Source of the DNA: an uncultured Bacteroidota bacterium
Lineage (GTDB): Bacteria; Bacteroidota; Bacteroidia; Flavobacteriales; Flavobacteriaceae
Assembly: GCA_902616905.1 (NCBI GenBank)
Contig: CACMUP010000006.1
Coordinates: 1 to 64,000 of the forward strand
Direction of reading: 5' to 3'
Length of the DNA stretch: 64,000 nt
Both the position numbers and the translations under genes were made by a program. Below are positions 1 through 64,000 of the stretch, in pieces. Positions within the stretch are counted from its first letter, which is position 1, and every line of letters starts with the position of its first letter. Under the pieces are notes generated by a model, which ran no database searches, was not told where the DNA came from, and saw nothing but the letters and a program-made list of their open reading frames with translations.

Positions 1-453
1 GAAATAACCACTAAAATACATTTTGGCTCACTTAAATTTAATAATGGTAAAATAATTTTAAATAATGATCAAATTATTGGTGGAGATTTTTCAGTTGACA
101 TGAAAAGTTTAGTTGATGAAGATCTAAGCGGCAAGTCAAAACAATATTTAGAGAATCATTTAAGATCAGATGACTTTTTTGGAGTTGAAAAATACCCAAC
201 AGCCTCACTAAATATTTCTTCTTCCAATAAGATAAGTAATAATAAGCATAAAATAAATGGTATTCTTACAATAAAAAATATTGCACACCCCATTAGTTTT
301 GTACTGACATTTAATGATCTTGGTGCATTTGTGAAAATGACTTTCGATCGATCAAAATATGACGTTAAATATAGATCTGCATCTTTCTTTTCAGATTTAG
401 GTGACAAGCTAATTTATGATGATATAGATGTTGAGGTAACTCTAATTTTCTGA
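1..453 (+). CDS. YceI-like domain protein, 5' truncated by window edge
   Basis: The frame is open from base 1 to the TGA at 451-453, so about 150 residues are visible and the ATG at base 100 is internal. The visible part reads as the YceI fold (lipid-binding lipocalin-like beta barrel): a segment GGDFSVDM, then the family-typical HLRSDDFFGVEKYPTA, followed by alternating beta strands and the closing DDIDVEVTLIF. YceI proteins are usually exported and bind isoprenoids or amphipathic molecules; the N-terminus that would show a signal peptide is outside the window. It runs in the same direction as the trp operon but is separated from it by a leader region with its own promoter motif, so it is probably not co-regulated with it. 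Confidence 0.8.
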   Translation, partial: EITTKIHFGSLKFNNGKIILNNDQIIGGDFSVDMKSLVDEDLSGKSKQYLENHLRSDDFFGVEKYPTASLNISSSNKISNNKHKINGILTIKNIAHPISFVLTFNDLGAFVKMTFDRSKYDVKYRSASFFSDLGDKLIYDDIDVEVTLIF

Positions 454-503
454 AAATGTAAATTAAAAATTATAAGGTATTCTAATTTTTATAAAATTTA
501 TAC

Positions 504-511
504 TATTTTTG
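504..511 (+). promoter_or_regulatory. Bacteroidota -7 promoter element of the trp operon (TATTTTTG)
   Basis: TATTTTTG matches the Bacteroidota consensus TAnnTTTG exactly. The last G is 6 bases before the trpL ATG, so a transcript starting the usual few bases downstream would begin at or just before that ATG, giving a leaderless or nearly leaderless trpL mRNA. I do not see a good TTG at the -33 position. The motif is short and the genome is AT-rich, so chance occurrence is possible; its position just before a convincing leader peptide raises its credibility. Confidence 0.5.
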
Positions 512-517
512 GTTCCA

Positions 518-565
518 ATGAAAAACTATAATGTAAAAAGCTGGTGGCACAATAATGATTCCTAA
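518..565 (+). CDS. trpL: trp operon leader peptide (15 aa, tandem Trp codons)
   Basis: A 15-codon frame beginning ATG AAA AAC TAT reads MKNYNVKSWWHNNDS and ends in TAA at 563-565. Two consecutive TGG codons (542-547) sit 74 bases upstream of the terminator-like hairpin that precedes trpE. Tandem Trp codons followed at once by mutually exclusive hairpins and a U-run are the signature of ribosome-mediated transcription attenuation as known from enterobacterial trpL. Trp is otherwise rare in short random frames in this AT-rich DNA. There is no Shine-Dalgarno sequence, which is normal for this phylum. It is too short for ordinary gene callers. Confidence 0.82.
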   Translation: MKNYNVKSWWHNNDS

Positions 566-615
566 TCATTGTGATGCATCTTTTTATGTTTTTAAACAAG
601 GCTTGTCATCACGAT
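548..615 (+). promoter_or_regulatory. trp attenuator: anti-antiterminator (1:2) and antiterminator (2:3) hairpins
   Basis: Segment 1:2 pairs CACAAT (548-553) plus GATT (557-560) with AATC (564-567) plus ATTGTG (568-573), with a 3-base bulge. Its loop holds the trpL stop codon. Segment 2:3 pairs 568-576 (ATTGTGATG) with 607-615 (CATCACGAT), nine pairs including one G-U. A ribosome stalled on the Trp codons at 542-547 would cover segment 1 and free segment 2 to pair with 3; a ribosome reaching the stop would cover segment 2 and let the terminator form. Unlike the E. coli case, the antiterminator pairs with the terminator loop rather than with its 5' arm, so exclusion would be topological. Pairings are seen in the sequence; the mechanism is inferred. 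Confidence 0.72.
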
Positions 616-626
616 AAGCCTTTTTT
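598..626 (+). terminator. Intrinsic terminator of the trp attenuator
   Basis: AAGGCTT (598-604) and AAGCCTT (616-622) form a perfect 7-bp stem around an 11-base loop, followed by a run of T through 626. It lies 13 bases before the trpE ATG and downstream of the trpL stop. Being placed between promoter and first structural gene, it makes sense only as a regulated terminator, or as the end of the upstream YceI-like transcript. Confidence 0.78.
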
Positions 627-639
627 AATTGAGTAAATT

Positions 640-2040
640 ATGAAAAAGTTTGAATTAAATATTAAATACAAAAAAATACTCGCAGATACAGTTACGCCTG
701 TTAGTGTTTATTTGAAACTTAGAGATGTATTCCCTCATTCTTTACTTTTGGAGAGTAGTGATTACCATGCCAACAATAAAAATTTTTCATATATATGTTG
801 TAACCCGATTGCTTCTTTCGAATTAAAAAATGGATTACTTACTATAGAAATGCCAAATGGTGAGATTTCATCTGAAAATATTACAAATGAAACTGATATT
901 CCTCAAAGAATTCATGATTTTTCACAAAAATTTAAATGCAAAAGCTTACCATTTAAATTTATTGCTAATGGGATTTTTGGTTACATTTCACATGAAGCTG
1001 TAGAATATTTTGACAGCATAGAAATTAACAAAAAAAAATCTGGATTTAATATTCCTGAAATCTATTATGCCGTATATCAAAACATAATTGCAATCAGTTT
1101 ATTTAATCATGAAGCATATTTATTTTCAAATATTTATGCTGGTTCACATAATCTAGAGGAGATAGAGGTTCTTCTTAATTCAAAAAAAAATAGCTTATTT
1201 AAATTTCAAAAAATAGGTGATAAAAAATCTAACCTTACCGATATAGAATTCATAAACTTTGTGAAAAAAGCAAAAGAGCACTGTTTTCGTGGTGATGTTT
1301 TTCAATTAGTACTTTCGAGAAGATTTTTTCAAAATTTTAAAGGAGATGAGTTTAATGTTTATAGAACTCTTCGTTCAATAAATCCATCCCCTTATTTATT
1401 TTTCTTTGATTATGGTGATTTTAAAATCTTTGGAAGTTCACCTGAAGCGCAGCTAATAGTCCAAGATGGGAAAGCAGAAATACATCCTATTGCTGGTACA
1501 TTTAAAAAAACTGGTGATGATAAAAAAGATTTGATATCTGCAAAAGAATTAGCAAAAGATCCAAAAGAGAATAGTGAACATGTGATGCTAGTAGATCTAG
1601 CTCGCAATGATTTAAGCAGAAATGGAACGAACGTCTTAGTAGAAAAAAATAGAGAAATTCAGTTTTATTCACATGTAATTCACTTAGTCTCAAAAGTGAC
1701 TTGTAAAATGAAAACTATGACAAATACATTTAGAGTTGTAGCTGATACTTTTCCAGCTGGAACTTTGAGTGGAGCCCCAAAACATAAAGCCCTCCAATTA
1801 ATAGATAAATATGAAAAAACAAAAAGAAATTTTTATGGTGGAGCAATAGGTTATATGGATTTTAACGGGAATTTTAATCACGCAATTATAATAAGATCTT
1901 TTTTAAGCTTAAATAACCAGCTTCATTATCAAGCAGGTGCAGGAATTGTTGCTGATTCAATACCTGAGAGTGAGTTACAAGAAGTGTATAATAAGTTAGG
2001 AGCTTTAGACAAAGCTCTAATTCAAGCTGAGAAAATTTAA
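640..2040 (+). CDS. trpE: Anthranilate synthase component I
   Basis: Converts chorismate with TrpG-supplied ammonia to anthranilate, the first committed step to tryptophan. At 466 residues it has normal length. The N-terminal domain carries the allosteric Trp-site motif LLES (residues 36-39) and NPSPYLF, so enzyme-level feedback inhibition is probably intact. The C-terminal chorismate-binding domain shows GSSPEAQL, HPIAGTFKKTGDD, DLARNDLSRNG, FPAGTLSGAPK and the closing YQAGAGIVADSIPESE. It is the first structural gene after the attenuator, and trpG follows after 2 bases. The absence of a fused TrpG domain and the neighbourhood distinguish it from PabB. Confidence 0.97.
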   Translation: MKKFELNIKYKKILADTVTPVSVYLKLRDVFPHSLLLESSDYHANNKNFSYICCNPIASFELKNGLLTIEMPNGEISSENITNETDIPQRIHDFSQKFKCKSLPFKFIANGIFGYISHEAVEYFDSIEINKKKSGFNIPEIYYAVYQNIIAISLFNHEAYLFSNIYAGSHNLEEIEVLLNSKKNSLFKFQKIGDKKSNLTDIEFINFVKKAKEHCFRGDVFQLVLSRRFFQNFKGDEFNVYRTLRSINPSPYLFFFDYGDFKIFGSSPEAQLIVQDGKAEIHPIAGTFKKTGDDKKDLISAKELAKDPKENSEHVMLVDLARNDLSRNGTNVLVEKNREIQFYSHVIHLVSKVTCKMKTMTNTFRVVADTFPAGTLSGAPKHKALQLIDKYEKTKRNFYGGAIGYMDFNGNFNHAIIIRSFLSLNNQLHYQAGAGIVADSIPESELQEVYNKLGALDKALIQAEKI

Positions 2041-2042
2041 TT

Positions 2043-2606
2043 ATGAAAAAAATATTTGTTATCGATAATTATGACTCATTCACCTATAACCTTGTACATT
2101 ATCTTGAGGACTTGGGTTGTATAGTAACTGTAAAAAGAAATGATAAATTTGAACTTAAAGAATTGAATGATTATCATTCAATATTACTATCACCAGGTCC
2201 TGGAATTCCAAATGAATCCGGTCTATTAAAAACTGCAATTAGACACTACGCTCCTTCAAAAAAAATATTAGGTATTTGTCTAGGGCAACAAGCAATAGGA
2301 GAGGTTTTTGGAGGAACTTTAATTAACTTAAAGAAGGTTTATCATGGAATTGCTACCCCGATTAAAATAATCAAAGAAGATTATTTATTCAAAAATCTCC
2401 CAGAGATATTTAACGTAGGTCGTTATCATTCATGGGTAGTTGATACCCCACTTCCCAAAGATTTAGTTGCAACATCTTTTGATGAAGAGGGTCAATTAAT
2501 GTCACTTAGACATATTGAATACGATGTTAGAGCTGTTCAGTATCATCCTGAATCAATACTAACTCCTTATGGAAAGAGAATATTAGAGAATTGGGTAAAT
2601 AGTTAA
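2043..2606 (+). CDS. trpG: Anthranilate synthase component II (glutamine amidotransferase)
   Basis: Hydrolyses glutamine and channels ammonia to TrpE. It is a 187-residue class I amidotransferase with oxyanion segment LSPGPGIPNESG, nucleophile Cys79 in GICLGQQ, and His168/Glu170 in VQYHPES, so the full triad is present. The HSWVVD segment and the position between trpE and trpD support TrpG. In many bacteria the same subunit also serves PabB; no pabB is visible here. Confidence 0.96.
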   Translation: MKKIFVIDNYDSFTYNLVHYLEDLGCIVTVKRNDKFELKELNDYHSILLSPGPGIPNESGLLKTAIRHYAPSKKILGICLGQQAIGEVFGGTLINLKKVYHGIATPIKIIKEDYLFKNLPEIFNVGRYHSWVVDTPLPKDLVATSFDEEGQLMSLRHIEYDVRAVQYHPESILTPYGKRILENWVNS

Positions 2607-2608
2607 AT

Positions 2609-3604
2609 ATGAAGGCTATACTAAATAGATTAATAAAGCACCAAAGCCTTAAAAGGGAGGAAGCTCGACAGATGATAATTAATATTGCTGATGACAAATA
2701 CAATACATCGCAAATCGCTTCTTTTCTTACGGTTTATATGATGAGAAGTATTACCCTAGAAGAACTTGATGGATTTCGATTAGCTCTTTTAGAATTATGC
2801 AATTCAATTAATGTAAATGAGTTTAATACAGTTGATCTTTGTGGAACAGGAGGGGATAATAAAGACACCTTTAACATTTCTACTATTTCTTCATTTATTG
2901 TTGCTGGCGCGGGGGTAAAAGTAACAAAACATGGTAATTATGGAGTTTCCTCAAGTTGTGGATCAAGTAATGTTTTGGAGGCACTAGGAATTAAATTTTC
3001 AAACAAAGAGGATCATTTAAAAAGATGTTTAGATAAAGCAGGTATTTGTATTCTTCATGCCCCTCTTTTTCACCCTGCTATGAAGAATGTAGCCCCTATT
3101 CGCCGTGAACTAGGGGTCAAAACTTTTTTTAATATGTTAGGCCCTCTTGTTAATCCATCATTCCCAAAAAATCAAATAACCGGTGTTTTTAATTTAGAGT
3201 TAGCTCGTTTGTATAACTACTTATTACAAAAAACAGATATTAACTTCACTATTTTATATGACTTAAACGGATATGACGAAATTTCTTTAACTGGAAACAC
3301 AAAAACCTTTAGTAAAAAAAGTGAAAGATTAATTAAATCAAAAGATTTTGGTCTAAATCGAGTGAATGAAACTGATATTTCAGGAGGAAAAAGTATTGAA
3401 TCATCAGCTAAAATTTTTATGGATATTATTCAAAATAAAGGGACTAAGGCTCAACACGACGTTGTTTGCGCAAATGCTGGAACAGCTATTTCAACTACTT
3501 TAAATTTATCTATTAGAGAAGGTTTTGAAAAAGCAATGGAATCATTAAAATCTGGAGATGCTTTTAAAGCATTCAATAAACTCAAAAAAATAAGTCATAA
3601 ATGA
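2609..3604 (+). CDS. trpD: Anthranilate phosphoribosyltransferase
   Basis: Transfers the phosphoribosyl group of PRPP to anthranilate. The 331-residue protein has the class signature CGTGGDNKDTFNIST near residue 80 for PRPP/Mg binding, KHGN and SSCGSSNVLE shortly after, and HPAMKNVAPIRRELGVKTFFN with the conserved basic residues that contact anthranilate. It starts 2 bases after trpG and its stop overlaps the trpC start by 4 bases (ATGA), pointing to translational coupling. Confidence 0.97.
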   Translation: MKAILNRLIKHQSLKREEARQMIINIADDKYNTSQIASFLTVYMMRSITLEELDGFRLALLELCNSINVNEFNTVDLCGTGGDNKDTFNISTISSFIVAGAGVKVTKHGNYGVSSSCGSSNVLEALGIKFSNKEDHLKRCLDKAGICILHAPLFHPAMKNVAPIRRELGVKTFFNMLGPLVNPSFPKNQITGVFNLELARLYNYLLQKTDINFTILYDLNGYDEISLTGNTKTFSKKSERLIKSKDFGLNRVNETDISGGKSIESSAKIFMDIIQNKGTKAQHDVVCANAGTAISTTLNLSIREGFEKAMESLKSGDAFKAFNKLKKISHK

Positions 3605-4386
3605 GTATTCTAGATCAAATAATAAAAGATAAAAAAATTGAAGTGTCAAAAAGAAAAAATATTTTTCCTGCTTCATATTGGGAAGCTTCTCCACTTTTTG
3701 ATAGGGCTACCAAATCTTTATCAGATAATCTTAGAAATAGTAAATCAGGAATAATAGCTGAATTTAAAAGACGTTCTCCCTCAAAAAAAAACATCAATAA
3801 TTCACTTTCTGTGATTGAAGTATCAGAAGGGTATGAAAATGCAGGGGTTTGCGGAATGTCAATTCTAACTGATGGAAAATACTTTGGAGGATCTTTGGAT
3901 GATATAAACCTCGCACGTTCAGTAACTAAATTTCCTTTATTAAGAAAAGAATTTATTATTGATGAATACCAAATTATTGAAGCCAAAGCCCACGGTGCTG
4001 ACGTAATATTGTTAATCGCATCTGTTTTAAATTATAAACAAATTAAAGACTTATCTTATTTGGCTAAAAAACTTGATTTAGAAATTTTACTAGAAGTGCA
4101 TAATCAAGAAGAATTAGAAATGTCCATAATGCCCTCCATTGACATGATAGGAGTCAATAATAGAAACTTAAAAAATTTTGAGGTTTCCCTCGATAATAGC
4201 AGAAAATTAGCTAGTAAAATTCCTGATGAATTTGTAAAAGTATCTGAGAGCGGGATAAATGAAGTAGCATCAATAAAAGAATTAATGAGTCATGGATATA
4301 AAGGTTTTTTGATTGGAGAAAATTTTATGATAACTGAAAACCCAGGCCTATCAGCATCGGAATTTATAAAAAAAATTAAAAGATGA
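3601..4386 (+). CDS. trpC: Indole-3-glycerol phosphate synthase
   Basis: Closes the indole ring from CdRP. It is a free-standing 261-residue TIM barrel. The phosphate/substrate motif AEFKRRSPSKK near residue 53, the LRKEFIIDEYQI segment, LLEVHN, the VNNRNLKNF strand and VSESGI near the C-terminus give all the usual active-site positions. It overlaps both trpD and trpF by 4 bases. Unlike E. coli, it is not fused to TrpF. Confidence 0.97.
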   Translation: MSILDQIIKDKKIEVSKRKNIFPASYWEASPLFDRATKSLSDNLRNSKSGIIAEFKRRSPSKKNINNSLSVIEVSEGYENAGVCGMSILTDGKYFGGSLDDINLARSVTKFPLLRKEFIIDEYQIIEAKAHGADVILLIASVLNYKQIKDLSYLAKKLDLEILLEVHNQEELEMSIMPSIDMIGVNNRNLKNFEVSLDNSRKLASKIPDEFVKVSESGINEVASIKELMSHGYKGFLIGENFMITENPGLSASEFIKKIKR

Positions 4387-5006
4387 AGTTGAAAGTATGT
4401 GGTATGCGTGAACTAGAAAATATTTCAGCTTTATCTGAACTATACCCCAATTATATAGGTTTTATCTTTTGGTCTGAATCAAGTCGTTTTGTAGATAAAA
4501 AAACTCCTTCCCTTGACAAAAAAATTATTAAAACGGGTGTTTTTGTTGATGCTACTTTTGATTATATTCTTACTAAAATTAAAGACCATCAATTAGATGC
4601 AGTTCAACTTCATGGACAGGAATCTTGTTCTTATTGTAAAGTGATCAAAGATTATGGATTGAAAGTTATTAAATCTTTCTCTATAAAAAATAGATTTGAT
4701 TTTAATACTCTTAAAGATTATGAAAATTCATGTGATTATTACCTTTTTGATACTAAAGGAAAGTTACCAGGAGGAAATGGTTTCACCTTTGATTGGAAAA
4801 TATTGAACAAATATCCTTCACAAAAACCTTTTTTTTTAAGCGGTGGTATTGGAGTTGACAATCTAAATGAAATTAAAAAACTAGTGAAAACAAAATTACC
4901 TATACATGCTATTGATGTAAATAGTAAATTTGAAACTGCTCCGGGTAATAAAAATATTGAATTATTGAAAAAATTTAAAAAGGAAATTGATGAATTACAA
5001 CGTTGA
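4383..5006 (+). CDS. trpF: Phosphoribosylanthranilate isomerase
   Basis: Amadori isomerisation of PRA to CdRP. It is 207 residues long with N-terminal KVCGM (general-base Cys7), VQLHGQES, the phosphate-binding LSGGIGVDN and the terminal DVNSKFETAPGNKN that corresponds to the family DVSSGVE-PGxKD motif. It overlaps trpC at the start and the beginning of trpB by 17 bases at the end. All features fit an active enzyme. Confidence 0.95.
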   Translation: MKLKVCGMRELENISALSELYPNYIGFIFWSESSRFVDKKTPSLDKKIIKTGVFVDATFDYILTKIKDHQLDAVQLHGQESCSYCKVIKDYGLKVIKSFSIKNRFDFNTLKDYENSCDYYLFDTKGKLPGGNGFTFDWKILNKYPSQKPFFLSGGIGVDNLNEIKKLVKTKLPIHAIDVNSKFETAPGNKNIELLKKFKKEIDELQR

Positions 5007-6171
5007 TGAAAGAGGTTATTATGGTGATTTTGGAGGGGCTTTTATCCCAGAAATGTTATACCCAAATATCTCAGAATTGAAAAAAAACTACATAAAGATT
5101 TCAAATGAACCTGGTTTTAAAAAGGAGTTTGATAGTTTATTAAAAGAATATGTTGGAAGGCCTACTCCTTTATATTATGCGAAAAGATTATCAAATAGAT
5201 ATAATTGCAGAATTTATTTAAAAAGGGAAGATCTTTGCCATACAGGCGCTCACAAAGTCAATAATACTGTAGGTCAAATTCTTTTAGCAAAACGTCTGGG
5301 CAAAAGTCGTATCATAGCAGAAACAGGAGCAGGACAGCATGGAGTTGCTACTGCAACTGTGTGTGCTTTGATGGGAATTAAATGCGTTGTATATATGGGG
5401 CAATTGGATATCAAACGTCAGGCCCCCAATGTAGCAAGAATGAAGATGTTAGGAGCTGAAGTACGATCTGCTGAATCAGGAAGTAAAACATTAAAAGATG
5501 CTACAAATGAGGCTATTCGAGATTGGATTAATAATCCTGAAGATACTCACTATATAATTGGTTCTGTTGTTGGGCCTCACCCTTACCCTGATATGGTTGC
5601 TCGTTTTCAATCAATTATAAGTGAAGAAACTAAGTGGCAATTAAATAAATATGAAAAAAGAGATTATCCTGATTTTTTAATTGCATGTGTTGGAGGTGGA
5701 AGTAATGCAGCAGGTCTGTATTATCACTATCTTAATGATGAACGTGTAAAAATTATTGCTGTTGAAGCGGCAGGAAAGGGAATCGATTCTGGTGAAAGTG
5801 CTGCAACTTCTGCACTTGGAAAAGAAGGAATTATTCATGGGAGCAAGACTCTTTTAATGCAAACTTCAGATGGACAAATAACGGAACCATATTCAATCTC
5901 AGCAGGTCTTGACTATCCTGGAGTAGGTCCGATGCATGCCCATTTATTTCGGTCTAGGCGTGCGGAATTTATCTCAATTCCTGATCAGGAAGCAATGGAC
6001 TGGGGTTTAACTCTTTCTCAACTTGAGGGAATTATACCTGCAATCGAAACAGCACATGCTTTTGCAATTTTAGATTCAAAAAAATTTAAGCCAAGTGACG
6101 TTATCGTTTTTAATTGCTCTGGTCGTGGGGATAAAGATTTATCAACATATATTGACTATTTCAAATTATAA
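4990..6171 (+). CDS. trpB: Tryptophan synthase beta chain
   Basis: PLP enzyme condensing indole with serine, partner of TrpA. I chose the ATG at 4990 (MNYNVDERGYYGDFGGAF) over a TTG one codon earlier because it gives the usual family start; the protein is 393 residues. PLP lysine is Lys89 in HTGAHKVNN; the phosphate loop is GGGSNAAG and the C-terminal NCSGRGDKD is complete. The internal ETGAGQHGVATATVC is characteristic of the TrpB1 class. The stop overlaps the trpA start by one base (TAATG). Confidence 0.97.
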   Translation: MNYNVDERGYYGDFGGAFIPEMLYPNISELKKNYIKISNEPGFKKEFDSLLKEYVGRPTPLYYAKRLSNRYNCRIYLKREDLCHTGAHKVNNTVGQILLAKRLGKSRIIAETGAGQHGVATATVCALMGIKCVVYMGQLDIKRQAPNVARMKMLGAEVRSAESGSKTLKDATNEAIRDWINNPEDTHYIIGSVVGPHPYPDMVARFQSIISEETKWQLNKYEKRDYPDFLIACVGGGSNAAGLYYHYLNDERVKIIAVEAAGKGIDSGESAATSALGKEGIIHGSKTLLMQTSDGQITEPYSISAGLDYPGVGPMHAHLFRSRRAEFISIPDQEAMDWGLTLSQLEGIIPAIETAHAFAILDSKKFKPSDVIVFNCSGRGDKDLSTYIDYFKL

Positions 6172-6932
6172 TGAACCGAATAGATAATAAATTCAAAGAG
6201 AAAAAAAACCTGTTATCTGTATATTTTTCAGCTGGCTATCCTCAACTTGAGGATACAGTCACTATAATAAAAAATCTCCAAGCTTCTGGTGTTGATATGA
6301 TTGAAATTGGTCTTCCTTTTTCTGATCCATTAGCTGACGGGCCTACTATTCAAAAAAGTTCAACGAAAGCTTTAAATAATGGAATGACCACCGAAAAACT
6401 TTTTACTCAACTTGAAAACATCAGAGATCAAATTGATATTCCCCTGATCATAATGGGTTATTTTAATCCAATGATTCAATTTGGAATTAAAAAATTTTGT
6501 CATCGCTGTAATGAAATTGGAATTGACGGTATAATTATTCCTGATTTACCTGTTGAAGTATATCATGAAGATTATAAAAGTGTTTTCGACAACTATGGAC
6601 TATACAATATGTTTTTAATAACTCCTCAAACTTCAAATGAACGTATTCGTTATATTGATAAAGTCTCAAATGGTTTTATATATATGGTCAGCAGCTCAAG
6701 TGTTACAGGGGCCAAAAATACATTTCAAAAGAATCAAATCGAATATTTTAAAAGGGTTGATGACATGAAATTAAAGACACCTAAAATCATTGGTTTTGGG
6801 ATAAGCAATTCTGAAACTTATAATGCTGCAATTAGATATTCTGAAGGGGCTATAATTGGTTCAGCATTTATAAAATTTTTAGAAAAACAAGGGGTTAATA
6901 AAATCGGCTCATTTGTTTCCTCTATTAGGTAA
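6171..6932 (+). CDS. trpA: Tryptophan synthase alpha chain
   Basis: Cleaves indole-3-glycerol phosphate and passes indole to TrpB. The 253-residue TIM barrel has catalytic Glu45 and Asp56 in the segment IEIGLPFSDPLADGPTIQ, the IIPDLP loop, and the phosphate-binding GFGISN and GAIIGSAF motifs. It is the last gene of the seven-gene operon, which therefore has the order EGDCFBA with every junction at 2 bases or overlapping. No convincing intrinsic terminator follows in the 81-base gap. Confidence 0.97.
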   Translation: MNRIDNKFKEKKNLLSVYFSAGYPQLEDTVTIIKNLQASGVDMIEIGLPFSDPLADGPTIQKSSTKALNNGMTTEKLFTQLENIRDQIDIPLIIMGYFNPMIQFGIKKFCHRCNEIGIDGIIIPDLPVEVYHEDYKSVFDNYGLYNMFLITPQTSNERIRYIDKVSNGFIYMVSSSSVTGAKNTFQKNQIEYFKRVDDMKLKTPKIIGFGISNSETYNAAIRYSEGAIIGSAFIKFLEKQGVNKIGSFVSSIR

Positions 6933-7013
6933 AAACACTTCTTTATATTTTTTAACCCTAAAGTCAAAAGTTATATAATTTTAAAAACCAAAATATCTTT
7001 TTTATAACACCTT

Positions 7014-7628
7014 ATGAGTTCAATTATAATCGTTCTAGCTAAAGCTCCAATATTGGGAGAAGTTAAAACCCGTATTGGTAAAAATATTGGAATGGAAAGT
7101 TCAAAATGGATTTATGAACAATTACTTTCTCATACTTCAAATGTGACCAAAAAAACTAAAATAAAGACTGTTTTATTTAAAAATAAAAATCATGAAAAAT
7201 TGGAAACCTTATTTAAGCATTCTATAGCCTCTAAATTTCAAGTAGGTAAAAGTTTAGGAGAAAAAATGGAAAATGCATTTCAATGGGCATTTAAAAAAAA
7301 ATTTAAAAAAATAATACTAATAGGTACAGATCTATGGACTTTAAATGAAAAAATAATTATTGATTCATTTAAATTATTGGATAAATTTAATTTAGTAATC
7401 GGCCCTTCTTATGATGGAGGTTACTTCTTGATTGGAATGAAAAAACCAAATGAAAATATATTCAAAAATATTCCATGGAGTACAAATAATGTTTTGGAAA
7501 AAACAATTTCAAAAATGAAAACTAGGAAAATAAGTTTTTTAGAAATTGCAAAAGATATTGATAGTTTTTCAGACCTTAAATCTAACTTATCACTTTTAAA
7601 AAAATATAATAAAAAATTTATGTTTTGA
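7014..7628 (+). CDS. DUF2064 / TIGR04282-type GT-A glycosyltransferase-like protein
   Basis: A 204-residue protein of the GT-A nucleotidyl/glycosyltransferase superfamily. Visible marks are N-terminal IIVLAKAPILGEVKTRIGK (nucleotide-binding start of the family), GTDLWTL and GPSYDGGYFLIGMK with the expected Asp residues. Members are often found in loci annotated as arsenosugar-associated next to ArsS and DUF547 genes; the DUF547 gene is indeed next here, but ArsS is not in the window. The substrate is unknown. The stop overlaps the following start. Confidence 0.75.
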   Translation: MSSIIIVLAKAPILGEVKTRIGKNIGMESSKWIYEQLLSHTSNVTKKTKIKTVLFKNKNHEKLETLFKHSIASKFQVGKSLGEKMENAFQWAFKKKFKKIILIGTDLWTLNEKIIIDSFKLLDKFNLVIGPSYDGGYFLIGMKKPNENIFKNIPWSTNNVLEKTISKMKTRKISFLEIAKDIDSFSDLKSNLSLLKKYNKKFMF

Positions 7629-8359
7629 ATATTTTAGCTAAACACAACAATTTGAATTATTTAATAAGAAATTTACTCTACTTTATATTTGTATTGACAT
7701 TTTTTATGTCATTTAGTCAAAAAAATATTCATCATCGTTGGAATAATGATTTAAAAAAATATGTTTCAAATAATGGAAATGTTAACTATAAGTTATGGAA
7801 TAAAAATAAAAGTAATTTAGATGCTTATATTAATCTTTTGTCAAAATTTCCTCCGGAAGATAAATCTTCAAAATCTCACAAAATATCTTTTTGGATAAAC
7901 GCATACAATGCATTGACAGTAAAATTAATCCTATCAAATTATCCTTTAAATAGCATTAAGGAAATTAACTCACCTTGGAAAACGAAATGTTTTAAATCTA
8001 GAGGAGTCAACTATAGTTTAGATGATATTGAACACAAAATTTTAAGAAAATTGAATGAGCCTCGTATTCATTTCGCAATTAATTGTGCTTCTAAGTCTTG
8101 TCCTAAATTATTAAACGAGCCCTACACTGAAAAAAAACTAAACAATCAATTAAATGAAGTAACTATTTCATTTTTGAATGATAATTCAAAAAATAAATTA
8201 GATAAAAATAAATCGGCTATTTCAAAAATATTTTTGTGGTACGGAAGTGATTTTGGATCAAAAAAAATGATGCTTGATTTTATTTCCAGATATTCTAAAA
8301 TTAATATTCAAAGATCAAAACTCAATTATTTACCATACAATTGGGAATTAAATGAATAA
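7625..8359 (+). CDS. DUF547 protein, exported or membrane-anchored
   Basis: A 244-residue protein that begins with a TTG overlapping the previous stop by 4 bases; no better start exists upstream. A hydrophobic segment at roughly residues 14-30 ends in FSQK, compatible with a signal peptide or anchor. The DUF547 core is recognisable from FWINAYNALTVKLIL, INCASKSCPKLL and the LDFISRYS/YNWELN end. DUF547 resembles papain-like or transglutaminase-like folds (family knowledge), and the Asn-Cys-Ala-Ser-Lys-Ser-Cys segment could hold a catalytic Cys; function remains unassigned. Confidence 0.72.
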   Translation: MNILAKHNNLNYLIRNLLYFIFVLTFFMSFSQKNIHHRWNNDLKKYVSNNGNVNYKLWNKNKSNLDAYINLLSKFPPEDKSSKSHKISFWINAYNALTVKLILSNYPLNSIKEINSPWKTKCFKSRGVNYSLDDIEHKILRKLNEPRIHFAINCASKSCPKLLNEPYTEKKLNNQLNEVTISFLNDNSKNKLDKNKSAISKIFLWYGSDFGSKKMMLDFISRYSKINIQRSKLNYLPYNWELNE

Positions 8360-8380
8360 TAAATATTTTTGAAAAAAATT

Positions 8381-8794
8381 ATGAAAAATCCAAATGCTTT
8401 TAAGTGGTCGATTAAGTATGGATTACTATCTGCTTTAACTGGAATGCTTTGTTGTATTGCCCCAGCAGTTTTATTTATGTTTGGATTGATGGGAGGTGTA
8501 GTCGCAATTTCTTTTGCAGATTTTTTTTATAAAGAGGATGGTAGTCTTGGAATTGGCTCTATTATTCTGAGAATCATTGCGGTTGGATTAGGTGTTTATG
8601 CTACACTAATTTTTAGGAAAAAGCAAAATCAATGTTCAATAAATCCACAAAGAAAAAAACTTAATTTGATTTTATTGATACTACTTCTTTCCACTTTTGG
8701 GGTTTCATTTTTTTTAGGGTTTGAATCATTATCCAGTTGGTATTTTGATAAATATATAGTTCCGCAACAGCAATTAGAATTAAATATAAATTAA
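8381..8794 (+). CDS. Small membrane protein with CC motif (MerT-like arrangement)
   Basis: A protein of about 137 residues with four predicted membrane segments. I chose the ATG at 8381; a TTG 12 bases earlier is possible. The first membrane segment contains vicinal Cys24-Cys25 followed by IAP, similar in layout to the Cys-Cys pair of the MerT mercuric transporter, and the second follows a glycine-rich turn. One more Cys lies in the cytosolic basic loop. I do not recognise a specific family; a thiol or metal role is inference only. It lies inside the glycosyl cluster, 4 bases before the next gene. Confidence 0.55.
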   Translation: MKNPNAFKWSIKYGLLSALTGMLCCIAPAVLFMFGLMGGVVAISFADFFYKEDGSLGIGSIILRIIAVGLGVYATLIFRKKQNQCSINPQRKKLNLILLILLLSTFGVSFFLGFESLSSWYFDKYIVPQQQLELNIN

Positions 8795-8798
8795 AAAT

Positions 8799-9494
8799 AT
8801 TGATATCAAAATTGCTGTAGTTATACCGGCCCATAATGAAGAAGAGTCTATTGGTTTGGTAATTGATTCTATTCCAAGAATTGTCAAAGAGATAATTGTT
8901 GTAGATAATTGCTCAAATGATGATACATCAACAGTAGCTAAATCAAAAAATGCAATTGTTTTACATGAAAACCAAAAAGGTTATGGCTACGCGTGTCTGA
9001 AAGGAATTAAATATTTAAAAAATAACCCTCCCGATATAGTCGCTTTTTTAGATGGTGACTACTCAGATTATCCTGAAGATTTAAATAAAATTGTGAATCC
9101 AATTATAGAGGAAAAAGTAGTTTTTTGTGTTGGGACAAGATCAAAAACTTTGAGAGAGAAAGGAGCTATTACTATTCAACAAGTTTTTGGAAATGCTCTA
9201 GCTTGCTTTTTAATGCGCTTACTTTATAAAGGTAATTTTACTGATTTAGGTCCATTTCGTGCTATACGTTGGGACACTCTAAACTCTCTTGGAATGAAGG
9301 ATAAAACATATGGCTGGACAATTGAAATGCAGTTAAAAATTTTAAGAAGAAAATTAGCGTATGTTGAGGTTCCAGTAAGATATAGAAGAAGAATTGGGGT
9401 ATCAAAAGTATCAGGAACAGTTAAGGGGACGTTGATGGCTGGATATAAAATACTAACTTGGATTGGAAAATTTTATTTCTCAAAGTGGAAATAA
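8799..9494 (+). CDS. Family 2 glycosyltransferase (DPM1/DPG-synthase type), apparent ATT start
   Basis: The conserved GT-A beginning IAVVIPAHNEEESIG lies upstream of the first TTG in the frame (8856), so that TTG cannot be the true start. Between the in-frame stop at 8787 and the conserved region the only plausible initiator is ATT (8799, or 8790). The rest is a complete small GT2: VVDNCSNDDT, FLDGDYSDYPED (DxD-type metal site), GTRSK, then RYRRRIGVSKVSG typical of polyprenyl-phosphate sugar synthases, with no C-terminal membrane segments. It overlaps or nearly touches its neighbours. Likely substrate: a sugar nucleotide and a lipid phosphate. Confidence 0.75.
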   Translation: MDIKIAVVIPAHNEEESIGLVIDSIPRIVKEIIVVDNCSNDDTSTVAKSKNAIVLHENQKGYGYACLKGIKYLKNNPPDIVAFLDGDYSDYPEDLNKIVNPIIEEKVVFCVGTRSKTLREKGAITIQQVFGNALACFLMRLLYKGNFTDLGPFRAIRWDTLNSLGMKDKTYGWTIEMQLKILRRKLAYVEVPVRYRRRIGVSKVSGTVKGTLMAGYKILTWIGKFYFSKWK

Positions 9495-9507
9495 ATTAAG
9501 TTTCAAA

Positions 9508-10980
9508 ATGCTTGTTTTATCATACATTACTTTTGGAATATACATTAGCAGTTTGCTTATGATTTTCATATATAGTTTAACTCAGCTAAATATGTTGAGA
9601 TATCTTTTGAAACATAAAAAAGGAAAAAAAAAGAAACCTTTACTTCCAATTCAACTACCAAAGGTGACAATACAGCTTCCACTTTATAATGAATATTATG
9701 TGGTAGAAAGACTATTAAAATGTATTACAGCATTAGAATACCCTAAAAATAAAATTCAAATTCAAGTATTAGATGATTCTATTGACGAATCATTAATTCT
9801 TACTAAAAATTTAGTTAGTAAATATCAAAAAAAAGATATCCCGATAGAACTAATAACCAGAAAAAAAAGAGTAGGTTTTAAAGCGGGTGCTTTGAAAAAA
9901 GGACTTGAAACAGCAATTGGAGAATTTATAGTTATTTTTGATGCTGATTTTATGCCCCAATCAAATTGGTTGTTAAATACAATTCCTTATTTTGAAGACT
10001 CAAAAATTGGTGTTGTTCAAACAAGATGGGGACATTTAAATAGGAACTATTCTGTTTTAACCAGAGTTCAAGCTTTTGCTTTAGATGCCCATTTTATTTT
10101 AGAGCAAATAGGAAGAAATAGTCAAAATCATTTTATAAATTTTAACGGCACAGCAGGAATTTGGAGAAAAACCTGTATAATTGATGCTGGAAACTGGGAA
10201 CATGACACCTTAACTGAAGACCTAGATCTAAGCTACCGTGCACAACTTAAAAATTGGAAATTTAAATATTTGGATGAAATTGAAACTATGGCTGAACTGC
10301 CAATTAGCATGAGTGCAATACGCTCTCAACAATTTAGATGGAATAAAGGAGGAGCTGAAAATTTTAGGAAAATAATTCAAAAAGTAATTATTTCTAAAAA
10401 TTTGAATTTATATACAAAAATAAATGCTCTGTTTCATTTACTTAATAGCAGTATGTTTTTAAATGTATTAATTATTTCTGTACTAAGTGTTCCATTACTT
10501 TTTATTAAAAATGTATATCCTGAATTATCTTTTTTATTTAATATAAGTGGTTTGTTCATCATAAGTACTTTAATTTTTTTCTGCTGCTATTGGCATGTTC
10601 ACAAGTATTTTTATGGAGGTGGGGTTTTTTCTTTTTTATTTTATTTTAAACGCTTTATTACTTTTTATAGCTTGGTAATGGGATTTTCAATACACAATTC
10701 AATTGCTGTTTTAGAAGGATATTTTGGCAAAAAAAGTCCATTTATTAGAACTCCAAAATTTAATAATACAAGCATAAGAAAAAACAAATATGCCAAAAAT
10801 AAAATTTCAATTTATTCAATAATTGAATTGATTACTGCAATATATTTTCTGCTTGCAATAATCGCCTCTTTATTAATTTTTCCTAAAGCTGATTTTAGTT
10901 TTTTATTTTTTTATATTTTTCTTTTTATTGGGTTTTCAACAATAAGTTATTTTGATTTTAAGGAAGGCAAATTAAAATGA
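9508..10980 (+). CDS. Cellulose-synthase-like membrane glycosyltransferase (GT2)
   Basis: A processive-type GT2 of about 490 residues. N-terminal membrane segment from MLVLSYITFGIYIS, then a cytosolic GT-A domain with LPLYNE, VLDDSID, DADFMPQ (DxD), TEDLDLSYR (TED) and QQFRWNKGG (QxxRW), followed by four or five C-terminal membrane segments. All four catalytic motifs of the CesA/hyaluronan-synthase group are intact. I take the ATG at 9508; a TTG at 9463 would add 15 residues overlapping the previous gene. No PilZ domain or BcsB/BcsC neighbour is seen, so it is not a typical cellulose operon. It overlaps the next gene by 4 bases. Confidence 0.85.
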   Translation: MLVLSYITFGIYISSLLMIFIYSLTQLNMLRYLLKHKKGKKKKPLLPIQLPKVTIQLPLYNEYYVVERLLKCITALEYPKNKIQIQVLDDSIDESLILTKNLVSKYQKKDIPIELITRKKRVGFKAGALKKGLETAIGEFIVIFDADFMPQSNWLLNTIPYFEDSKIGVVQTRWGHLNRNYSVLTRVQAFALDAHFILEQIGRNSQNHFINFNGTAGIWRKTCIIDAGNWEHDTLTEDLDLSYRAQLKNWKFKYLDEIETMAELPISMSAIRSQQFRWNKGGAENFRKIIQKVIISKNLNLYTKINALFHLLNSSMFLNVLIISVLSVPLLFIKNVYPELSFLFNISGLFIISTLIFFCCYWHVHKYFYGGGVFSFLFYFKRFITFYSLVMGFSIHNSIAVLEGYFGKKSPFIRTPKFNNTSIRKNKYAKNKISIYSIIELITAIYFLLAIIASLLIFPKADFSFLFFYIFLFIGFSTISYFDFKEGKLK

Positions 10981-12317
10981 AAATTCAAGAAAAAATTTTG
11001 TTTTGTTTCTATACATCTACTTTCTTACTTGGTTTTTATTTGTTTTCATACAAAATTCAACGAGATGATACTTTCTTATTACTTACCTGCTATACCTTAT
11101 TATTCGTAATACTCTATTTATGGATAAGAAAGTTTAATTCGTTAATTGGTGTTTTTATAATTGGACTTATTTGTCGAGCACTTTTTTGGGAGCATGTCCC
11201 TTCTCTTTCAGAAGATTTTTATCGTTTTCTCTGGGATGGAAATATTCAACTATTAGGTATTAATCCGTATCAATATAATCCTAGTCAAATAGTTGATTCT
11301 GTAATATTCCCAAATTCGTCTACAATATATAATCAAATGAGTGATCTTAGTTTGATCAATTATTCTAACTATCCCCCCCTTAGTCAATACCTATTTAAGT
11401 TAATTTGTCATTTAGATCAAAATGGAATTCTTAATTATGTAAAGGGAATTAGGTGTGTTTATTTAATTGGAGAAATTTGTTTGTTTTTTGGAACAAAATT
11501 TTTACTAAAATATCTAAAACTTGATCCAAAATACATTGTATGGTATTTTTTAAATCCTCTTGTAATTATTGAAGGATTTGGAAATTTACATAGTGAGAGT
11601 TTTATGTTATGTTTTACAATATTCTCTTGGATATTTTGTTTCAAAAAAAATCTATTTTTTGGAGGTTTATTTATGGCTATAGCAATAGGAATAAAATTAT
11701 TACCACTAATTTTTATTCCTTTCTTTTTTAGATTTTTAGGATATCGAAAATTTATTTTGTTTGCATTGATATCTGGTTTTTTTTCAATCATAATTTGGTT
11801 CCCTTTTTTTAATGGAATTATGATTGAAAACTATTTAAATACGATTCGACTTTGGTTTAATTACTTTGAATTTAATGGAAGTATATACAAAATAATTCGT
11901 TTTATTGGTTATAAGACGTATGGATATAATATAATACGTCAACTTGGAAATATTACTCCTTATATTAACATAGGGTTAATTTTTTGTTTTAGTTTGCTTT
12001 ATTCTAATCTGAATAATAAAAGAATACTCGAAAGCTTACTATTATTTTTAAGTTGTTATTTTTTTATTTCTACTACAATTCATCCTTGGTACATAATTAA
12101 TTTAATTTTAGTTGGTATTATTTCAGGTTACGCATTCCCTATAATTTGGAGTTTGACAGTTTTTTGGAGTTACAATGCCTATTCCTCAAATGTTATTCAA
12201 GAGAATATATTTTTGCAACTATTTTCTTACTGTTTAGTTTACGGATGTTTTTTTTATGAAATCTATTACGAAAAGTTAGGACATCATCTTCAAAAACCCA
12301 ATTTCTTTAGTAGTTAG
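10977..12317 (+). CDS. GT-C fold polyprenyl-phosphate-mannose-type glycosyltransferase
   Basis: A 446-residue integral membrane protein with about ten to twelve hydrophobic helices. The first large outer loop contains SEDFYRFLWDG, the acidic motif seen in bacterial GT-C mannosyltransferases, and later NPLVIIEGFGNLHSE and a positively flanked KLLPLIF segment. The family uses lipid-phosphate sugars as donors, and the upstream GT2 could supply such a donor; that link is inference. A DPM-type synthase at 27973-28710 could also. The 3' end overlaps the convergent pseudouridine synthase-like gene by 42 bases. Confidence 0.72.
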   Translation: MKIQEKILFCFYTSTFLLGFYLFSYKIQRDDTFLLLTCYTLLFVILYLWIRKFNSLIGVFIIGLICRALFWEHVPSLSEDFYRFLWDGNIQLLGINPYQYNPSQIVDSVIFPNSSTIYNQMSDLSLINYSNYPPLSQYLFKLICHLDQNGILNYVKGIRCVYLIGEICLFFGTKFLLKYLKLDPKYIVWYFLNPLVIIEGFGNLHSESFMLCFTIFSWIFCFKKNLFFGGLFMAIAIGIKLLPLIFIPFFFRFLGYRKFILFALISGFFSIIIWFPFFNGIMIENYLNTIRLWFNYFEFNGSIYKIIRFIGYKTYGYNIIRQLGNITPYINIGLIFCFSLLYSNLNNKRILESLLLFLSCYFFISTTIHPWYIINLILVGIISGYAFPIIWSLTVFWSYNAYSSNVIQENIFLQLFSYCLVYGCFFYEIYYEKLGHHLQKPNFFSS

Positions 12318-13037
12318 TCTTCTCCATTTACCTCTTGGTAGATCTTTTTTGGTTAGTCCTCCAAAAACAACTCGATCCATTTGAATAACTTTTGATCCAG
12401 ATGCTTCAAAAAGTTTTGTAAGTATTAAAGGAGAAATAGAATGCACCTCAACACCCACCTCTTTTTTTGATTTTCCTGGAATATGACTTATTGAGTTTAT
12501 TTTTTGAATTTTATCAAATATCAATTGATCTTTTTTTAGTTTACTCATGATTTCATTTGAAATATTTTTCTCCAATTTCACATGATAAACCATATGAATT
12601 TTTTTAGAATTATTAATTCTTATTCTTATTTTTTCATCATTAGTTAAAATCAATAATCCAGTTAAGGGTCTACCCATATCTCCTATTGGAAAAACCTTTG
12701 CGTCAATTAATGATGAAATAAGATCTTGTACAGGCTTATTAATTTTCTTTTTTTGAGAAGAGGCTATAAATCCCTTAGGTTTGTTAATCAAAATGTAATC
12801 TAAAGCTGAATTTTTTACTCTTGAACCATCATATTTAACTTTATCATTTGGCTTAACCCGGTATCCCATTTCAGTAGTAATCTTTCCATTAATTTCGACT
12901 AATCCCATTTTTATTAAATTATCAGCTTCCCTTCTTGAGCCTAAACCAGCATTAGCTAAAAATTTATTTAAACGGATACTATTATAACTTTTGGAAGAAG
13001 AGTATTTAAATTTTGTTAATTGTTTTTTTGATTTCAT
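12276..13037 (-). CDS. RsuA/RluB-family pseudouridine synthase homologue with degenerate catalytic motif
   Basis: A 253-residue protein with an N-terminal basic tail, an S4 domain (RLNKFLANAGLGSRREADNL, residues 22-41) and an RsuA-type catalytic domain (LINKPKG, LLILTND, KIHMVYHVKL). In active enzymes the sequence before GLLLLTND is GRLD, with the Asp as nucleophile. Here the aligned residues are G119-D120-M121-G122, so the Asp position is Gly and the Arg position is Asp. I confirmed this on the nucleotide sequence; the frame is intact on both sides. It may therefore be an RNA-binding protein without isomerase activity, or use Asp120. The 3' end overlaps the convergent GT-C gene. Confidence 0.78.
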   Translation of the reverse strand: MKSKKQLTKFKYSSSKSYNSIRLNKFLANAGLGSRREADNLIKMGLVEINGKITTEMGYRVKPNDKVKYDGSRVKNSALDYILINKPKGFIASSQKKKINKPVQDLISSLIDAKVFPIGDMGRPLTGLLILTNDEKIRIRINNSKKIHMVYHVKLEKNISNEIMSKLKKDQLIFDKIQKINSISHIPGKSKKEVGVEVHSISPLILTKLFEASGSKVIQMDRVVFGGLTKKDLPRGKWRRLTTKEIGFLKMMS

Positions 13038-13079
13038 GGAAACTAGTTCTTAAAATGTCATGAGAATTTATTTATCTTT

Positions 13080-14009
13080 TTAAAAGTGAGATACAACTTC
13101 TATAAAATTATTTTTCATTAATCTTTTTGTTTTATCTTGATCTTTTGAAAATCCTAAAATATATCCTCCCCCTCCAGAGCCACATAATTTAAAATAAAAA
13201 TCATTTGTTTTAATTCCCTCATACCACAATTGATGGAATTTTTCAGGTATCATAGGCTTAAAATATTTAATTGTAATAGAAGATAATTTTTTTAGATTAA
13301 TAAAAAATAAATCAATCTCACCTTTTAAAAAATACTCTATGCATTTGTTTGAATTTACAATAAATTCGTTATTAAATATTTTACTAAATTCTTTATTCTG
13401 CATTTTATCCATAAATAATGACACCATTGGCTCAGTTTCACAACTAAAACCAGTATCTAACAAAAAAATGACATTCTCATCAGATGATTTTTTAGTCGGA
13501 ATTTTAGTTGTTTCAATTTGATCTACAGAATTTATTAAAATAGGTAAATTGAGATAGCTATTTAATGGATCAAGGCCAGAAGATTTGCCATGAAAAAAAG
13601 ATTCCATCTTACCAAAAATATTTTTTAAATAAATTAGATTTTCATTATTTAGAATTTTATTAAATTTTTTTTTACTTAAAATATATCTGTCATAAAATGC
13701 AGCTACTATTGCCCCACTACTCCCAACCCCATAGCCTTTAGGTATATTACTATCAAAAAAAAGTTTATTGGTTAAATCATTTTCTAATTTTTCCCAGTCA
13801 AAATCTAAAATTTCATTATTTATCTTCTTTAGATATTTAGAGAATGCTAATAAATTATTATGAGAAACTCTATTCTCATTAGTGCCTTGATCTAGAATAC
13901 TTAAAAATCCACTATAGGAATCATATGGAATAGATAGTCCTTTAGAACTTTTAATTATTCCATATTCCCCAAAAAGTAAAATTTTAGAGAAAAATTGTGA
14001 CGCTTGCAT
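13080..14009 (-). CDS. mvk: Mevalonate kinase (GHMP kinase)
   Basis: A 309-residue GHMP kinase phosphorylating mevalonate in the mevalonate route to isopentenyl diphosphate. It begins with KILLFGEYGIIKSSKGLSIP, the kinase N-terminal strand, has the nucleotide loop PKGYGVGSSGAIVAA near residue 92, and the C-terminal motif KLCGSGGGGYILGF. The immediate upstream neighbour is diphosphomevalonate decarboxylase, which supports mevalonate over other GHMP substrates. No phosphomevalonate kinase lies between them or elsewhere in the window. AT-rich, lysine-rich like its neighbours. Confidence 0.82.
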   Translation of the reverse strand: MQASQFFSKILLFGEYGIIKSSKGLSIPYDSYSGFLSILDQGTNENRVSHNNLLAFSKYLKKINNEILDFDWEKLENDLTNKLFFDSNIPKGYGVGSSGAIVAAFYDRYILSKKKFNKILNNENLIYLKNIFGKMESFFHGKSSGLDPLNSYLNLPILINSVDQIETTKIPTKKSSDENVIFLLDTGFSCETEPMVSLFMDKMQNKEFSKIFNNEFIVNSNKCIEYFLKGEIDLFFINLKKLSSITIKYFKPMIPEKFHQLWYEGIKTNDFYFKLCGSGGGGYILGFSKDQDKTKRLMKNNFIEVVSHF

Positions 14010-14044
14010 AAATAAGAAAAACGTTTTCTAGGATTAAATCTAAT

Positions 14045-15115
14045 TTAAATTTTTTTAGCACCAACACCTACATAATCAAGAATGTATTGACCATTCTGAC
14101 AAAATTCTTTTAGCTCATCTTCAATAAAATTTTTAACTATGTTTTTAAATTCAAATGGATATAGAAGATGGATATTTGCTCCAGCATCAAGGGTAAAACA
14201 AATAGGAATTTTATTATTTTTCCTAAGGTCCCAAATTTTTTCAATTATTGATAAAGTATTCGGCTTAAACAAAATAAAATATGGATTTGATGTCATCATC
14301 ATAGCATGAAGTGATAAAGCCTCTGACTCAACAATCTCAACAAATCCATCTAAATCTTCTGACTTCATAATGTCAACAAGATTGTTCAAATTACTTTTAG
14401 CTTGTATAAATCTATTAGACGCATAAGGGTGTTTATTCATTAAATTATGTCCTTGAGAACTAGTAACAGACTTTGTGTTTTTATCTACTATTAGAATTGC
14501 ATTTTGATAAGTTTTAAAAATAGGGCTTAATTCATCGTCAATATTAACTGCATAAAGATCAGATGAAAAAGAAACTGCATTATTTTTACCCCATATTGTG
14601 ACAGGCCCTTTAATACTTCTAGCAGCACTTCCTGACCCTAAACGAGCTAAAAAAGAAGCTTTCTGATAAAAAAAAGAATTATCCATTTTTGGAAATAATT
14701 TCCTTTCCATATCCATCAAATTTAAAGACAATGCAGCCATCGCTGATGCTGATGATGCAATACCACTGCTGTGAGGAAAAGAATTTTGACTTTTTATGAC
14801 TAGTTTATATTCATTTATCCAAGGTATGTAAGAACTTACAAGTTTGAAAAATGTTCCAAGCTTAATCTCAAAATCGGTCATTGGTTTACCATCAAAATAA
14901 AAATCAAAGTCAAAGGTTTTTGATTTATGAGGTTTAAATAAAATTTCTGTCTTAGTAACGCATTTTGACAATGTTAAACTCAAAGAAGGATTTTTTGGTA
15001 TTTGAGAACTTATTTTACCCCAATACTTTACCAAAGCGATATTACTAGGGGCTTCCCAAAAAGATTTAAACTCTGTGGAGGGTGCTGTTTTTGAAACAAA
15101 TAAATTTTCTTCCAT
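14045..15115 (-). CDS. mvaD: Diphosphomevalonate decarboxylase
   Basis: A 356-residue enzyme making isopentenyl diphosphate by ATP-dependent decarboxylation. The N-terminal APSNIALVKYWGK and NPSLSLTLS segments are diagnostic, the ATP loop is PHSSGIASSASAMAAL, and RLGSGSAARSIKG plus CFTLDAGANIHLLYP complete the family pattern including the catalytic Asp of LDAGAN. An exact TAnnTTTG element lies 9 bases before its ATG. It leads a three-gene set with mevalonate kinase and the pseudouridine synthase homologue. Confidence 0.94.
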   Translation of the reverse strand: MEENLFVSKTAPSTEFKSFWEAPSNIALVKYWGKISSQIPKNPSLSLTLSKCVTKTEILFKPHKSKTFDFDFYFDGKPMTDFEIKLGTFFKLVSSYIPWINEYKLVIKSQNSFPHSSGIASSASAMAALSLNLMDMERKLFPKMDNSFFYQKASFLARLGSGSAARSIKGPVTIWGKNNAVSFSSDLYAVNIDDELSPIFKTYQNAILIVDKNTKSVTSSQGHNLMNKHPYASNRFIQAKSNLNNLVDIMKSEDLDGFVEIVESEALSLHAMMMTSNPYFILFKPNTLSIIEKIWDLRKNNKIPICFTLDAGANIHLLYPFEFKNIVKNFIEDELKEFCQNGQYILDYVGVGAKKI

Positions 15116-15123
15116 ATAAATTT

Positions 15124-15131
15124 CAAATATA
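15124..15131 (-). promoter_or_regulatory. -7 promoter element of mvaD (TATATTTG)
   Basis: On the minus strand TATATTTG matches TAnnTTTG exactly, with its final G 9 bases before the mvaD ATG, again implying a leaderless or very short 5' end. No TTG is seen at the expected -33 spacing. Confidence 0.45.
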
Positions 15132-15190
15132 GGACTTCATATGTTATGATTTATTGAAGAAAGATTAGAAATCACTACTTTGTATATGGA

Positions 15191-15676
15191 ATGAAAAAAA
15201 TAAAAAAAGATTTAATATTAGCATGCATTGTTGGAATTTTACTTTCGCTAGGTGTAGGTTTAATCTCAAGTATAGTAACAAAAAATGCTATTCCAAATTG
15301 GTATGTAAATTTAGAAAAACCTTTTTTTTCACCTCCTAATTGGGTATTTGGTCCTGTTTGGACATTTCTTTATACCCTTATGGGAATTGCTATTGGTAGG
15401 GTTTGGTTTTTTGGTAGAAGACATTTGTGGGGGAAAACAGCTATATATCATTTTCTATCCCAATTGATTCTTAACGGACTATGGTCATTAGTTTTTTTTG
15501 GATTAAGAAACCCTGCTTTGTCGATGGTTGTAATTGTTATTTTATGGATACTTATTCAAAGAACAATATTTTGGTTTCGACTCGTTGATAAAAAAGCTTC
15601 TATTATCTTATATCCCTACATAATTTGGGTGAGTTTTGCTTCTATTTTGAACGCATTTATAATTTATTTGAACTAA
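15191..15676 (+). CDS. tspO: TspO/MBR family membrane protein
   Basis: A 161-residue, five-helix membrane protein. The family landmarks are present: WYVNLEKPFFSPPNWVFGPVWTFLYTLMG written in pieces along helix 1-2 (the WY...L-KP-F-PP-W-F-PVWT pattern), the aromatic-rich NGLWSLVFFGLRNP, and the closing PYIIWVSFASILN. Bacterial TspO binds porphyrins and affects tetrapyrrole or oxygen/light responses; in this group of marine bacteria it is often linked to light-related genes, but none are visible here. It is divergent from mvaD and convergent with the phosphodiesterase 4 bases away. Confidence 0.93.
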   Translation: MKKIKKDLILACIVGILLSLGVGLISSIVTKNAIPNWYVNLEKPFFSPPNWVFGPVWTFLYTLMGIAIGRVWFFGRRHLWGKTAIYHFLSQLILNGLWSLVFFGLRNPALSMVVIVILWILIQRTIFWFRLVDKKASIILYPYIIWVSFASILNAFIIYLN

Positions 15677-15680
15677 TAGA

Positions 15681-16436
15681 TTATTTTACTATTCTTTCTG
15701 GGAAGTCAGTAATAATTCCATCTACTCCTTTGTCTATTAACAGTCTAATATCATTGGGTGCATTAACTGTCCAAGGATATATTTTAAATCCATTTTTTTG
15801 AATTTTTTGAATATTTTCATCGTTTAAAGTCTCATAATCAGGATTAATTGAAACAGCGTCAAGTTCTAATCCTATAGGAATAGCATCTAAGGGATCATCT
15901 TCAGTTAAAATAGCTATTTGAATTTCTTTATTTATGTGTCTAAATTTTTTTAGTTCTTCCCAAATAAAACTGGAAATCAAAATTTTTTCGGATGACCATT
16001 CTTCTTTATCAAAGTATTCTTTCAAAAGATTATTAGTTTCGATTGCTGTTTGACTTCCCTTCAGTTCTATATTTAGAAAAACCTTTCCTTGAATTAAATC
16101 CATTACTTCATTCAATGTAGGAATTGTGTAGCCATCCAAAACTTTTATACGTTGAATTGAATCTAAATCTAAATCCTCTATATATCCACTTGCGTTCGTA
16201 AGATGTTCGAGTGTCTTGTCGTGAAAGACAACTAACTCACCTGAAGCACATTTAAAGACGTCTATTTCTATCCCATTTACTCCTAAATCAATGGCTTTTG
16301 CTATTGAAGGAAGTGTGTTTTCTGCTAGGTGACCCTTTGCCCCTCTATGACCAATAATAACAATGTTCTTTTGAGATTCGCAATAAATACTCATAATACT
16401 TAAATATAAAACAACTAAAACTCCTCTGATTCTCAT
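15681..16436 (-). CDS. ugpQ: Glycerophosphodiester phosphodiesterase, exported
   Basis: A 251-residue GDPD-family enzyme hydrolysing glycerophosphodiesters to glycerol-3-phosphate and an alcohol. After an N-terminal hydrophobic signal (residues 1-18) come the TIM-barrel motifs: IIGHRGAKGHLAENT with catalytic His and Arg, GIEIDVFKC and VVFHDKTLEHLT with the second His and metal ligands, then LNIELKG, AVSINPDY and the C-terminal YPWTVNAPNDI / DGIITDFPE. Export suggests scavenging of phospholipid head groups. The symbol is by family only. It is 46 bases downstream of the amylase gene, same strand. Confidence 0.88.
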   Translation of the reverse strand: MRIRGVLVVLYLSIMSIYCESQKNIVIIGHRGAKGHLAENTLPSIAKAIDLGVNGIEIDVFKCASGELVVFHDKTLEHLTNASGYIEDLDLDSIQRIKVLDGYTIPTLNEVMDLIQGKVFLNIELKGSQTAIETNNLLKEYFDKEEWSSEKILISSFIWEELKKFRHINKEIQIAILTEDDPLDAIPIGLELDAVSINPDYETLNDENIQKIQKNGFKIYPWTVNAPNDIRLLIDKGVDGIITDFPERIVK

Positions 16437-16481
16437 AAATTAATTTCCATTAAATTTTTAGCTTATTAACGAGAGGTTCTT

Positions 16482-17882
16482 CTACTTTATTAATATCCAA
16501 AACTCCCATGGCTTCATATCATATTGATAAAAAGATGAAAGTCGTTTGACTTTAAAATCTTGATATCTCTTAAACTCACCATCATAAGGCAAAGTAAATT
16601 GCGAATAACCATTACTTAAATTTGCAACAACGACGAGAGTATCTCCATTTTTTTCTCTTTCAAAAGCAAAAATTTGATTGTCTTTTGTTGAGAAAATTCT
16701 TTTAAATGAACCTCCATTTGATCCTGTGGCTAAGGCTTTATGATTGTTTTTCAGTGCACCCATTTGTTGTAAAAATTCCATAGTTTTTCCTTTAATTTTT
16801 GGAAAACTATCTTTTTCAAAAAAATGTAATCTTTTATTTAAGTCATATTCTTGTCCTGAATAAACTAATGGCATGCCTGGAAGCATATAATTCATAGCCA
16901 TAAAAACATATTGTGCATCACCATAGCTTTCATTTATAGTTCCATTCCAAGAATTTTCATCATGATTAGAAACAAAATTGACTAGTATATTGTCTTTACC
17001 ATACAAGCGGATTGTCCTTTTGATATGTTTGTAATAATCATTGGCATTTTTTCTGCCTTTTGCTATATCTTTTGATAAATGATGACCCGGCCAATCATAA
17101 GTAGCATCAAACTTACTCACTAGTTCGATACCCCCAGGATGATAAATATCAGTCTCAGCTAAGAGAAAAACAGGTTTTATATCTCTTAATGCTTTAAATG
17201 TCTTATCATAAAATATTTTTGGAACTGCATAAGCTTGATCTATTCTATATCCATCAATGTCAGCTTCTTTGACCCAGTATATCATTGCTTGACGAAGCTC
17301 TTCTCTCATTTTAAGATTACTATAATCAAGATCAGCTACATCTGTCCAACCAAATGACTTGCCTGTTCTAAAATCAATCGGGTCAATAATTTCCCCTTTT
17401 ATGTTTTTTATATAATAGTCACTTTTATTTTTGATCCAATCATGATCCCAACCTGTATGTCCCAGGACCCAGTCTAAAATAACATAAATTCCCAATTCGT
17501 GTGCTTTTTTCACTAAAGCTTTGAAGTCCTTTAAACTTCCGAATTCAGGATTGACTTTTGTATAATCTGATACAGCATAATAACTCCCTAAGGGTCCTTT
17601 GCTTTTTGTTGTAGAAATTGGATTAATTGGCATTAACCACAAAATTTTAATTCCCATTTTTTTTAAAAGATGTAGATCTTTAGCAAAGGCATTAAATGTA
17701 CCTTCATTAGAATATTGTCTAATATTCGCTTCATATATAATAGAATGTGCAATAATTTTATTAGATATTGGTTCTAATGTTTTTGTAATTTTTAATGATT
17801 CTTCTGGCTTTCTTGCTTTTTCTTTTGAAGATTGACAAGAAAAAATTAAAATCCCTAAAAGTACAGTTAAATAAGTTTTCAT
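16482..17882 (-). CDS. GH13 alpha-amylase family lipoprotein
   Basis: A 466-residue glycoside hydrolase acting on alpha-glucans. It starts with a lipoprotein signal ending at Cys16 (LIFSC). GH13 conserved regions are all present: LDWVLGHTGWDH (Asp137), GYRIDQA with nucleophile Asp215, LLAETD with acid/base Glu243 and VSNHDEN with Asp308. A C-terminal beta domain ends FWILIK. It is anchored outside the cytoplasm, probably at the periplasmic or outer membrane face. Directly upstream lie remnants of a beta-phosphoglucomutase and a second GH13-like tail, so this gene is what remains of a maltodextrin-utilisation locus; no SusC/SusD pair is present. Confidence 0.93.
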   Translation of the reverse strand: MKTYLTVLLGILIFSCQSSKEKARKPEESLKITKTLEPISNKIIAHSIIYEANIRQYSNEGTFNAFAKDLHLLKKMGIKILWLMPINPISTTKSKGPLGSYYAVSDYTKVNPEFGSLKDFKALVKKAHELGIYVILDWVLGHTGWDHDWIKNKSDYYIKNIKGEIIDPIDFRTGKSFGWTDVADLDYSNLKMREELRQAMIYWVKEADIDGYRIDQAYAVPKIFYDKTFKALRDIKPVFLLAETDIYHPGGIELVSKFDATYDWPGHHLSKDIAKGRKNANDYYKHIKRTIRLYGKDNILVNFVSNHDENSWNGTINESYGDAQYVFMAMNYMLPGMPLVYSGQEYDLNKRLHFFEKDSFPKIKGKTMEFLQQMGALKNNHKALATGSNGGSFKRIFSTKDNQIFAFEREKNGDTLVVVANLSNGYSQFTLPYDGEFKRYQDFKVKRLSSFYQYDMKPWEFWILIK

Positions 17883-17886
17883 ATTT

Positions 17887-17985
17887 TCAATTTAATTCAA
17901 TTATTTTAGCAACTCTAGTCTTAACTTTAAAGCTTTTGCTTAATATAATTTTATTATTACTTAAAATTCCAATTCCATTATTTAA
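17887..17985 (-). pseudogene. Possible C-terminal remnant of a second GH13 enzyme
   Basis: On the minus strand, one frame away from the truncated pgmB frame, about 32 codons read NNGIGILSNNKIILSKSF and then VAKIIELN before TGA at 17887-17889, 4 bases before the amylase ATG. The pattern (short strand, turn, charged strand, then a hydrophobic ending in -IIELN) resembles the last strands of the C-terminal beta domain of SusA/neopullulanase-type GH13 proteins. The resemblance is by eye and the piece is short, so the identification is tentative. Together with the pgmB fragment it suggests one internal deletion. Confidence 0.38.
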
Positions 17986-18127
17986 CTTCCTTAATTTTAC
18001 CATTGTTTTCTTTAGATAGTTCATATCCAAAATTTGAAGCAATTTTTTTCCATTCTAGAAAATGATTTTTTGCAGTATCTACAATTACACCATCAAGATC
18101 AAATAATGCGAAAGTATGATTATTCAT
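17978..18127 (-). pseudogene. pgmB: Beta-phosphoglucomutase remnant (N-terminal 49 codons)
   Basis: The minus strand has ATG at 18127 followed by 49 codons and TAA at 17978-17980. It reads MNNHTFALFDLDGVIVDTAK, then FLEWKKIASNFGYELSKEN. FDLDGVIVDTA is the HAD nucleophile motif exactly as in beta-phosphoglucomutases, and HFLEWKKIA is the usual continuation. A full enzyme has about 215 residues; the cap domain and HAD motifs II-IV are missing. The frame stops where a GKIKEVK segment departs from the family. In related Bacteroidota pgmB precedes maltose phosphorylase and GH13 genes, matching the neighbouring amylase. Recognition of the fragment is strong; loss by deletion is inferred. Confidence 0.75.
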
Positions 18128-18154
18128 TGCAGAAAAGTAAAATTTTATTTGACA

Positions 18155-18478
18155 TTATTCTTCTGGAGCTAATGTTATATTAAGACCATCTAATCTATCA
18201 TTTATTAAAATCTGACACGATAACCTGCTGCTTTTCTTAACATTAAATGCTTCAGCAAGCATTGCTTCCTCATTTTCTGAAATTTTTGAAAGTTGATGGT
18301 CACTATTTACATAACATTGGCATGAGGCACATAGTGCCATCCCTCCACAAGTAGCTTCAACAGGGAATTCATATGATTTGATTAATTCCATTAAGTTTAA
18401 ATTAATATCAACTGGGGCAATTAATTTATGCTTGGTACCCTTTCTGTCAACAAGATAAATAGTAATTTCTTTACTCAT
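18155..18478 (-). CDS. Adrenodoxin-type [2Fe-2S] ferredoxin
   Basis: A 107-residue electron carrier. Cluster ligands are Cys44, Cys50, Cys53 (CGGMALCASC) and Cys88 (SRLSCQI), the C-x5-C-x2-C...C pattern of vertebrate-/ISC-type ferredoxins. Acidic residues around 65-75 (ISENEEAMLAEAF) match the partner-binding helix. It lies 4 bases downstream of a NifU-like gene and of an Mrp ATPase, so a role in Fe-S cluster assembly is likely, though it could also serve a monooxygenase. Confidence 0.9.
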   Translation of the reverse strand: MSKEITIYLVDRKGTKHKLIAPVDINLNLMELIKSYEFPVEATCGGMALCASCQCYVNSDHQLSKISENEEAMLAEAFNVKKSSRLSCQILINDRLDGLNITLAPEE

Positions 18479-18482
18479 GTAA

Positions 18483-18728
18483 TTAGACCGAATCTATACT
18501 TGTAACAGATTCGATTTGGGGAAGATGTTTTTTAATAGTCATTTCTACTCCTGTTTTTAATGTCATTTGGTTAACGGTACATCCTGCGCAAGCTCCATGA
18601 AGTTGGACTTTGACATGCTTACCATTTTCAATTGTTACGAGTGATATGTCTCCTCCATCTGACTTTAAAAAGGGTCTTATTTCTTCAAGAGCAACATGAA
18701 TTTTTGACTCTAGTTCATTTTTATTCAT
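18483..18728 (-). CDS. nfuA-like: NifU C-terminal domain-like Fe-S scaffold
   Basis: An 81-residue stand-alone NifU domain. The core RPFLKSDGGDISLV and GACAGCTVNQMTL with Cys47-x2-Cys50 is the cluster-binding site of Nfu-type carriers. No IscA-like or other domain is attached. Its start overlaps the stop of the Mrp gene by 4 bases, and the ferredoxin follows 4 bases later, so the three are one transcription unit for Fe-S handling. Confidence 0.92.
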   Translation of the reverse strand: MNKNELESKIHVALEEIRPFLKSDGGDISLVTIENGKHVKVQLHGACAGCTVNQMTLKTGVEMTIKKHLPQIESVTSIDSV

Positions 18729-19867
18729 TTTGGTTGGGTTTTTATAGCTTCACATCCAACTAAATTAGTAATTTCTACAACTTTTGTGGGTGGTAAATTT
18801 TTATTTCTATTAAGTACCTGAGAAACTAAATTTTTAGTAATGATAGTAAAATCATTTTTTATTAACGTTTTTTCCTGCATGGAAGCGGGTCTTCCATAAT
18901 CAGCGCTTTCTCTGATACTCTGCACTAAAGGTAAAGATCCTAAAAAGGGAACTTCCATATCATTGGCAAGATACTCTGCACCTTTTTTACCAAATATATA
19001 ATATTTATTTTGTGGTAATTCTTCTGGAGTGAAATAACTCATATTCTCAATAATTCCTAAAACAGGGACATTGATGTTTCTTTGTTGGAACATGGCAATC
19101 CCTTTTTTTGCATCAGTTAAAGCAACATTTTGGGGAGTACTTACAACTACGGCCCCGTTAATAGGTAATGATTGAACAATACTTAGATGAATATCACCCG
19201 TCCCTGGAGGTAAATCGATAAAAAGAAAGTCTAATTCACCCCAATTTGTGTCAAAAATCATTTGATTCAGTGCTTTTGCAGCCATAGGTCCTCTCCATAT
19301 TACTGCTTGCCCGGGGTGTGTAAAGAATCCAATTGATAGTATTTTCACTCCGTAATTTTTAATAGGTTGTATTTTTGATTTGTTATTTATTTGGACTGAA
19401 CCTGGTTTTTTACCCTCTATGTCAAACATAGTTGGTAAAGATGGTCCATAAATATCTGCATCCAAAATTCCAACTTTACATCCCATGTTTGACAAAGTGA
19501 CAGCTATGTTCGCAGTTATTGTCGATTTTCCAACTCCCCCTTTACCTGAAGAAATTGCAATAATATTTTCAATACCAGATAAGGTTTTAACCGCGATAGA
19601 TTGATCTTTTTTTTCTTGAGCTACAACTGAAATATTTATTTTAATTTTAGCTTTCTCATAGACTTTCTCGTGCAAAGTTTTCAAAATTAAAACCTCCAAC
19701 TTTTTCCTAGCTTGTAAGCTTGGATTATTTAATTTAAGATCAATATCAATTTGATCTCCAAAAATCATAAGATTGGAAACTGCCCCCTTATCAACTATAT
19801 TTTCACTTTCGCCAGAAAGACAAATTGTTTTTAAGGTTTCAATAACATTTTTTTTACTAATATTCAT
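18725..19867 (-). CDS. mrp: Mrp/ApbC-family P-loop ATPase, Fe-S carrier
   Basis: A 380-residue protein with an N-terminal DUF59/MIP18-like domain (about 1-75) and a MinD-like ATPase domain: deviant Walker A SSGKGGVGKST (107-117), DADIYGPSLPTM, IDLPPGTGDIHL and VVSTPQNVALTDA. In E. coli ApbC and NBP35 a CxxC pair binds the transferred cluster; here the equivalent segment reads ENMSYFTPEELPQNKYYIFG without cysteines. The operon context with NifU and ferredoxin still supports Fe-S transfer. An exact -7 promoter motif lies 19 bases before the ATG. Confidence 0.93.
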   Translation of the reverse strand: MNISKKNVIETLKTICLSGESENIVDKGAVSNLMIFGDQIDIDLKLNNPSLQARKKLEVLILKTLHEKVYEKAKIKINISVVAQEKKDQSIAVKTLSGIENIIAISSGKGGVGKSTITANIAVTLSNMGCKVGILDADIYGPSLPTMFDIEGKKPGSVQINNKSKIQPIKNYGVKILSIGFFTHPGQAVIWRGPMAAKALNQMIFDTNWGELDFLFIDLPPGTGDIHLSIVQSLPINGAVVVSTPQNVALTDAKKGIAMFQQRNINVPVLGIIENMSYFTPEELPQNKYYIFGKKGAEYLANDMEVPFLGSLPLVQSIRESADYGRPASMQEKTLIKNDFTIITKNLVSQVLNRNKNLPPTKVVEITNLVGCEAIKTQPK

Positions 19868-19885
19868 ATATCTCTAATCAGCATT

Positions 19886-19893
19886 CAAATATA
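19886..19893 (-). promoter_or_regulatory. -7 promoter element of the mrp operon (TATATTTG)
   Basis: On the minus strand TATATTTG matches TAnnTTTG and its last G is 19 bases from the mrp ATG. A TTG at 19908-19910 is 14 bases upstream, shorter than the usual spacing, so only the -7 element is well supported. Confidence 0.42.
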
Positions 19894-19928
19894 ATATTTA
19901 GGTTTTACAATCTAAAAACAAATAAACT

Positions 19929-20267
19929 TTAAAGAGGCCCTAGCTCAATATTCGGATTCCAGAAATGATGACTAAAGTTTTTGACTTGATTTTCTTTTAT
20001 TTTAATTCCTTCATTTTCCAACAGTTTTTTCATAATGTTTGAACCTCCAAAATGATGCTTACCTGTTAAAAGCCCATTACGATTTACGACACGATGAGAA
20101 GGAATAGTGTCATCATTATGTGATGCATTCATTGCCCAGCCAACTGATCTTGCACTGACAGAAGTACCCAAATATTTAGCAATAGCACCATAGGATGTTA
20201 CTCTACCTATAGGTATCTTTCTAACAACTTCATATACTCTTTCAAAAAAAGTTTTTTCTATATTCAA
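19929..20267 (-). CDS. Alkyltransferase-like (ATL) protein, MGMT fold without the acceptor Cys
   Basis: A 112-residue protein homologous to the C-terminal DNA-binding domain of O6-methylguanine-DNA methyltransferase. It has the helix-turn-helix GRVTSYGAIAKYLG, the Arg finger in SARSVGWAMN and then IPSHRVVNRNG. Active transferases have PCHRV; here Ser57 replaces the Cys, so alkyl transfer is not possible and the protein should act as a lesion sensor that binds O6-alkylguanine and recruits nucleotide excision repair (known for ATL proteins). One base separates it from trmB. Confidence 0.87.
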   Translation of the reverse strand: MNIEKTFFERVYEVVRKIPIGRVTSYGAIAKYLGTSVSARSVGWAMNASHNDDTIPSHRVVNRNGLLTGKHHFGGSNIMKKLLENEGIKIKENQVKNFSHHFWNPNIELGPL

Positions 20268-20268
20268 A

Positions 20269-20937
20269 TTATAACCTGAATTTCATGTACTTTATTGGTT
20301 TATTCTGTTCTAAAAATTTTTTTTCATAAAAAGTTTGAATCGCTGTGGACTCCAATGGAGAATTTTCATTATTGTAAATATCATGATGAGCATAAATAAC
20401 TTTTCCCATTTGAGCTGCACAACCTAATGTATATCCATATAAAAATCCACTGTCAGTCTTTAAATGTATTATGCCCTTTTTTTTAATTATATTTTTATAA
20501 ATATTTAACATTTCAGGGTTAGTTAATCTATGTTTAGTCCGATTTAATTTAATTTGTGGATCTGGAAAAGTAATCCATATTTCATCAATTTCATTTTCTT
20601 CAAAACAATAATTTAATAATTCAATTTGTGTTCTTAAAAAAGCAACATTTTGTATTTTATTTTCTATGGCTGATTTAGCCCCTTTCCAAAAGCGAGCTCC
20701 CTTTATATCAATACCTATATAATTTTTATTTGGATACTTATCTGCTAAAAATAGACTATACTCACCTTTCCCACATCCTAGTTCTAGTACAATTGGAGAG
20801 TTATTTCTAAAAAAATTAAGGTTCCACTTTCCTTTTAATAGAAATTTTTCATTTATAAGATCCCATCTTTTAGGTTGGATAACATTCTGAAAGTTTTCAT
20901 TATCTCTAAATCTTTTTAACTTTTTTTTACCTCCCAC
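20269..20937 (-). CDS. trmB: tRNA (guanine-N7-)-methyltransferase
   Basis: A 222-residue SAM enzyme making m7G46 in tRNA. Motifs: VLELGCGKGEYSLFLA (SAM site), GIDIKGARFWKGAK, and IWITFPDPQIKLNRTKHRLTNP, the TrmB signature with DPQ.K.R...R. The start is a GTG giving MGGKKKLKRF, which matches the usual family start; no ATG is available. It ends 1 base before the ATL gene starts. Confidence 0.93.
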   Translation of the reverse strand: MGGKKKLKRFRDNENFQNVIQPKRWDLINEKFLLKGKWNLNFFRNNSPIVLELGCGKGEYSLFLADKYPNKNYIGIDIKGARFWKGAKSAIENKIQNVAFLRTQIELLNYCFEENEIDEIWITFPDPQIKLNRTKHRLTNPEMLNIYKNIIKKKGIIHLKTDSGFLYGYTLGCAAQMGKVIYAHHDIYNNENSPLESTAIQTFYEKKFLEQNKPIKYMKFRL

Positions 20938-20952
20938 AATTTTTTGAATCGT

Positions 20953-22026
20953 TTAAAAATTTAACCCTTTTAAATCATTTGGTGAAACGCATGTTAATGA
21001 AAAAGAGAATTCTGAACCAACATTAACTTCACTTTCGACAAAGATCTTTTCATTATGTGCATCAATAATATGCTTTACTATTGATAAACCCAATCCTGAA
21101 CCACCAGATTTCCTGTTTCTAGTTTTTTCAACTCGATAAAAACGTTCAAATAATCGAGGTAAGTCTACCTTTTCAATACCCTCACCATTGTCAGAAATTC
21201 TTATTAATATTTTATTTTCCTTAAACGGATTAATACTTATCTCAGTTATTCCTCTATCGATTCCATATTTTAAAGAATTCATTAATAAATTTGTAATGAC
21301 TTGTTGAATTCTCTCCTCGTCAGCTAAAACCATAATCGGTTGATTATATTTTTTATCAAGTTTGATAGTTATATTATTTTTCTTTGCTTGCATTTCCAAT
21401 AATTCAAATACACTATCTATCGTTGATAGGATATTGAATTTTTTTATTTCGAGTTTTGAGATTCCCGATTCAAATTTTGTTATTAAATCTAATTCTTTTA
21501 CAATATATGTTAAGCGATCAACCCCTTTTGAGGTTTGTTTTAAATATTTCTTTATGATTTTTTTATCGGTTATGCCTCCATCAAGTAAAGTCAAAATATA
21601 ACCCTGAATTGTAAATAATGGTGTCTTAAGTTCATGAGCAACATTGCCAATAAATTCTTTTCTAAAATTATCTTGAATTTTTAGATCTTCAATTTCTAAA
21701 TTTTTATCAATGTTTAATTTTTTTAAATTTCTTGTTAGGAGTTCAATGTCTTTTGTTCTTTTAAGAATTGAAGTAGATGTTGTCGCTGGAAAAAGACTAT
21801 TATATAATTCATTAATCTTTTTAATAATTAAATTTTCGTAGCGATAAGAAAGTAAAAAATAACAAAAAGAGAAAGTACAAATAAAAATGGCTATCTCACA
21901 AAATATAAATTCTGTTTTTATAATATCAAGAAAAAAAAATATTTGTACCAGAGAGAAAATTAAACGGAAAGACGCTATAAAAAAAGATAAATAAAAGGAA
22001 GTTTTATTAAACTTAAATAGTTTCAA
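20953..22026 (-). CDS. Sensor histidine kinase, PhoR-like
   Basis: A 357-residue membrane kinase with two adjacent N-terminal membrane helices (about 12-35 and 40-62), almost no periplasmic loop and no recognisable PAS domain. The dimerisation box NVAHELKTPLFTIQGYI carries phospho-acceptor His131; the N box is NLLMNSLKYG, and DNGEGI and GGSGLGLSIVKH complete the ATPase domain. It is 6 bases downstream of its response regulator. The lack of a sensory loop fits PhoR-like kinases controlled by membrane partners; the signal is unknown. Confidence 0.92.
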   Translation of the reverse strand: MKLFKFNKTSFYLSFFIASFRLIFSLVQIFFFLDIIKTEFIFCEIAIFICTFSFCYFLLSYRYENLIIKKINELYNSLFPATTSTSILKRTKDIELLTRNLKKLNIDKNLEIEDLKIQDNFRKEFIGNVAHELKTPLFTIQGYILTLLDGGITDKKIIKKYLKQTSKGVDRLTYIVKELDLITKFESGISKLEIKKFNILSTIDSVFELLEMQAKKNNITIKLDKKYNQPIMVLADEERIQQVITNLLMNSLKYGIDRGITEISINPFKENKILIRISDNGEGIEKVDLPRLFERFYRVEKTRNRKSGGSGLGLSIVKHIIDAHNEKIFVESEVNVGSEFSFSLTCVSPNDLKGLNF

Positions 22027-22032
22027 AGTTGA

Positions 22033-22725
22033 TTATTTTTTTGGTAAAGTGAATTTATATCCTATTCCTTTAACTGTCTTTACATAATTATTCCCAATTT
22101 TTTCCCTAAGTTTTCTTATATGGACATCTATAGTTCTGTCTCCTACAACAACGTCTGATCCCCAAATTGTTTCCATAATTTCTTCTCTTTTACAAACTTT
22201 ATTTTTTTTAGAGGCAAGCAGATAAATTAGTTCAAATTCTTTTCTTGGTAAAAATATTTCATTTTCTTGGACAATTATTTTGTATTCATCTTTATCAATA
22301 ATTAGTCCGCCAAAGTCTAATATATTTTCATTTTGATCTTCACCCTCAAATCTCCTAAGTAAAGCTTTAACTTTAGAAACTAGTACTTTTGGCTTAATAG
22401 GTTTTGTAACATAATCATCAGCACCTGCTTCGAAAGCAGCAACATATGAAAAATCCTCTCCTCTAGCTGATAAAAACATTATAATTGTGTTTGAAAATTT
22501 ACTATCTTTTCTAAGTTGTTCACATGCTTCTATACCATCCATATTTGGCATCATAACATCCATAATAATTAAATGTGGAATTATTTTTTCCGCTATTTTA
22601 ATTGCTTCAAGTCCATCAGATGCAGTAAAGACATGATATCCTTTTTTTTCTAAATTAAACTTTATTATTTCAATTATATCTGGTTCATCATCAACTAGAA
22701 GAATTTTGGTTTGCTGCTTTTCCAT
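22033..22725 (-). CDS. OmpR/PhoB-family response regulator
   Basis: A 230-residue regulator. The receiver domain has LLVDDEPD, phospho-acceptor Asp56 in IIMDVMMP, the Ser/Thr of FLSARG and Lys in VTKPIKP; the C-terminal winged helix has LPRKEFELIYLLAS and DVVVGDRTIDVHIRKLREKIG. It precedes and is presumably co-transcribed with the PhoR-like kinase. PhoB is the most likely assignment by architecture, but no pst genes are present to confirm a phosphate role. A small perfect repeat GTTCTaaaAGAAC lies at 22746-22758 in its upstream region. Confidence 0.92.
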   Translation of the reverse strand: MEKQQTKILLVDDEPDIIEIIKFNLEKKGYHVFTASDGLEAIKIAEKIIPHLIIMDVMMPNMDGIEACEQLRKDSKFSNTIIMFLSARGEDFSYVAAFEAGADDYVTKPIKPKVLVSKVKALLRRFEGEDQNENILDFGGLIIDKDEYKIIVQENEIFLPRKEFELIYLLASKKNKVCKREEIMETIWGSDVVVGDRTIDVHIRKLREKIGNNYVKTVKGIGYKFTLPKK

Positions 22726-22864
22726 ATTTTTAATAAAAATAATCCGTTCTAAAAGAACTCATTTTCTAAAATGGATTTTTATTTAAAATTTATTCATCAT
22801 ATTCACTCAACTTACGATATTTTTTTGAGCAATTATTTAATTTATCATTAAATTTTAATTTATT

Positions 22865-22872
22865 TAATTTTG
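22865..22872 (+). promoter_or_regulatory. -7 promoter element of the luxE-like gene (TAATTTTG)
   Basis: TAATTTTG is an exact TAnnTTTG match whose G lies 8 bases before the ATG, so the transcript would be leaderless or nearly so. No TTG at suitable -33 spacing. Confidence 0.4.
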
Positions 22873-22879
22873 AAGATTA

Positions 22880-23863
22880 ATGAGAAAACTTTTTTTAAAT
22901 TTTGATAAAATTCAAACCAAAAATCATTTTGGCGAAATGGCACTTAATCTTTTTGAATATCAGTATCAAAATAATTTAACATATAGAAGCTATTGTAATT
23001 TATTGAATATTGATATAAGTAAAGTCAAAGATGAGAATGAAATTCCTTTTTTACCTATCAATTTTTATAAATCACATGACTTAAATTCTTCGATGAAGAC
23101 ACCAGATAGAACATTTTTATCGAGTAAAACTACGGGTGAAATTGCTTCAAGGCATCCAGTAAATGATATAAATATTTATATCAAAAGCTTTAAGAAATGT
23201 TTCTCATTGTTTTATGGTAAAATTGAGGACTATGTTTTGCTTGCTTTACTACCCTCCTACTTAGAGCGACAAAATTCTTCATTAGTTTTTATGGTAAATT
23301 ATTTAATAAAAAATACTAATAATCCAGAGAGTGGATTTTATCTTAATAATTTAGAAGAATTAACTAAAAAATTGATAGAATTAGAAACTAAGGGGAAAAA
23401 AACAATTCTACTAGGTGTAAGTTTTGCACTTCTTAAACTGTCTGAAAATTTTAATTGGAAAATACCAAATACTACTATTATTGAAACAGGAGGGATGAAG
23501 GGAATGAGAAAAGAATTAATTCGTAGCGATTTACATAAAAAATTAAAAAAAGCTTTTGGAGTTTCTGAAATTCACTCAGAATATGGTATGACTGAAATAT
23601 TGAGTCAAGCATATTCTAAAGAAAAAGGAGTTTTTAAATGCCCACCATGGATGAAAATATATATAAGATCTGTTAATGATCCTTTTGAAAAATTGGGATT
23701 TAATAAAACAGGTGGAATTAATATAATAGATCTTGCAAATATTGATACTTGCGCATTTATAGAAACACAAGATTTAGGAAAATTAAATGAAGATGGATCA
23801 TTTGAAATATCAGGTCGTTATGATAACTCAGAAATCAGAGGGTGTAATCTAATGGTTTTATAA
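22880..23863 (+). CDS. LuxE/PaaK-family acyl-protein synthetase-like enzyme
   Basis: A 327-residue member of the ANL adenylating superfamily close to LuxE (acyl-protein synthetase). Visible: IPFLPINFYKSHDL at the start, the TFLSSKTTGE phosphate loop, ETGGMKGMRKELIRSDLHKKL, the GVSEIHSEYGMTE motif and the terminal DLGKLNEDGSFEISGRYDNSEIRGC. LuxE activates a fatty acid and transfers it to a Cys for reduction by LuxC, but no luxC or luciferase genes are nearby, so the product probably enters another lipid pathway. It converges on tyrS with 7 bases between. Confidence 0.82.
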   Translation: MRKLFLNFDKIQTKNHFGEMALNLFEYQYQNNLTYRSYCNLLNIDISKVKDENEIPFLPINFYKSHDLNSSMKTPDRTFLSSKTTGEIASRHPVNDINIYIKSFKKCFSLFYGKIEDYVLLALLPSYLERQNSSLVFMVNYLIKNTNNPESGFYLNNLEELTKKLIELETKGKKTILLGVSFALLKLSENFNWKIPNTTIIETGGMKGMRKELIRSDLHKKLKKAFGVSEIHSEYGMTEILSQAYSKEKGVFKCPPWMKIYIRSVNDPFEKLGFNKTGGINIIDLANIDTCAFIETQDLGKLNEDGSFEISGRYDNSEIRGCNLMVL

Positions 23864-23870
23864 TTTCAAA

Positions 23871-25163
23871 TTAATCAACTACTTTTAAAATAAAATATCT
23901 CTTTTTCCCTCTTTTTATTAGAACATAATGATCAGCAACTAAATCATTTTGATTAATAATGTAATTTTGATCAACCCTTACTTGATTAACTGAAATAGAA
24001 TTTTCGTTAAGAGCTCTTTTTGCTTCACCGTTTGATTTTAAAAATCTTGTTTCTTGAACTAGGGCAGTTATAATATCAATACCTTTTTTTATTTTGGATA
24101 TGCTTACCTCAGTTTGAGGCACACCATCAAACAATTCTAAAAAAAGCTTTGAATTTATTTTTTGTAAGGCCTCACTTGTTCCACCGCCAAAAAGAATTTG
24201 AGAAGCCTCTAACGCCTTTTGAAAGGCTTCATCCCCGTGCACAAATTTAGTTATTTCCTTCGCTATAATTTTTTGAAGAATTCTTAAATGAGGGGATTTA
24301 GCGTGTTCTTCAATATTCATATCCACCTGTTCCTTAGATAAAAAAGTAAAAATTTTAATATAGTTTATTGCATCCTGATCAGAGGTGTTTAACCAAAATT
24401 GATAAAATTTATAAGTAGAAGTTTTATTTTTATCTAACCATATATTTCCGTTTTCAGTTTTCCCAAATTTAGATCCGTCTGATTTTTTAATCAATGGACA
24501 TGTAATTGCATAGGCTTTAACATTTTCTTTTCTTCTAATTAATTCAATACCAGTAGTTATATTTCCCCACTGATCACTCCCCCCTAGCTGTATTTTGCAA
24601 TCAACTGTTTTATAAAGATGTAAAAAGTCATAACCTTGAAGCAATTGATAAGTAAATTCAGTAAAAGACATACCTACTTTAACATTTGAGCCCAAACGCT
24701 TTTTTACAGATTCTTTTCCCATCATATAGTTCACAGTTATATGCTTTCCAATATCTCTTGAAAAATTTACAAGTGTAAATGATTTCATCCAATCATAGTT
24801 GTTTAACATGATAGCTTTATTTTCATTTTTTCTATCGAAATCAAGAAAGTTTTCAAACTGTTTCTGTATGGCTTGAGAATTTTTTTTTAGCGTTTTTTGA
24901 TCTAATAAATTACGTTCATCTGATTTTCCAGAAGGATCTCCAATCATACCTGTAGCACCCCCTAAGAGTACTATAGGAGTATGTCCTGCATTTTGAAAAT
25001 GTTTTAAAATTATAATTTGCACCAAACTTCCAATATGTAGTGAGTCAGCTGTAGGATCAAAACCAATATATCCTTTAGTCTTGTTTTCTAAAAGAAATTT
25101 TTCTGTTTCTGGAGTCATATCATGGAGCAATCCACGCCATTTTAATTCCTGTACAAAATTCAC
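23871..25163 (-). CDS. tyrS: Tyrosyl-tRNA synthetase
   Basis: A 430-residue class I synthetase. GFDPTADSLHIGSLVQI holds the HIGH-equivalent HIGS, KFGKTENGN is the KMSKS equivalent, and QLGGSDQWGNI is the tyrosine/ATP pocket. The C-terminal 70 residues form an S4 RNA-binding domain (GEAKRALNENSISVNQVRV). Full family length. A 10-bp perfect inverted repeat lies 25-54 bases upstream of the ATG in the divergent intergenic region. Confidence 0.96.
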   Translation of the reverse strand: MNFVQELKWRGLLHDMTPETEKFLLENKTKGYIGFDPTADSLHIGSLVQIIILKHFQNAGHTPIVLLGGATGMIGDPSGKSDERNLLDQKTLKKNSQAIQKQFENFLDFDRKNENKAIMLNNYDWMKSFTLVNFSRDIGKHITVNYMMGKESVKKRLGSNVKVGMSFTEFTYQLLQGYDFLHLYKTVDCKIQLGGSDQWGNITTGIELIRRKENVKAYAITCPLIKKSDGSKFGKTENGNIWLDKNKTSTYKFYQFWLNTSDQDAINYIKIFTFLSKEQVDMNIEEHAKSPHLRILQKIIAKEITKFVHGDEAFQKALEASQILFGGGTSEALQKINSKLFLELFDGVPQTEVSISKIKKGIDIITALVQETRFLKSNGEAKRALNENSISVNQVRVDQNYIINQNDLVADHYVLIKRGKKRYFILKVVD

Positions 25164-25187
25164 TTGTATCTATTTTTAAAGTAAAGA

Positions 25188-25217
25188 TAGATTTCTCCGA
25201 GAGAAACGAGAAATCTA
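25188..25217. repeat. 10-bp perfect inverted repeat in the tyrS/epimerase divergent region
   Basis: TAGATTTCTC (25188-25197) and GAGAAATCTA (25208-25217) are exact reverse complements around a 10-base spacer that itself contains a shorter alternative partner, GAGAAA, for TTTCTC. It lies between the divergent starts of tyrS (25163) and the epimerase (25239). No T-run follows on either strand, so it is not an ordinary terminator. It could be an operator or a hairpin in the tyrS 5' leader. Confidence 0.55.
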
Positions 25218-25238
25218 AATCAAAAAAGTGTAATTTGG

Positions 25239-26261
25239 ATGATGATCTTAATCACAGGTGGAACTGGATTTTTAGGAGCACACCTTATTTTAAAGTGCTC
25301 AATAATGAAATTAAAAATTCGTGCAATTTACAGAAGACAAGAAAAAGTAAATGAAGTTGAATTATTTTTTAAAAAATTTGCACCAAAAGATGACAAAAAT
25401 TGCTTTGAACGAATTGAATGGATAAAAACAAACTTAAATGATATAATTAGTTTAGATATGGCTTTAATTGGTGTTGACCAAGTATATCATTGTGCAGCAA
25501 AAGTGTCTTTTGCTAATTTTCATAAAGATAAATTATTAAAGACAAATGTTGAGGGAACTACCAATATTGTAAATCTTTGTATTAAACATAATGTAAAAAA
25601 ACTTGTCTATGTCAGTTCTATTGCTTCTATAGGTGCAGAAAAAGATATCAAAATAATAAATGAATCTAATAGTTGGTTTAAAAATCAAAAACATACCCAT
25701 TATGCTTACTCAAAATTTGCTTCAGAGATGGAAGTTTGGAGAGGAATGCAAGAAGGTTTGAATGCAATAATTGTAAACCCAGGAGTAATAATTGGATATG
25801 ATTTTAGTAGTAATAGCAACAATTTTATTTTCAAGAGAGTAAATAAAGAGTCTCTTTTTTACAGTATTGGAAGAATTGCTTTAGTTGATGTAAATGATGT
25901 AGTTAAAGCAATGATTTTATTGATGAGTTCAAACATAAAAAATGAACGTTTTATTTTAGTTAGTGAAAATATGAGCCAGAAAGAATTTCTTGATAAAATT
26001 GCATTAAAAGTAAAAAAGAGAAAAGCAAGGTTTCCCCTGAAAAGAGGTATGCTTACAACGCTATTAATTGCTGAAAAAATTCTAAATATATTAAAAATTA
26101 AAAAAAGATTTTTAAGTTATGCTTTAATTGATGCAGTATGTTCGCTTCAAAAATATGATGGTGAAAAAATAAAAAAAAATATAAATTTTAATTATACACA
26201 AGTAGAAAATTCTCTTGATATATATCTTAATAATATTCAAAAAAAACAAAAATTAAAATAG
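25239..26261 (+). CDS. NAD(P)-dependent epimerase/dehydratase (extended SDR)
   Basis: A 340-residue extended short-chain dehydrogenase. Rossmann motif ILITGGTGFLGAHL at the start, VYHCAAKVSF (Asn/Ala loop), VYVSSIASIG and the catalytic Tyr-x3-Lys in YAYSKFASE. The region after VNPGVIIGYDF is that of dihydroflavonol-reductase or sterol-dehydrogenase-like SDRs; the substrate cannot be told. ATGATG at the start leaves an ambiguity of one codon. It converges on the DUF4296 gene, with a 9-bp repeat (26267-26275/26301-26309) spanning the junction. Confidence 0.85.
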   Translation: MMILITGGTGFLGAHLILKCSIMKLKIRAIYRRQEKVNEVELFFKKFAPKDDKNCFERIEWIKTNLNDIISLDMALIGVDQVYHCAAKVSFANFHKDKLLKTNVEGTTNIVNLCIKHNVKKLVYVSSIASIGAEKDIKIINESNSWFKNQKHTHYAYSKFASEMEVWRGMQEGLNAIIVNPGVIIGYDFSSNSNNFIFKRVNKESLFYSIGRIALVDVNDVVKAMILLMSSNIKNERFILVSENMSQKEFLDKIALKVKKRKARFPLKRGMLTTLLIAEKILNILKIKKRFLSYALIDAVCSLQKYDGEKIKKNINFNYTQVENSLDIYLNNIQKKQKLK

Positions 26262-26287
26262 ATGTTTAGACTATTGTAAATTATTAT

Positions 26288-26641
26288 TTATTTAGAATTT
26301 AATAGTCTATCAATAGAGTCCTTTTGAATTTTCATTTTATCAAGTACTTTTTTATAAATTTTAGAATATATTCTTGGGTTTTTAGAATAGTATTTATCAC
26401 TTTGAATTAATAGGATACTATCAACCCCATACTTTTGATACAAATAATTTATCCCAAATAAATCTAGAAAGTCTGGATTTTTTTCACTGAAGGTATACAT
26501 TACATCCATCATTATAGCCTCGAAAAGTATTTTTTCCATTGTTTCTTCATTAATTAAATTATTAGGTTTTTGATCTAGAGGGAAATCATTACAGCTAAAA
26601 AATAGAAATATTGATATTAAATAAATAAAATTTTTTGTCAT
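26288..26641 (-). CDS. DUF4296 lipoprotein
   Basis: A 117-residue lipoprotein with a signal ending at Cys17 (FLFFSC). The mature part has the Bacteroidota DUF4296 pattern: EKILFEAIMMDVMY, then YLYQKYGVDSILLIQSDKYYSKNPRIYSKIYKKV split over the centre. Function unknown. In this phylum the family is typically found next to dihydroorotase, as here (7 bases upstream on the same strand). Confidence 0.82.
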   Translation of the reverse strand: MTKNFIYLISIFLFFSCNDFPLDQKPNNLINEETMEKILFEAIMMDVMYTFSEKNPDFLDLFGINYLYQKYGVDSILLIQSDKYYSKNPRIYSKIYKKVLDKMKIQKDSIDRLLNSK

Positions 26642-26648
26642 TTTTTTG

Positions 26649-27986
26649 TCATCTATTAAATGTTAATTCTTTTGCTGCAGATTTTGGGTTTACTTTTCCT
26701 TGGTCATAGACCAAACTTCCATTAAGTATTGTTTTTTCAATTTTGCCTTTAAATTTTGTCCCCTCAAATGGAGACCAACCACATTTATATAATAGATCAT
26801 CCTTTTTTATATTATATTCTTTATCTAAGTCTATAAAAACAAGATCTGCAAAGTACCCTTCTCTAATATATCCTCTGTCCTTAATATTGAACAAAATAGC
26901 AGGATTGTGACACGCTTTTTCAACAATTTTCTCTAAAGAGATTAAACCATTATGATAAGCTGTTAATATTGCTGGTAATGCATGTTGGACAAGGGGACCC
27001 CCTGAAGGTGATTTAGAATAATCATTAAATTTTTCCTTCAATGTGTGTGGTGCATGATCTGTAGCCAATACATCTAAAAAATCATTATTTATCCCCTCCC
27101 ACAAGGCCTCTTGATCTTTTTTGGACTTAATTGAAGGATTCCATTTAATTAGTGTTCCTTTATTTTTATAATCCAAATCGTTGAACCAAAGATGATGAAT
27201 GCATACCTCTGCTGTAATTTTTTTCTTATTAAGTGGAATATTATTTTGAAATAAAGAAAGTTCTTTCGCTGTAGAGAGATGAAAAATATGTAACCGTGCT
27301 CCAGTTTCTTTTGCAAGTGCTACTGCCTTAGACGATGATATATAACAAGCATTTTCATCTCTTATTACAGGATGCTGATCTACAGGGATTTTTTCTCCAA
27401 ACTTTTCTTTAGCAATTTTTAGATTATTCTTGATTGTTTTCTCGTCTTCACAATGAACTGCGATCACCAAATTAGTGCTTCTGAAAATTTGTCTTAAAAC
27501 TTCAGGATCATCAATTAACATATTACCAGTAGAGGAACCTAAAAAAAGTTTTAATGCAGGTACTCTTTTACGATCTAATTTTAAGATTTGGTCTAGATTA
27601 TCATTAGTCCCACCAAACATAAAACTATAATTTGCAAATGATGTTCTAGATGCAAGTTTATTTTTTTGCTCCCAATTTTTAATAGTTGTTGTTTGAGGGT
27701 TAGTATTCGGCATCTCTAAAAAAGACGTAATACCACCAGCAAGTGCAGCTTTAGACTCTGATTCAATAGTACCTTTATCTGTTAATCCAGGTTCCCTAAA
27801 ATGAACTTGATCATCAATTAGTCCAGGAAAAATTATTTTTCCAGATGCATCAAGTATTTGAGATTCTTCTGAAGCCTTTATTGAATTGCCTATTTGAACT
27901 ATGCGTTCATTCTTTACTAAGATATCTTGTTTGGTAAGCTTACCTTCATTTACTAATATGCCGTTGACAATTTTAAGCTTTCTCAT
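26649..27986 (-). CDS. pyrC: Dihydroorotase
   Basis: A 445-residue cyclic amidohydrolase for the third step of UMP synthesis. Visible: GLIDDQVHFREPGLTDKG, MPNTNP, the metal-ligand HCEDE, HIFHLSTA, and DVLATDHAPHTLKEK with the catalytic Asp. The usual HxH metal pair in the first motif is Gln-Val-His here; I believe this is a recurrent variant in Bacteroidota, with the other ligands intact. The gene starts inside the end of the upstream GT2 gene (14-base overlap). Confidence 0.9.
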   Translation of the reverse strand: MRKLKIVNGILVNEGKLTKQDILVKNERIVQIGNSIKASEESQILDASGKIIFPGLIDDQVHFREPGLTDKGTIESESKAALAGGITSFLEMPNTNPQTTTIKNWEQKNKLASRTSFANYSFMFGGTNDNLDQILKLDRKRVPALKLFLGSSTGNMLIDDPEVLRQIFRSTNLVIAVHCEDEKTIKNNLKIAKEKFGEKIPVDQHPVIRDENACYISSSKAVALAKETGARLHIFHLSTAKELSLFQNNIPLNKKKITAEVCIHHLWFNDLDYKNKGTLIKWNPSIKSKKDQEALWEGINNDFLDVLATDHAPHTLKEKFNDYSKSPSGGPLVQHALPAILTAYHNGLISLEKIVEKACHNPAILFNIKDRGYIREGYFADLVFIDLDKEYNIKKDDLLYKCGWSPFEGTKFKGKIEKTILNGSLVYDQGKVNPKSAAKELTFNR

Positions 27987-28710
27987 TTTTTTTTAAAAAC
28001 ATTTTTTTATTTAAACGCAAAAAAAGAACACCTTTAAACGCCTCCCAAATGATACTTTTATCCATTTTTGATTTACCTAATTTTCTGTTTAAAAAAACTA
28101 TAGGATGTTCTTTTATAATGAATCCTTTTAACCAAGACTTATATTTCATTTCAATCTGAAAAGCATATCCAACGAATTTAATTTGCTTTAAATTCAAGTT
28201 AATTAAAACTTCCCTCTTATATCCTACAAAACCCGCTGTTGGGTCTTTTATAGGCATCAAAGTTATTAATCTTACATATAAAGAGGATAAATAAGAAATT
28301 AAAATTCTAGTTAAAGGCCAATTAACAACTCTAAATCCCTTTATGTATCGAGATCCAACAACAACGTCTACATTAGAATTTAATAACTCCAGCATAGGTA
28401 ATAGTTCAGATGGATTGTGAGAAAAATCAGCATCCATTTCAAAAATAAAATCATAATTGTGATTTATTGCCCATAAAAATCCTTCAACATAAGCAGCTCC
28501 AAGACCCTCCTTTTGTTTTCTTTTTTTTAAAAATAATTTTTCAGAATATCTATAAATTAAATTATAAACTACATCTCCTGTACCGTCTGGAGAATTATCA
28601 TCAACTACTAAAATATTTAAATCTAATTTTATTTTAAAAATTTCATGAATTATCGATTCTATATTTTCAATCTCATTATATGTTGGGATAATTACAAGAG
28701 TTTTTTTCAT
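27973..28710 (-). CDS. Polyprenol-phosphate mannose synthase-like GT2
   Basis: A 245-residue soluble GT2 of the dolichol-phosphate-mannose synthase type. VIIPTYNEIENIESII, VVDDNSPDGTGDVV, EMDADFSHNP (DxD), GSRYIKG, then KDPTAGFVGYKREVL and VFLNRKLGKSKMDKSI; this last motif is the DPM1 signature. There is no membrane anchor. It should make a lipid-linked hexose used by GT-C enzymes such as the one at 10977-12317. It overlaps pyrC. Confidence 0.9.
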   Translation of the reverse strand: MKKTLVIIPTYNEIENIESIIHEIFKIKLDLNILVVDDNSPDGTGDVVYNLIYRYSEKLFLKKRKQKEGLGAAYVEGFLWAINHNYDFIFEMDADFSHNPSELLPMLELLNSNVDVVVGSRYIKGFRVVNWPLTRILISYLSSLYVRLITLMPIKDPTAGFVGYKREVLINLNLKQIKFVGYAFQIEMKYKSWLKGFIIKEHPIVFLNRKLGKSKMDKSIIWEAFKGVLFLRLNKKMFLKKNEKA

Positions 28711-28791
28711 AAATATATAAATGTAGTAAATGTAAAATTAGTTCTTAAGCAGCAAATAGGTATAATTTTTTTAAACTGCTAAATTTGAATT

Positions 28792-29457
28792 ATGAAAGAA
28801 TTGATTTACCGAAACTATTTGAATCAAGATTGGATAAGTTTTACTTTTTTAATTAATTTGGTTCTTCTTACAATAATTTTAAAAATTAATCCATCAAGAT
28901 TGAGAAACTCATTATCTATTTATTCGGCAGATCTTTACATTAACAAACATTTCAATGATAAAAATTTAAATTTAATTTCATTTTATAATGTTCTTTGTTT
29001 TATAATAATAATAAGTACACTATGTCTTTCAATAATTTTATTTCTAGAATACAATTATAAAACTATATTATTTGCCAATGAATATTATTATTTATTCTCA
29101 TTATTATTAATTACAATATCTATTCGTTATATTCTTATTCAATTTTTAATTAATAAGTTGAACTTACATCATATTTTCAAAATTGGTGTTTTAAAAAGTT
29201 TCATAAACAATTTTCGTTTTGCACTGTTTTATTTGATTTTTTTATTAATTGTAATTTATTTTAAGATCCAGAACAGAGAGTTTTTAATATTTACTTTGTG
29301 TTATTTAATGATCTGGATTTTTTTTCAGTTTAGAATTTTAATTTTTCTTTTTCGATCTAACCCACAACAAATTCTATATATAATTATTTATCTTTGTACT
29401 GTAAGGGTTATTCCTTGGTACTGGTTCTATATAATTATACTAGAGCCATGGTTGTAA
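28792..29457 (+). CDS. DUF4271 membrane protein
   Basis: A 221-residue protein with about six hydrophobic helices, a conserved NLNLISF / LFANEYYYLF middle and a closing VRVIPWYWFYII ILEPWL. This pattern and the following hemD gene match the DUF4271 family of Bacteroidota. No function is established. It is divergent from the mannose synthase gene and 12 bases upstream of hemD. Confidence 0.8.
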   Translation: MKELIYRNYLNQDWISFTFLINLVLLTIILKINPSRLRNSLSIYSADLYINKHFNDKNLNLISFYNVLCFIIIISTLCLSIILFLEYNYKTILFANEYYYLFSLLLITISIRYILIQFLINKLNLHHIFKIGVLKSFINNFRFALFYLIFLLIVIYFKIQNREFLIFTLCYLMIWIFFQFRILIFLFRSNPQQILYIIIYLCTVRVIPWYWFYIIILEPWL

Positions 29458-29469
29458 AATTGAATGATT

Positions 29470-30210
29470 ATGAAAGTGAAAACAATATTGGTGTCCCAAC
29501 CTGAGCCATCTTCCGAAAAATCTCCTTATAATAGATTAAAAGAAAAACTAAATTTAGCAGTTGATTTTAGACCATTTATACACGTTGAAGGTGTTATTGC
29601 AAAAGAAGTAAGAAAACAAAAAATTGATTTTAACAAATTCGACAACGTTATACTAACTAGTAGAAACGCTGTCGACCACTATTTTCGTTTATGCAAAGAA
29701 ATGAGGTTTACAATAAAGAATACTACAAAATATTTTTGCTTATCTGAGGCTGTGGCTTTCTATCTCCAAAAATATGTTATTTACCGTAAAAGAAAAGTCT
29801 ATGTTGGCGAAGGTAAAATTGGTGATCTAGAAAGTGTTTTCAAAAAATTTGAAAATGAAAATTATTTATTTCCAACTTCTGATCTCCTGAAAAGTGATGT
29901 CCCTGTCTTCCTTGATTCACTAAAATTAAACTGGCAACGTGCGATTTTATATAAAACTGTTGTAAGTGATCTCTCTGATTTAAGAGATGTTTATTATGAT
30001 ATTTTGGTTTTCTTCAGTCCTTCAGGAATTGAATCTTTATTTAAAAATTTTCCCAACTTTAAACAAAATGAAACACGCATTGCTGCGTACGGAAAAACTA
30101 CTATAAAAGCAGCTGAAGATTTTGGACTTAAAGTTCAAGTTAAAGCACCTACTGAACAGTCACCGTCAATGACAATGGCTATCGAAAGATATATAGAAAA
30201 AGTTAATTAG
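29470..30210 (+). CDS. hemD: Uroporphyrinogen-III synthase
   Basis: About 246 residues. Cyclises hydroxymethylbilane to uroporphyrinogen III for haem synthesis. The family is divergent, but KTILVSQPEP, VILTSRNAVDHYF, FLFPTSDLLKSD-like YLFPTSD, VFFSPSGIESLF and IAAYGKTTIKAAEDFGL are the usual markers of the two-lobed fold, including the conserved Tyr/Ser-Gly substrate loops. I chose MKVKTILVSQ; an ATG two codons earlier (29464) is also possible. Position after DUF4271 supports the call. Confidence 0.83.
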   Translation: MKVKTILVSQPEPSSEKSPYNRLKEKLNLAVDFRPFIHVEGVIAKEVRKQKIDFNKFDNVILTSRNAVDHYFRLCKEMRFTIKNTTKYFCLSEAVAFYLQKYVIYRKRKVYVGEGKIGDLESVFKKFENENYLFPTSDLLKSDVPVFLDSLKLNWQRAILYKTVVSDLSDLRDVYYDILVFFSPSGIESLFKNFPNFKQNETRIAAYGKTTIKAAEDFGLKVQVKAPTEQSPSMTMAIERYIEKVN

Positions 30211-30307
30211 ATTTTTCAAAGTTCGATTTTTTACAATCATTATTTTTAAATAAGAATCAATTTTATATTTTTAAATCTAATCATAATTTTATTTTGAATT
30301 ACTCTAC

Positions 30308-30778
30308 ATGAAAATAACACAACAAACTGTCTCAATAGACGGTATAGATAAAATTATAATTAAACATCTAATAAAAGACGCCCGAACGCCTATTCAAATA
30401 TTAGCAAATGCTTCAGGAATTTCGGGAGCTGCTGTCCATCAACGATTGAAAAAAATGGAAAAAGCACAAGTTATTACAGGTTCTCAAATTATTTTAAATC
30501 CAAAAATTTTAGGTTATAAAACCGTAGCATTTGTAGGCATATACTTAGACAAAGCAATCAAAAATCCAGATGCAGTAAAAAAACTAAAAGAAATTCATGA
30601 AGTTATAGAATGCCACTATACAACAGGTAATTGGAGTATTTTTGCAAAACTAATTTGTCGTGACAATGAACACCTAATGGAGTTACTTAATAAAAAAATC
30701 CAACCTGTAGATGGTGTTTCAAGAACTGAAACATTTATATCGTTGCAAGAACAAATAAGTCGACAAGTAGCATTATAA
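30308..30778 (+). CDS. Lrp/AsnC-family transcriptional regulator
   Basis: A 156-residue regulator with an N-terminal AsnC helix-turn-helix (IDKIIIKHLIKDARTPIQIL and GAAVHQRLKKMEKAQVI) and a C-terminal RAM ligand-binding domain (VAFVGIYLD, HEVIECHYTTGNWSIFAKL, VSRTETFISL). Family members bind amino acids and act as local or global regulators. It stands alone with 97 bases before and 331 after; the target is unknown. Confidence 0.93.
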   Translation: MKITQQTVSIDGIDKIIIKHLIKDARTPIQILANASGISGAAVHQRLKKMEKAQVITGSQIILNPKILGYKTVAFVGIYLDKAIKNPDAVKKLKEIHEVIECHYTTGNWSIFAKLICRDNEHLMELLNKKIQPVDGVSRTETFISLQEQISRQVAL

Positions 30779-31109
30779 CTTAGTCTGTTCTACCACAAAA
30801 AGCCTGTATAGCCAAATATGCTAAAATATCTGGTGATGATATTGCAGAAGGAACGCATTATTTGTAGCCCCATTTAAGCGAATACTACTTTCCAACTAAT
30901 AATTTACGAAATACAGTATTTTAAACCCATTTTTGGAATATTTTCCTAACTGTTTTTATTGTTTTAGATGCCCACATACCTGAGACTGAGTTCAGAATAA
31001 TAAGTAAATCATTAGATCCCCATTTTAAATTAAATTCATTTTTAGTGAATTATTTTAAAAAAAGATTTTAGAATTAATTAAACAATATTGGTAGATTAAT
31101 TGGTTTGAG
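30779..31109. other. 331-base gene-free stretch between lrp-like gene and leuS
   Basis: The stretch is less AT-skewed than most gaps in this window. It has a 28-codon open piece on the plus strand starting near 30783 and another of about 40 codons near 30942-31068, neither with a proper start or a family I recognise. No tRNA, strong hairpin with T-run or promoter match was seen. It could be the relic of a decayed gene. Confidence 0.4.
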
Positions 31110-33797
31110 TTAAAAAACAATATTTATGATTTTATTTGGAATAATTATCCACCTTTTCGGTTCAAGACCATTAAGAAAAACTAAAGTTCTTTCGTCTTCC
31201 ATAATAGCCTTCTTTATTTCTTCGATTTCAAGATTTAAAGATAAAAAAATTGTAAACCGCAATTTCCCATTAAATGAAACAGGGTAGTTTTTTGTTTCCT
31301 CAATTAGATAGGATGGATTCGAAATCGGGAAAGGTTCATTAATTATTGATTTTTTATTGCCTAAATGTTCCCAAATCTCTTCAGCTAAATGAGGTGCAAA
31401 GGGAGATAATAAAATTGTTAAAGGACTTAAAATTTCATAACTCCTACAATCTAAACGAGTTAACTCATTAACACAAATCATCAAAGAACTTACACATGTA
31501 TTAAATGAAAAATTTTCAACATCATTAGTAATTTTTTTTATGGTTTCATGAAGTATTTTTAATTCACTTTTATTGGCTTTTCTATCGGTAACTGCCCAAC
31601 CATTTCCTTTATAAAATAAACGCCAAAATTTATTTAGAAAATTTTTAACACCAGATATTCCAGATGTATTCCAGGGTTTTGCTTGCTCAATGGGTCCTAA
31701 AAACATTTCATACATTCTTAAAGTATCTGCACCATATTTATCGCATATTTGATCGGGATTTATAACATTAAATTTAGATTTTGACATTTTTTCAATATCT
31801 CTTGAAACATAAAATGATTCGCCTTTTAAAAAATTTACATCTTTAAATTCAGGATTATTTTGTTTTAATCTCTCAATATTTAATCTATTTTTTTCATCGA
31901 CGAAGGATATGTCAACATGAATTTTTTGTGTCTTCTCGTCCTTAATCATGTCAAATGAAATGAAATTATTAGTATTTTTTATTCTATGTGCAAAAGCACT
32001 ATTCCCTAAAATCATTCCTTGATTAATGAGCTTTTTAAATGGTTCACAAGTATTAACATAATCTAAGTCAAATAGAACTTTATGCCAAAACCTTGCATAT
32101 AACAAGTGAAGAACGGCATGTTCTGCACCTCCAATGTAAAGATCGACTGGCATCCAATATCTAATTAGGTCTTTATTTGCAAACTCATTGTTATTATCCG
32201 GGTCAATAAATCTTAAAAAATACCAACATGATCCAGCCCATTGTGGCATTGTGTTGGTCTCTCTCAAATAATTCTTACCATTAATTGAAATGTTGACCCA
32301 ATCATTATTCCTTGCCAATGGCGACAAACCGTCATTTGTTGGCAGATAGCTTTCAACCTCAGGTAATTCAAGAGGTAAATCATCAAATTCAAGGGCTTTC
32401 TTTTTATTTCCATCGTATATTATTGGAATTGGCTCACCCCAATATCTTTGACGTGTAAAGATCCAATCTCTTAATTTGTAATTGGTCGTTTTAGTCCCTT
32501 TATTTTTACTTTCTAATTTTTCGACTACGATGGATTTGAATTTTATATTATCAATTCCATCATATTCTCCACAATTAATTATAGGCCCATTTCCAGTATA
32601 ACACTCATCTTTATTGCCACCATCAATTACTTTAATTATTTTAAGATTAAATTTTTTTGCAAACTCGTTATCTCTTTCGTCATGTGCAGGCACAGCCATT
32701 ATAGCACCAGTCCCATATGAAAAAAGAACATAATCGGATATCCATACAGGGATTTTTTCATTTGAAATAGGATTCAAAGCATAAGATCCAGTAAAAACAC
32801 CTGTTTTATTTTTTTCATTCTCTTGTCTCTCTAAATCACTTTTTTTTGAAGCCTGCTCAACATATTCAATTATTGATTTTCTATATTTATCTGTGGTAAT
32901 ATTATTTATTAAAGGATGTTCAGGTGCTAATACTAAATATGTTGCACCAAATATTGTATCTGGTCTAGTTGTAAATACATCAATAAAATCATTATTTATC
33001 GAAAACTTTATTTCAGCCCCCTCAGACTTTCCAATCCAATTTTTTTGGGATAATTTTATAGATTCAGGCCAGTCCAATTCGATTAAATCATCAAGTAATC
33101 TATCGGCATAATCTGTTATTCTCATGACCCATTGTTTCATCGGTCTTTTGATGACAGGGAATCCCCCTCTTTCACTTAAACCACCAATAACCTCTTCATT
33201 TGCAAGTACAGTTCCTAGCTCTTCACACCAATTAACATCAATTGTGTCAACATATACCAACCTTTTAGAATCTATAAAAGACTCTATTTCGTTTTCATTC
33301 AGGTTTGTAGGAATTTTTAATTTTTCAATGGGTTGTGCTTTATTAAGACCATGATCATAATAGCTATTATACAATTTTAAAAAAATCCACTGAGTCCAAC
33401 GATAATAGCTGCTATCACTTGTTTTAATTTCTCTATCCCAATCAAATGATAAACCTAATTTATGCAATTGATTTTTAAATCTGACAACATTTTCTTCTGT
33501 AGTTTTTTTAGGGTGCTGTCCTGTTTTGACGGCATATTGCTCAGCAGGTAACCCAAATGAATCAAAACCCATAGGATGAAGAACATTAAAACCTTTACTT
33601 CTTTTAAATCTAGAAACTATATCAGACGCTATATAACCTAGTGGATGACCAACATGAAGCCCAGAACCCGATGGATATGGGAACATATCTAACACGTAAT
33701 ATTTTGGTTTTTCTGAATTACTATCAGCTTTAAAAGTTTTATTGTCACGCCAATACTTCTGCCATTTTTTTTCAATATTACGAAAGTCGTATACCAC
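31110..33797 (-). CDS. leuS: Leucyl-tRNA synthetase
   Basis: An 895-residue class I synthetase. YPSGSGLHVGHPLGY carries the HIGH equivalent near residue 48, the editing domain has FTTRPDTIFGATYLV and GTGAIMAVPAHDERD, and the MSKSKFNV motif follows the long insertion near residue 670. The C-terminal anticodon and tail domains are present. Slightly short for the family but without an internal gap. An exact -7 element lies 28 bases upstream. Confidence 0.97.
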   Translation of the reverse strand: MVYDFRNIEKKWQKYWRDNKTFKADSNSEKPKYYVLDMFPYPSGSGLHVGHPLGYIASDIVSRFKRSKGFNVLHPMGFDSFGLPAEQYAVKTGQHPKKTTEENVVRFKNQLHKLGLSFDWDREIKTSDSSYYRWTQWIFLKLYNSYYDHGLNKAQPIEKLKIPTNLNENEIESFIDSKRLVYVDTIDVNWCEELGTVLANEEVIGGLSERGGFPVIKRPMKQWVMRITDYADRLLDDLIELDWPESIKLSQKNWIGKSEGAEIKFSINNDFIDVFTTRPDTIFGATYLVLAPEHPLINNITTDKYRKSIIEYVEQASKKSDLERQENEKNKTGVFTGSYALNPISNEKIPVWISDYVLFSYGTGAIMAVPAHDERDNEFAKKFNLKIIKVIDGGNKDECYTGNGPIINCGEYDGIDNIKFKSIVVEKLESKNKGTKTTNYKLRDWIFTRQRYWGEPIPIIYDGNKKKALEFDDLPLELPEVESYLPTNDGLSPLARNNDWVNISINGKNYLRETNTMPQWAGSCWYFLRFIDPDNNNEFANKDLIRYWMPVDLYIGGAEHAVLHLLYARFWHKVLFDLDYVNTCEPFKKLINQGMILGNSAFAHRIKNTNNFISFDMIKDEKTQKIHVDISFVDEKNRLNIERLKQNNPEFKDVNFLKGESFYVSRDIEKMSKSKFNVINPDQICDKYGADTLRMYEMFLGPIEQAKPWNTSGISGVKNFLNKFWRLFYKGNGWAVTDRKANKSELKILHETIKKITNDVENFSFNTCVSSLMICVNELTRLDCRSYEILSPLTILLSPFAPHLAEEIWEHLGNKKSIINEPFPISNPSYLIEETKNYPVSFNGKLRFTIFLSLNLEIEEIKKAIMEDERTLVFLNGLEPKRWIIIPNKIINIVF

Positions 33798-33824
33798 TTT
33801 ACAAAATGATTTTTAAGAAAGTCA

Positions 33825-33832
33825 CAAAAATA
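33825..33832 (-). promoter_or_regulatory. -7 promoter element of leuS (TATTTTTG)
   Basis: Minus-strand TATTTTTG matches TAnnTTTG, 28 bases before the leuS ATG, allowing a short untranslated leader. No clear -33 TTG is seen. Confidence 0.45.
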
Positions 33833-33923
33833 CGCTTATTGATTGAATGTTAAAAAGCTAAAAGAATATTTTATCAAATTTCGTTTCTTACTTAATCTTT
33901 TTAATTTTACATAAATATTAATC

Positions 33924-34802
33924 GTGAAGAAAAAAAATATTGAAAATTACCAAAGAATAAAAGTATTAAATTCTTATTTCTCTGTTATATTAAGCATTAC
34001 GTTTGTTTTATTTTTATTAGGTGTTCTTGGTCTTTTTCTGATTAATGGTAAAAAAATTGCTTCCCATTTTAAAGAACAAATAGCAATGTCAATATATTTT
34101 AAGGATAGTGCCAAGGACATTGAAATAACTCAATTACAAAAAAAAATTCAACTTGACTCTGCAACTAAATCGATAAAATTTATAGCAAAGGAAGAAGCTG
34201 CAGAAAAATACATAAGAGATATTGGAGAAGATTTTTTAGAATTCTTAGGTTACAATCCACTACTCAATTCAATTGATATTAATTTTAATTCAATATATGT
34301 TAATACAACTAGCCTCGAAAAAAGGAAGAAAGAAATAGAGTCAATAGATTTTGTTGATGAAGTTGTTTACGATAGCCCATTAGTAAAATTACTCGATGAA
34401 AACATAAAAAAAATAACGCTTATTTTATTATTTATTACTTCAATTTTTGTTTTTATCGCAGTATTGCTAATAAATAGTTCAATACGTCTCTCAATATATT
34501 CCAAAAGATTTTTAATTAAAACAATGCAATTAGTTGGTGCAACAAAATCATTTGTCAGAAAGCCCTTCATTTGGAGTCATGTGCGATTAGGAATTATCAG
34601 TTCAATAATATCATTAATAGCTTTAACTATAATAATTATTCAGCTGGATAAATATCTTCCTGAATTAAATATTTTAAAAGAAGCTAATGAATTAACTTTT
34701 TTATTTATTAGCATAATTAGTTTAGGAATTGGAATTACAGCTTTAAGTACTTTTTTTGCAACCCAAAGATATTTAAACTTAAAATCAAACTCATTTTATT
34801 GA
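33924..34802 (+). CDS. ftsX: Cell-division permease FtsX
   Basis: A 292-residue membrane protein with one N-terminal helix, a roughly 120-residue extracytoplasmic domain and three C-terminal helices, the FtsX topology. IAMSIYFKDSAKDIEI and VDEVVYDSPLVKLLDENI mark the outer domain; KTMQLVGATKSFVRKPF is the conserved cytosolic coupling loop. FtsX pairs with the ATPase FtsE to control peptidoglycan hydrolases; ftsE is not nearby. The start is GTG (no better codon). It leads the operon to nadC. Confidence 0.9.
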   Translation: MKKKNIENYQRIKVLNSYFSVILSITFVLFLLGVLGLFLINGKKIASHFKEQIAMSIYFKDSAKDIEITQLQKKIQLDSATKSIKFIAKEEAAEKYIRDIGEDFLEFLGYNPLLNSIDINFNSIYVNTTSLEKRKKEIESIDFVDEVVYDSPLVKLLDENIKKITLILLFITSIFVFIAVLLINSSIRLSIYSKRFLIKTMQLVGATKSFVRKPFIWSHVRLGIISSIISLIALTIIIIQLDKYLPELNILKEANELTFLFISIISLGIGITALSTFFATQRYLNLKSNSFY

Positions 34803-34811
34803 TAATTTTAA

Positions 34812-35057
34812 ATGGAAAAAAACCCAGTATCAAAAAAATTCTTATTCGGAAGAAAAAATTATAAAGTCTTGTTTATAGCCCTAGTAGTTATTTCTTTAGG
34901 CTTTATTTTAATGAGTGGTGGAGGTAGTCAGGATCCATATGTCTTTAATAAGGAAATATTTAACTTCAGAAGAATTAGACTTGCACCTGCTTTAGTAATT
35001 ATTGGTTTTGGAATTGCCGTATACTCTATTTTTACAAATCCACTATCAAGAAAATGA
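34812..35057 (+). CDS. DUF3098 small membrane protein
   Basis: An 81-residue protein with two membrane helices (about 19-37 and 57-75), joined by an outer loop MSGGGSQDPYVFNKEIFNFRR split by polar residues. This is the Bacteroidota DUF3098 family, normally found between ftsX and uppP exactly as here. Function unknown. It overlaps uppP by 4 bases. Confidence 0.85.
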   Translation: MEKNPVSKKFLFGRKNYKVLFIALVVISLGFILMSGGGSQDPYVFNKEIFNFRRIRLAPALVIIGFGIAVYSIFTNPLSRK

Positions 35058-35845
35058 ATAATTTGGAAGCTATTTTTTTAGGCATAATTCAAGGGCTTAC
35101 AGAGTTTTTACCAATATCTTCGAGTGGACACTTAGAAATTGGCAAAATATTTTTAGGCAATGATTTTATGGGCCAAGAAAGTTTATTCATTACCCTTGTC
35201 CTTCACTTCGGTACTGCATTGAGTACAATTTTTGTCTTTAGAAAAGAAATTAAAGAAATTCTTATTGGAGTTTTCTCTTTAAAACCCAACGAAAAAAGAC
35301 AATTGGCTCTCAAAATTGTAATTTCTGCGGTTCCAGCAGCATTTGTTGGGATTTTCTTTCAAGAACAAGTTGAAACTTTGTTTGCACAAAACTTAATTCT
35401 GGTAGGTATTATGTTGATTGTCACCGCCACATTTCTTTTTTTAGCTGATATCATACAAAACACTAAAAAAGCAGTTTCTTTATCAAACGCATTTTTGCTT
35501 GGCATAATTCAAGCTCTTGCAATTCTACCTGGGTTTTCAAGAAGTGGCTCAACCATTGCCAGCGCAGTTTTCTTAGGAATTGATCGTAGGAAGGCAGCAC
35601 GATTCTCTTTTTTGATGGTTCTACCTCTCATTTTTGGAAGTATGGCTAAAACAGCATTAGATCTCAAAACTATTCCAGAAAATTTAAACTCATCATCACT
35701 AATGCTAGGTTTTATTACAGCATTTATTAGTGGAATTCTTGCCTGCAATTGGATGATTTCGATAGTCAAAAAAAGTCAGTTAAAGTATTTTGGTTTTTAC
35801 TGCGTCATCTTGGGTGGATTAACACTTTTTTATGGACTTTTTTGA
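35054..35845 (+). CDS. uppP: Undecaprenyl-diphosphatase (BacA/UppP)
   Basis: A 263-residue polytopic membrane enzyme recycling undecaprenyl diphosphate for peptidoglycan synthesis. Both repeat motifs are intact: GLTEFLPISSSGHL with Glu17 and His26, and PGFSRSGSTI with the catalytic Ser/Arg. About eight helices. The stop overlaps the truB start by 14 bases. Confidence 0.95.
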   Translation: MNNLEAIFLGIIQGLTEFLPISSSGHLEIGKIFLGNDFMGQESLFITLVLHFGTALSTIFVFRKEIKEILIGVFSLKPNEKRQLALKIVISAVPAAFVGIFFQEQVETLFAQNLILVGIMLIVTATFLFLADIIQNTKKAVSLSNAFLLGIIQALAILPGFSRSGSTIASAVFLGIDRRKAARFSFLMVLPLIFGSMAKTALDLKTIPENLNSSSLMLGFITAFISGILACNWMISIVKKSQLKYFGFYCVILGGLTLFYGLF

Positions 35846-36572
35846 ACAAAAATACAAGGCAGAAGTCTTACAAGAAGGTATGCTTTTTTTAATTGACAAA
35901 CCTCTAGGATGGACATCTTTTCAGGTGGTTAATAAAATACGATGGTATTTAAAAAATCAAGCCGGTTTAAAAAAACTTAAAGTTGGTCATGCTGGCACCT
36001 TAGACCCCCTGGCATCAGGTTTATTATTAATCTGTACGGGTAAAAAAACAAAAACCATTCGGGAACTTCAACAAAATGAGAAGACCTATTCGGGAACTTT
36101 TTACATTGGCGCTACTACCCCTTCTTATGATTTAGAAACAAACATTGATGCTCAATTTCCAATTCAACATCTTTCCGATGACCTAATTCAAAAAACTGCA
36201 AAAAGTTTAATTGGAGAAATTCAACAATATCCCCCTTTATTTTCTGCTTTAAAAAAAGAAGGTAAACGCCTCTATGAATATGCTCGTATTGGTGAAAAAA
36301 TTACCCTTGAAGCAAGATCAGTAAGAATTACCAAATTTGAGATTACCCACATTAAGCTTCCAGAAGTTCATTTTTTAGTAGAATGTAGCAAAGGCACATA
36401 CATACGAAGTCTTGCTCATGACTTTGGAAAAAAATTAAAATCAGGCGCTCATCTCACTTCACTAAAGCGAATCAAAAATGGAAACTTTTCCCTCGTGAAT
36501 GCCTTCACAATGGATAGCGTTGTCGACGAAAACAGTAAAAAAAATATAAGAAGTGTAAAATCAATAAAGTAA
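35832..36572 (+). CDS. truB: tRNA pseudouridine-55 synthase
   Basis: A 246-residue enzyme modifying U55 of tRNA. It begins IDKPLGWTSFQVVNK, has nucleophile Asp58 in VGHAGTLDPLASGLL and downstream YSGTFYIGATTPSYDLET, PPLFSALKKEGKRLYEYAR and CSKGTYIRSLAHDFG. The short C-terminus lacks a PUA domain, as in the short class. Position between uppP and nadA with an overlap suggests co-transcription. Confidence 0.95.
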   Translation: MDFFEQKYKAEVLQEGMLFLIDKPLGWTSFQVVNKIRWYLKNQAGLKKLKVGHAGTLDPLASGLLLICTGKKTKTIRELQQNEKTYSGTFYIGATTPSYDLETNIDAQFPIQHLSDDLIQKTAKSLIGEIQQYPPLFSALKKEGKRLYEYARIGEKITLEARSVRITKFEITHIKLPEVHFLVECSKGTYIRSLAHDFGKKLKSGAHLTSLKRIKNGNFSLVNAFTMDSVVDENSKKNIRSVKSIK

Positions 36573-36591
36573 AACTCTTTAATTTTATATA

Positions 36592-37557
36592 ATGAAGTTT
36601 CAAGCTTTTAACAAAAATATAAGGAATAAAAATACTGAAGTTCTATCAAAAAACATTGAAAAACTCAAGCGAGAAAAAAATGCTGTAATTCTCGCTCATT
36701 ACTATCAAGAAGAAGCCATTCAACAAGTTGCTGATTTTTTAGGTGATAGTCTTTATCTAGCTCAACAAGCGGCTAAGGTTGACAATGATATAATAGTTTT
36801 TGCAGGTGTTCATTTTATGGCTGAAACTGCGAAAATAATAAACCCTACAAAAAAAGTTTTGTTACCTGACTTAAAAGCAGGTTGCTCCCTTGCAGATTCT
36901 TGTCCTCCAGATGACTTTGCTGCGTTTAAGGCAAAACATTCTGATGCTATAGTGGTTTCTTACATCAATTGCTCAGCAGAGGTCAAAACTTTAAGTGATC
37001 TAGTCTGTACTTCAAGTAATGCCAAAAAAATCATTGAAAGTATTCCTAAAGAAAAGAAAATAATTTTTGCGCCTGATAAAAATTTAGGTGCTTATCTCAT
37101 CAAAGAAACTGGAAGAAATATGACTTTATGGGATGGCTCCTGTATTGTCCATGAAGCCTTCTCATTTGAGAAAATATTATCTCTTGTAAAAAATTATCCA
37201 AAGGCAAAATTTATTGCTCACCCTGAAAGCGAATCCCTAATTTTAGATATAGCACATTTTATTGGCAGTACTTCAGAGCTTTTAAATTTTGTTCAAAAAG
37301 ATGATGCTACGGAATTCATTATAGCTACAGAAGCAGGCATTCTTTTCGAAATGCAAAAACGCTGTCCTGAAAAAACATTTATTCCTGCTCCAATAGAAGA
37401 CGATACCTGTGCGTGTAGTGAATGTGCCTTTATGAAACTTAATACACTAGAAAAATTGTATAATTGTTTAAATGAAGAAACACCAGAAATTCAATTGAAT
37501 TCTAAACTTATGGATGCTGCTAGAGTCCCAATTAATAGAATGCTTGAATTGAGTTAG
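36592..37557 (+). CDS. nadA: Quinolinate synthase
   Basis: A 321-residue [4Fe-4S] enzyme joining iminoaspartate and DHAP to quinolinate. Cluster-binding Cys lie in [10 protein letters not shown], in VCTSSNA and in the [11 protein letters not shown] segment. Substrate motifs include [14 protein letters not shown] and YINCSAEVK. The pathway partners nadB and nadC follow with 2-base or overlapping junctions, so de novo NAD synthesis from aspartate is complete to nicotinate mononucleotide here. Confidence 0.96.
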
Positions 37558-37559
37558 CT

Positions 37560-39116
37560 ATGACTAAAGATATTCTTGTTATCGGTACAGGAATTTCAGG
37601 TTTAACTTTTGCTATCAAGGTTGCTGAAGAAAATCCTAAAACTACGCTTACTTTAATTTCTAAAAGTGATATTAAAGAAGGAAATACGAGATACGCTCAA
37701 GGAGGAATAGCAGTTGTTCGAAATCTAAAAAAAGATTCCACTGAAAAACACTTTCAAGACACCTTAGTTGCTGGAGATGGTGCTTGTGACCCAAAAGTAG
37801 TCAAATTTGTTGTAGAGGAAGCAAACCAACGTTTAGACGAACTCATCAATTGGGGAACAGCATTTGATAAAAAAGAAAAAAATCTTGATTTAGGAATTGA
37901 AGGGGGACACTCAGAAAGGAGAATTGTGCATTATAAAGATCAAACTGGAAAACAAATTCAAGAGGTTCTTACCGCTAAAGTCAAAAGTTTTTCAAACATC
38001 ACTATATTAGAAAACCACACACTGGTCGATTTAATCACCGACCACCACTCAAAAACAAAAAAAAATCGTTGTTATGGTGCTTATGTAATTTCTCAAGAAC
38101 GTGAAGAAATTATCAAAATCACTGCAAGAATTACTGTCCTTTCTACTGGTGGAGCAGGAAGCCTTTATGCACACACAACAAACCCAAGCGTAGCCACTGG
38201 AGATGGTTTAGGAGCTGCCTATCGTGCTAAAGTACTGATGAGCGGTTTGCCTTACGTCCAATTTCATCCGACAGCACTTAAAGATAAAATTGATGAAAAA
38301 GTCTTTTTAATTACAGAAGCTGTTCGTGGAGCTGGAGGAAAATTACGAAATAGTGCCCAAGAACGCTTCATGCTCAAGGCAGATCCAAGAGGAGAACTTG
38401 CTCCGCGTGATATTGTAGCTCGTGAAATTCAAAAACAAATTCAAGAACAAGACAAAAATTTTGTTTGGTTAGACGGGTCAGAAATCCCTAAGAAGAAATG
38501 GAAGTCTCATTTTCCCACTATTTATAATACCTGTAAAATGTTAGGTATAAACTTACCAAAAGATCACATCCCCGTCGTTCCGGCAGCTCATTATTTTTGT
38601 GGTGGAATAAAGGTAAACCTGCACAGTGAATCACAACTAAAAGGGCTTTACGCAATAGGAGAATGTAGCGCAACAGGACTGCACGGTGCTAACCGCCTTG
38701 CTTCCAACTCTCTCTTGGAAGCATTAGTTTTTGCACACCGTGCAGCCATTAATTGTATTGATTTTCTTAAAAAACCGATGCCTAGCGAGGCTTTTTACGA
38801 GACTTTACCCAAATGGAATGGAGATATTTATTCTAAAGACAATACCATTAAAAATGAATTGCGTTTACGCAACGAATTACAAGAAATAATGACCAAAAAT
38901 GTTGGAATCTTTAAAACAAATAAAGGACTCAAGCAAGCGGAAGAAAAAATCAATAATATCTACTTAAAAGTACAAAAGTTGTATAACCAAAATAAATTAA
39001 CCAACGGCCTGTGTGAGTTGAGAAACATGGTAAGTATTGCTTACCTGCTCACAAAGCAAGCTCAGGAAATTAAAGAAAACAAAGGAGTCTTTTATAATCA
39101 TAATCATGCCAGATAA
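37560..39116 (+). CDS. nadB: L-aspartate oxidase
   Basis: A 518-residue FAD enzyme giving iminoaspartate to NadA. FAD motif VIGTGISGLTFAIKVAE at the start, SDIKEGNTRYAQGGIAV, then EGGHSERRIVHYKDQTG, the active-site QFHPTAL and REIRGAGG-like TEAVRGAGGKLRN, and HYFCGGIKVN with GLHGANRLASNSLLEALVF. The C-terminal helical domain is complete. The last 11 bases overlap the nadC start. Confidence 0.96.
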   Translation: MTKDILVIGTGISGLTFAIKVAEENPKTTLTLISKSDIKEGNTRYAQGGIAVVRNLKKDSTEKHFQDTLVAGDGACDPKVVKFVVEEANQRLDELINWGTAFDKKEKNLDLGIEGGHSERRIVHYKDQTGKQIQEVLTAKVKSFSNITILENHTLVDLITDHHSKTKKNRCYGAYVISQEREEIIKITARITVLSTGGAGSLYAHTTNPSVATGDGLGAAYRAKVLMSGLPYVQFHPTALKDKIDEKVFLITEAVRGAGGKLRNSAQERFMLKADPRGELAPRDIVAREIQKQIQEQDKNFVWLDGSEIPKKKWKSHFPTIYNTCKMLGINLPKDHIPVVPAAHYFCGGIKVNLHSESQLKGLYAIGECSATGLHGANRLASNSLLEALVFAHRAAINCIDFLKKPMPSEAFYETLPKWNGDIYSKDNTIKNELRLRNELQEIMTKNVGIFKTNKGLKQAEEKINNIYLKVQKLYNQNKLTNGLCELRNMVSIAYLLTKQAQEIKENKGVFYNHNHAR

Positions 39117-39969
39117 TTTTTTTAATCAATATAAAAAGCCAATTGAATCGTTTATTGACCAGGCAATCAAAGAAGATCTTGGATTAGGTGACCAAAGTAG
39201 CCTCTCCTGTATTGATCCTAAAGACCAAAGTAAAGCACAACTTTTGATCAAACAAGACGGCAGAATAGCGGGTATAACACTTGCAAAACACATCTTTAAA
39301 AGATATGACTCTAGACTTAAAATAACTTCTGATCTTGAAGAAGGTAGTCAAATCAAGAAAGGTGATGTTGCATTTACGGTTGAAGGTCCTACCTTAGCCA
39401 TCTTAGCTACAGAACGATTAGTATTGAATACGCTACAACGCATGAGCGGAATTGCCAGTTTTACTCATGAATTGAGCCAAATGATAAATCACACCTCTTC
39501 TAAGCTTTTAGATACAAGAAAAACAACACCAAATTTTAGATATGCGGAAAAATGGGCAGTGCTAATTGGAGGCGGAATTAATCATCGGATGGGACTTTTT
39601 GATGCTATTATGATTAAAGATAACCATGTTGATTTTTGTGGTGGGATGTACCAAACTCTTGAAAAAACAATGTCATATGTCAATCATCTCGAAAAGCCGA
39701 TACAAATCATCGTAGAATGCCGAAATAAAAAAGAAATTGAAACAGCACTTTTATTTTCCAAGGTGAGTAGAATTTTGTTAGACAATCATCAGCCAAAGGA
39801 ATTAGTAGAAGCAATTTCAATCATCGACCATAGAAAACCAACTGAGGCTTCTGGTTCAATTTCAAAGAAAAATCTGATTGAGTATGCTGAAACAGGAGTT
39901 GATTTTATTTCAATGGGGGCACTAACTTATGGTGCAAAAAGTATAGATTTAAGCCTAAAAGTATTGTAG
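39106..39969 (+). CDS. nadC: Nicotinate-nucleotide pyrophosphorylase (carboxylating)
   Basis: A 287-residue enzyme using quinolinate and PRPP to make NaMN. I took the ATG inside the end of nadB (MPDNFFNQYKKP) because upstream in-frame residues have no family similarity. Visible: EDLGLGDQSS, TLNTLQRMSGIAS-like VLNTLQRMSGIASFT, LLDTRKTTPNFRYAEKWAV, GGGINHRMGLFDAIMIKDNH and the final DFISMGALTYGAKSIDLSLK. All catalytic basic residues are present. Confidence 0.95.
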   Translation: MPDNFFNQYKKPIESFIDQAIKEDLGLGDQSSLSCIDPKDQSKAQLLIKQDGRIAGITLAKHIFKRYDSRLKITSDLEEGSQIKKGDVAFTVEGPTLAILATERLVLNTLQRMSGIASFTHELSQMINHTSSKLLDTRKTTPNFRYAEKWAVLIGGGINHRMGLFDAIMIKDNHVDFCGGMYQTLEKTMSYVNHLEKPIQIIVECRNKKEIETALLFSKVSRILLDNHQPKELVEAISIIDHRKPTEASGSISKKNLIEYAETGVDFISMGALTYGAKSIDLSLKVL

Positions 39970-40050
39970 AAAATAACCAAAATAAAATTATTAAAAGCCT
40001 GCTGCACAAAGAATGTCCTTTTCAAGCCAGATAAATTCTGCTTTAATTTT

Positions 40051-40058
40051 TATATTTG
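40051..40058 (+). promoter_or_regulatory. -7 promoter element of pyrH-frr (TATATTTG)
   Basis: TATATTTG matches TAnnTTTG exactly, 18 bases before the pyrH ATG and after a 107-base gap, consistent with a new transcription unit for pyrH, frr and perhaps the MMPL transporter. Confidence 0.48.
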
Positions 40059-40076
40059 TTAACACATAGTTTCTAA

Positions 40077-40784
40077 ATGAAATATCAAAGAATTCTTTTA
40101 AAACTCAGTGGCGAGGCTCTTATGGGAAACCAAACACACGGAATAGATCCGGATCTAATTGACAGCTATGCCAAAGAAATTAAAAAAGTTTTTGATCAAG
40201 GTATTGAAATTGCGATTGTCATTGGCGGAGGAAACATCTTTAGGGGAGTCTCTGGTGCTAGCAAGGGAATGGATCGAGTGCAAGCAGATTATATGGGAAT
40301 GCTAGCCACTGTAATCAACGGCCTTGCATTGCAAAGTGCATTGGAAAATAATGATGTTCCTACACGATTACAAACAGCAATTAAAATAGAAGCTATCGCA
40401 GAACCATTCATAAAAAGGAAAGCAACAAGGCATCTAGAAAAAGGAAGAGTAGTTATCTTTGGTTCAGGAACTGGGAATCCGTATTTTACAACAGATTCAG
40501 CTGCTGTGCTCAGAGCGATTGAAATTAATGCTAATGTAATTTTAAAAGGAACTCGCGTCGACGGTATCTACACCGAAGATCCAGAAAAGAATATACAGGC
40601 TACAAAATTTGACAACCTGTCCTTTGAAGAAGTTCTTAAAAAAGGAATCAAAGTAATGGATACCACCGCCTTCACCTTAAGTCAAGAAAATAATTTACCC
40701 ATAATTGTTTTTGACATGAATACTCCAGACAACTTATATAATGTTGTCGAAGGAAAAAATATTGGTACTAGAGTAGATTTATAA
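40077..40784 (+). CDS. pyrH: UMP kinase
   Basis: A 235-residue amino-acid-kinase-fold enzyme phosphorylating [26 protein letters not shown], the [15 protein letters not shown] helix, [13 protein letters not shown] and [16 protein letters not shown] are diagnostic, and [14 protein letters not shown] closes the fold. frr follows after 10 bases, a common pairing in bacteria. Confidence 0.97.
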
Positions 40785-40794
40785 GTAACTAACC

Positions 40795-41349
40795 ATGGAA
40801 GAAGAAATGCAATTTATATTTGATAAAGCTAAAGAAAGTATGGAATTTGCAATCAAGCGTCTCGAAAAAGAGATGCTTAACATACGTGCAGGAAAAGCAA
40901 ATCCAATTATGCTTTCAGGTATTAAAGTTGATTATTACGAAACTCCTACTCCACTTTCTCAAGTTGCAAATATAAATTCACCTGATGGGAGAACACTTAC
41001 CGTTCAACCATGGGAAAAAGGAATGTTAGCAGAAATTGAAAAAGCTATTTTAATAGCCAACTTAGGATTTAACCCAATGAATAATGGAGAATTCATTATT
41101 ATCAATATCCCAGCACTCACCGAGGAGCGTCGTAAAGAATTGGCCAAACTCGCCAAAGCTGAAGCTGAAAATGCTAAGATTTCTATTCGCAAAGCTAGAA
41201 AAGATGCTAATACTGAAATTAAAAAGTCTGATGCTTCTGAAGATGTTCAAAAAAATCACGAAATTGATATTCAAAATCTTACCGATCAATACATCAACAA
41301 GGCTGATGAAATTTTCAGTATAAAGGAAAAAGAAATCCTGAAAGTTTAA
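40795..41349 (+). CDS. frr: Ribosome recycling factor
   Basis: A 184-residue protein that with EF-G splits post-termination ribosomes. MEFAIKRLEKEMLNIRAGKANP, YYETPTPLSQVANINSPDGRTL, and EERRKELAKLAKAEAENAKISIRKARKDAN across the helical arm are the normal family sequence, with the invariant Arg residues. Slightly long for RRF but complete. An alternative ATG four codons in is possible. Confidence 0.97.
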   Translation: MEEEMQFIFDKAKESMEFAIKRLEKEMLNIRAGKANPIMLSGIKVDYYETPTPLSQVANINSPDGRTLTVQPWEKGMLAEIEKAILIANLGFNPMNNGEFIIINIPALTEERRKELAKLAKAEAENAKISIRKARKDANTEIKKSDASEDVQKNHEIDIQNLTDQYINKADEIFSIKEKEILKV

Positions 41350-41366
41350 TCATCTTTTTTATTGCT

Positions 41367-43748
41367 ATGCAGGCTCAAATGAGAAGAAATAAACGACCAA
41401 ACTTTTGGGGCCTGGTGGCAAGAATCATATTGAGAAATAGAGTTCTAATCTTATTAGGTATTTTACTTCTTACTATTTTTTGGTCAACTCATTGGAAACA
41501 AATGCAGTTTACCTTTACTGAAGCCAACTTACTTCCAGATAACCATCCAGAAAACATCTTATACCAATCCTTTACTAAAATCTTTGGTGAAGAAGGAAAT
41601 ATTATTGTCATAGCTCTTCAAGACAGTATCTTCTTTAAAAGAGACAAACGGGAAGTTTGGAAAAATTTGAATAAAAAAATTCAGGAATTTGATGAGATTA
41701 AATTTGTTCTTTCAACAGAAAATATTCAAGAATTAGTGAAAGACAATAAAAAACAAAGTTTTTTCTTAAAGTCTTTATCTGAAACGTTGCCCCCTAAGGT
41801 TAAAGAAGCAGAAAAATTTAAAGAAAAATTATTCCTAGAGCTTCCATTTTACGATAACTTACTATATGATAAAACATCAAATACTATTCGCTCCATAATT
41901 TACATGGATCCTAACGTAGTCAATACAGCGCACCGTAAAGACTTTATTTTCAATATTTTCATCCCGTTAATCAATGATTTTGAAAAAAACTCAAAAACCG
42001 ATGTCCGAGTTTCAGGAATGCCTTACATTCGCACTTTAAACGCTCAAAATATTGTAGACGAAATCGGTCTGTTTGTTCTAGGAGCGACCTTGATTACATC
42101 TCTTATTTTCTTCCTATTTTTCCGTTCCTTCCGTGCCACTTTTATTTCACTATCTGTAGTTGCTATTGGGGTTATGTGGGCTTTTGGAATCTTAGGCTGG
42201 CTTCGCTATGAAATCACAGTTCTTACCGCTTTAATTCCTCCTTTGATTATTGTGATTGGGGTCCCTAATTGTATTTTCTTAATAAATAAATATCAACAGG
42301 AAATTGCAAAACACAGAAATCAAGCTAAATCATTGCAGCGTGTCATCTCCAAAATTGGAAATGCAACGTTGATGACTAACCTGACAACTGCCTCAGGTTT
42401 TGCAACCTTCATTTTAACTAATAGTAAAATTTTAAAAGAATTTGGTATTGTTGCCTCCATTAATATTATTTCAATTTTTCTTTTATCTCTTTTAATTATT
42501 CCTATTATCTACAGCTTTATGGCGCGACCAAATAAAAAGCACTTAAAACATTTGAAGAACAAAATAGTAGATTTTTTTGTTTCTTGGATGGAAAACAAGG
42601 TTCGCAAAAAAAGAATAAATGTTTATTTAGTTTCTTTATTTGGACTAATCATAGGTATTATGGGGATTTATCAGATTAAAATTTCTGGAAGTCTAATTGA
42701 AGACATGCCTAAGAGCGCTGATTTTTTCAAAGACATTCTTTTTTTTGATGATAACTTTAACGGAATTGTACCCTTAGAAATTTGGGTGGATAGCAAACGT
42801 GAAAACGGTATCGTTAAACCTGCAACCTTAAACAGAATGAATCGCCTACAAGAAACAATCGAAGAAATTCCTGAATTAGCCCCTCCACTTTCTGTTGTGA
42901 ATGCCGTAAAATATGCAAAACAGGCATATTACAACGGAAATCCTAACTACTACGATCTCCCAACTTCTCAAGAAAATAGTTTTATTTATCCCTATTTAAA
43001 CAAATCTAACAAAAACGGTCAGCTTCTTGATGGATATGTTGACAGTACAGGACAATTTGGTCGAATTACCACTTACATGAAGGATATCAAAACCGAGCGT
43101 ATGGAAGAAATCGAAACAGACTTAATTGAATCTATTGATAAAATTTTTCCTGAAGAACGCTATGGAGTAAAGATTACAGGAAAATCTCTATTATTTTTAA
43201 AAGGAACTAAATACCTCATAAATAATTTAATCTTATCGTTGAGTTTAGCAATTTTATTGATTGCTGTTTTTATGGCATTTCTTTTTCGGTCTTTTAAGAT
43301 GATCATTATCTCTTTAATACCAAACCTGTTGCCTTTGATTATTACTGCAGGTGTAATGGGCTTTGTAGGCATCCCTCTAAAACCTTCAACCATTCTTGTG
43401 TTTAGTATTGCCTTTGGAATTTCAGTTGATGACACAATTCACTTTTTAGCAAAATATAGACAAGAACTTATTGCTAACGGGTGGAAAATTAACAAGGCCG
43501 TATTTGCAGCCTTGCGAGAAACTGGAATAAGTATGTTTTATACATCAGTTGTTCTGTTTTTCGGTTTTTCAGTGTTTATGTCTTCTAACTTTGGAGGAAC
43601 ACAAGCCCTTGGCGGACTTGTAGCAGTAACCTTAATGATGGCGATGCTTGCCAATTTAATCCTGCTTCCATCACTTCTTATTTCACTTGAAGATACTATC
43701 AGCAATGACAAAGTCCTGAAAGAACCTAAACTGGAGATATTAGACTAA
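41367..43748 (+). CDS. RND-superfamily MMPL-type transporter
   Basis: A 793-residue membrane protein with twelve helices in two repeats (helix 1, soluble domain, five helices, then again). RND marks include LTALIPPLIIVIGVPNCIFL and SIAFGISVDDTIHFLAKY with paired Asp of the proton path, and VTLMMAMLANLILLPSLL at the end. The soluble domains are small, and no membrane-fusion or outer-membrane partner is nearby, so it resembles the MMPL/hydrophobe exporters (lipid or sterol-like substrate) rather than drug pumps; substrate unknown. Confidence 0.86.
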   Translation: MQAQMRRNKRPNFWGLVARIILRNRVLILLGILLLTIFWSTHWKQMQFTFTEANLLPDNHPENILYQSFTKIFGEEGNIIVIALQDSIFFKRDKREVWKNLNKKIQEFDEIKFVLSTENIQELVKDNKKQSFFLKSLSETLPPKVKEAEKFKEKLFLELPFYDNLLYDKTSNTIRSIIYMDPNVVNTAHRKDFIFNIFIPLINDFEKNSKTDVRVSGMPYIRTLNAQNIVDEIGLFVLGATLITSLIFFLFFRSFRATFISLSVVAIGVMWAFGILGWLRYEITVLTALIPPLIIVIGVPNCIFLINKYQQEIAKHRNQAKSLQRVISKIGNATLMTNLTTASGFATFILTNSKILKEFGIVASINIISIFLLSLLIIPIIYSFMARPNKKHLKHLKNKIVDFFVSWMENKVRKKRINVYLVSLFGLIIGIMGIYQIKISGSLIEDMPKSADFFKDILFFDDNFNGIVPLEIWVDSKRENGIVKPATLNRMNRLQETIEEIPELAPPLSVVNAVKYAKQAYYNGNPNYYDLPTSQENSFIYPYLNKSNKNGQLLDGYVDSTGQFGRITTYMKDIKTERMEEIETDLIESIDKIFPEERYGVKITGKSLLFLKGTKYLINNLILSLSLAILLIAVFMAFLFRSFKMIIISLIPNLLPLIITAGVMGFVGIPLKPSTILVFSIAFGISVDDTIHFLAKYRQELIANGWKINKAVFAALRETGISMFYTSVVLFFGFSVFMSSNFGGTQALGGLVAVTLMMAMLANLILLPSLLISLEDTISNDKVLKEPKLEILD

Positions 43749-43790
43749 AATTTCAGATCTAGGATTACAAGAAACTTTCTGAAATAAACT

Positions 43791-43798
43791 TATCTTTG
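43791..43798 (+). promoter_or_regulatory. -7 promoter element upstream of asnS (TATCTTTG)
   Basis: TATCTTTG is an exact TAnnTTTG match, 81 bases before the asnS ATG at 43880; it also supports that start, leaving an untranslated leader of about 75 bases in which I see no strong structure. Confidence 0.45.
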
Positions 43799-43879
43799 TA
43801 AGCCAAATATTAAAAACCTTCCCAGAAATAAAACGAGATGATTCGCGCACAAAACGCAGGCAGAAAAACACTTAAATTG

Positions 43880-45313
43880 ATGAAAGCAACGAAAATAAAA
43901 ACCCTTTTAAAAAAATCAGAAATTAACAAAAAATTAATCGTACAGGGATGGGTAAAAACTTTTCGGGCAAACAGATTTATTGCACTAAATGATGGTTCTT
44001 CTTTAAAAAACCTGCAATGCGTTGTTGACTTTGAAAATCTAGAAGAGTCTTTACTCAAAAGAATTAATACAGGAGCTGCTCTCTTCTTAGAGGGCAAATT
44101 AGTTGAAAGTCAGGGAGGAGGTCAAAAAGTAGAATTACAAGTAGAAAAACTCGAAGTATTAGGAGATTCAGACCCTGAAAAATATCCAATTCAACCAAAA
44201 AAACACAGTCTAGAATTTTTAAGAGAAAAAGCCCATTTGAGAGTTCGTACAACCACTTTTGCTGCAGTAATGCGAATCCGATCAAGGCTTTCATATGCTA
44301 TTCATAACTTTTTTCAAGAACAAGGTTTTTATCATATTAACACACCTATTATAACAGGAAGTGATGCTGAAGGTGCGGGAGAGATGTTTCGCGTGACCAC
44401 CTTAGATGTTAAAAATCCGCCTCTAAATGAGGCGGGTAATCCAGACTATAAACAAGACTTTTTTGGCAAAGAAACCAACCTTACAGTTTCAGGACAATTA
44501 GAGGCTGAGACATATGCACTGGGCCTTGGTGAAGTTTACACCTTTGGTCCGACCTTTAGAGCTGAAAACTCTAACACTGCGAGGCACCTTGCAGAATTCT
44601 GGATGATAGAGCCTGAAATGGCCTTCTATGACTTGACAGATAATATGAATTTAGCTGAAAAATTCATCACATGTGTTTTAAAAGAAATACTAGATAATTG
44701 TATTGAAGATTTAGAATTTTTAGATGAACGCCTCACCAAAGAAGATCAAATCAAACCCCAAGCCGAAAGAAGTCCAATGAGACTTATAGAAAAGATTAAA
44801 TTTATAATAAATAATGACTTTAAACGTGTTAGCTATACTGAGGCTTTTGAAATTCTTTGCAATTCAAACCGGAATAAGAAAAAGAAATTTAAATTTCCTT
44901 TAAGCGAATGGGGAGTAGATCTTCATAGTGAACACGAACGTTATTTAGTTGAAAATCATTTCAATTGTCCTGTAATTCTTTACGATTATCCAGCTAATAT
45001 AAAAGCATTTTATATGAGAAGAAATGAAGATAATAAAACTGTTAGAGCAATGGATATTTTATTTCCTGGTATTGGTGAAATTGTTGGTGGCTCACAAAGA
45101 GAAGAGAGACTGGAAGTTTTGGAAAAAAGAATCGAGGAAATGAATATTGATAAGAAGGAATTATGGTGGTATTTAGACTTAAGAAGGTTTGGCACTGTTC
45201 CTCATAGTGGATTTGGATTGGGTTTTGAGAGATTAGTTCAATTTACTACTGGAATGAGTAATATTCGAGACGTGATACCTTTCCCAAGAACCCCACTAAA
45301 TGCGAGTTTCTAA
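43880..45313 (+). CDS. asnS: Asparaginyl-tRNA synthetase
   Basis: A 477-residue class IIb synthetase. N-terminal OB-fold anticodon domain ([20 protein letters not shown]), then motif 2 [26 protein letters not shown] and motif 3 [27 protein letters not shown] distinguishes AsnRS from AspRS. I chose [10 protein letters not shown] rather than an upstream ATG at 43838 that adds 14 unrelated residues. It is followed 43 bases later by rpoN. Confidence 0.95.
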
Positions 45314-45356
45314 ATGAAAGTAAAATACATATCTTTATAATAAACACTTTAATTCC

Positions 45357-46796
45357 ATGTTAAAGCAACAATTACAAATTAAGCTTTCACAAAAATTATC
45401 TCCTCAGCAAATTCAACTGATGAAGATGATTCAACTTTCAACATTAGAATTAGAGCAAAAAATTGAAGCTGAAATTGGAGAAAATCCTGCTCTTGAAAGT
45501 GGAAAAGAAGAATTATCAAATGACTTTTCAGAATTAGATAATGGAAATGAAAATTTGGAGGCAAGTAAAATTGATATTGATCAATATGTAAGTGATACTG
45601 AAATTCCATCATATAAACTTTACACAAATAATTATAGCGGTGATAAAGAAGATAACGCAATCCCTTTTTCAGGTGGAATAAGTTTCCATCAGTTTTTGTC
45701 TCAACAAATTGGAAATCTAATTCTACCAAAAGAAGAAATTGAAATTGCAAAGTTTATAATTGGTAGTATTGATGATAGTGGTTATTTAAGAAGAAATAAT
45801 GAAGAGCTAAGTGATGATTTAGCATTTACTCAAAATATCATTGTTGATAAAAATATAATAGAAAAAATAGTGAGATCAGTCCAATCTCTTGAACCAACTG
45901 GTGTCGGTGCACGTACACTCCAAGAATGTCTTCTACTTCAACTATTGAAAAAGAAAAAAGATCGTCCTGAACTAGACACCGCAATAAAAATAATTAAAGT
46001 ACATTTTAATCTTTTTAGTCTCAAACACTACCAAAAATTGCAAGAGAAATTAAGTGTTAATAAAGAAGAACTTAAAAAAGCTTTAGATATTATTAGTAAA
46101 TTAAATCCCAAACCTGGTGGAGCACTTGCTTCTATAAATCAAAATACCCAGATAGTTCCGGATTTTATTTTAACAGTTGATGAAGGTGAACTAAATGTAA
46201 ATTTAAATCAAAGAAATGCACCAGAGTTAAGGATTTCTAACACATATAGAGAGATGCTCTTAGGATATTCAAAATCTGATTCTAAATTAGAATCACAAGA
46301 AGAAGCTGTACAATTTATCAAACAAAAATTAGACTCAGCTCAATGGTTTATTGATGCTATCAAACAGCGTCACCAAACTTTATCGTTAACAATCAATGCT
46401 ATTATTGAAATTCAAAAAGAATATTTCATAACTGGGGACGAGAAAAAACTAAAGCCTATGATCTTAAAAGATATAGCAGATAAGATAAATATGGATATTT
46501 CTACTATTTCACGGGTTGCAAGTAGTAAGTATATTGAAACACCGTATGGCACAAAATTACTCAAAACTTTTTTTTCGGAAGGTTTAAAAAAAGAAGATGG
46601 AGAAGATGTTTCATCTATTGAAATTAAAAATATTTTAGAACAACTTATTTTAGAAGAAAATAAAAAAAAGCCTCTGACAGATAATATATTATCTACAAAA
46701 ATGAAAGAAAAAGGATATATAGTAGCAAGAAGGACTGTTGCAAAATATAGAGAACAACTAGAAATACCTGTTGCAAGACTTCGAAAGGAATTATAA
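45357..46796 (+). CDS. rpoN: RNA polymerase sigma-54 factor
   Basis: A 479-residue alternative sigma factor. Region I with glutamine/leucine repeats (LKQQLQIKLSQKLSPQQIQL), an acidic linker, the core-binding region, the HTH (ISTISRVASSKYIETPYGT) and the RpoN box RRTVAKYREQL near the C-terminus. It requires enhancer-binding AAA+ activators, none of which is in the window. A near match to the -7 element, TATCTTTA, lies 20 bases before the ATG. The 3' end overlaps the convergent barrel gene by 6 bases. Confidence 0.96.
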   Translation: MLKQQLQIKLSQKLSPQQIQLMKMIQLSTLELEQKIEAEIGENPALESGKEELSNDFSELDNGNENLEASKIDIDQYVSDTEIPSYKLYTNNYSGDKEDNAIPFSGGISFHQFLSQQIGNLILPKEEIEIAKFIIGSIDDSGYLRRNNEELSDDLAFTQNIIVDKNIIEKIVRSVQSLEPTGVGARTLQECLLLQLLKKKKDRPELDTAIKIIKVHFNLFSLKHYQKLQEKLSVNKEELKKALDIISKLNPKPGGALASINQNTQIVPDFILTVDEGELNVNLNQRNAPELRISNTYREMLLGYSKSDSKLESQEEAVQFIKQKLDSAQWFIDAIKQRHQTLSLTINAIIEIQKEYFITGDEKKLKPMILKDIADKINMDISTISRVASSKYIETPYGTKLLKTFFSEGLKKEDGEDVSSIEIKNILEQLILEENKKKPLTDNILSTKMKEKGYIVARRTVAKYREQLEIPVARLRKEL

Positions 46797-47498
46797 AATA
46801 TAGAAAATAAGTCCAAATTTTATTGGTGTTAATGTAATTGAAAAATTCCGATTATCTCTAGGTATAGAACTGAAAATAGGATTTAGTCTATAAGCCAAAT
46901 AAAAATTCCAAGTATTATACCCAAAACTTAAGTGGGCCGTTGATCCCCATTTTTTTAATTCATCTGGGAATAAGATTATATTTGAGTTTTGTTTCGCTTT
47001 ATTTTTAAAATTCCAGTTTAAAGAAACACCTCCATAAATTCTCCAAAAAGCAAAATTATTATACGTTGCATTTCGCCAACGAATTGTGATCGGAATCTCG
47101 AAAGATTTAATTGAAAAATAAAGTGGGCTCTCAAAATCTAAATCAGTTTCAGAAAAGCTGTATCCTCTCTCCTCTGAATATGATAGGTTAGTATTGTACC
47201 TTTCAAAACTCACACCTAGTCCTAAACCTGTTGAAAATTTACTAGATGAAACAAGTGGAATGTCTCTAATTATCCCCAATTGAAAATGTCTTGATAAGGC
47301 TTTTGGTTTAAAATCTTCTACATTACTCTTTAAAGAAGCCAAGGATATTCCCAAATAAATTTGGTCTTCTCGAAAAAAATTTAAATTTTCCACAGTAGCC
47401 AAATCCTGTCCAAAGAGTTTTGAACAAAAGAATATTGTCAATATTAAATAATGACCTACAATAAATTTAAAAGAATATTTAAGTTTATAAATTATCAC
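46791..47498 (-). CDS. PorT-like outer-membrane beta-barrel protein
   Basis: A 235-residue protein with an N-terminal signal (hydrophobic to FCSKLFGQ) followed by alternating amphipathic strands such as GLGLGVSFERYNTNLSY, IPITIRWRNATYNNFAFWRIYGG across strands, LSFGYNTWNFYLAYRLNP and a final aromatic FGLIFYIL. This is an eight-strand porin-like barrel. PorT proteins belong to the type IX secretion machinery in Bacteroidota, and the neighbourhood (rpoN, ExbD genes) is one where PorT occurs; without other por genes here the assignment stays probable only. Confidence 0.65.
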   Translation of the reverse strand: MIIYKLKYSFKFIVGHYLILTIFFCSKLFGQDLATVENLNFFREDQIYLGISLASLKSNVEDFKPKALSRHFQLGIIRDIPLVSSSKFSTGLGLGVSFERYNTNLSYSEERGYSFSETDLDFESPLYFSIKSFEIPITIRWRNATYNNFAFWRIYGGVSLNWNFKNKAKQNSNIILFPDELKKWGSTAHLSFGYNTWNFYLAYRLNPIFSSIPRDNRNFSITLTPIKFGLIFYIL

Positions 47499-47508
47499 AG
47501 GATAATGT

Positions 47509-47539
47509 AAAAAAAAAAGTGCCTAAGAAAGACACTTTT
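47509..47539 (-). terminator. Intrinsic terminator of the exbB-exbD operon
   Basis: On the minus strand AAAAGTG (47539-47533) pairs with CACTTTT (47521-47515) over an 11-base loop and is followed by T residues to 47509. It lies 18 bases after the second exbD stop (the gene ends at 47557) and before the barrel gene, so it closes the energizer operon. Confidence 0.8.
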
Positions 47540-47556
47540 GTTAGATATCAATATTT

Positions 47557-48039
47557 TTAATTTAAATTTTGAGTGTAGTCTCCAACTCTAGTGGTATAAT
47601 TTATTTTTAATGCTTGAACTTTTCTCAATTCTTGTTTTATGTCTTGAATTAAACCCATTTTTGTATCACTATCGACTTTAAGTGCTGTAGTAAGAACATT
47701 TTGAAGTTCTTGTCTCTTAGAAGCTCTTTCAGCTAAAATAAAAGCTCCAACTTCATCAACAGAAGCAAACTTATCATTTAATTGTATTCTAGCACTAGTT
47801 CCATATTTATCTTGATATCTTGATGATGGTTTTCCCGCATAGATATACATAACTCTGTCTTTTTTATCCAACTTTTGGATTTGATCTGCAGCAGGTAGTT
47901 TGTTGACAACCATGAGTGTACTATCTCTCATGACTGTTGCAACCATGAAAAAAAACAGCAACATGAAAACAATATCTGGAAGTGAAGCCGTGGAAATTGC
48001 GGGTAAGTTCCCTCCTTTTTTCTTTTTAAATTTAGACAT
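47557..48039 (-). CDS. exbD: ExbD/TolR-family protein (second copy)
   Basis: A 160-residue single-pass protein. After a basic start comes the membrane helix with the proton-path Asp (STASLPDIVFMLLFFFMVA), then a periplasmic domain. ExbD dimers sit inside the ExbB pentamer and pass proton-motive force to TonB or Tol. Tandem exbD genes, as here, are common in Bacteroidota. It is the last gene before the terminator, 11 bases after the first exbD. Confidence 0.93.
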   Translation of the reverse strand: MSKFKKKKGGNLPAISTASLPDIVFMLLFFFMVATVMRDSTLMVVNKLPAADQIQKLDKKDRVMYIYAGKPSSRYQDKYGTSARIQLNDKFASVDEVGAFILAERASKRQELQNVLTTALKVDSDTKMGLIQDIKQELRKVQALKINYTTRVGDYTQNLN

Positions 48040-48050
48040 TATAAATAAAA

Positions 48051-48674
48051 TTAATTTAGTTTATTCGATTCTGCTTCTGACAATTTCTGAGGATACATAG
48101 ACTTAACCTGGTCCAGTTTTGGTTTTAAATCCTCAGAAGTATCTGCGCTTGTTCTTGGATCGTCATACTGCTTTTGAGCTTCTACAAAATTGATCCCAAG
48201 ATTAGGATATAACCTAACAAACTCTCTATTTCTTAGGTCATTGTATGCCGCTACAAGTTCATTTTGAACCGCAATATATACCTTATAAGAGGTTTCCCTA
48301 TCGTTTTTTAAGGAAATAATTGCTTTATCAGGATTATCGGATGATGTTTCATCTCGTTCACCTTGACAATAATCGCAAGCTTCATCACCAACACCTCCTC
48401 CATTATCAAGAAACGAGATTGCAAGAGATCTAAGGTCAGCTATATCAACTAATTCTTCTTCAACTAAGAGTTGGTCGTTCTTGCTAACTAAAACTGTAAA
48501 TATATTTTTTTCCCTAATGATAGGAGGATCAACTTGGTCTTCCATTGGTGGTAATTTTCTATTTAAACCACTATCGGTCTCAATGGTTGTTGTTACTAGG
48601 AAAAAAATAAGTAATAAGAATGCTATGTCAGCCATTGAACCAGCATTTACTTCAGGAGCTGCTCTTTTTGCCAT
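48051..48674 (-). CDS. exbD: ExbD/TolR-family protein (first copy, extended periplasmic domain)
   Basis: A 207-residue ExbD with the helix VNAGSMADIAFLLLIFFLVT carrying the conserved Asp. Its periplasmic part is longer than in the second copy and contains an acidic, glycine-rich insertion with two close cysteines (DEACDYCQGE, about residues 96-105), able to form a disulfide. The two copies are probably not interchangeable. It follows the 149-residue membrane protein by 6 bases. Confidence 0.92.
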   Translation of the reverse strand: MAKRAAPEVNAGSMADIAFLLLIFFLVTTTIETDSGLNRKLPPMEDQVDPPIIREKNIFTVLVSKNDQLLVEEELVDIADLRSLAISFLDNGGGVGDEACDYCQGERDETSSDNPDKAIISLKNDRETSYKVYIAVQNELVAAYNDLRNREFVRLYPNLGINFVEAQKQYDDPRTSADTSEDLKPKLDQVKSMYPQKLSEAESNKLN

Positions 48675-48680
48675 AATTTA

Positions 48681-49130
48681 TTATCTATTTAAAAATTTTC
48701 TTGCCCCAGAAAAAATCATTGATAAAATTGCTAGTGCTGCGAGAATATAAAACATTCGCAAGCCAGCTCCTACCCATCTAGAACCTGAAGCTGATAATAC
48801 CTCACCATCTTTCATAGGTGTTTCGACTCCAGTAGATAAAACAAAAGAAATACCCATTACAGCAAGGAAACATCCAACAAAAATTAATGATTTTTTTAGT
48901 TTTTCTGAACTTGACGCTAAATTTATTAATGAAAAAATAATAGTTACAGCTACTGTTACAAGAAGAATAGCCATTGCTAGAGAAACTAGTGGTGTGACCG
49001 ATCCAAAATCACCAGCACTGGCTGCCATTTTAATCTCCTCGTCTCCTACACCAATAATTCTAAATAAAAATATTACTCCAAGCAAACCAAATACAGCACT
49101 GATTATTTTAACAATTGTTTGAATATTCAT
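48681..49130 (-). CDS. Four-helix membrane protein of the exbB-exbD operon
   Basis: A 149-residue protein with four hydrophobic helices (about 7-26, 44-70, 78-98 and 122-143) and a short polar loop containing PMKDGEVLSASGSRWVG. I do not recognise a named family with a function. It lies between exbB and the first exbD with gaps of 24 and 6 bases, so it probably assembles with or helps the energizer complex. Confidence 0.72.
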   Translation of the reverse strand: MNIQTIVKIISAVFGLLGVIFLFRIIGVGDEEIKMAASAGDFGSVTPLVSLAMAILLVTVAVTIIFSLINLASSSEKLKKSLIFVGCFLAVMGISFVLSTGVETPMKDGEVLSASGSRWVGAGLRMFYILAALAILSMIFSGARKFLNR

Positions 49131-49154
49131 ATTAATTTGTAATTAGGATATTAA

Positions 49155-49916
49155 TTATTTTTTCTTTGCAACTAAAATGTCAATAAGTGTAATTGATGCA
49201 TCTTCCATATCATTAACAATACTATCTATTTTGGCAACAATGTAATTATAAAAAACTTGTAAAATAATTGCTACTATGAGACCAAAAACAGTTGTTAAAA
49301 GTGCAACTTTGATTCCACCTGCAACAAGCGAGGGTTGCATATCTCCTGCAGCTTCTATCTTATCAAAAGCTTGAATCATCCCAATTACTGTTCCCATAAA
49401 ACCAAGCATCGGTGCTAGTGCAATAAATAAAGAAATCCACGAAACATTTTTTTCTAATTGACCCATTTGTACTCCACCATAGGCAACTACTGCTTTTTCT
49501 GCACTTTCAATCCCTTCATCCATTCTATCGAGTCCTTGATAAAAAATTGAAGCAACTGGACCTTTGGTATTCCTACAGAATTCTTTGGCGGCATCTACGC
49601 CTCCCGAAGAAAGTGCTTCTTCAACCCCATCTGTTAATTTTTTTGTATTTGTTGTAGCCAAGTTCAGGAACAAGATTCGCTCAATTGCAATCGCAAGTCC
49701 TAAAATTAAACATATCAAAACAATACCCATAAAACCAGGGCCACCTTCTATAAATCGTTTTTTTAACTCTTGTGTGAAAGACGCAGACTCAGCAGGTATT
49801 TCTTCGTCTTGAGTAATTAAATTTGCTGGAGCATTAGCCGTATTATTTATTATAATATTTGCCTTAGCTGTTGCTATGAAACCTAATAAAATAATGGCAA
49901 TAAATAGTTTTCTCAT
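49155..49916 (-). CDS. exbB: MotA/TolQ/ExbB-family proton channel protein
   Basis: A 253-residue membrane protein. It has an N-terminal cleavable-looking signal (FIATAKA), a first membrane helix (GPGFMGIVLICLILGLAIAI), a cytosolic loop and the two family helices: LFIALAPMLGFMGTVIGMIQ and the following VALLTTVFGLIVAIILQVF with the conserved Thr/Gly positions. It forms the proton channel with the two ExbD proteins; no tonB gene is in the operon. Confidence 0.93.
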   Translation of the reverse strand: MRKLFIAIILLGFIATAKANIIINNTANAPANLITQDEEIPAESASFTQELKKRFIEGGPGFMGIVLICLILGLAIAIERILFLNLATTNTKKLTDGVEEALSSGGVDAAKEFCRNTKGPVASIFYQGLDRMDEGIESAEKAVVAYGGVQMGQLEKNVSWISLFIALAPMLGFMGTVIGMIQAFDKIEAAGDMQPSLVAGGIKVALLTTVFGLIVAIILQVFYNYIVAKIDSIVNDMEDASITLIDILVAKKK

Positions 49917-50260
49917 TTTTATTATTGTTTGTTCTTTAAAATTAAATGCGGTTAAAGATAAAAAAAAATATAAATGATATTAATTTTTTGTGTAATCTCG
50001 TCAAATAAACTAAGTTATAGTTTAGCAGAAACCTGAATTCTAATTAATGAATGTTTCTAAATTTAACTTACTTACAACAATAAAACTTTTACTTCAAGTA
50101 GAACTAATCGAAACAAATGAAAACTAATTTTAGTTGATATCCAGACCTATTTATTCGGAATAATTGATATTTATATATTTAATAAAAGGTCTAAATTATT
50201 AAAATCGAAGAGTTTAAATACAAAAGACAAATAGTATAAATCGGAAAAAACAATTAATTT
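49917..50260. other. 344-base gap: promoter region of the exbB operon and end of the GH20 transcript
   Basis: No protein-coding frame or RNA gene is seen. On the minus strand a near match to the -7 element, TATCTTTA (49960-49953), lies 37 bases before the exbB ATG. The rest is very AT-rich without a convincing hairpin. Confidence 0.45.
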
Positions 50261-51901
50261 TTAATCTATAACTTCCCTAATAGGATTACCTTTACCATCA
50301 TTCGTAATGTTGAACCCAACTAGGAGTGAATCTTGCCTATCATCTTTAATTATTCTAGATAATACGTTATCCGTTTTGTTTACTTTTTTAAAGAGGATGT
50401 CAAATTCAACCTTTTTGTCAAAATTCCAAATTCTCTCTATAAAAAAGGGTAATCTTTTTCTGATACTTGGGATTTCACTTTCATCTGTTTGCTCCCATGA
50501 ACACATTTGAGCGCCAATAACATTTTCGTTTCTGTCTAATTGAATTGGATTTTTGTATGCAAATGATTTGTGCCACCAGTTTTCCCATTTCCACATATTC
50601 CAATCATAAATTTTTTCTGGACCCCATTTCAAGGGTAAAATATTAGGATCAGGATTTCCACTTCGTACAACGTATAAAGGCATCCAAGACGTATTTACTA
50701 ATTTATAACCATCTTCCACTAAATGATTGGGTAAGTTATATAACGATTCAAACTCAAATACTGTTATGTCTTTAGGAATCTCTATTTTACCATTTCTAGA
50801 AAATCCTTCCCAGACAAACATTTGCTTTCCCTTACTTTTAAAAAAATCATTCATCCTAACAATAAAGTATCTGTAAAGCTCGTGTATATCATTTCCCAAT
50901 TTATTTTTTTTCATGAAGTCTTGGACATAGGGGTCATCAGCAATAACTTTTAAATTTGCCTCATCAGCGCCAAGATGAAAATACGGAGATGTGTGAAAAG
51001 TGTCCATAACCTCTACAAATAACTTTTCAAGGGAATTGTAAACATCTTCTTTGCCGATATTTAACACATTTGCAAATTCTAATTTACCCCCAAATAAATC
51101 CTCAGGCCTCTTTTCTAGGCTAGTAGTTGAAAAAATTTCCGGGTATTTTTTTACAAACTGCATTGAATGACCAGGAACATCTATTTCAGGAATGATAATA
51201 ACCCCCCTTTGGTAAGCGTAATCAACAAAAGATGAAAGTTCTTTCTTAGTATAATGATTATCTTTTGTCTGAAGTTTTGGAAAATTTTCAGAAGGGAAAG
51301 TGAACAACTGATCATCAGTTAGATGAAACTGTAAATAATTTACCTTGTAGAAAGAAGCAAGGTCGATTAATTTATAAATTGTTTCGGCTGAGTGCCACTT
51401 TCTTGCTAAATCAACAAGAAGTCCTCTATAGATAGCATCTGGATTATCTTTTATTGTTAAAATTGGAAAAGTCATTCTTCCTTTTTCGTTTACAGATAAC
51501 TGTAAAAGTGTAGATCTTGCCATTTTGATTGCACTTAATGATCCCCCCTTTATTATAATTTTATTACGAATACTAATTTCATATTCCTCATCATTAAGTT
51601 CTTTGTCAATTTCTAAGTATATATTAGACATATTTTTGTTTGTGACAAGTTCAAATGAATTAGAATAACTAAGTTTTTTAAAGTCATTTGAAATTAAATC
51701 ATATAAATTTTTAAATTCATTAAAGTTGGCAAAGACCTTAATTTTTTTGGAAAGTAAAATATGTTTGCTGGAATCTATTAGGTTTAAATTCTTCGGTAAG
51801 GGTACTACATTAATATTGACCTCTTTGTTGATATATTTTACTTTTTTCGAACATGAAAACAAGATAGTTGATAAAAGTAAAAATCTTGTAATTTTTTTCA
51901 T
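50261..51901 (-). CDS. GH20 beta-N-acetylhexosaminidase lipoprotein
   Basis: A 546-residue glycoside hydrolase removing terminal GlcNAc/GalNAc from chitin- or peptidoglycan-type glycans. Lipoprotein signal ending at Cys17 (ILFSC). An N-terminal GH20b-like domain is followed by the TIM barrel: YRGLLVDLARKWH, QFHLTDDQLF, IIPEIDVPGHSM and YFHLGADEAN with the catalytic Asp313-Glu314 pair for substrate-assisted cleavage. The C-terminal tryptophan-rich segment (WENWWHKSF, CSWEQTDES) lines the pocket. It stands alone, flanked by gaps of over 300 bases. Confidence 0.93.
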   Translation of the reverse strand: MKKITRFLLLSTILFSCSKKVKYINKEVNINVVPLPKNLNLIDSSKHILLSKKIKVFANFNEFKNLYDLISNDFKKLSYSNSFELVTNKNMSNIYLEIDKELNDEEYEISIRNKIIIKGGSLSAIKMARSTLLQLSVNEKGRMTFPILTIKDNPDAIYRGLLVDLARKWHSAETIYKLIDLASFYKVNYLQFHLTDDQLFTFPSENFPKLQTKDNHYTKKELSSFVDYAYQRGVIIIPEIDVPGHSMQFVKKYPEIFSTTSLEKRPEDLFGGKLEFANVLNIGKEDVYNSLEKLFVEVMDTFHTSPYFHLGADEANLKVIADDPYVQDFMKKNKLGNDIHELYRYFIVRMNDFFKSKGKQMFVWEGFSRNGKIEIPKDITVFEFESLYNLPNHLVEDGYKLVNTSWMPLYVVRSGNPDPNILPLKWGPEKIYDWNMWKWENWWHKSFAYKNPIQLDRNENVIGAQMCSWEQTDESEIPSIRKRLPFFIERIWNFDKKVEFDILFKKVNKTDNVLSRIIKDDRQDSLLVGFNITNDGKGNPIREVID

Positions 51902-52295
51902 GGTATAAAGTTAAAAATTAACAATTAACCTATAATTTTTCCTTTTTTCAAAACAACAATTTGTTACTAAAAAAAATTAGTACAGAGTCGATTTTCAAAT
52001 TATAATGTTAAGATATTTAATTTAGAAATTAAACTGACATATAAATATACTGTTTCTAAAATGGGTGTAAATTTGTGGTATAAAAGAAAACTTGCTCGAG
52101 TTCATATACCACCTTATTAGTTGGGTATTTAATATTTATATTTAGACTATCATTAATTTTTTTTAAAAAAACCTTTATTTCCTTAAAAATTATGGAATAA
52201 AATTAAATTTTGTTTATAATTTTTTTTTTAAAAATAAAATAAATCGAAAAGTTAATTTCTAATCGATAATTTAATGCAGTAATAAATTTTATTGT
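51902..52295. other. 394-base gene-free divergent region
   Basis: It separates the divergent GH20 and amidotransferase-like genes. No protein-coding frame above 20 codons with a start and no RNA gene is evident. The one structured element is a perfect 8-bp repeat at 52075-52112, listed separately. The last 150 bases are nearly pure A/T. Confidence 0.5.
52075..52112. repeat. 8-bp perfect inverted repeat with nested arms
   Basis: GTGGTATA (52075-52082) and TATACCAC (52105-52112) are exact complements; inside them AACT (52089-52092) pairs with AGTT (52099-52102). The GC content is higher than in the surrounding AT-rich spacer. No T-run follows. It could be an operator or a small structured RNA; nothing more can be said. 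Confidence 0.4.
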
Positions 52296-53654
52296 ATGAA
52301 GTTGTCAAGAACCGATTCTGGTTTTTTTAGACCTGGTAAATCAAATCTTTCCTCGATTCAAACTTTATTAGGAGATTTTATAAACGATAGGGATTCTCCT
52401 AGCCTGATTCGGAAATTTCATGAAAATAAAGTTGAAGGGTTGTCAAACTCCTCTTGGGGTAAAAGTGAACCTTTAGAAAAAGTAGTAATCGATAATGAGG
52501 ACCTAGTTAAAATCTTAAATCATCCGAAAATGCTAAAAAACTCAATATGCATAATTGAGCCTGCTGAGCATGTGGGAACAAATTTAGCTGGAGAAAACGT
52601 TAGGGCCTCATCTAACATAGCTTACTTGTCTCAATTTATCGCCGATTGTGACTCTATTTTGATTCCATTGTGGTGTTCAAAAGAATTAGATCATTCACTT
52701 ATAATTGATCTGTTAAATGGATGTTTAGCTTATTTTATTGAAGGTGGATATCCGTCGGTAAAAGATCATAAAACATTTTATAACTTGAATTTTGGACTCA
52801 ATGAATTACAAATTTTAACGGAGAAAATGCTAATTTCTAGGGAACTTAAAACAGCACCCGGAATTTTTATTTGTTTGGGACACCAACTTGCAGCACAAGC
52901 ACATATTAAACTATTAAAAAAAGCAACTAAAGAGGTTTTAGAAAAACTTAATCCAGATACTTTCTCCATAAGTTCACATTATCAAAATTTAATTGAAACA
53001 TCTAAGAGTATAATCAAAGTTGGAGAAAATTTAAGTGTATATAAAGACAATAGCTTAGTCGCCAAAGGATGGAATGATCCACTTTTTGCAGTTGCTTTAA
53101 ATGAGGTTCCAGAAGTTGGCCAAGTTGAACTTCAACATTATTCACACACAGGAGATCATCCAAGTTCAGATTTTCAAAAATTACTAATGTATCATGATCT
53201 TTCTAGTGAACTTGACATCGGAGTTATAGAACAATCAATTACATATGAAAAAAATTTAAACATTGTAATGTTTCATAGTGATGAAGTCAATGAAGAGGCA
53301 ATTTTGTTTTCTAATTGGGCTTATGGAGAATTAAGAAAGGCTCTTTTCCCGGCTAGAAAGGAGTTATCAGTGTCAGAGAATGCATGGCTTTTAAAACTTC
53401 CTACTTCAATAGAAATAGTCTGTTCAACTTTTGCTGAAGCTAAAATATGTACAGAGGTTGCAGCAACTTGTATTAACTATATGGACTACGAAACAAAAGT
53501 AATCAGACGATCATTTAGTTTTCAATTCCATCCAGAGCTATTAAACGATTTAAGAGAATTTAGATTAGCGGGTGTTCCAAAGTATGATAAATTAAAAAAT
53601 GATGATGGAATAAGAATGCTTATGAGAGTAATCTACGAGTCTATTACTGATTAA
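52296..53654 (+). CDS. Class I glutamine amidotransferase-like protein of unknown role
   Basis: A 452-residue protein without an attached synthase domain. The nucleophile elbow GIFICLGHQLAAQ has Cys193, and SFQFHPELL has His412 and Glu414, so a complete Cys-His-Glu triad is present, as in GuaA, TrpG or CarA glutaminase domains. Those domains are about 190 residues; here about 180 residues precede the elbow region and about 215 separate the Cys from the His, so there are large extensions and insertions. Conserved-looking stretches such as EPAEHVGTNLAGENVRAS and HYSHTGDHPSSDFQ are not from any family I know. It stands alone, followed by tRNA-Ser. Confidence 0.68.
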   Translation: MKLSRTDSGFFRPGKSNLSSIQTLLGDFINDRDSPSLIRKFHENKVEGLSNSSWGKSEPLEKVVIDNEDLVKILNHPKMLKNSICIIEPAEHVGTNLAGENVRASSNIAYLSQFIADCDSILIPLWCSKELDHSLIIDLLNGCLAYFIEGGYPSVKDHKTFYNLNFGLNELQILTEKMLISRELKTAPGIFICLGHQLAAQAHIKLLKKATKEVLEKLNPDTFSISSHYQNLIETSKSIIKVGENLSVYKDNSLVAKGWNDPLFAVALNEVPEVGQVELQHYSHTGDHPSSDFQKLLMYHDLSSELDIGVIEQSITYEKNLNIVMFHSDEVNEEAILFSNWAYGELRKALFPARKELSVSENAWLLKLPTSIEIVCSTFAEAKICTEVAATCINYMDYETKVIRRSFSFQFHPELLNDLREFRLAGVPKYDKLKNDDGIRMLMRVIYESITD

Positions 53655-53672
53655 AACCAATCTCTAATTTAG

Positions 53673-53762
53673 TAGAGAGGAAGGGATTCGAACCCTCGAT
53701 CCCAATGCAATTGGAATACACACTTTCCAGGCGTGCGCCTTCGACCGCTCGGCCACCTCTCT
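53673..53762 (-). tRNA. tRNA-Ser(GGA)
   Basis: A class II tRNA on the minus strand. The acceptor stem AGAGAGG/CCTCTCT has 7 bp; the D arm is GCCGAGCGGTCGAAGGC; the anticodon loop CTGGAAA gives anticodon GGA; a long variable arm follows; the T arm is GGGTTCGAATCCC. No CCA is encoded (ACT follows). The GGA anticodon reads UCC/UCU serine codons. Confidence 0.93.
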
Positions 53763-53813
53763 CTAGATAATAAAGTCAAATAAAGTAAAAATATATCTTT
53801 TTAAAAAATTACT

Positions 53814-54596
53814 TTAACTTTTAATACGTGATATTTGATTATCAAAAATAGCTTTTGAGTTTTTAGATGTAATTCTACTAATTTCATCTGCTGATAATTT
53901 GTAGCAATGAGCAATTTTATCTCTTATTAATGATAAATATGCGCTTTGGTTTCTTTTTCCTCGATTGGGTGATGGAGCTAAATATGGTGAATCGGTTTCC
54001 ATTACGATAGAGTCTAACGGTATTTTATCTAAAAATTGATTAATTTTTCCGTTCTTAAATGTTATCACTCCTCCTATTCCCAATTTTAAATTATATTCAA
54101 TTGCGCGATAAGCTTGCTCCAAACTTCCAGTAAAACAATGAAAAATACCATAAAGATTCTCATCCTTCTGACCTTCTAACACCTCAAATACTTCATCAAA
54201 AGCATCACGACAGTGAATTACTACGGGAAGCATCTTTGACTTTGCCCAACTTATTTGTAAATCAAATGCCCTTTGCTGATTAATTTGAAAACTTTTATCC
54301 CAATACAAATCAATTCCAATTTCTCCTATTGCAGAAAATTTTCTAATGTCTATATAGTGCTTAACTAAATTCAGTTCTTCCTCGTAGTTCTCTTTGACAT
54401 GGGTTGGATGAAGACCCATCATTAAATGCACTTGATCAGGGTAGGCTTTTTCTAAATCAAACATTCGTTTGTGATATTTACTATCAATAGCAGGAATATA
54501 AAAATCAGTAATCCCTTCTGAAATGGCACTTTTAATTACTTCATCCCTATCCTGGTCAAAAGCCTCAACATATAAGTGAGTATGTGTATCTATCAA
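53814..54596 (-). CDS. tatD: TatD-family metal-dependent hydrolase (DNase)
   Basis: A 260-residue TIM-barrel hydrolase. Metal ligands are seen in IDTHTHL (His5, His7), GEIGIDLYW (Glu), VVIHCRDAF, GIFHCFTGSLEQA and VMETDSPYLAPSPNRGKRN. TatD proteins are 3'-5' exonucleases acting in DNA repair or degradation, and some may act on tRNA. It is divergent from the retropepsin-like gene and 51 bases downstream of tRNA-Ser on the same strand. Confidence 0.92.
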   Translation of the reverse strand: MIDTHTHLYVEAFDQDRDEVIKSAISEGITDFYIPAIDSKYHKRMFDLEKAYPDQVHLMMGLHPTHVKENYEEELNLVKHYIDIRKFSAIGEIGIDLYWDKSFQINQQRAFDLQISWAKSKMLPVVIHCRDAFDEVFEVLEGQKDENLYGIFHCFTGSLEQAYRAIEYNLKLGIGGVITFKNGKINQFLDKIPLDSIVMETDSPYLAPSPNRGKRNQSAYLSLIRDKIAHCYKLSADEISRITSKNSKAIFDNQISRIKS

Positions 54597-54694
54597 TTTA
54601 ATATATTTTAGATTATAAAAATAGTTAATCTATATTAGTGAACGTTTATATGATACGTAAAGCGTATTTTTGACTAAGATGAAAATTACTAATT

Positions 54695-55090
54695 ATGTAT
54701 GTAACCTTGAGGTTTACAAGAACTAAGCACCTATTGTGTAGGGCACGAATAAACAAAATAAACGCAATACTCCTTATTGATACTGGTGCATCAAACAGCT
54801 GCATACATAGTAAATTAAAAGAGCAATTTGGACTAAGGTCTAAAGGAAATCCTTTTGATGCTTCTGGTGCAAGCGAAGGTAAGATGACTGCAACCATGAC
54901 ACAAAAATGTGAGCTTTACCTTGGAAGACACAAGATAGGTAAACACGCTTTTGTACTACTAGATTTAACTCATATTAATCAAACACTGCTTTCGCAAAGA
55001 ACAAATTCAATAGACGGCATTTTAGGGGCTGATTTTTTAATGAAAAAGAAAATTATAATTGACTACGGGAGAAGGAGACTAATTCTATAA
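54695..55090 (+). CDS. Small retropepsin-like aspartic protease
   Basis: A 131-residue single-domain protein. Catalytic motif [12 protein letters not shown] (Asp29-Thr-Gly-Ala-Ser) after the first hairpin, a flap-like glycine-rich segment (DASGASEGK), and the second hallmark DGILGADFL, hydrophobic-Gly before a helix, near residue 107. This matches clan AA retropepsin-like proteases acting as homodimers, similar to bacterial gag-polyprotein-like proteases. It has no signal peptide and no membrane segment, so it should be cytosolic. It ends 6 bases inside the convergent odhB. Substrate unknown. Confidence 0.8.
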
Positions 55091-56299
55091 TTCCAAAGCT
55101 TTTTTTGGATCTCCTTCCATTAAAATATCCAGGGGATTTTCGAGAGCTTCTTTAACAGCTACTAAAAAACCAACTGACTCCCTCCCATCAATTATACGAT
55201 GGTCATAAGAGAGAGCGAGATACATCATAGGGCTAATCACTACTTTACCATTTTTAGCTATTGGTCTTTCTATGATATTATGCATTCCTAAAATACCAGA
55301 CTGTGGAGGATTTACAATTGGAGTAGAAAGCATAGATCCAAAAACGCCTCCATTAGATATTGTAAATGTACCTCCTGTCATATCATCCACGGTAATTTTT
55401 CCATCTCGAGCTTTTACTGCTAAACGACCAATTTCTTGTTCAATACCAGAAAAACTTAATGTCTCAGCGTTTCGAACCACTGGAACCATAAGCCCTTTTG
55501 GTCCAGAAACAGCAACACTGATATCACAATAATCATAACTAATTTTATAATCTCCGTCCATCATTGAATTTACATCAGGATAAAGTTTAAGTGCGCGTAC
55601 AACTGCTTTAGTAAAGAAACTCATAAAACCGAGCTTTACACCATGCTTTTCCAAGAAGCTGTCTTTATATTTTTTTCGCAAATCAAATATTGGAGCCATG
55701 TCTGCTTCGTTAAAAGTGGTCAGCATGGCGGTTTCGTTCTTAGCAGCAACAAGTCGTTCGGCAACTTTTCTTCTGAGCATTGAAAGTTTAGATCGGTCTT
55801 GACCGCGATCACCCCAATCGGGTTGCGTTCCCATAGAAGGAACTGCCTTAACGGCATCTTCTTTGGTTATTCTTCCACCTCTTCCCGTTCCTTGAATTGA
55901 AGCAGCATCCACTCCTTTCTCTGCAATGATTTTACGAGCTGCTGGGGAAGGTGTTTGTGAGGCATAAATACTGGTTTGTTCAGGTGCTGGATTTTTTGGG
56001 GCTGACTCTATAGCCTCTGGTGCTGCTGAGCTATCTGTTGTTGAAGCTCCAGCTTCGGCTTCACCTTCCGTATCGATTAAACATACTACAGCTCCTACTT
56101 CAACTGCATCACCTTCTTCTGCTTTAAGCGTTATCGTTCCACTAACCTCTGCTGGAAGCTCTAAAGTGGCTTTGTCAGAATCCACTTCAGCTATCGCTTG
56201 ATCTTTTTCGACATAATCTCCGTCCACTACCAACCATTGGGCAATTTCAACTTCTGTAATAGATTCGCCCGGAGAGGGGACTTTCATTTCTAAAATCAT
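55085..56299 (-). CDS. odhB: Dihydrolipoamide succinyltransferase (E2 of 2-oxoglutarate dehydrogenase)
   Basis: A 404-residue E2. One N-terminal lipoyl domain with the lipoylated Lys in [12 protein letters not shown], an Ala/Pro-rich linker (about 80-110), a peripheral-subunit-binding domain ([28 protein letters not shown]) and the catalytic domain ending in [16 protein letters not shown] with the His of the acyltransferase site. One lipoyl domain plus the adjacent sucA gene argue for the succinyl enzyme. It starts 3 bases after sucA ends. Confidence 0.95.
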
Positions 56300-56302
56300 G
56301 AT

Positions 56303-59068
56303 TTACTTCTTTACTTTTCTAATAAAATTGTCTTGTGAGGGATCAAAAACATAATCAATCACCTGTTGATGTCTTCTTTGAAAACGCATCGCACTGCCTG
56401 CTGCTGGAGCACCGTAATACCTTCTACTTGCAGGTCTAAATTTTGTGGCTGCTTCCCATTGCAATAACAGATAACTCCAAGCTCCCATATTGCGTGGTTC
56501 CTCTTGCGCCCAAACCCAATCCGTTGTTTTGGGAAACTGAGCCATATGTTGATCTATTTCTTTAATTGGTAAAGGGAATAATTGTTCGATACGAATGAGA
56601 GCAACATCCATACGCCCCCTTTTTTCTCGTTCCTCCTCCAAGTCGTAATAAAATTTACCTGAGCAAAGTACTACCGTTTTTACTTCCTTAGGGCTAATAT
56701 CAGGATCACCTATTACTGCTTGAAAACTTCCGTGTATCAAATCTCTTTTAGCAGAAACCGCTTTAGGATGGCGCAACAAACTTTTTGGAGTAAAGACTAC
56801 TAACGGTTTTCTAAATTTAGTTTTCATTTGCCGTCTCAGCAAATGAAACATATTGGCTGGTGTCGTACAATTGGCGACAAACATATTATCTTTTGCACAC
56901 AATTGTAGGTAGCGCTCCATTCGTGCTGAAGAATGCTCAGCTCCCTGGCCTTCATAACCGTGGGGGAGCAACAAAACAATTCCATTTTGCAATTTCCATT
57001 TGTCCTCAGCTGATGATATATATTGATCCAACATTATTTGTGCTCCATTAGAAAAATCACCGAACTGAGCTTCCCATAATGTTAGTGTATTAGGACTTGC
57101 CATTGCATAACCGTAATCAAATCCCAAAACTCCATATTCGGATAATAATGAATTGTAAATACGAAAACGACCCTGCTTTTTTGGATCAATCTGATTGAGT
57201 AAGATCACTTCTTCCTCTGCACTCTCTGTTTTGATAACCGCGTGACGATGTGAAAAAGTTCCCCGCTCAACATCTTGCCCAGACATACGCACATTAAAGC
57301 CCTCTTGGAGTAAAGTCCCGTAAGCTAATAGCTCACCCATTGCCCAATCGAGGTTGTCCTTTTCAAAATACATGGCTTTGCGATCAGCAACTAGACGCTC
57401 AATTTTTCGAAGAAACTTTTGATCTCCAGGCAGTTTGCTTATAGCTTCTGCAACCTGATCAAGATCTTTTTTAGCGACAGCTGTTGAAACAAGCTTCATC
57501 ATTTCAGCCTCTTCAACCCTGTTGAAAGTTTTCCACTCGTCTTCCATAAAGGGAGTAATTATTGTAGTTTCTAATTTTCTTGAATCTTCAAGATCGTCTT
57601 CCAAAATAATTTTATACTGTCTTTCTAACTCTTCAACATATCCTTTTTCTATAAAACCATTTTGAATTAACGTTGCTGCATAAATATCTCTAGGATTTGG
57701 ATGTTTGGAGATAGCTTTATAAAGTTCTGGTTGTGTAAATCTGGGTTCGTCTCCTTCATTATGACCATATTTTCTATATCCCAACAAATCGATAAATACG
57801 TCTTGTCCAAAACGCATTCTATAGTCAAGCGCGAAAAGCGTAGCATGGACAACCGCTTCTACATCATCTGAATTAACATGTAAAACAGGTGAAAGGGTAA
57901 CCTTAGCAACATCTGTACAATATGTACTCGATCGAGCATCTAAGTAGTTGGTTGTAAATCCAATTTGATTGTTAACAACAATATGTACTGTTCCTCCTGT
58001 GCCATAACCCTTAAGTTTTGCCATTTGAACAATCTCGTATGGTAATCCCTGTCCAGCGATAGCTGCATCTCCATGCACAATGATAGGTAAAACTTTATTA
58101 GTATCGCCTTCAAATTTATTCTCTAGTTTAGCTCTTGTAATCCCCTCTACTACTGCGCCTACAGTCTCTAAATGAGATGGATTAGGAGCGATATTCATGT
58201 TAATTTTTTTACCATTATCCGTTATCCTTTGAGAACTCCAGCCTAGATGATATTTAACGTCTCCATCAAAAATAACCTCTTTGTAATCTTTACCATCAAA
58301 TTCACTGAAAATATCTTTTGTCGATTTTCCAAAAATATTAGTTAAAGTATTTAATCGTCCTCGGTGAGCCATTCCCATAACAAACTCTTCAACTCCTTGA
58401 TTTGCAGCAGCTTCAACTACTGCATCTAAAGCAGGAATTAGAGATTCTCCCCCTTCTAAAGAAAACCGTTTTTGCCCTACATATTTGGTATGTAAAAAAT
58501 TTTCGAAACTTACAGCTTCATTTAATTTTTTTAAAATATGTTTTTTCTGTTTTTCAGAAAAGTTAGGATGATTGTCATTGACATTCAACCGATTTTGGAT
58601 CCAGTTGACTTTTTCTGGATTTCGAATATACATATATTCAATTCCAATAGAATCGCAATAAATACGCTTTAAATGATGAATGATTGTTTCTAAACTACTA
58701 GGACCTATGCCCATAATATCCCCTGCGTTAAAAATAATTTGAAGGTCAGACTTTGAAAGTCCAAAGTTTTCGATATCCAGGGTTGGACTATATTTTCTTC
58801 GATCTCTAACAGGGTTTGTTTTTGTAAATAAATGTCCTCGACTTCTATAGCCATCAATCAATTTTACCACTCTGAACTCTTTCTGCAAATGCTCTGGCAC
58901 CTCGACAGTATCGATCGATGTAGAACTGTTACTTTCTATCCCAAAGTCAAAGCCTTGAAAAAAAGCTCTCCAACTGGGCTCTACACTATCAGGTTGTTGT
59001 AAATACTGGTCATACAGTGATGCAAAATGAGCTGTATGGGCAGCGTTTAAAAACGAATAATTATCCAT
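56303..59068 (-). CDS. sucA: 2-oxoglutarate dehydrogenase E1 component
   Basis: A 921-residue thiamine diphosphate enzyme of the TCA cycle. I chose MDNYSFLNAAHTAHF because the upstream ATG at 59098 would lie on the promoter element. Visible: FEENFLHTKYVGQKRFSLEG-like motifs, GMAHRGRLNTLTNIFGK, IVHGDAAIAGQGLPYEIVQ with the ThDP Asp, VNNQIGFTT, then GQDVERGTFSHRHAV, EAQFGDFSNGAQIMLDQYI and PHGYEGQGAEHSSARMERYLQ in part, and RIEQLFPLP near the end. Complete length. Confidence 0.96.
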   Translation of the reverse strand: MDNYSFLNAAHTAHFASLYDQYLQQPDSVEPSWRAFFQGFDFGIESNSSTSIDTVEVPEHLQKEFRVVKLIDGYRSRGHLFTKTNPVRDRRKYSPTLDIENFGLSKSDLQIIFNAGDIMGIGPSSLETIIHHLKRIYCDSIGIEYMYIRNPEKVNWIQNRLNVNDNHPNFSEKQKKHILKKLNEAVSFENFLHTKYVGQKRFSLEGGESLIPALDAVVEAAANQGVEEFVMGMAHRGRLNTLTNIFGKSTKDIFSEFDGKDYKEVIFDGDVKYHLGWSSQRITDNGKKINMNIAPNPSHLETVGAVVEGITRAKLENKFEGDTNKVLPIIVHGDAAIAGQGLPYEIVQMAKLKGYGTGGTVHIVVNNQIGFTTNYLDARSSTYCTDVAKVTLSPVLHVNSDDVEAVVHATLFALDYRMRFGQDVFIDLLGYRKYGHNEGDEPRFTQPELYKAISKHPNPRDIYAATLIQNGFIEKGYVEELERQYKIILEDDLEDSRKLETTIITPFMEDEWKTFNRVEEAEMMKLVSTAVAKKDLDQVAEAISKLPGDQKFLRKIERLVADRKAMYFEKDNLDWAMGELLAYGTLLQEGFNVRMSGQDVERGTFSHRHAVIKTESAEEEVILLNQIDPKKQGRFRIYNSLLSEYGVLGFDYGYAMASPNTLTLWEAQFGDFSNGAQIMLDQYISSAEDKWKLQNGIVLLLPHGYEGQGAEHSSARMERYLQLCAKDNMFVANCTTPANMFHLLRRQMKTKFRKPLVVFTPKSLLRHPKAVSAKRDLIHGSFQAVIGDPDISPKEVKTVVLCSGKFYYDLEEEREKRGRMDVALIRIEQLFPLPIKEIDQHMAQFPKTTDWVWAQEEPRNMGAWSYLLLQWEAATKFRPASRRYYGAPAAGSAMRFQRRHQQVIDYVFDPSQDNFIRKVKK

Positions 59069-59095
59069 GCAGTAAGTGCTTCTAAAGTCCAACAA

Positions 59096-59103
59096 CAAAA
59101 TTA
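59096..59103 (-). promoter_or_regulatory. -7 promoter element of sucA-odhB (TAATTTTG)
   Basis: Minus-strand TAATTTTG matches TAnnTTTG exactly, 28 bases before the sucA ATG chosen here, which independently argues against the longer reading starting at 59098. Confidence 0.47.
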
Positions 59104-59122
59104 CAATTTTTGATTGAAGTGC

Positions 59123-59153
59123 TTCTCTATTTATTTAAAAATAAATCGGAGAA
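59123..59153. repeat. Extended inverted repeat between sucA and umuC
   Basis: ATTTATTT (59129-59136) and AAATAAAT (59139-59146) are perfect complements around AA, and the outer arms TTCTC (59123-59127) and GAGAA (59149-59153) also pair. It lies 51 bases before the umuC ATG, between the divergent umuC and sucA promoters, and could be an SOS or other operator. AT palindromes arise easily here, but the GC-containing outer arms are less likely by chance. Confidence 0.45.
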
Positions 59154-59203
59154 AAAAGTAAACTTATATCTAAACTTAAGGAACATTTTAATATCTTTTG
59201 CAC

Positions 59204-60463
59204 ATGTTTGCATTAGTTGATTGTAACAATTTTTACGCATCTTGTGAACGGGTGTTCCAGCCCCAATGGGAAAGTAAAGCCATAGTTATTCTTTCGAATA
59301 ATGACGGTTGTGTCATTGCGCGAAGCAATGAAGCTAAAGCTTTAGGTATCCCCATGGGAGCACCAGCATTTCAATACTACTCTTTTTTTAAACAAAAAGG
59401 GGTAAAAGTTTTTTCCTCCAACTACCCCCTCTATGGTGATATGAGCAGTAGGGTAATGTCCATCTTAGAACAGTATACTCCCAATCTTGAAATTTATAGT
59501 ATAGACGAAGCTTTTTTACAATTCAAGGGTTTTGATTTATTCAATCTTGAAGCAGAAGGGCACCGCATCCAAAAACAAATGCGTCGTTGGACAGGCATTC
59601 CTGTTTCTATAGGTATGGGACCGAGTAAATCCTTAGCAAAAATTGCTAATAAAATTGCCAAAAAATACGATTCAAAAACAGGAGGTATTTACTGTATTAA
59701 TAACGAAGATAAAAGAGTTAAAGCACTAAAATGGACTGCTATTGGTGATGTGTGGGGTATAGGTAAGCAGCACTCTAAACGTCTTGAGTCTATAGGAGTT
59801 AGAAACGCATGGCAGTTTACAATGCTACCAAACGATTGGATTCGCAAACAGATGAGTATATTAGGGCTTCGCCTTAAAAAAGACCTACAAGGATTACCCC
59901 ATATACAATTAGAAGAAGTACAGCCTTCCAAAAAGGGAATTGCAACTACTAGAAGCTTTGAAGGGACCCTAGCTGAATTTAAGGATCTGGAAGAGCGAAT
60001 TTCTACCTTTGCTAGCAGCTGTGCAGAAAAAATGAGAAAACAAAAAAGTAGTTGTACTGCATTGATTGTTTTTTTGCGTAGCGATCCCCACAAAAAAGGG
60101 GTGACTCCCTATCGAAATAGCTGTGTACTAACACTACCCTATGCCACCAATTCAAGTATTACATTAAGTAAATATGCGGTACTGGGATTGCATAAAATTT
60201 TCAAAAAGGGGATTCTTTATAAAAAAGCAGGAGTGATGACAATGGGCCTAGTCCCTACTGCTAACCGTCAACTTCCTTTATTTGGTGGGGAAGAGTCGAA
60301 ACATTTATTAATAATGAAAGCTTTAGATCGTATTAACAAACGCTTTGGACCGCACCAAATGAAACTTGCCAATCAAGATTTACAGCATACCTGGAAAATG
60401 AAACAAGAACATCTATCACAACGCTACACTACTGAAATTAGTGAGATTATTGAAGTAAAGTAA
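59204..60463 (+). CDS. umuC: DNA polymerase V catalytic subunit UmuC
   Basis: A Y-family translesion polymerase, about 419 residues. MFALVDCNNFYASCERVF has the catalytic Asp6, and YSIDEAFLQF the Asp101-Glu102 pair; the thumb GPSKSLAKIANKIAKKY, WGIGKQHSKRLESIGVRNAW helix-hairpin-helix and little-finger domain are complete. I chose the ATG over a TTG two codons upstream. umuD follows after 2 bases, so the order is umuC-umuD, opposite to E. coli. The sequence TATCTTTT overlaps the -7 position just before the ATG. Confidence 0.95.
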   Translation: MFALVDCNNFYASCERVFQPQWESKAIVILSNNDGCVIARSNEAKALGIPMGAPAFQYYSFFKQKGVKVFSSNYPLYGDMSSRVMSILEQYTPNLEIYSIDEAFLQFKGFDLFNLEAEGHRIQKQMRRWTGIPVSIGMGPSKSLAKIANKIAKKYDSKTGGIYCINNEDKRVKALKWTAIGDVWGIGKQHSKRLESIGVRNAWQFTMLPNDWIRKQMSILGLRLKKDLQGLPHIQLEEVQPSKKGIATTRSFEGTLAEFKDLEERISTFASSCAEKMRKQKSSCTALIVFLRSDPHKKGVTPYRNSCVLTLPYATNSSITLSKYAVLGLHKIFKKGILYKKAGVMTMGLVPTANRQLPLFGGEESKHLLIMKALDRINKRFGPHQMKLANQDLQHTWKMKQEHLSQRYTTEISEIIEVK

Positions 60464-60465
60464 AT

Positions 60466-60897
60466 ATGCAGACACAAAAGCTAACTTTTTTTCATCCTGA
60501 CCAGAACCAACAAAAATCATTGTATTTGGCTCAAGAAAAAATCTCTGCAGGCTTTCCTTCTCCCGCTGATGATTTTAAGGAACTTCGAATAAGTATCGAT
60601 CAAGAAGTTGTACGCAATGAGGAAGCTACATTTTATGCGCGAGTCTCAGGCGAGTCTATGCAGGGAGCAGGACTGGATGATGGTGATCTTTTGGTTATTG
60701 ATCGGAGCATAGAACCTAAGAATGGTAAAATTGCTGTCTGTTATATAGATGGAGAATTTACGGTAAAGCGATTAAGAGTGGTTGAAGATGGTATCTTTTT
60801 AATTCCCGAAAATCCAAAATATCAGCCAATAAAAGTAACAGAGGAAAACGAACTTATTATCTGGGGTATAGTAACCTATGTAGTAAAAAAAGTTTAA
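60466..60897 (+). CDS. umuD: UmuD-like S24 self-cleaving protease subunit
   Basis: A 143-residue LexA/UmuD-type serine protease. Cleavage site SAGFPSPADDF gives Ala28-Gly29, as in the UmuD CGFPSPA site; nucleophile Ser64 is in SGESMQGAG and Lys101 in EFTVKRL. After RecA-stimulated self-cleavage the product UmuD' joins UmuC. It has no DNA-binding domain, which rules out LexA. Convergent with the TetR gene (5 bases). Confidence 0.94.
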   Translation: MQTQKLTFFHPDQNQQKSLYLAQEKISAGFPSPADDFKELRISIDQEVVRNEEATFYARVSGESMQGAGLDDGDLLVIDRSIEPKNGKIAVCYIDGEFTVKRLRVVEDGIFLIPENPKYQPIKVTEENELIIWGIVTYVVKKV

Positions 60898-60902
60898 TTA
60901 GT

Positions 60903-61508
60903 TTACTCCATTAAAACTTTATGAAATAGCTTTGCCAAAAAAGTAGCAAGCTGATCACTCGATAAATTGATATCGGAAGTATGTGTTGCTAAAAATAGTT
61001 CAGGAGGTGTTCCAACTAACATAAAACTTAAAAGTAAAAATTCATATTTCTCACTAAAAGCCTTAATCTTGAAATCAGATTTTAGATCTCGATTCAAATT
61101 TTTTACAATTGTCTTAATAATATCACTTTGATATGAACTTTGGCGTATTTGTGCTTGATTTAGTATATGAAATTGAATCATTTCAGAGGTGCCAATTAAG
61201 TCAAAATAGCTTTTAAAAGTTCCATACAAATAATCATAAATATTTTTACTCTCCCTTCTGGTTTTCTGAATAGCAGTCTTTACACTTTGATTAAGTTCGT
61301 CTATTAACGCGTCAAATAAGGTTTGTGTATCTGCAAAGTAATTATAAAATGTGCCTCTAGCAATTTTACTATTTTCAACAATATCTGCTACAGTAGTCTT
61401 TTCAAGTCCGCGAGAAGAAAACAAAGCTAAACCCTCATTCATTAATCTTTTTCTTACTTCTTTTTTTTGTGAAGCACGTTTACCTAATATTGGTGATATA
61501 AAATTCAT
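60903..61508 (-). CDS. TetR/AcrR-family transcriptional regulator
   Basis: A 201-residue regulator starting at MNFISPILGKR, one base after the thiolase stop; a longer reading into fadA is possible. The HTH is GLEKTTVADIVENSKIARGTFYNYFADTQ in parts (residues about 38-66), preceded by RLMNEGLALFSSRG. The C-terminal ligand domain is helical without recognisable motif. Downstream of fadA and a fadB-like gene on the same strand, it may be a fatty-acyl-CoA responsive regulator similar in role to FadR of other groups (inference). Confidence 0.88.
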   Translation of the reverse strand: MNFISPILGKRASQKKEVRKRLMNEGLALFSSRGLEKTTVADIVENSKIARGTFYNYFADTQTLFDALIDELNQSVKTAIQKTRRESKNIYDYLYGTFKSYFDLIGTSEMIQFHILNQAQIRQSSYQSDIIKTIVKNLNRDLKSDFKIKAFSEKYEFLLLSFMLVGTPPELFLATHTSDINLSSDQLATFLAKLFHKVLME

Positions 61509-61509
61509 T

Positions 61510-62679
61510 TTAAAGGCGTTCGAAAATTCCTGCAATCCCCTGTCCTCCTCCTACACAGGCTGTTACCATTCCGTAACGTTGCTTTCTTTTTTTCATCTCT
61601 TCAATTAATTGGATTGATAGTTTTGCTCCTGTACAACCTAAAGGATGACCTAAAGCAATAGCTCCACCATTTACGTTAACAGTCTCAGGATCAAGTTTAG
61701 CTTCTTGAATAACAGCTAGTGCTTGTGCTGCAAATGCTTCATTTAATTCAGTTTGTTCTATTTCAGACAAATCTAATCCAGCTTGTTTTAGAGCTTTTGG
61801 TATAGCTACACAAGGTCCAATTCCCATGTATAGAGGATCAACACCACCAACAGCACAGGACACAAGTCTTGCTATGGGCTCAAGGTTTAATTCTTTAACA
61901 ATCGATTCACTTACAATTAGTGTGAATGCTGCGCCATCTGATATTTGAGAGGCATTTCCTGCTGTTACTATGCCTCCCTTTTTAAATACAGATCGTAATT
62001 TTGACAATCCTTCTACTGAGGTGTCTCTCCGAACTCCTTCATCTATGTCTACAATATGAGTTTTTGTTTTTCGTTTATCATTCTCAACATATACTTCTTC
62101 AATAGAAATCGGAAGAATCTGTTCTTTAAATGCCCCTGAGTCAATAGCTAAAGAAGCTTTAAGATGTGAATTAAATGAAAATTCATCAGCTGCATCTCTA
62201 CTTATATTAAATTTTTTTGCTACTGCCTCAGCAGTATGACCCATACTTACGTGGTAATTTATGTTTTCAATATTTGCCTGATAACTAGGTGCTAATTTAT
62301 ATCCTGTCATAGGTATTGTACTCATGCTTTCTGTTCCTCCAGCTATATAAATATTTCCAAAGCCAGCCTTAATTTTGCTTACTGCCTGGGTTATTGCTTC
62401 TAATCCAGAGGCACAATATCTATTTATAGTTATGCCAGCTACTTGACTTCCTAATGCTCTTGCAGAAATTAAACGTCCTATTTGAAGACCTTGTTCTCCC
62501 TCTGGATTGGCGCAGCCGACTATTACGTCATCTACTTGATCGGAATTAATCTCAGGAACATTTTTAATTAAATGTTTGATTACATGTACTGCTAAATCAT
62601 CAGAGCGATAATTTCTAAAGCCTCCTTTTTTTGCTTTTCCTACTGCTGTTCTATAGCCTTTTATTATATATGCCTCCAT
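61510..62679 (-). CDS. fadA: Acetyl-CoA acyltransferase (3-ketoacyl-CoA thiolase)
   Basis: A 389-residue thiolase catalysing the last step of beta-oxidation. NRYCASGLEAI has the nucleophile Cys near residue 88, ELNEAFAAQALAVI, GGAIALGHPLGCTGAK with the catalytic His, and CVGGGQGIAGIFERL with the second Cys at the C-terminus. The upstream gene encodes the hydratase/dehydrogenase partner, 3 bases away, and TetR follows: a compact fatty-acid degradation unit. Confidence 0.95.
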   Translation of the reverse strand: MEAYIIKGYRTAVGKAKKGGFRNYRSDDLAVHVIKHLIKNVPEINSDQVDDVIVGCANPEGEQGLQIGRLISARALGSQVAGITINRYCASGLEAITQAVSKIKAGFGNIYIAGGTESMSTIPMTGYKLAPSYQANIENINYHVSMGHTAEAVAKKFNISRDAADEFSFNSHLKASLAIDSGAFKEQILPISIEEVYVENDKRKTKTHIVDIDEGVRRDTSVEGLSKLRSVFKKGGIVTAGNASQISDGAAFTLIVSESIVKELNLEPIARLVSCAVGGVDPLYMGIGPCVAIPKALKQAGLDLSEIEQTELNEAFAAQALAVIQEAKLDPETVNVNGGAIALGHPLGCTGAKLSIQLIEEMKKRKQRYGMVTACVGGGQGIAGIFERL

Positions 62680-62682
62680 AAT

Positions 62683-64000
62683 TTAGTTTCTTAAGGGTTT
62701 ATTATTCATCAATAAATATTGAATACGATCAAGTGTTTTTTGGTTTCCAAGAAGACTCATGAAACCCTCTCTTTCGATATCAAGTAAGTATTTCTCACTA
62801 ACCTTTTGCGATCCGGTTAAGTCTCCACCACAAATTACATTTGCAATTTTTCTTGCAATCTCTACATCGTAATCTGACATATACTCTCCAAGGCGAAATT
62901 CATTTATAGCTGAGTACAAAACGCTAATACCTGCCCTTCCTAAAACTTGAATATCATTTCTTGGAGATTTAGGTATATAATTTTTTGATAATTCCAATAC
63001 TACATCTTTAGCCATACCTATGTTCATAGGTGTGTTAATACAAATAAAATCACGATCCTTTTTTAAATAACCTAAATCAAAGGCTTCATGAGCTGAATTG
63101 GAAACAGCAGCAGTAGCAATTGATTTGAAATATTTTATTAAGGTTGGATTCTGCACATCACCCTCAAAAAAGTCATCTGATGCTCTTAAAGCAAATTCTT
63201 TTGTGCCTCCGCCTCCAGGAAGTAAACCTACTCCAACCTCAACTAAACCTATATATGATTCAGCCGCATAAATTCCCGCATCACAATGCATTGAAATTTC
63301 GCATCCCCCTCCGAAAACATACCCTTGGGTAGCTACAACAACCGGAATTTTAGAGGTTCGGATCCTCATATTTATTCTTTGAAAATTATCTACAAAGTTT
63401 TCTAAAACATCAAACTGTTTCTGCATGGCAAGCATTCCTATATTCATGAGGTTTGCTCCAACCGAAAATTGCTTTGCATTATTACCTATTACCAAACCTT
63501 TCCAATTTCCATCTTCAGCAAGTTGAATGATTTCATTTAGACCCTTACCTATTCCCTCACCAATTGAATTACTTTTACTTGTAAATTCTAAACAAAGAAC
63601 ACCATCCCCAATATCATGAACACAACACTCGCTGTTCTTCAAAACTGGAGATTGGTCACGATAACTTTCTAAAATAATAAACGTCTCAGATCCGGGTAAA
63701 ATCTCATATTTTTTTGTTTGAATATTAAAATATTTTTTAGAACCATTTTCGAACTTGTAAAAAGATTCAAAACCTGAAGCAGCCATTTCTGTAATCCATT
63801 TGGGAACATTTCTGCCTTTAGTTTTTATTAGTTCTATCCCTCTATCTAACCCTACTAAATCCCAGTACTCAAATGGCCCAAAATCCCAAACATAACCTGT
63901 TCTCATGGCATCATCTATGGGATAATATTGATCTGTAATCTCAGGAACTCTATTTGCAGCATAGCTAAATAAGCTTCCAAAATAATCCCTAAAAAAGTTT
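62683..64000 (-). CDS. 3-hydroxyacyl-CoA dehydrogenase/enoyl-CoA hydratase (FadB-like), 5' truncated by window edge
   Basis: The frame stays open to base 64000, so the ATG at 63906 is internal; about 438 C-terminal residues are visible. First comes the end of a 3-hydroxyacyl-CoA dehydrogenase domain (IDDAMRTGYVWDFGPFEYWDLVGLDRG split over the junction), then a crotonase domain with VIGNNAKQFSVGANL and QGYVFGGGCEISMHCD, GLVEVGVGLLPGGGGTKEF carrying hydratase Glu positions. The domain order (dehydrogenase first, hydratase last) is the reverse of E. coli FadB and is usual in Bacteroidota. It is co-directional with fadA. Confidence 0.92.
   Translation of the reverse strand, partial: NFFRDYFGSLFSYAANRVPEITDQYYPIDDAMRTGYVWDFGPFEYWDLVGLDRGIELIKTKGRNVPKWITEMAASGFESFYKFENGSKKYFNIQTKKYEILPGSETFIILESYRDQSPVLKNSECCVHDIGDGVLCLEFTSKSNSIGEGIGKGLNEIIQLAEDGNWKGLVIGNNAKQFSVGANLMNIGMLAMQKQFDVLENFVDNFQRINMRIRTSKIPVVVATQGYVFGGGCEISMHCDAGIYAAESYIGLVEVGVGLLPGGGGTKEFALRASDDFFEGDVQNPTLIKYFKSIATAAVSNSAHEAFDLGYLKKDRDFICINTPMNIGMAKDVVLELSKNYIPKSPRNDIQVLGRAGISVLYSAINEFRLGEYMSDYDVEIARKIANVICGGDLTGSQKVSEKYLLDIEREGFMSLLGNQKTLDRIQYLLMNNKPLRN

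Follow-up and report, generated by a model that had tools for sequence, protein, structure and literature searches.

The trp leader of this marine flavobacterium, a switch standing before its tryptophan genes, raises the question of how an intrinsic terminator can be disarmed by a strand whose predicted partner is the terminator loop. We analysed the window, by which we mean the whole 64,000-nucleotide stretch of contig CACMUP010000006.1, for which a sequence-only reading had proposed trp attenuation. Checks of sequence and coordinates placed trpL, its Trp codons and stop, the antiterminator strand and the terminator where that reading had put them (Table 1). TrpD, TrpC, TrpB, TrpA and the TrpG/PabA subfamily exceeded the curated NCBIfam cut-offs, the best TrpE and TrpF models fell below theirs, and the ORF upstream of the trp leader gave a weak YceI-family match.

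Table 1. Positions of the leader, its pairing strands and the downstream genes in the window.
Feature	Position	Strand	Remarks
Predicted sigma-A −7 box TATTTTTG (TAnnTTTG)	504-511	+	6 nt before trpL ATG
trpL leader peptide MKNYNVKSWWHNNDS, 15 codons	518-565	+	ATG at 518, stop TAA at 563-565
Tandem Trp codons (sensor)	542-547	+	Read from the sequence
Strand 1 CACAATAATGATT	548-560	+	Partner of strand 2 (fold); would be masked while a ribosome waits at the Trp codons
Strand 2	564-576	+	Antiterminator strand 568-576, AUUGUGAUG
Spacer UCUU	579-582	+	In the extended antiterminator, predicted partner of AAGG at the base of the terminator 5′ arm (598-601)
Intrinsic terminator	598-622	+	10-bp stem, 5-nt loop AUCAC, arms 598-607 and 613-622
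Antiterminator target CAUCACGAU	607-615	+	1 nt of the 5′ arm, the whole 5-nt loop, 3 nt of the 3′ arm
T-run	621-626	+	End of terminator
trpE, trpG, trpD, trpC, trpF, trpB, trpA	640-6932	+	ORFs and NCBIfam; presumed regulated operon

The predicted structures contain mutually exclusive 1:2, antiterminator and terminator pairings. Within the 1:2 hairpin, positions 552-560 pair with 564-572, and an outer stem joins 530-540 with 580-590. The stop codon had been assigned to the loop of this hairpin; in the predicted fold the loop spans 561-563, and the stop begins there but continues into the 3′ side, preceding the antiterminator strand. The terminator before trpE is likewise present, but not as the 7-bp stem with an 11-nt loop first described: three apical pairs had been missed (GUC pairing with GAU, including one G-U), and the full hairpin has a predicted energy of −12.8 kcal/mol. 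Because the stem has 10 bp, the antiterminator (568-576 with 607-615, a 9-bp helix with a stacking score of −13.2 kcal/mol) would directly take bases of its top three pairs. The RNA from 518 to 630 has a fold energy of −31.2 kcal/mol, whereas shuffled sequences average −16.6 (sd 3.2; z −4.56; none of 200 as good). The 9-bp helix alone is moderately improbable, being equalled by 53 of 5000 dinucleotide shuffles of this one sequence, or about 1%, so that an ordinary short ORF ahead of an unrelated terminator has to be considered. Given this moderate figure for one sequence, the claim is carried by comparison across relatives.

The loci compared came from several overlapping collections. A TrpE search of 60 relatives gave any match in 57, the best 30 of which were used as loci, and a search of 149 family genomes matched 134 at 1e-90; 100 upstream stretches were retrieved from the TrpE searches and supplemented with 65 named loci. 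Named relatives close to the window trpE belong to Candidatus Arcticimaribacter and to Flavobacteriaceae. A further 26 class loci were chosen by the Rfam model RF01692 itself (26 of 395 genomes, 17 above cut-off, with filters that lose weak matches). One short locus that was not placed (L081) was left out. Including the RF01692 loci, 237 leaders were collected, of which 234 were usable and 219 distinct after removal of 15 duplicates; some genomes occur under two identifiers, and identical stretches were dropped while near-identical ones were kept.

A leader was defined as an ORF of 8-45 codons with adjacent Trp codons (WW) upstream of trpE. Of 222 trpE upstream regions, 211 contain such an ORF, as do 3 when the reverse strand is scanned and 1.8 after mononucleotide shuffling. 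Other doubled residues (HH, CC, MM, YY, QQ, PP) occurred in 8-38 of the 222, and FF in 151 in this A/T-rich DNA. Among the distinct leaders, for which WW was the search criterion, 56 carry two Trp codons and 163 carry three. The terminator scan succeeded in 236 of 237 leaders, two of these being miscalled (L182, L185), and the one locus where it gave none (L062) has a terminator visible by eye. The same trpL peptide recurs in one relative (L002), whose TrpE is 98% identical to that of the window. These frequencies, together with the fold energy given above and the retention of both Trp codons and stems in relatives, on which the sequence-only reading had staked its case, make the chance arrangement a negligible prospect.

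Among the 11 upstream regions without a WW leader, one had no upstream DNA (L233) and two had only 168 nt (L208) and 73 nt (L248). Four others (L016, L198, L229, L243) have, by eye, a short trpE leader in which WW is replaced by CW, W, WC or WCW, and three of these four retain the GGCTTGTC terminator. Part of the terminator motif is present in L249, and no trp leader was found upstream of trpE in L162, L186 and L209. At locus L043 the trp leader precedes trpB (64% identical to the window TrpB) with trpE further on; operons of this kind are therefore missed by a search upstream of TrpE alone. A search of the own genome for a second copy of the terminator motif gave one unconvincing site with 2 mismatches, and the reversed control also gave one.

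The window thus combines a conserved leader ORF carrying codons for the operon's amino acid with an intrinsic terminator before the first gene, the features by which amino-acid attenuators are recognised. The TrpR and TRAP families gave no match in the 21 genomes searched for each, of which 8 are 90% or more complete and the own genome 68%, and no T-box reached the gathering score within the window. We conclude that the element is very probably a ribosome-mediated transcription attenuator of the trp operon. The leader, helices, co-changing partners and codon-to-strand-2 register were established by sequence comparison, from which ribosome occupancy, termination and antitermination are extrapolated, and attenuation by a translating ribosome, as first proposed, remains the predicted mode of control.

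To locate the antiterminator target, we took each locus in turn and scored the strongest uninterrupted helix joining the terminator to the stretch that follows the Trp codons; contiguous helices were used because RNA duplexfold chained helices and hid the position of the target. The strongest helix covered the loop and the top of the 3′ arm in 187 of 219 leaders, mainly the 5′ arm in 16, the loop and 5′ arm in 14, and other positions in 2, which bears out the proposal that the core grips the terminator loop rather than its 5′ arm. When loci were assigned by hand to groups according to origin, under a slightly different rule from that of the overall count, the window's genus and nearest loci (36) comprised 29 with loop and 3′ arm, 5 with mainly the 5′ arm and 2 others; the corresponding loop and 3′-arm count was 147 of 158 in other Flavobacteriaceae and unassigned loci. 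The 25 loci from other Bacteroidota families were divided between loop and 3′ arm (12) and mainly the 5′ arm (10). Taken singly, only 111 of the 219 loci have a helix stronger than 95% of 100 shuffles.

Across loci, the two strands were found to track each other. The usual pair, UCGUGA with UCACGA, is strongly conserved in Flavobacteriaceae, and partners that change together in other lineages include GUCGUAAG with CUUGCGAC (L036), GGAUUCAG with CUGAAUCC (L177), ACCGGAU with AUCCGGU (L183) and GUUGAACAGU with ACUGUUCAAC (L239). For 61 distinct terminator tops, native partners averaged −12.23 kcal/mol against −10.24 (sd 0.27) for swapped ones, with none of 5000 permutations as good; excluding the UCACGA type left 41 tops at −11.98 against −9.77 (sd 0.33), again with none of 5000. 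These permutations ignore phylogeny, and the native partner, with a median rank of 10 of 61, is not always the best. The 1:2 helix behaved similarly (59 distinct strands 2; native −7.17 against −5.72, sd 0.23; 0 of 3000). In a fixed register, with strand 2 aligned independently of the terminator, 80.0% of cells pair against 78.4% after permutation (0 of 1000), and sliding the register by 1-3 bases reduces this to 16-50%; for the 57 variant strands only, the values are 62.8% and 59.9% (42 of 1000). Near-invariance of both strands in the main flavobacterial class keeps this co-variation small. By sequence comparison, the strand 2/terminator pairing within Flavobacteriaceae is a matter of conservation more than of co-variation, and the partner-swap signal derives mostly from divergent lineages.

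The strong sequence conservation of UCGUGA and UCACGA in Flavobacteriaceae might also reflect a protein-binding site, or a pseudoknot or kissing contact between strand 2 and the terminator loop that strengthens termination, the order of strand 2, 5′ arm, loop and 3′ arm being that of an H-type pseudoknot. The helix, however, uses at least one 3′-arm base required by the terminator in 190 of 219 loci; in other families the two strands vary in concert, something that a protein site does not call for; and under a termination-strengthening contact, starvation would reduce expression. We regard this explanation as highly improbable.

A more serious alternative is that attenuation here is classical, with pairing to the 5′ arm as the functional antiterminator and the loop helix incidental. 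The predicted stalled fold of the window pairs six 5′-arm bases besides the core, and native spacers fold better than shuffled ones across the set (−12.7 against −10.7 kcal/mol). On average 5.6 of 8.9 arm bases are paired upstream, but this is barely above the 5.0 of spacer-shuffled controls, and the loop/3′-arm helix is the one that is conserved and tracks its partner. A separate second helix, from the downstream flank of strand 2 to the 5′ arm, was considered and rejected, as it was not enriched (0.47 against 0.65 in shuffled sequences; 197 loci). The 16 leaders with a mainly 5′-arm core, which include Arcicella loci and those of family f55, would nevertheless fit the classical explanation, as would the his attenuators described below. 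On balance we consider it unlikely.

In family f55, three loci (L053, L055, L056) carry classical 5′-arm trp antiterminators, with GGCAGCCT pairing with GGGTTGCC in two of them. The target thus appears to have moved at least once within Bacteroidota.

The his operons provided an internal control. We scored 41 HisG loci from the family and from close or order-level relatives in the same way as the trp loci. In 40 of the 41, a terminator accompanies a leader peptide with paired His codons that lies 92-217 nt ahead of hisG; the chance control for this leader is weak, since an HH ORF also occurs on 23 of 41 reverse strands (a longer stretch), 13 of these with at least three His. In 38 of 40 his leaders the core of the antiterminator falls mainly on the 5′ arm, and in the other 2 (L274, L282) on the loop/3′ arm; two of the 40 (L289 and L290) have identical leaders and terminators. 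A frequent his pair is CTCAAGCG with CGTTTGAG. The own genome has such a leader (L273) on contig C7 at about 20-21 kb, 123 nt before hisG, encoding the peptide MKQKKHHNHQNLYYSNVI. Since his loci score as 5′-arm, the scoring method alone does not generate the loop result for trp. In these predicted structures, one family is seen to use two topologies, loop/3′ arm for trp and the classical 5′ arm for his.

Returning to loop capture at trp, we propose the following sequence of events. When Trp-tRNA is scarce, a ribosome would wait at the two UGG codons and cover strand 1, leaving strand 2 free. As the terminator loop emerges from RNA polymerase, strand 2 would pair with it and with the adjoining 3′-arm bases, and part of the 5′ arm would be held by weaker pairs; the terminator would then be unable to close, and the operon would be transcribed. 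When Trp-tRNA is ample, the ribosome would reach the stop codon, and either its footprint would lie over strand 2 or the 1:2 hairpin would re-form after release. With strand 2 covered or sequestered, the terminator would fold and transcription would end near 626.

The register of codons and strand 2 is consistent with this scheme. Strand 2 starts 19-25 nt (5-95%, median 21) past the first base of the last Trp codon, and its position varies less relative to that codon (sd 2.6 nt) than relative to the start codon (3.9) or the stop (7.2). The available text of one source puts the reach of a ribosome footprint at 12 nt past the A-site codon (PMC4833913). With this value, in 215 of 219 leaders strand 2 starts beyond a ribosome that stands on the last Trp codon, and in 203 of 219 a ribosome at the stop covers it completely. 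Of the 219 leaders, 91 have their stop codon entirely within strand 2, 67 before it, 50 after it, and 11 in partial overlap with it. In nascent folds with the ribosome masked, the core antiterminator forms in 215 of 219; in ribosome-free folds, strand 2 lies in the 1:2 hairpin in 140 of 219 and on the terminator top in 64 of 219.

For the window itself, when a ribosome occupies the Trp codons and the RNA ends at 615-619, an extended hairpin is the best fold (−12.4 to −12.6 kcal/mol), in which, besides the core, 598-601 pair with 579-582 and 604-605 with 577-578. Once the RNA reaches nt 622, the terminator fold is better by 1.3, at −13.7 to −13.9 kcal/mol. The full-length terminator is thus thermodynamically favoured even with a stalled ribosome, and antitermination would have to be kinetic. 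An E. coli-type core on the 5′ arm is absent from the trp leader of the window, and weaker 5′-arm pairing is predicted. The earlier wording that the antiterminator pairs "not the 5′ arm" is therefore right for most of the core but too strong for the stalled fold as a whole. Similarly, the proposed exclusion would not be purely topological; the predicted 5′-arm pairing makes it partly an ordinary competition. According to these folds, loop capture, the loss of three apical pairs and a degree of 5′-arm pairing would all contribute to exclusion.

We also considered where the transcript begins. Of 216 leaders, 203 have a TAnnTTTG box no more than 60 nt from their start, compared with 6% of shuffles, and TTG stands exactly 22 nt before the box in 94 of the 203, a count without control. 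Box and start codon are separated by 4-6 nt in 74 of 216 leaders and in 29 of 29 loci with a called leader in the genus set (L001-L030 minus L016); the his peptide of the own genome also lies 6 nt from a TATATTTG box. The available descriptions of F. johnsoniae promoters place transcription starts 4 or 5 nt past this box. Applied to the window, that rule gives a predicted start at 516 or 517, 1 or 2 nt before the AUG, and trpL in this genus probably starts within two bases of the transcript 5′ end. The promoter-like box likewise argues against a transcript start downstream of 565. In the accessible parts of the respective sources, leaderless mRNAs make up 5.5% in F. psychrophilum (2021 transcriptome), 5′ UTRs shorter than 10 nt make up about 3.7% in B. 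thetaiotaomicron, and members of the phylum Bacteroidota are described as naturally lacking Shine-Dalgarno sites.

Taken together, we consider it probable that Bacteroidota trp leaders use loop-capture attenuation, in which strand 2 seizes the loop and the first 3′-arm bases before the terminator zips; that a ribosome finishing the peptide blocks antitermination directly where the stop lies inside strand 2; that the leaders of the window's genus are leaderless or nearly so; and that his operons of the same family keep the classical 5′-arm arrangement. If this is true, the terminator of a textbook RNA switch can be disarmed in more than one way, and the trp and his operons of one bacterial family differ in the way used. 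The leaders also offer natural variants for asking whether an intrinsic terminator can be blocked via its loop, a question of co-transcriptional folding, and translation of their peptides probably begins close to the 5′ end, in a phylum naturally without Shine-Dalgarno sites.

Among described RNAs, the element most resembles Bacteroid-trp (RF01692), which also precedes trp genes and has a Trp-codon leader peptide, a hairpin after the codons and AAGGCUUGUC at its 3′ end. The window aligns to positions 1-131 of the 131-position model with 33.1 bits, under the gathering cut-off of 49, and none of 20 genus loci reaches that cut-off. Loci above it (e.g. L034, L039, L040) share the window's terminator sequence and have a UCGUGA strand 2. 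The model stops inside the terminator 5′ arm, so that loop, 3′ arm and antiterminator lie outside it; it misses leaders plainly of this kind, and an extended model would find more. Compared with the E. coli trp leader, tandem Trp codons, a 1:2 hairpin, an antiterminator and a terminator are shared; in E. coli, strand 2 pairs with the terminator 5′ arm, whereas the core of the window antiterminator pairs with the loop and 3′ arm. The E. coli-type model RF00513 (Trp_leader) gives the window 18.2 bits against a cut-off of 41. The leaderless trpL of Sinorhizobium and Streptomyces is alike in that its leader peptide begins at the 5′ end of the transcript or close to it; their promoters and antiterminators are different, and the window's start is deduced from the box rule.

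The sequence-only reading had been unsure whether such attenuation was described in Flavobacteriia, but the kind is already on record. Bacteroid-trp was published by Weinberg et al. 2010 (PMC2864571), where a search of the main text with several terms gave the motif only in a table; the available text of a 2019 paper notes it ahead of the trp genes of F. psychrophilum and compares it with attenuation, and that of the 2021 transcriptome of the same species describes indications that leader peptides act as attenuators in front of amino-acid operons. Our literature search, with most subscription papers and supplements outside its scope, found no published description of the loop/3′-arm topology; Lopatovskaya et al. 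2010 may cover Bacteroidota. In Actinobacteria, trp attenuators with two or three UGG codons and a terminator are reported in the accessible text of Seliverstov 2005 (PMC1262725), where they are called classical, with gGCC-rGCy-GGCC triples and sequences unrelated to those of the window. The attenuator in the window is thus of a kind already known, and what varies is the predicted way in which its terminator is disarmed.
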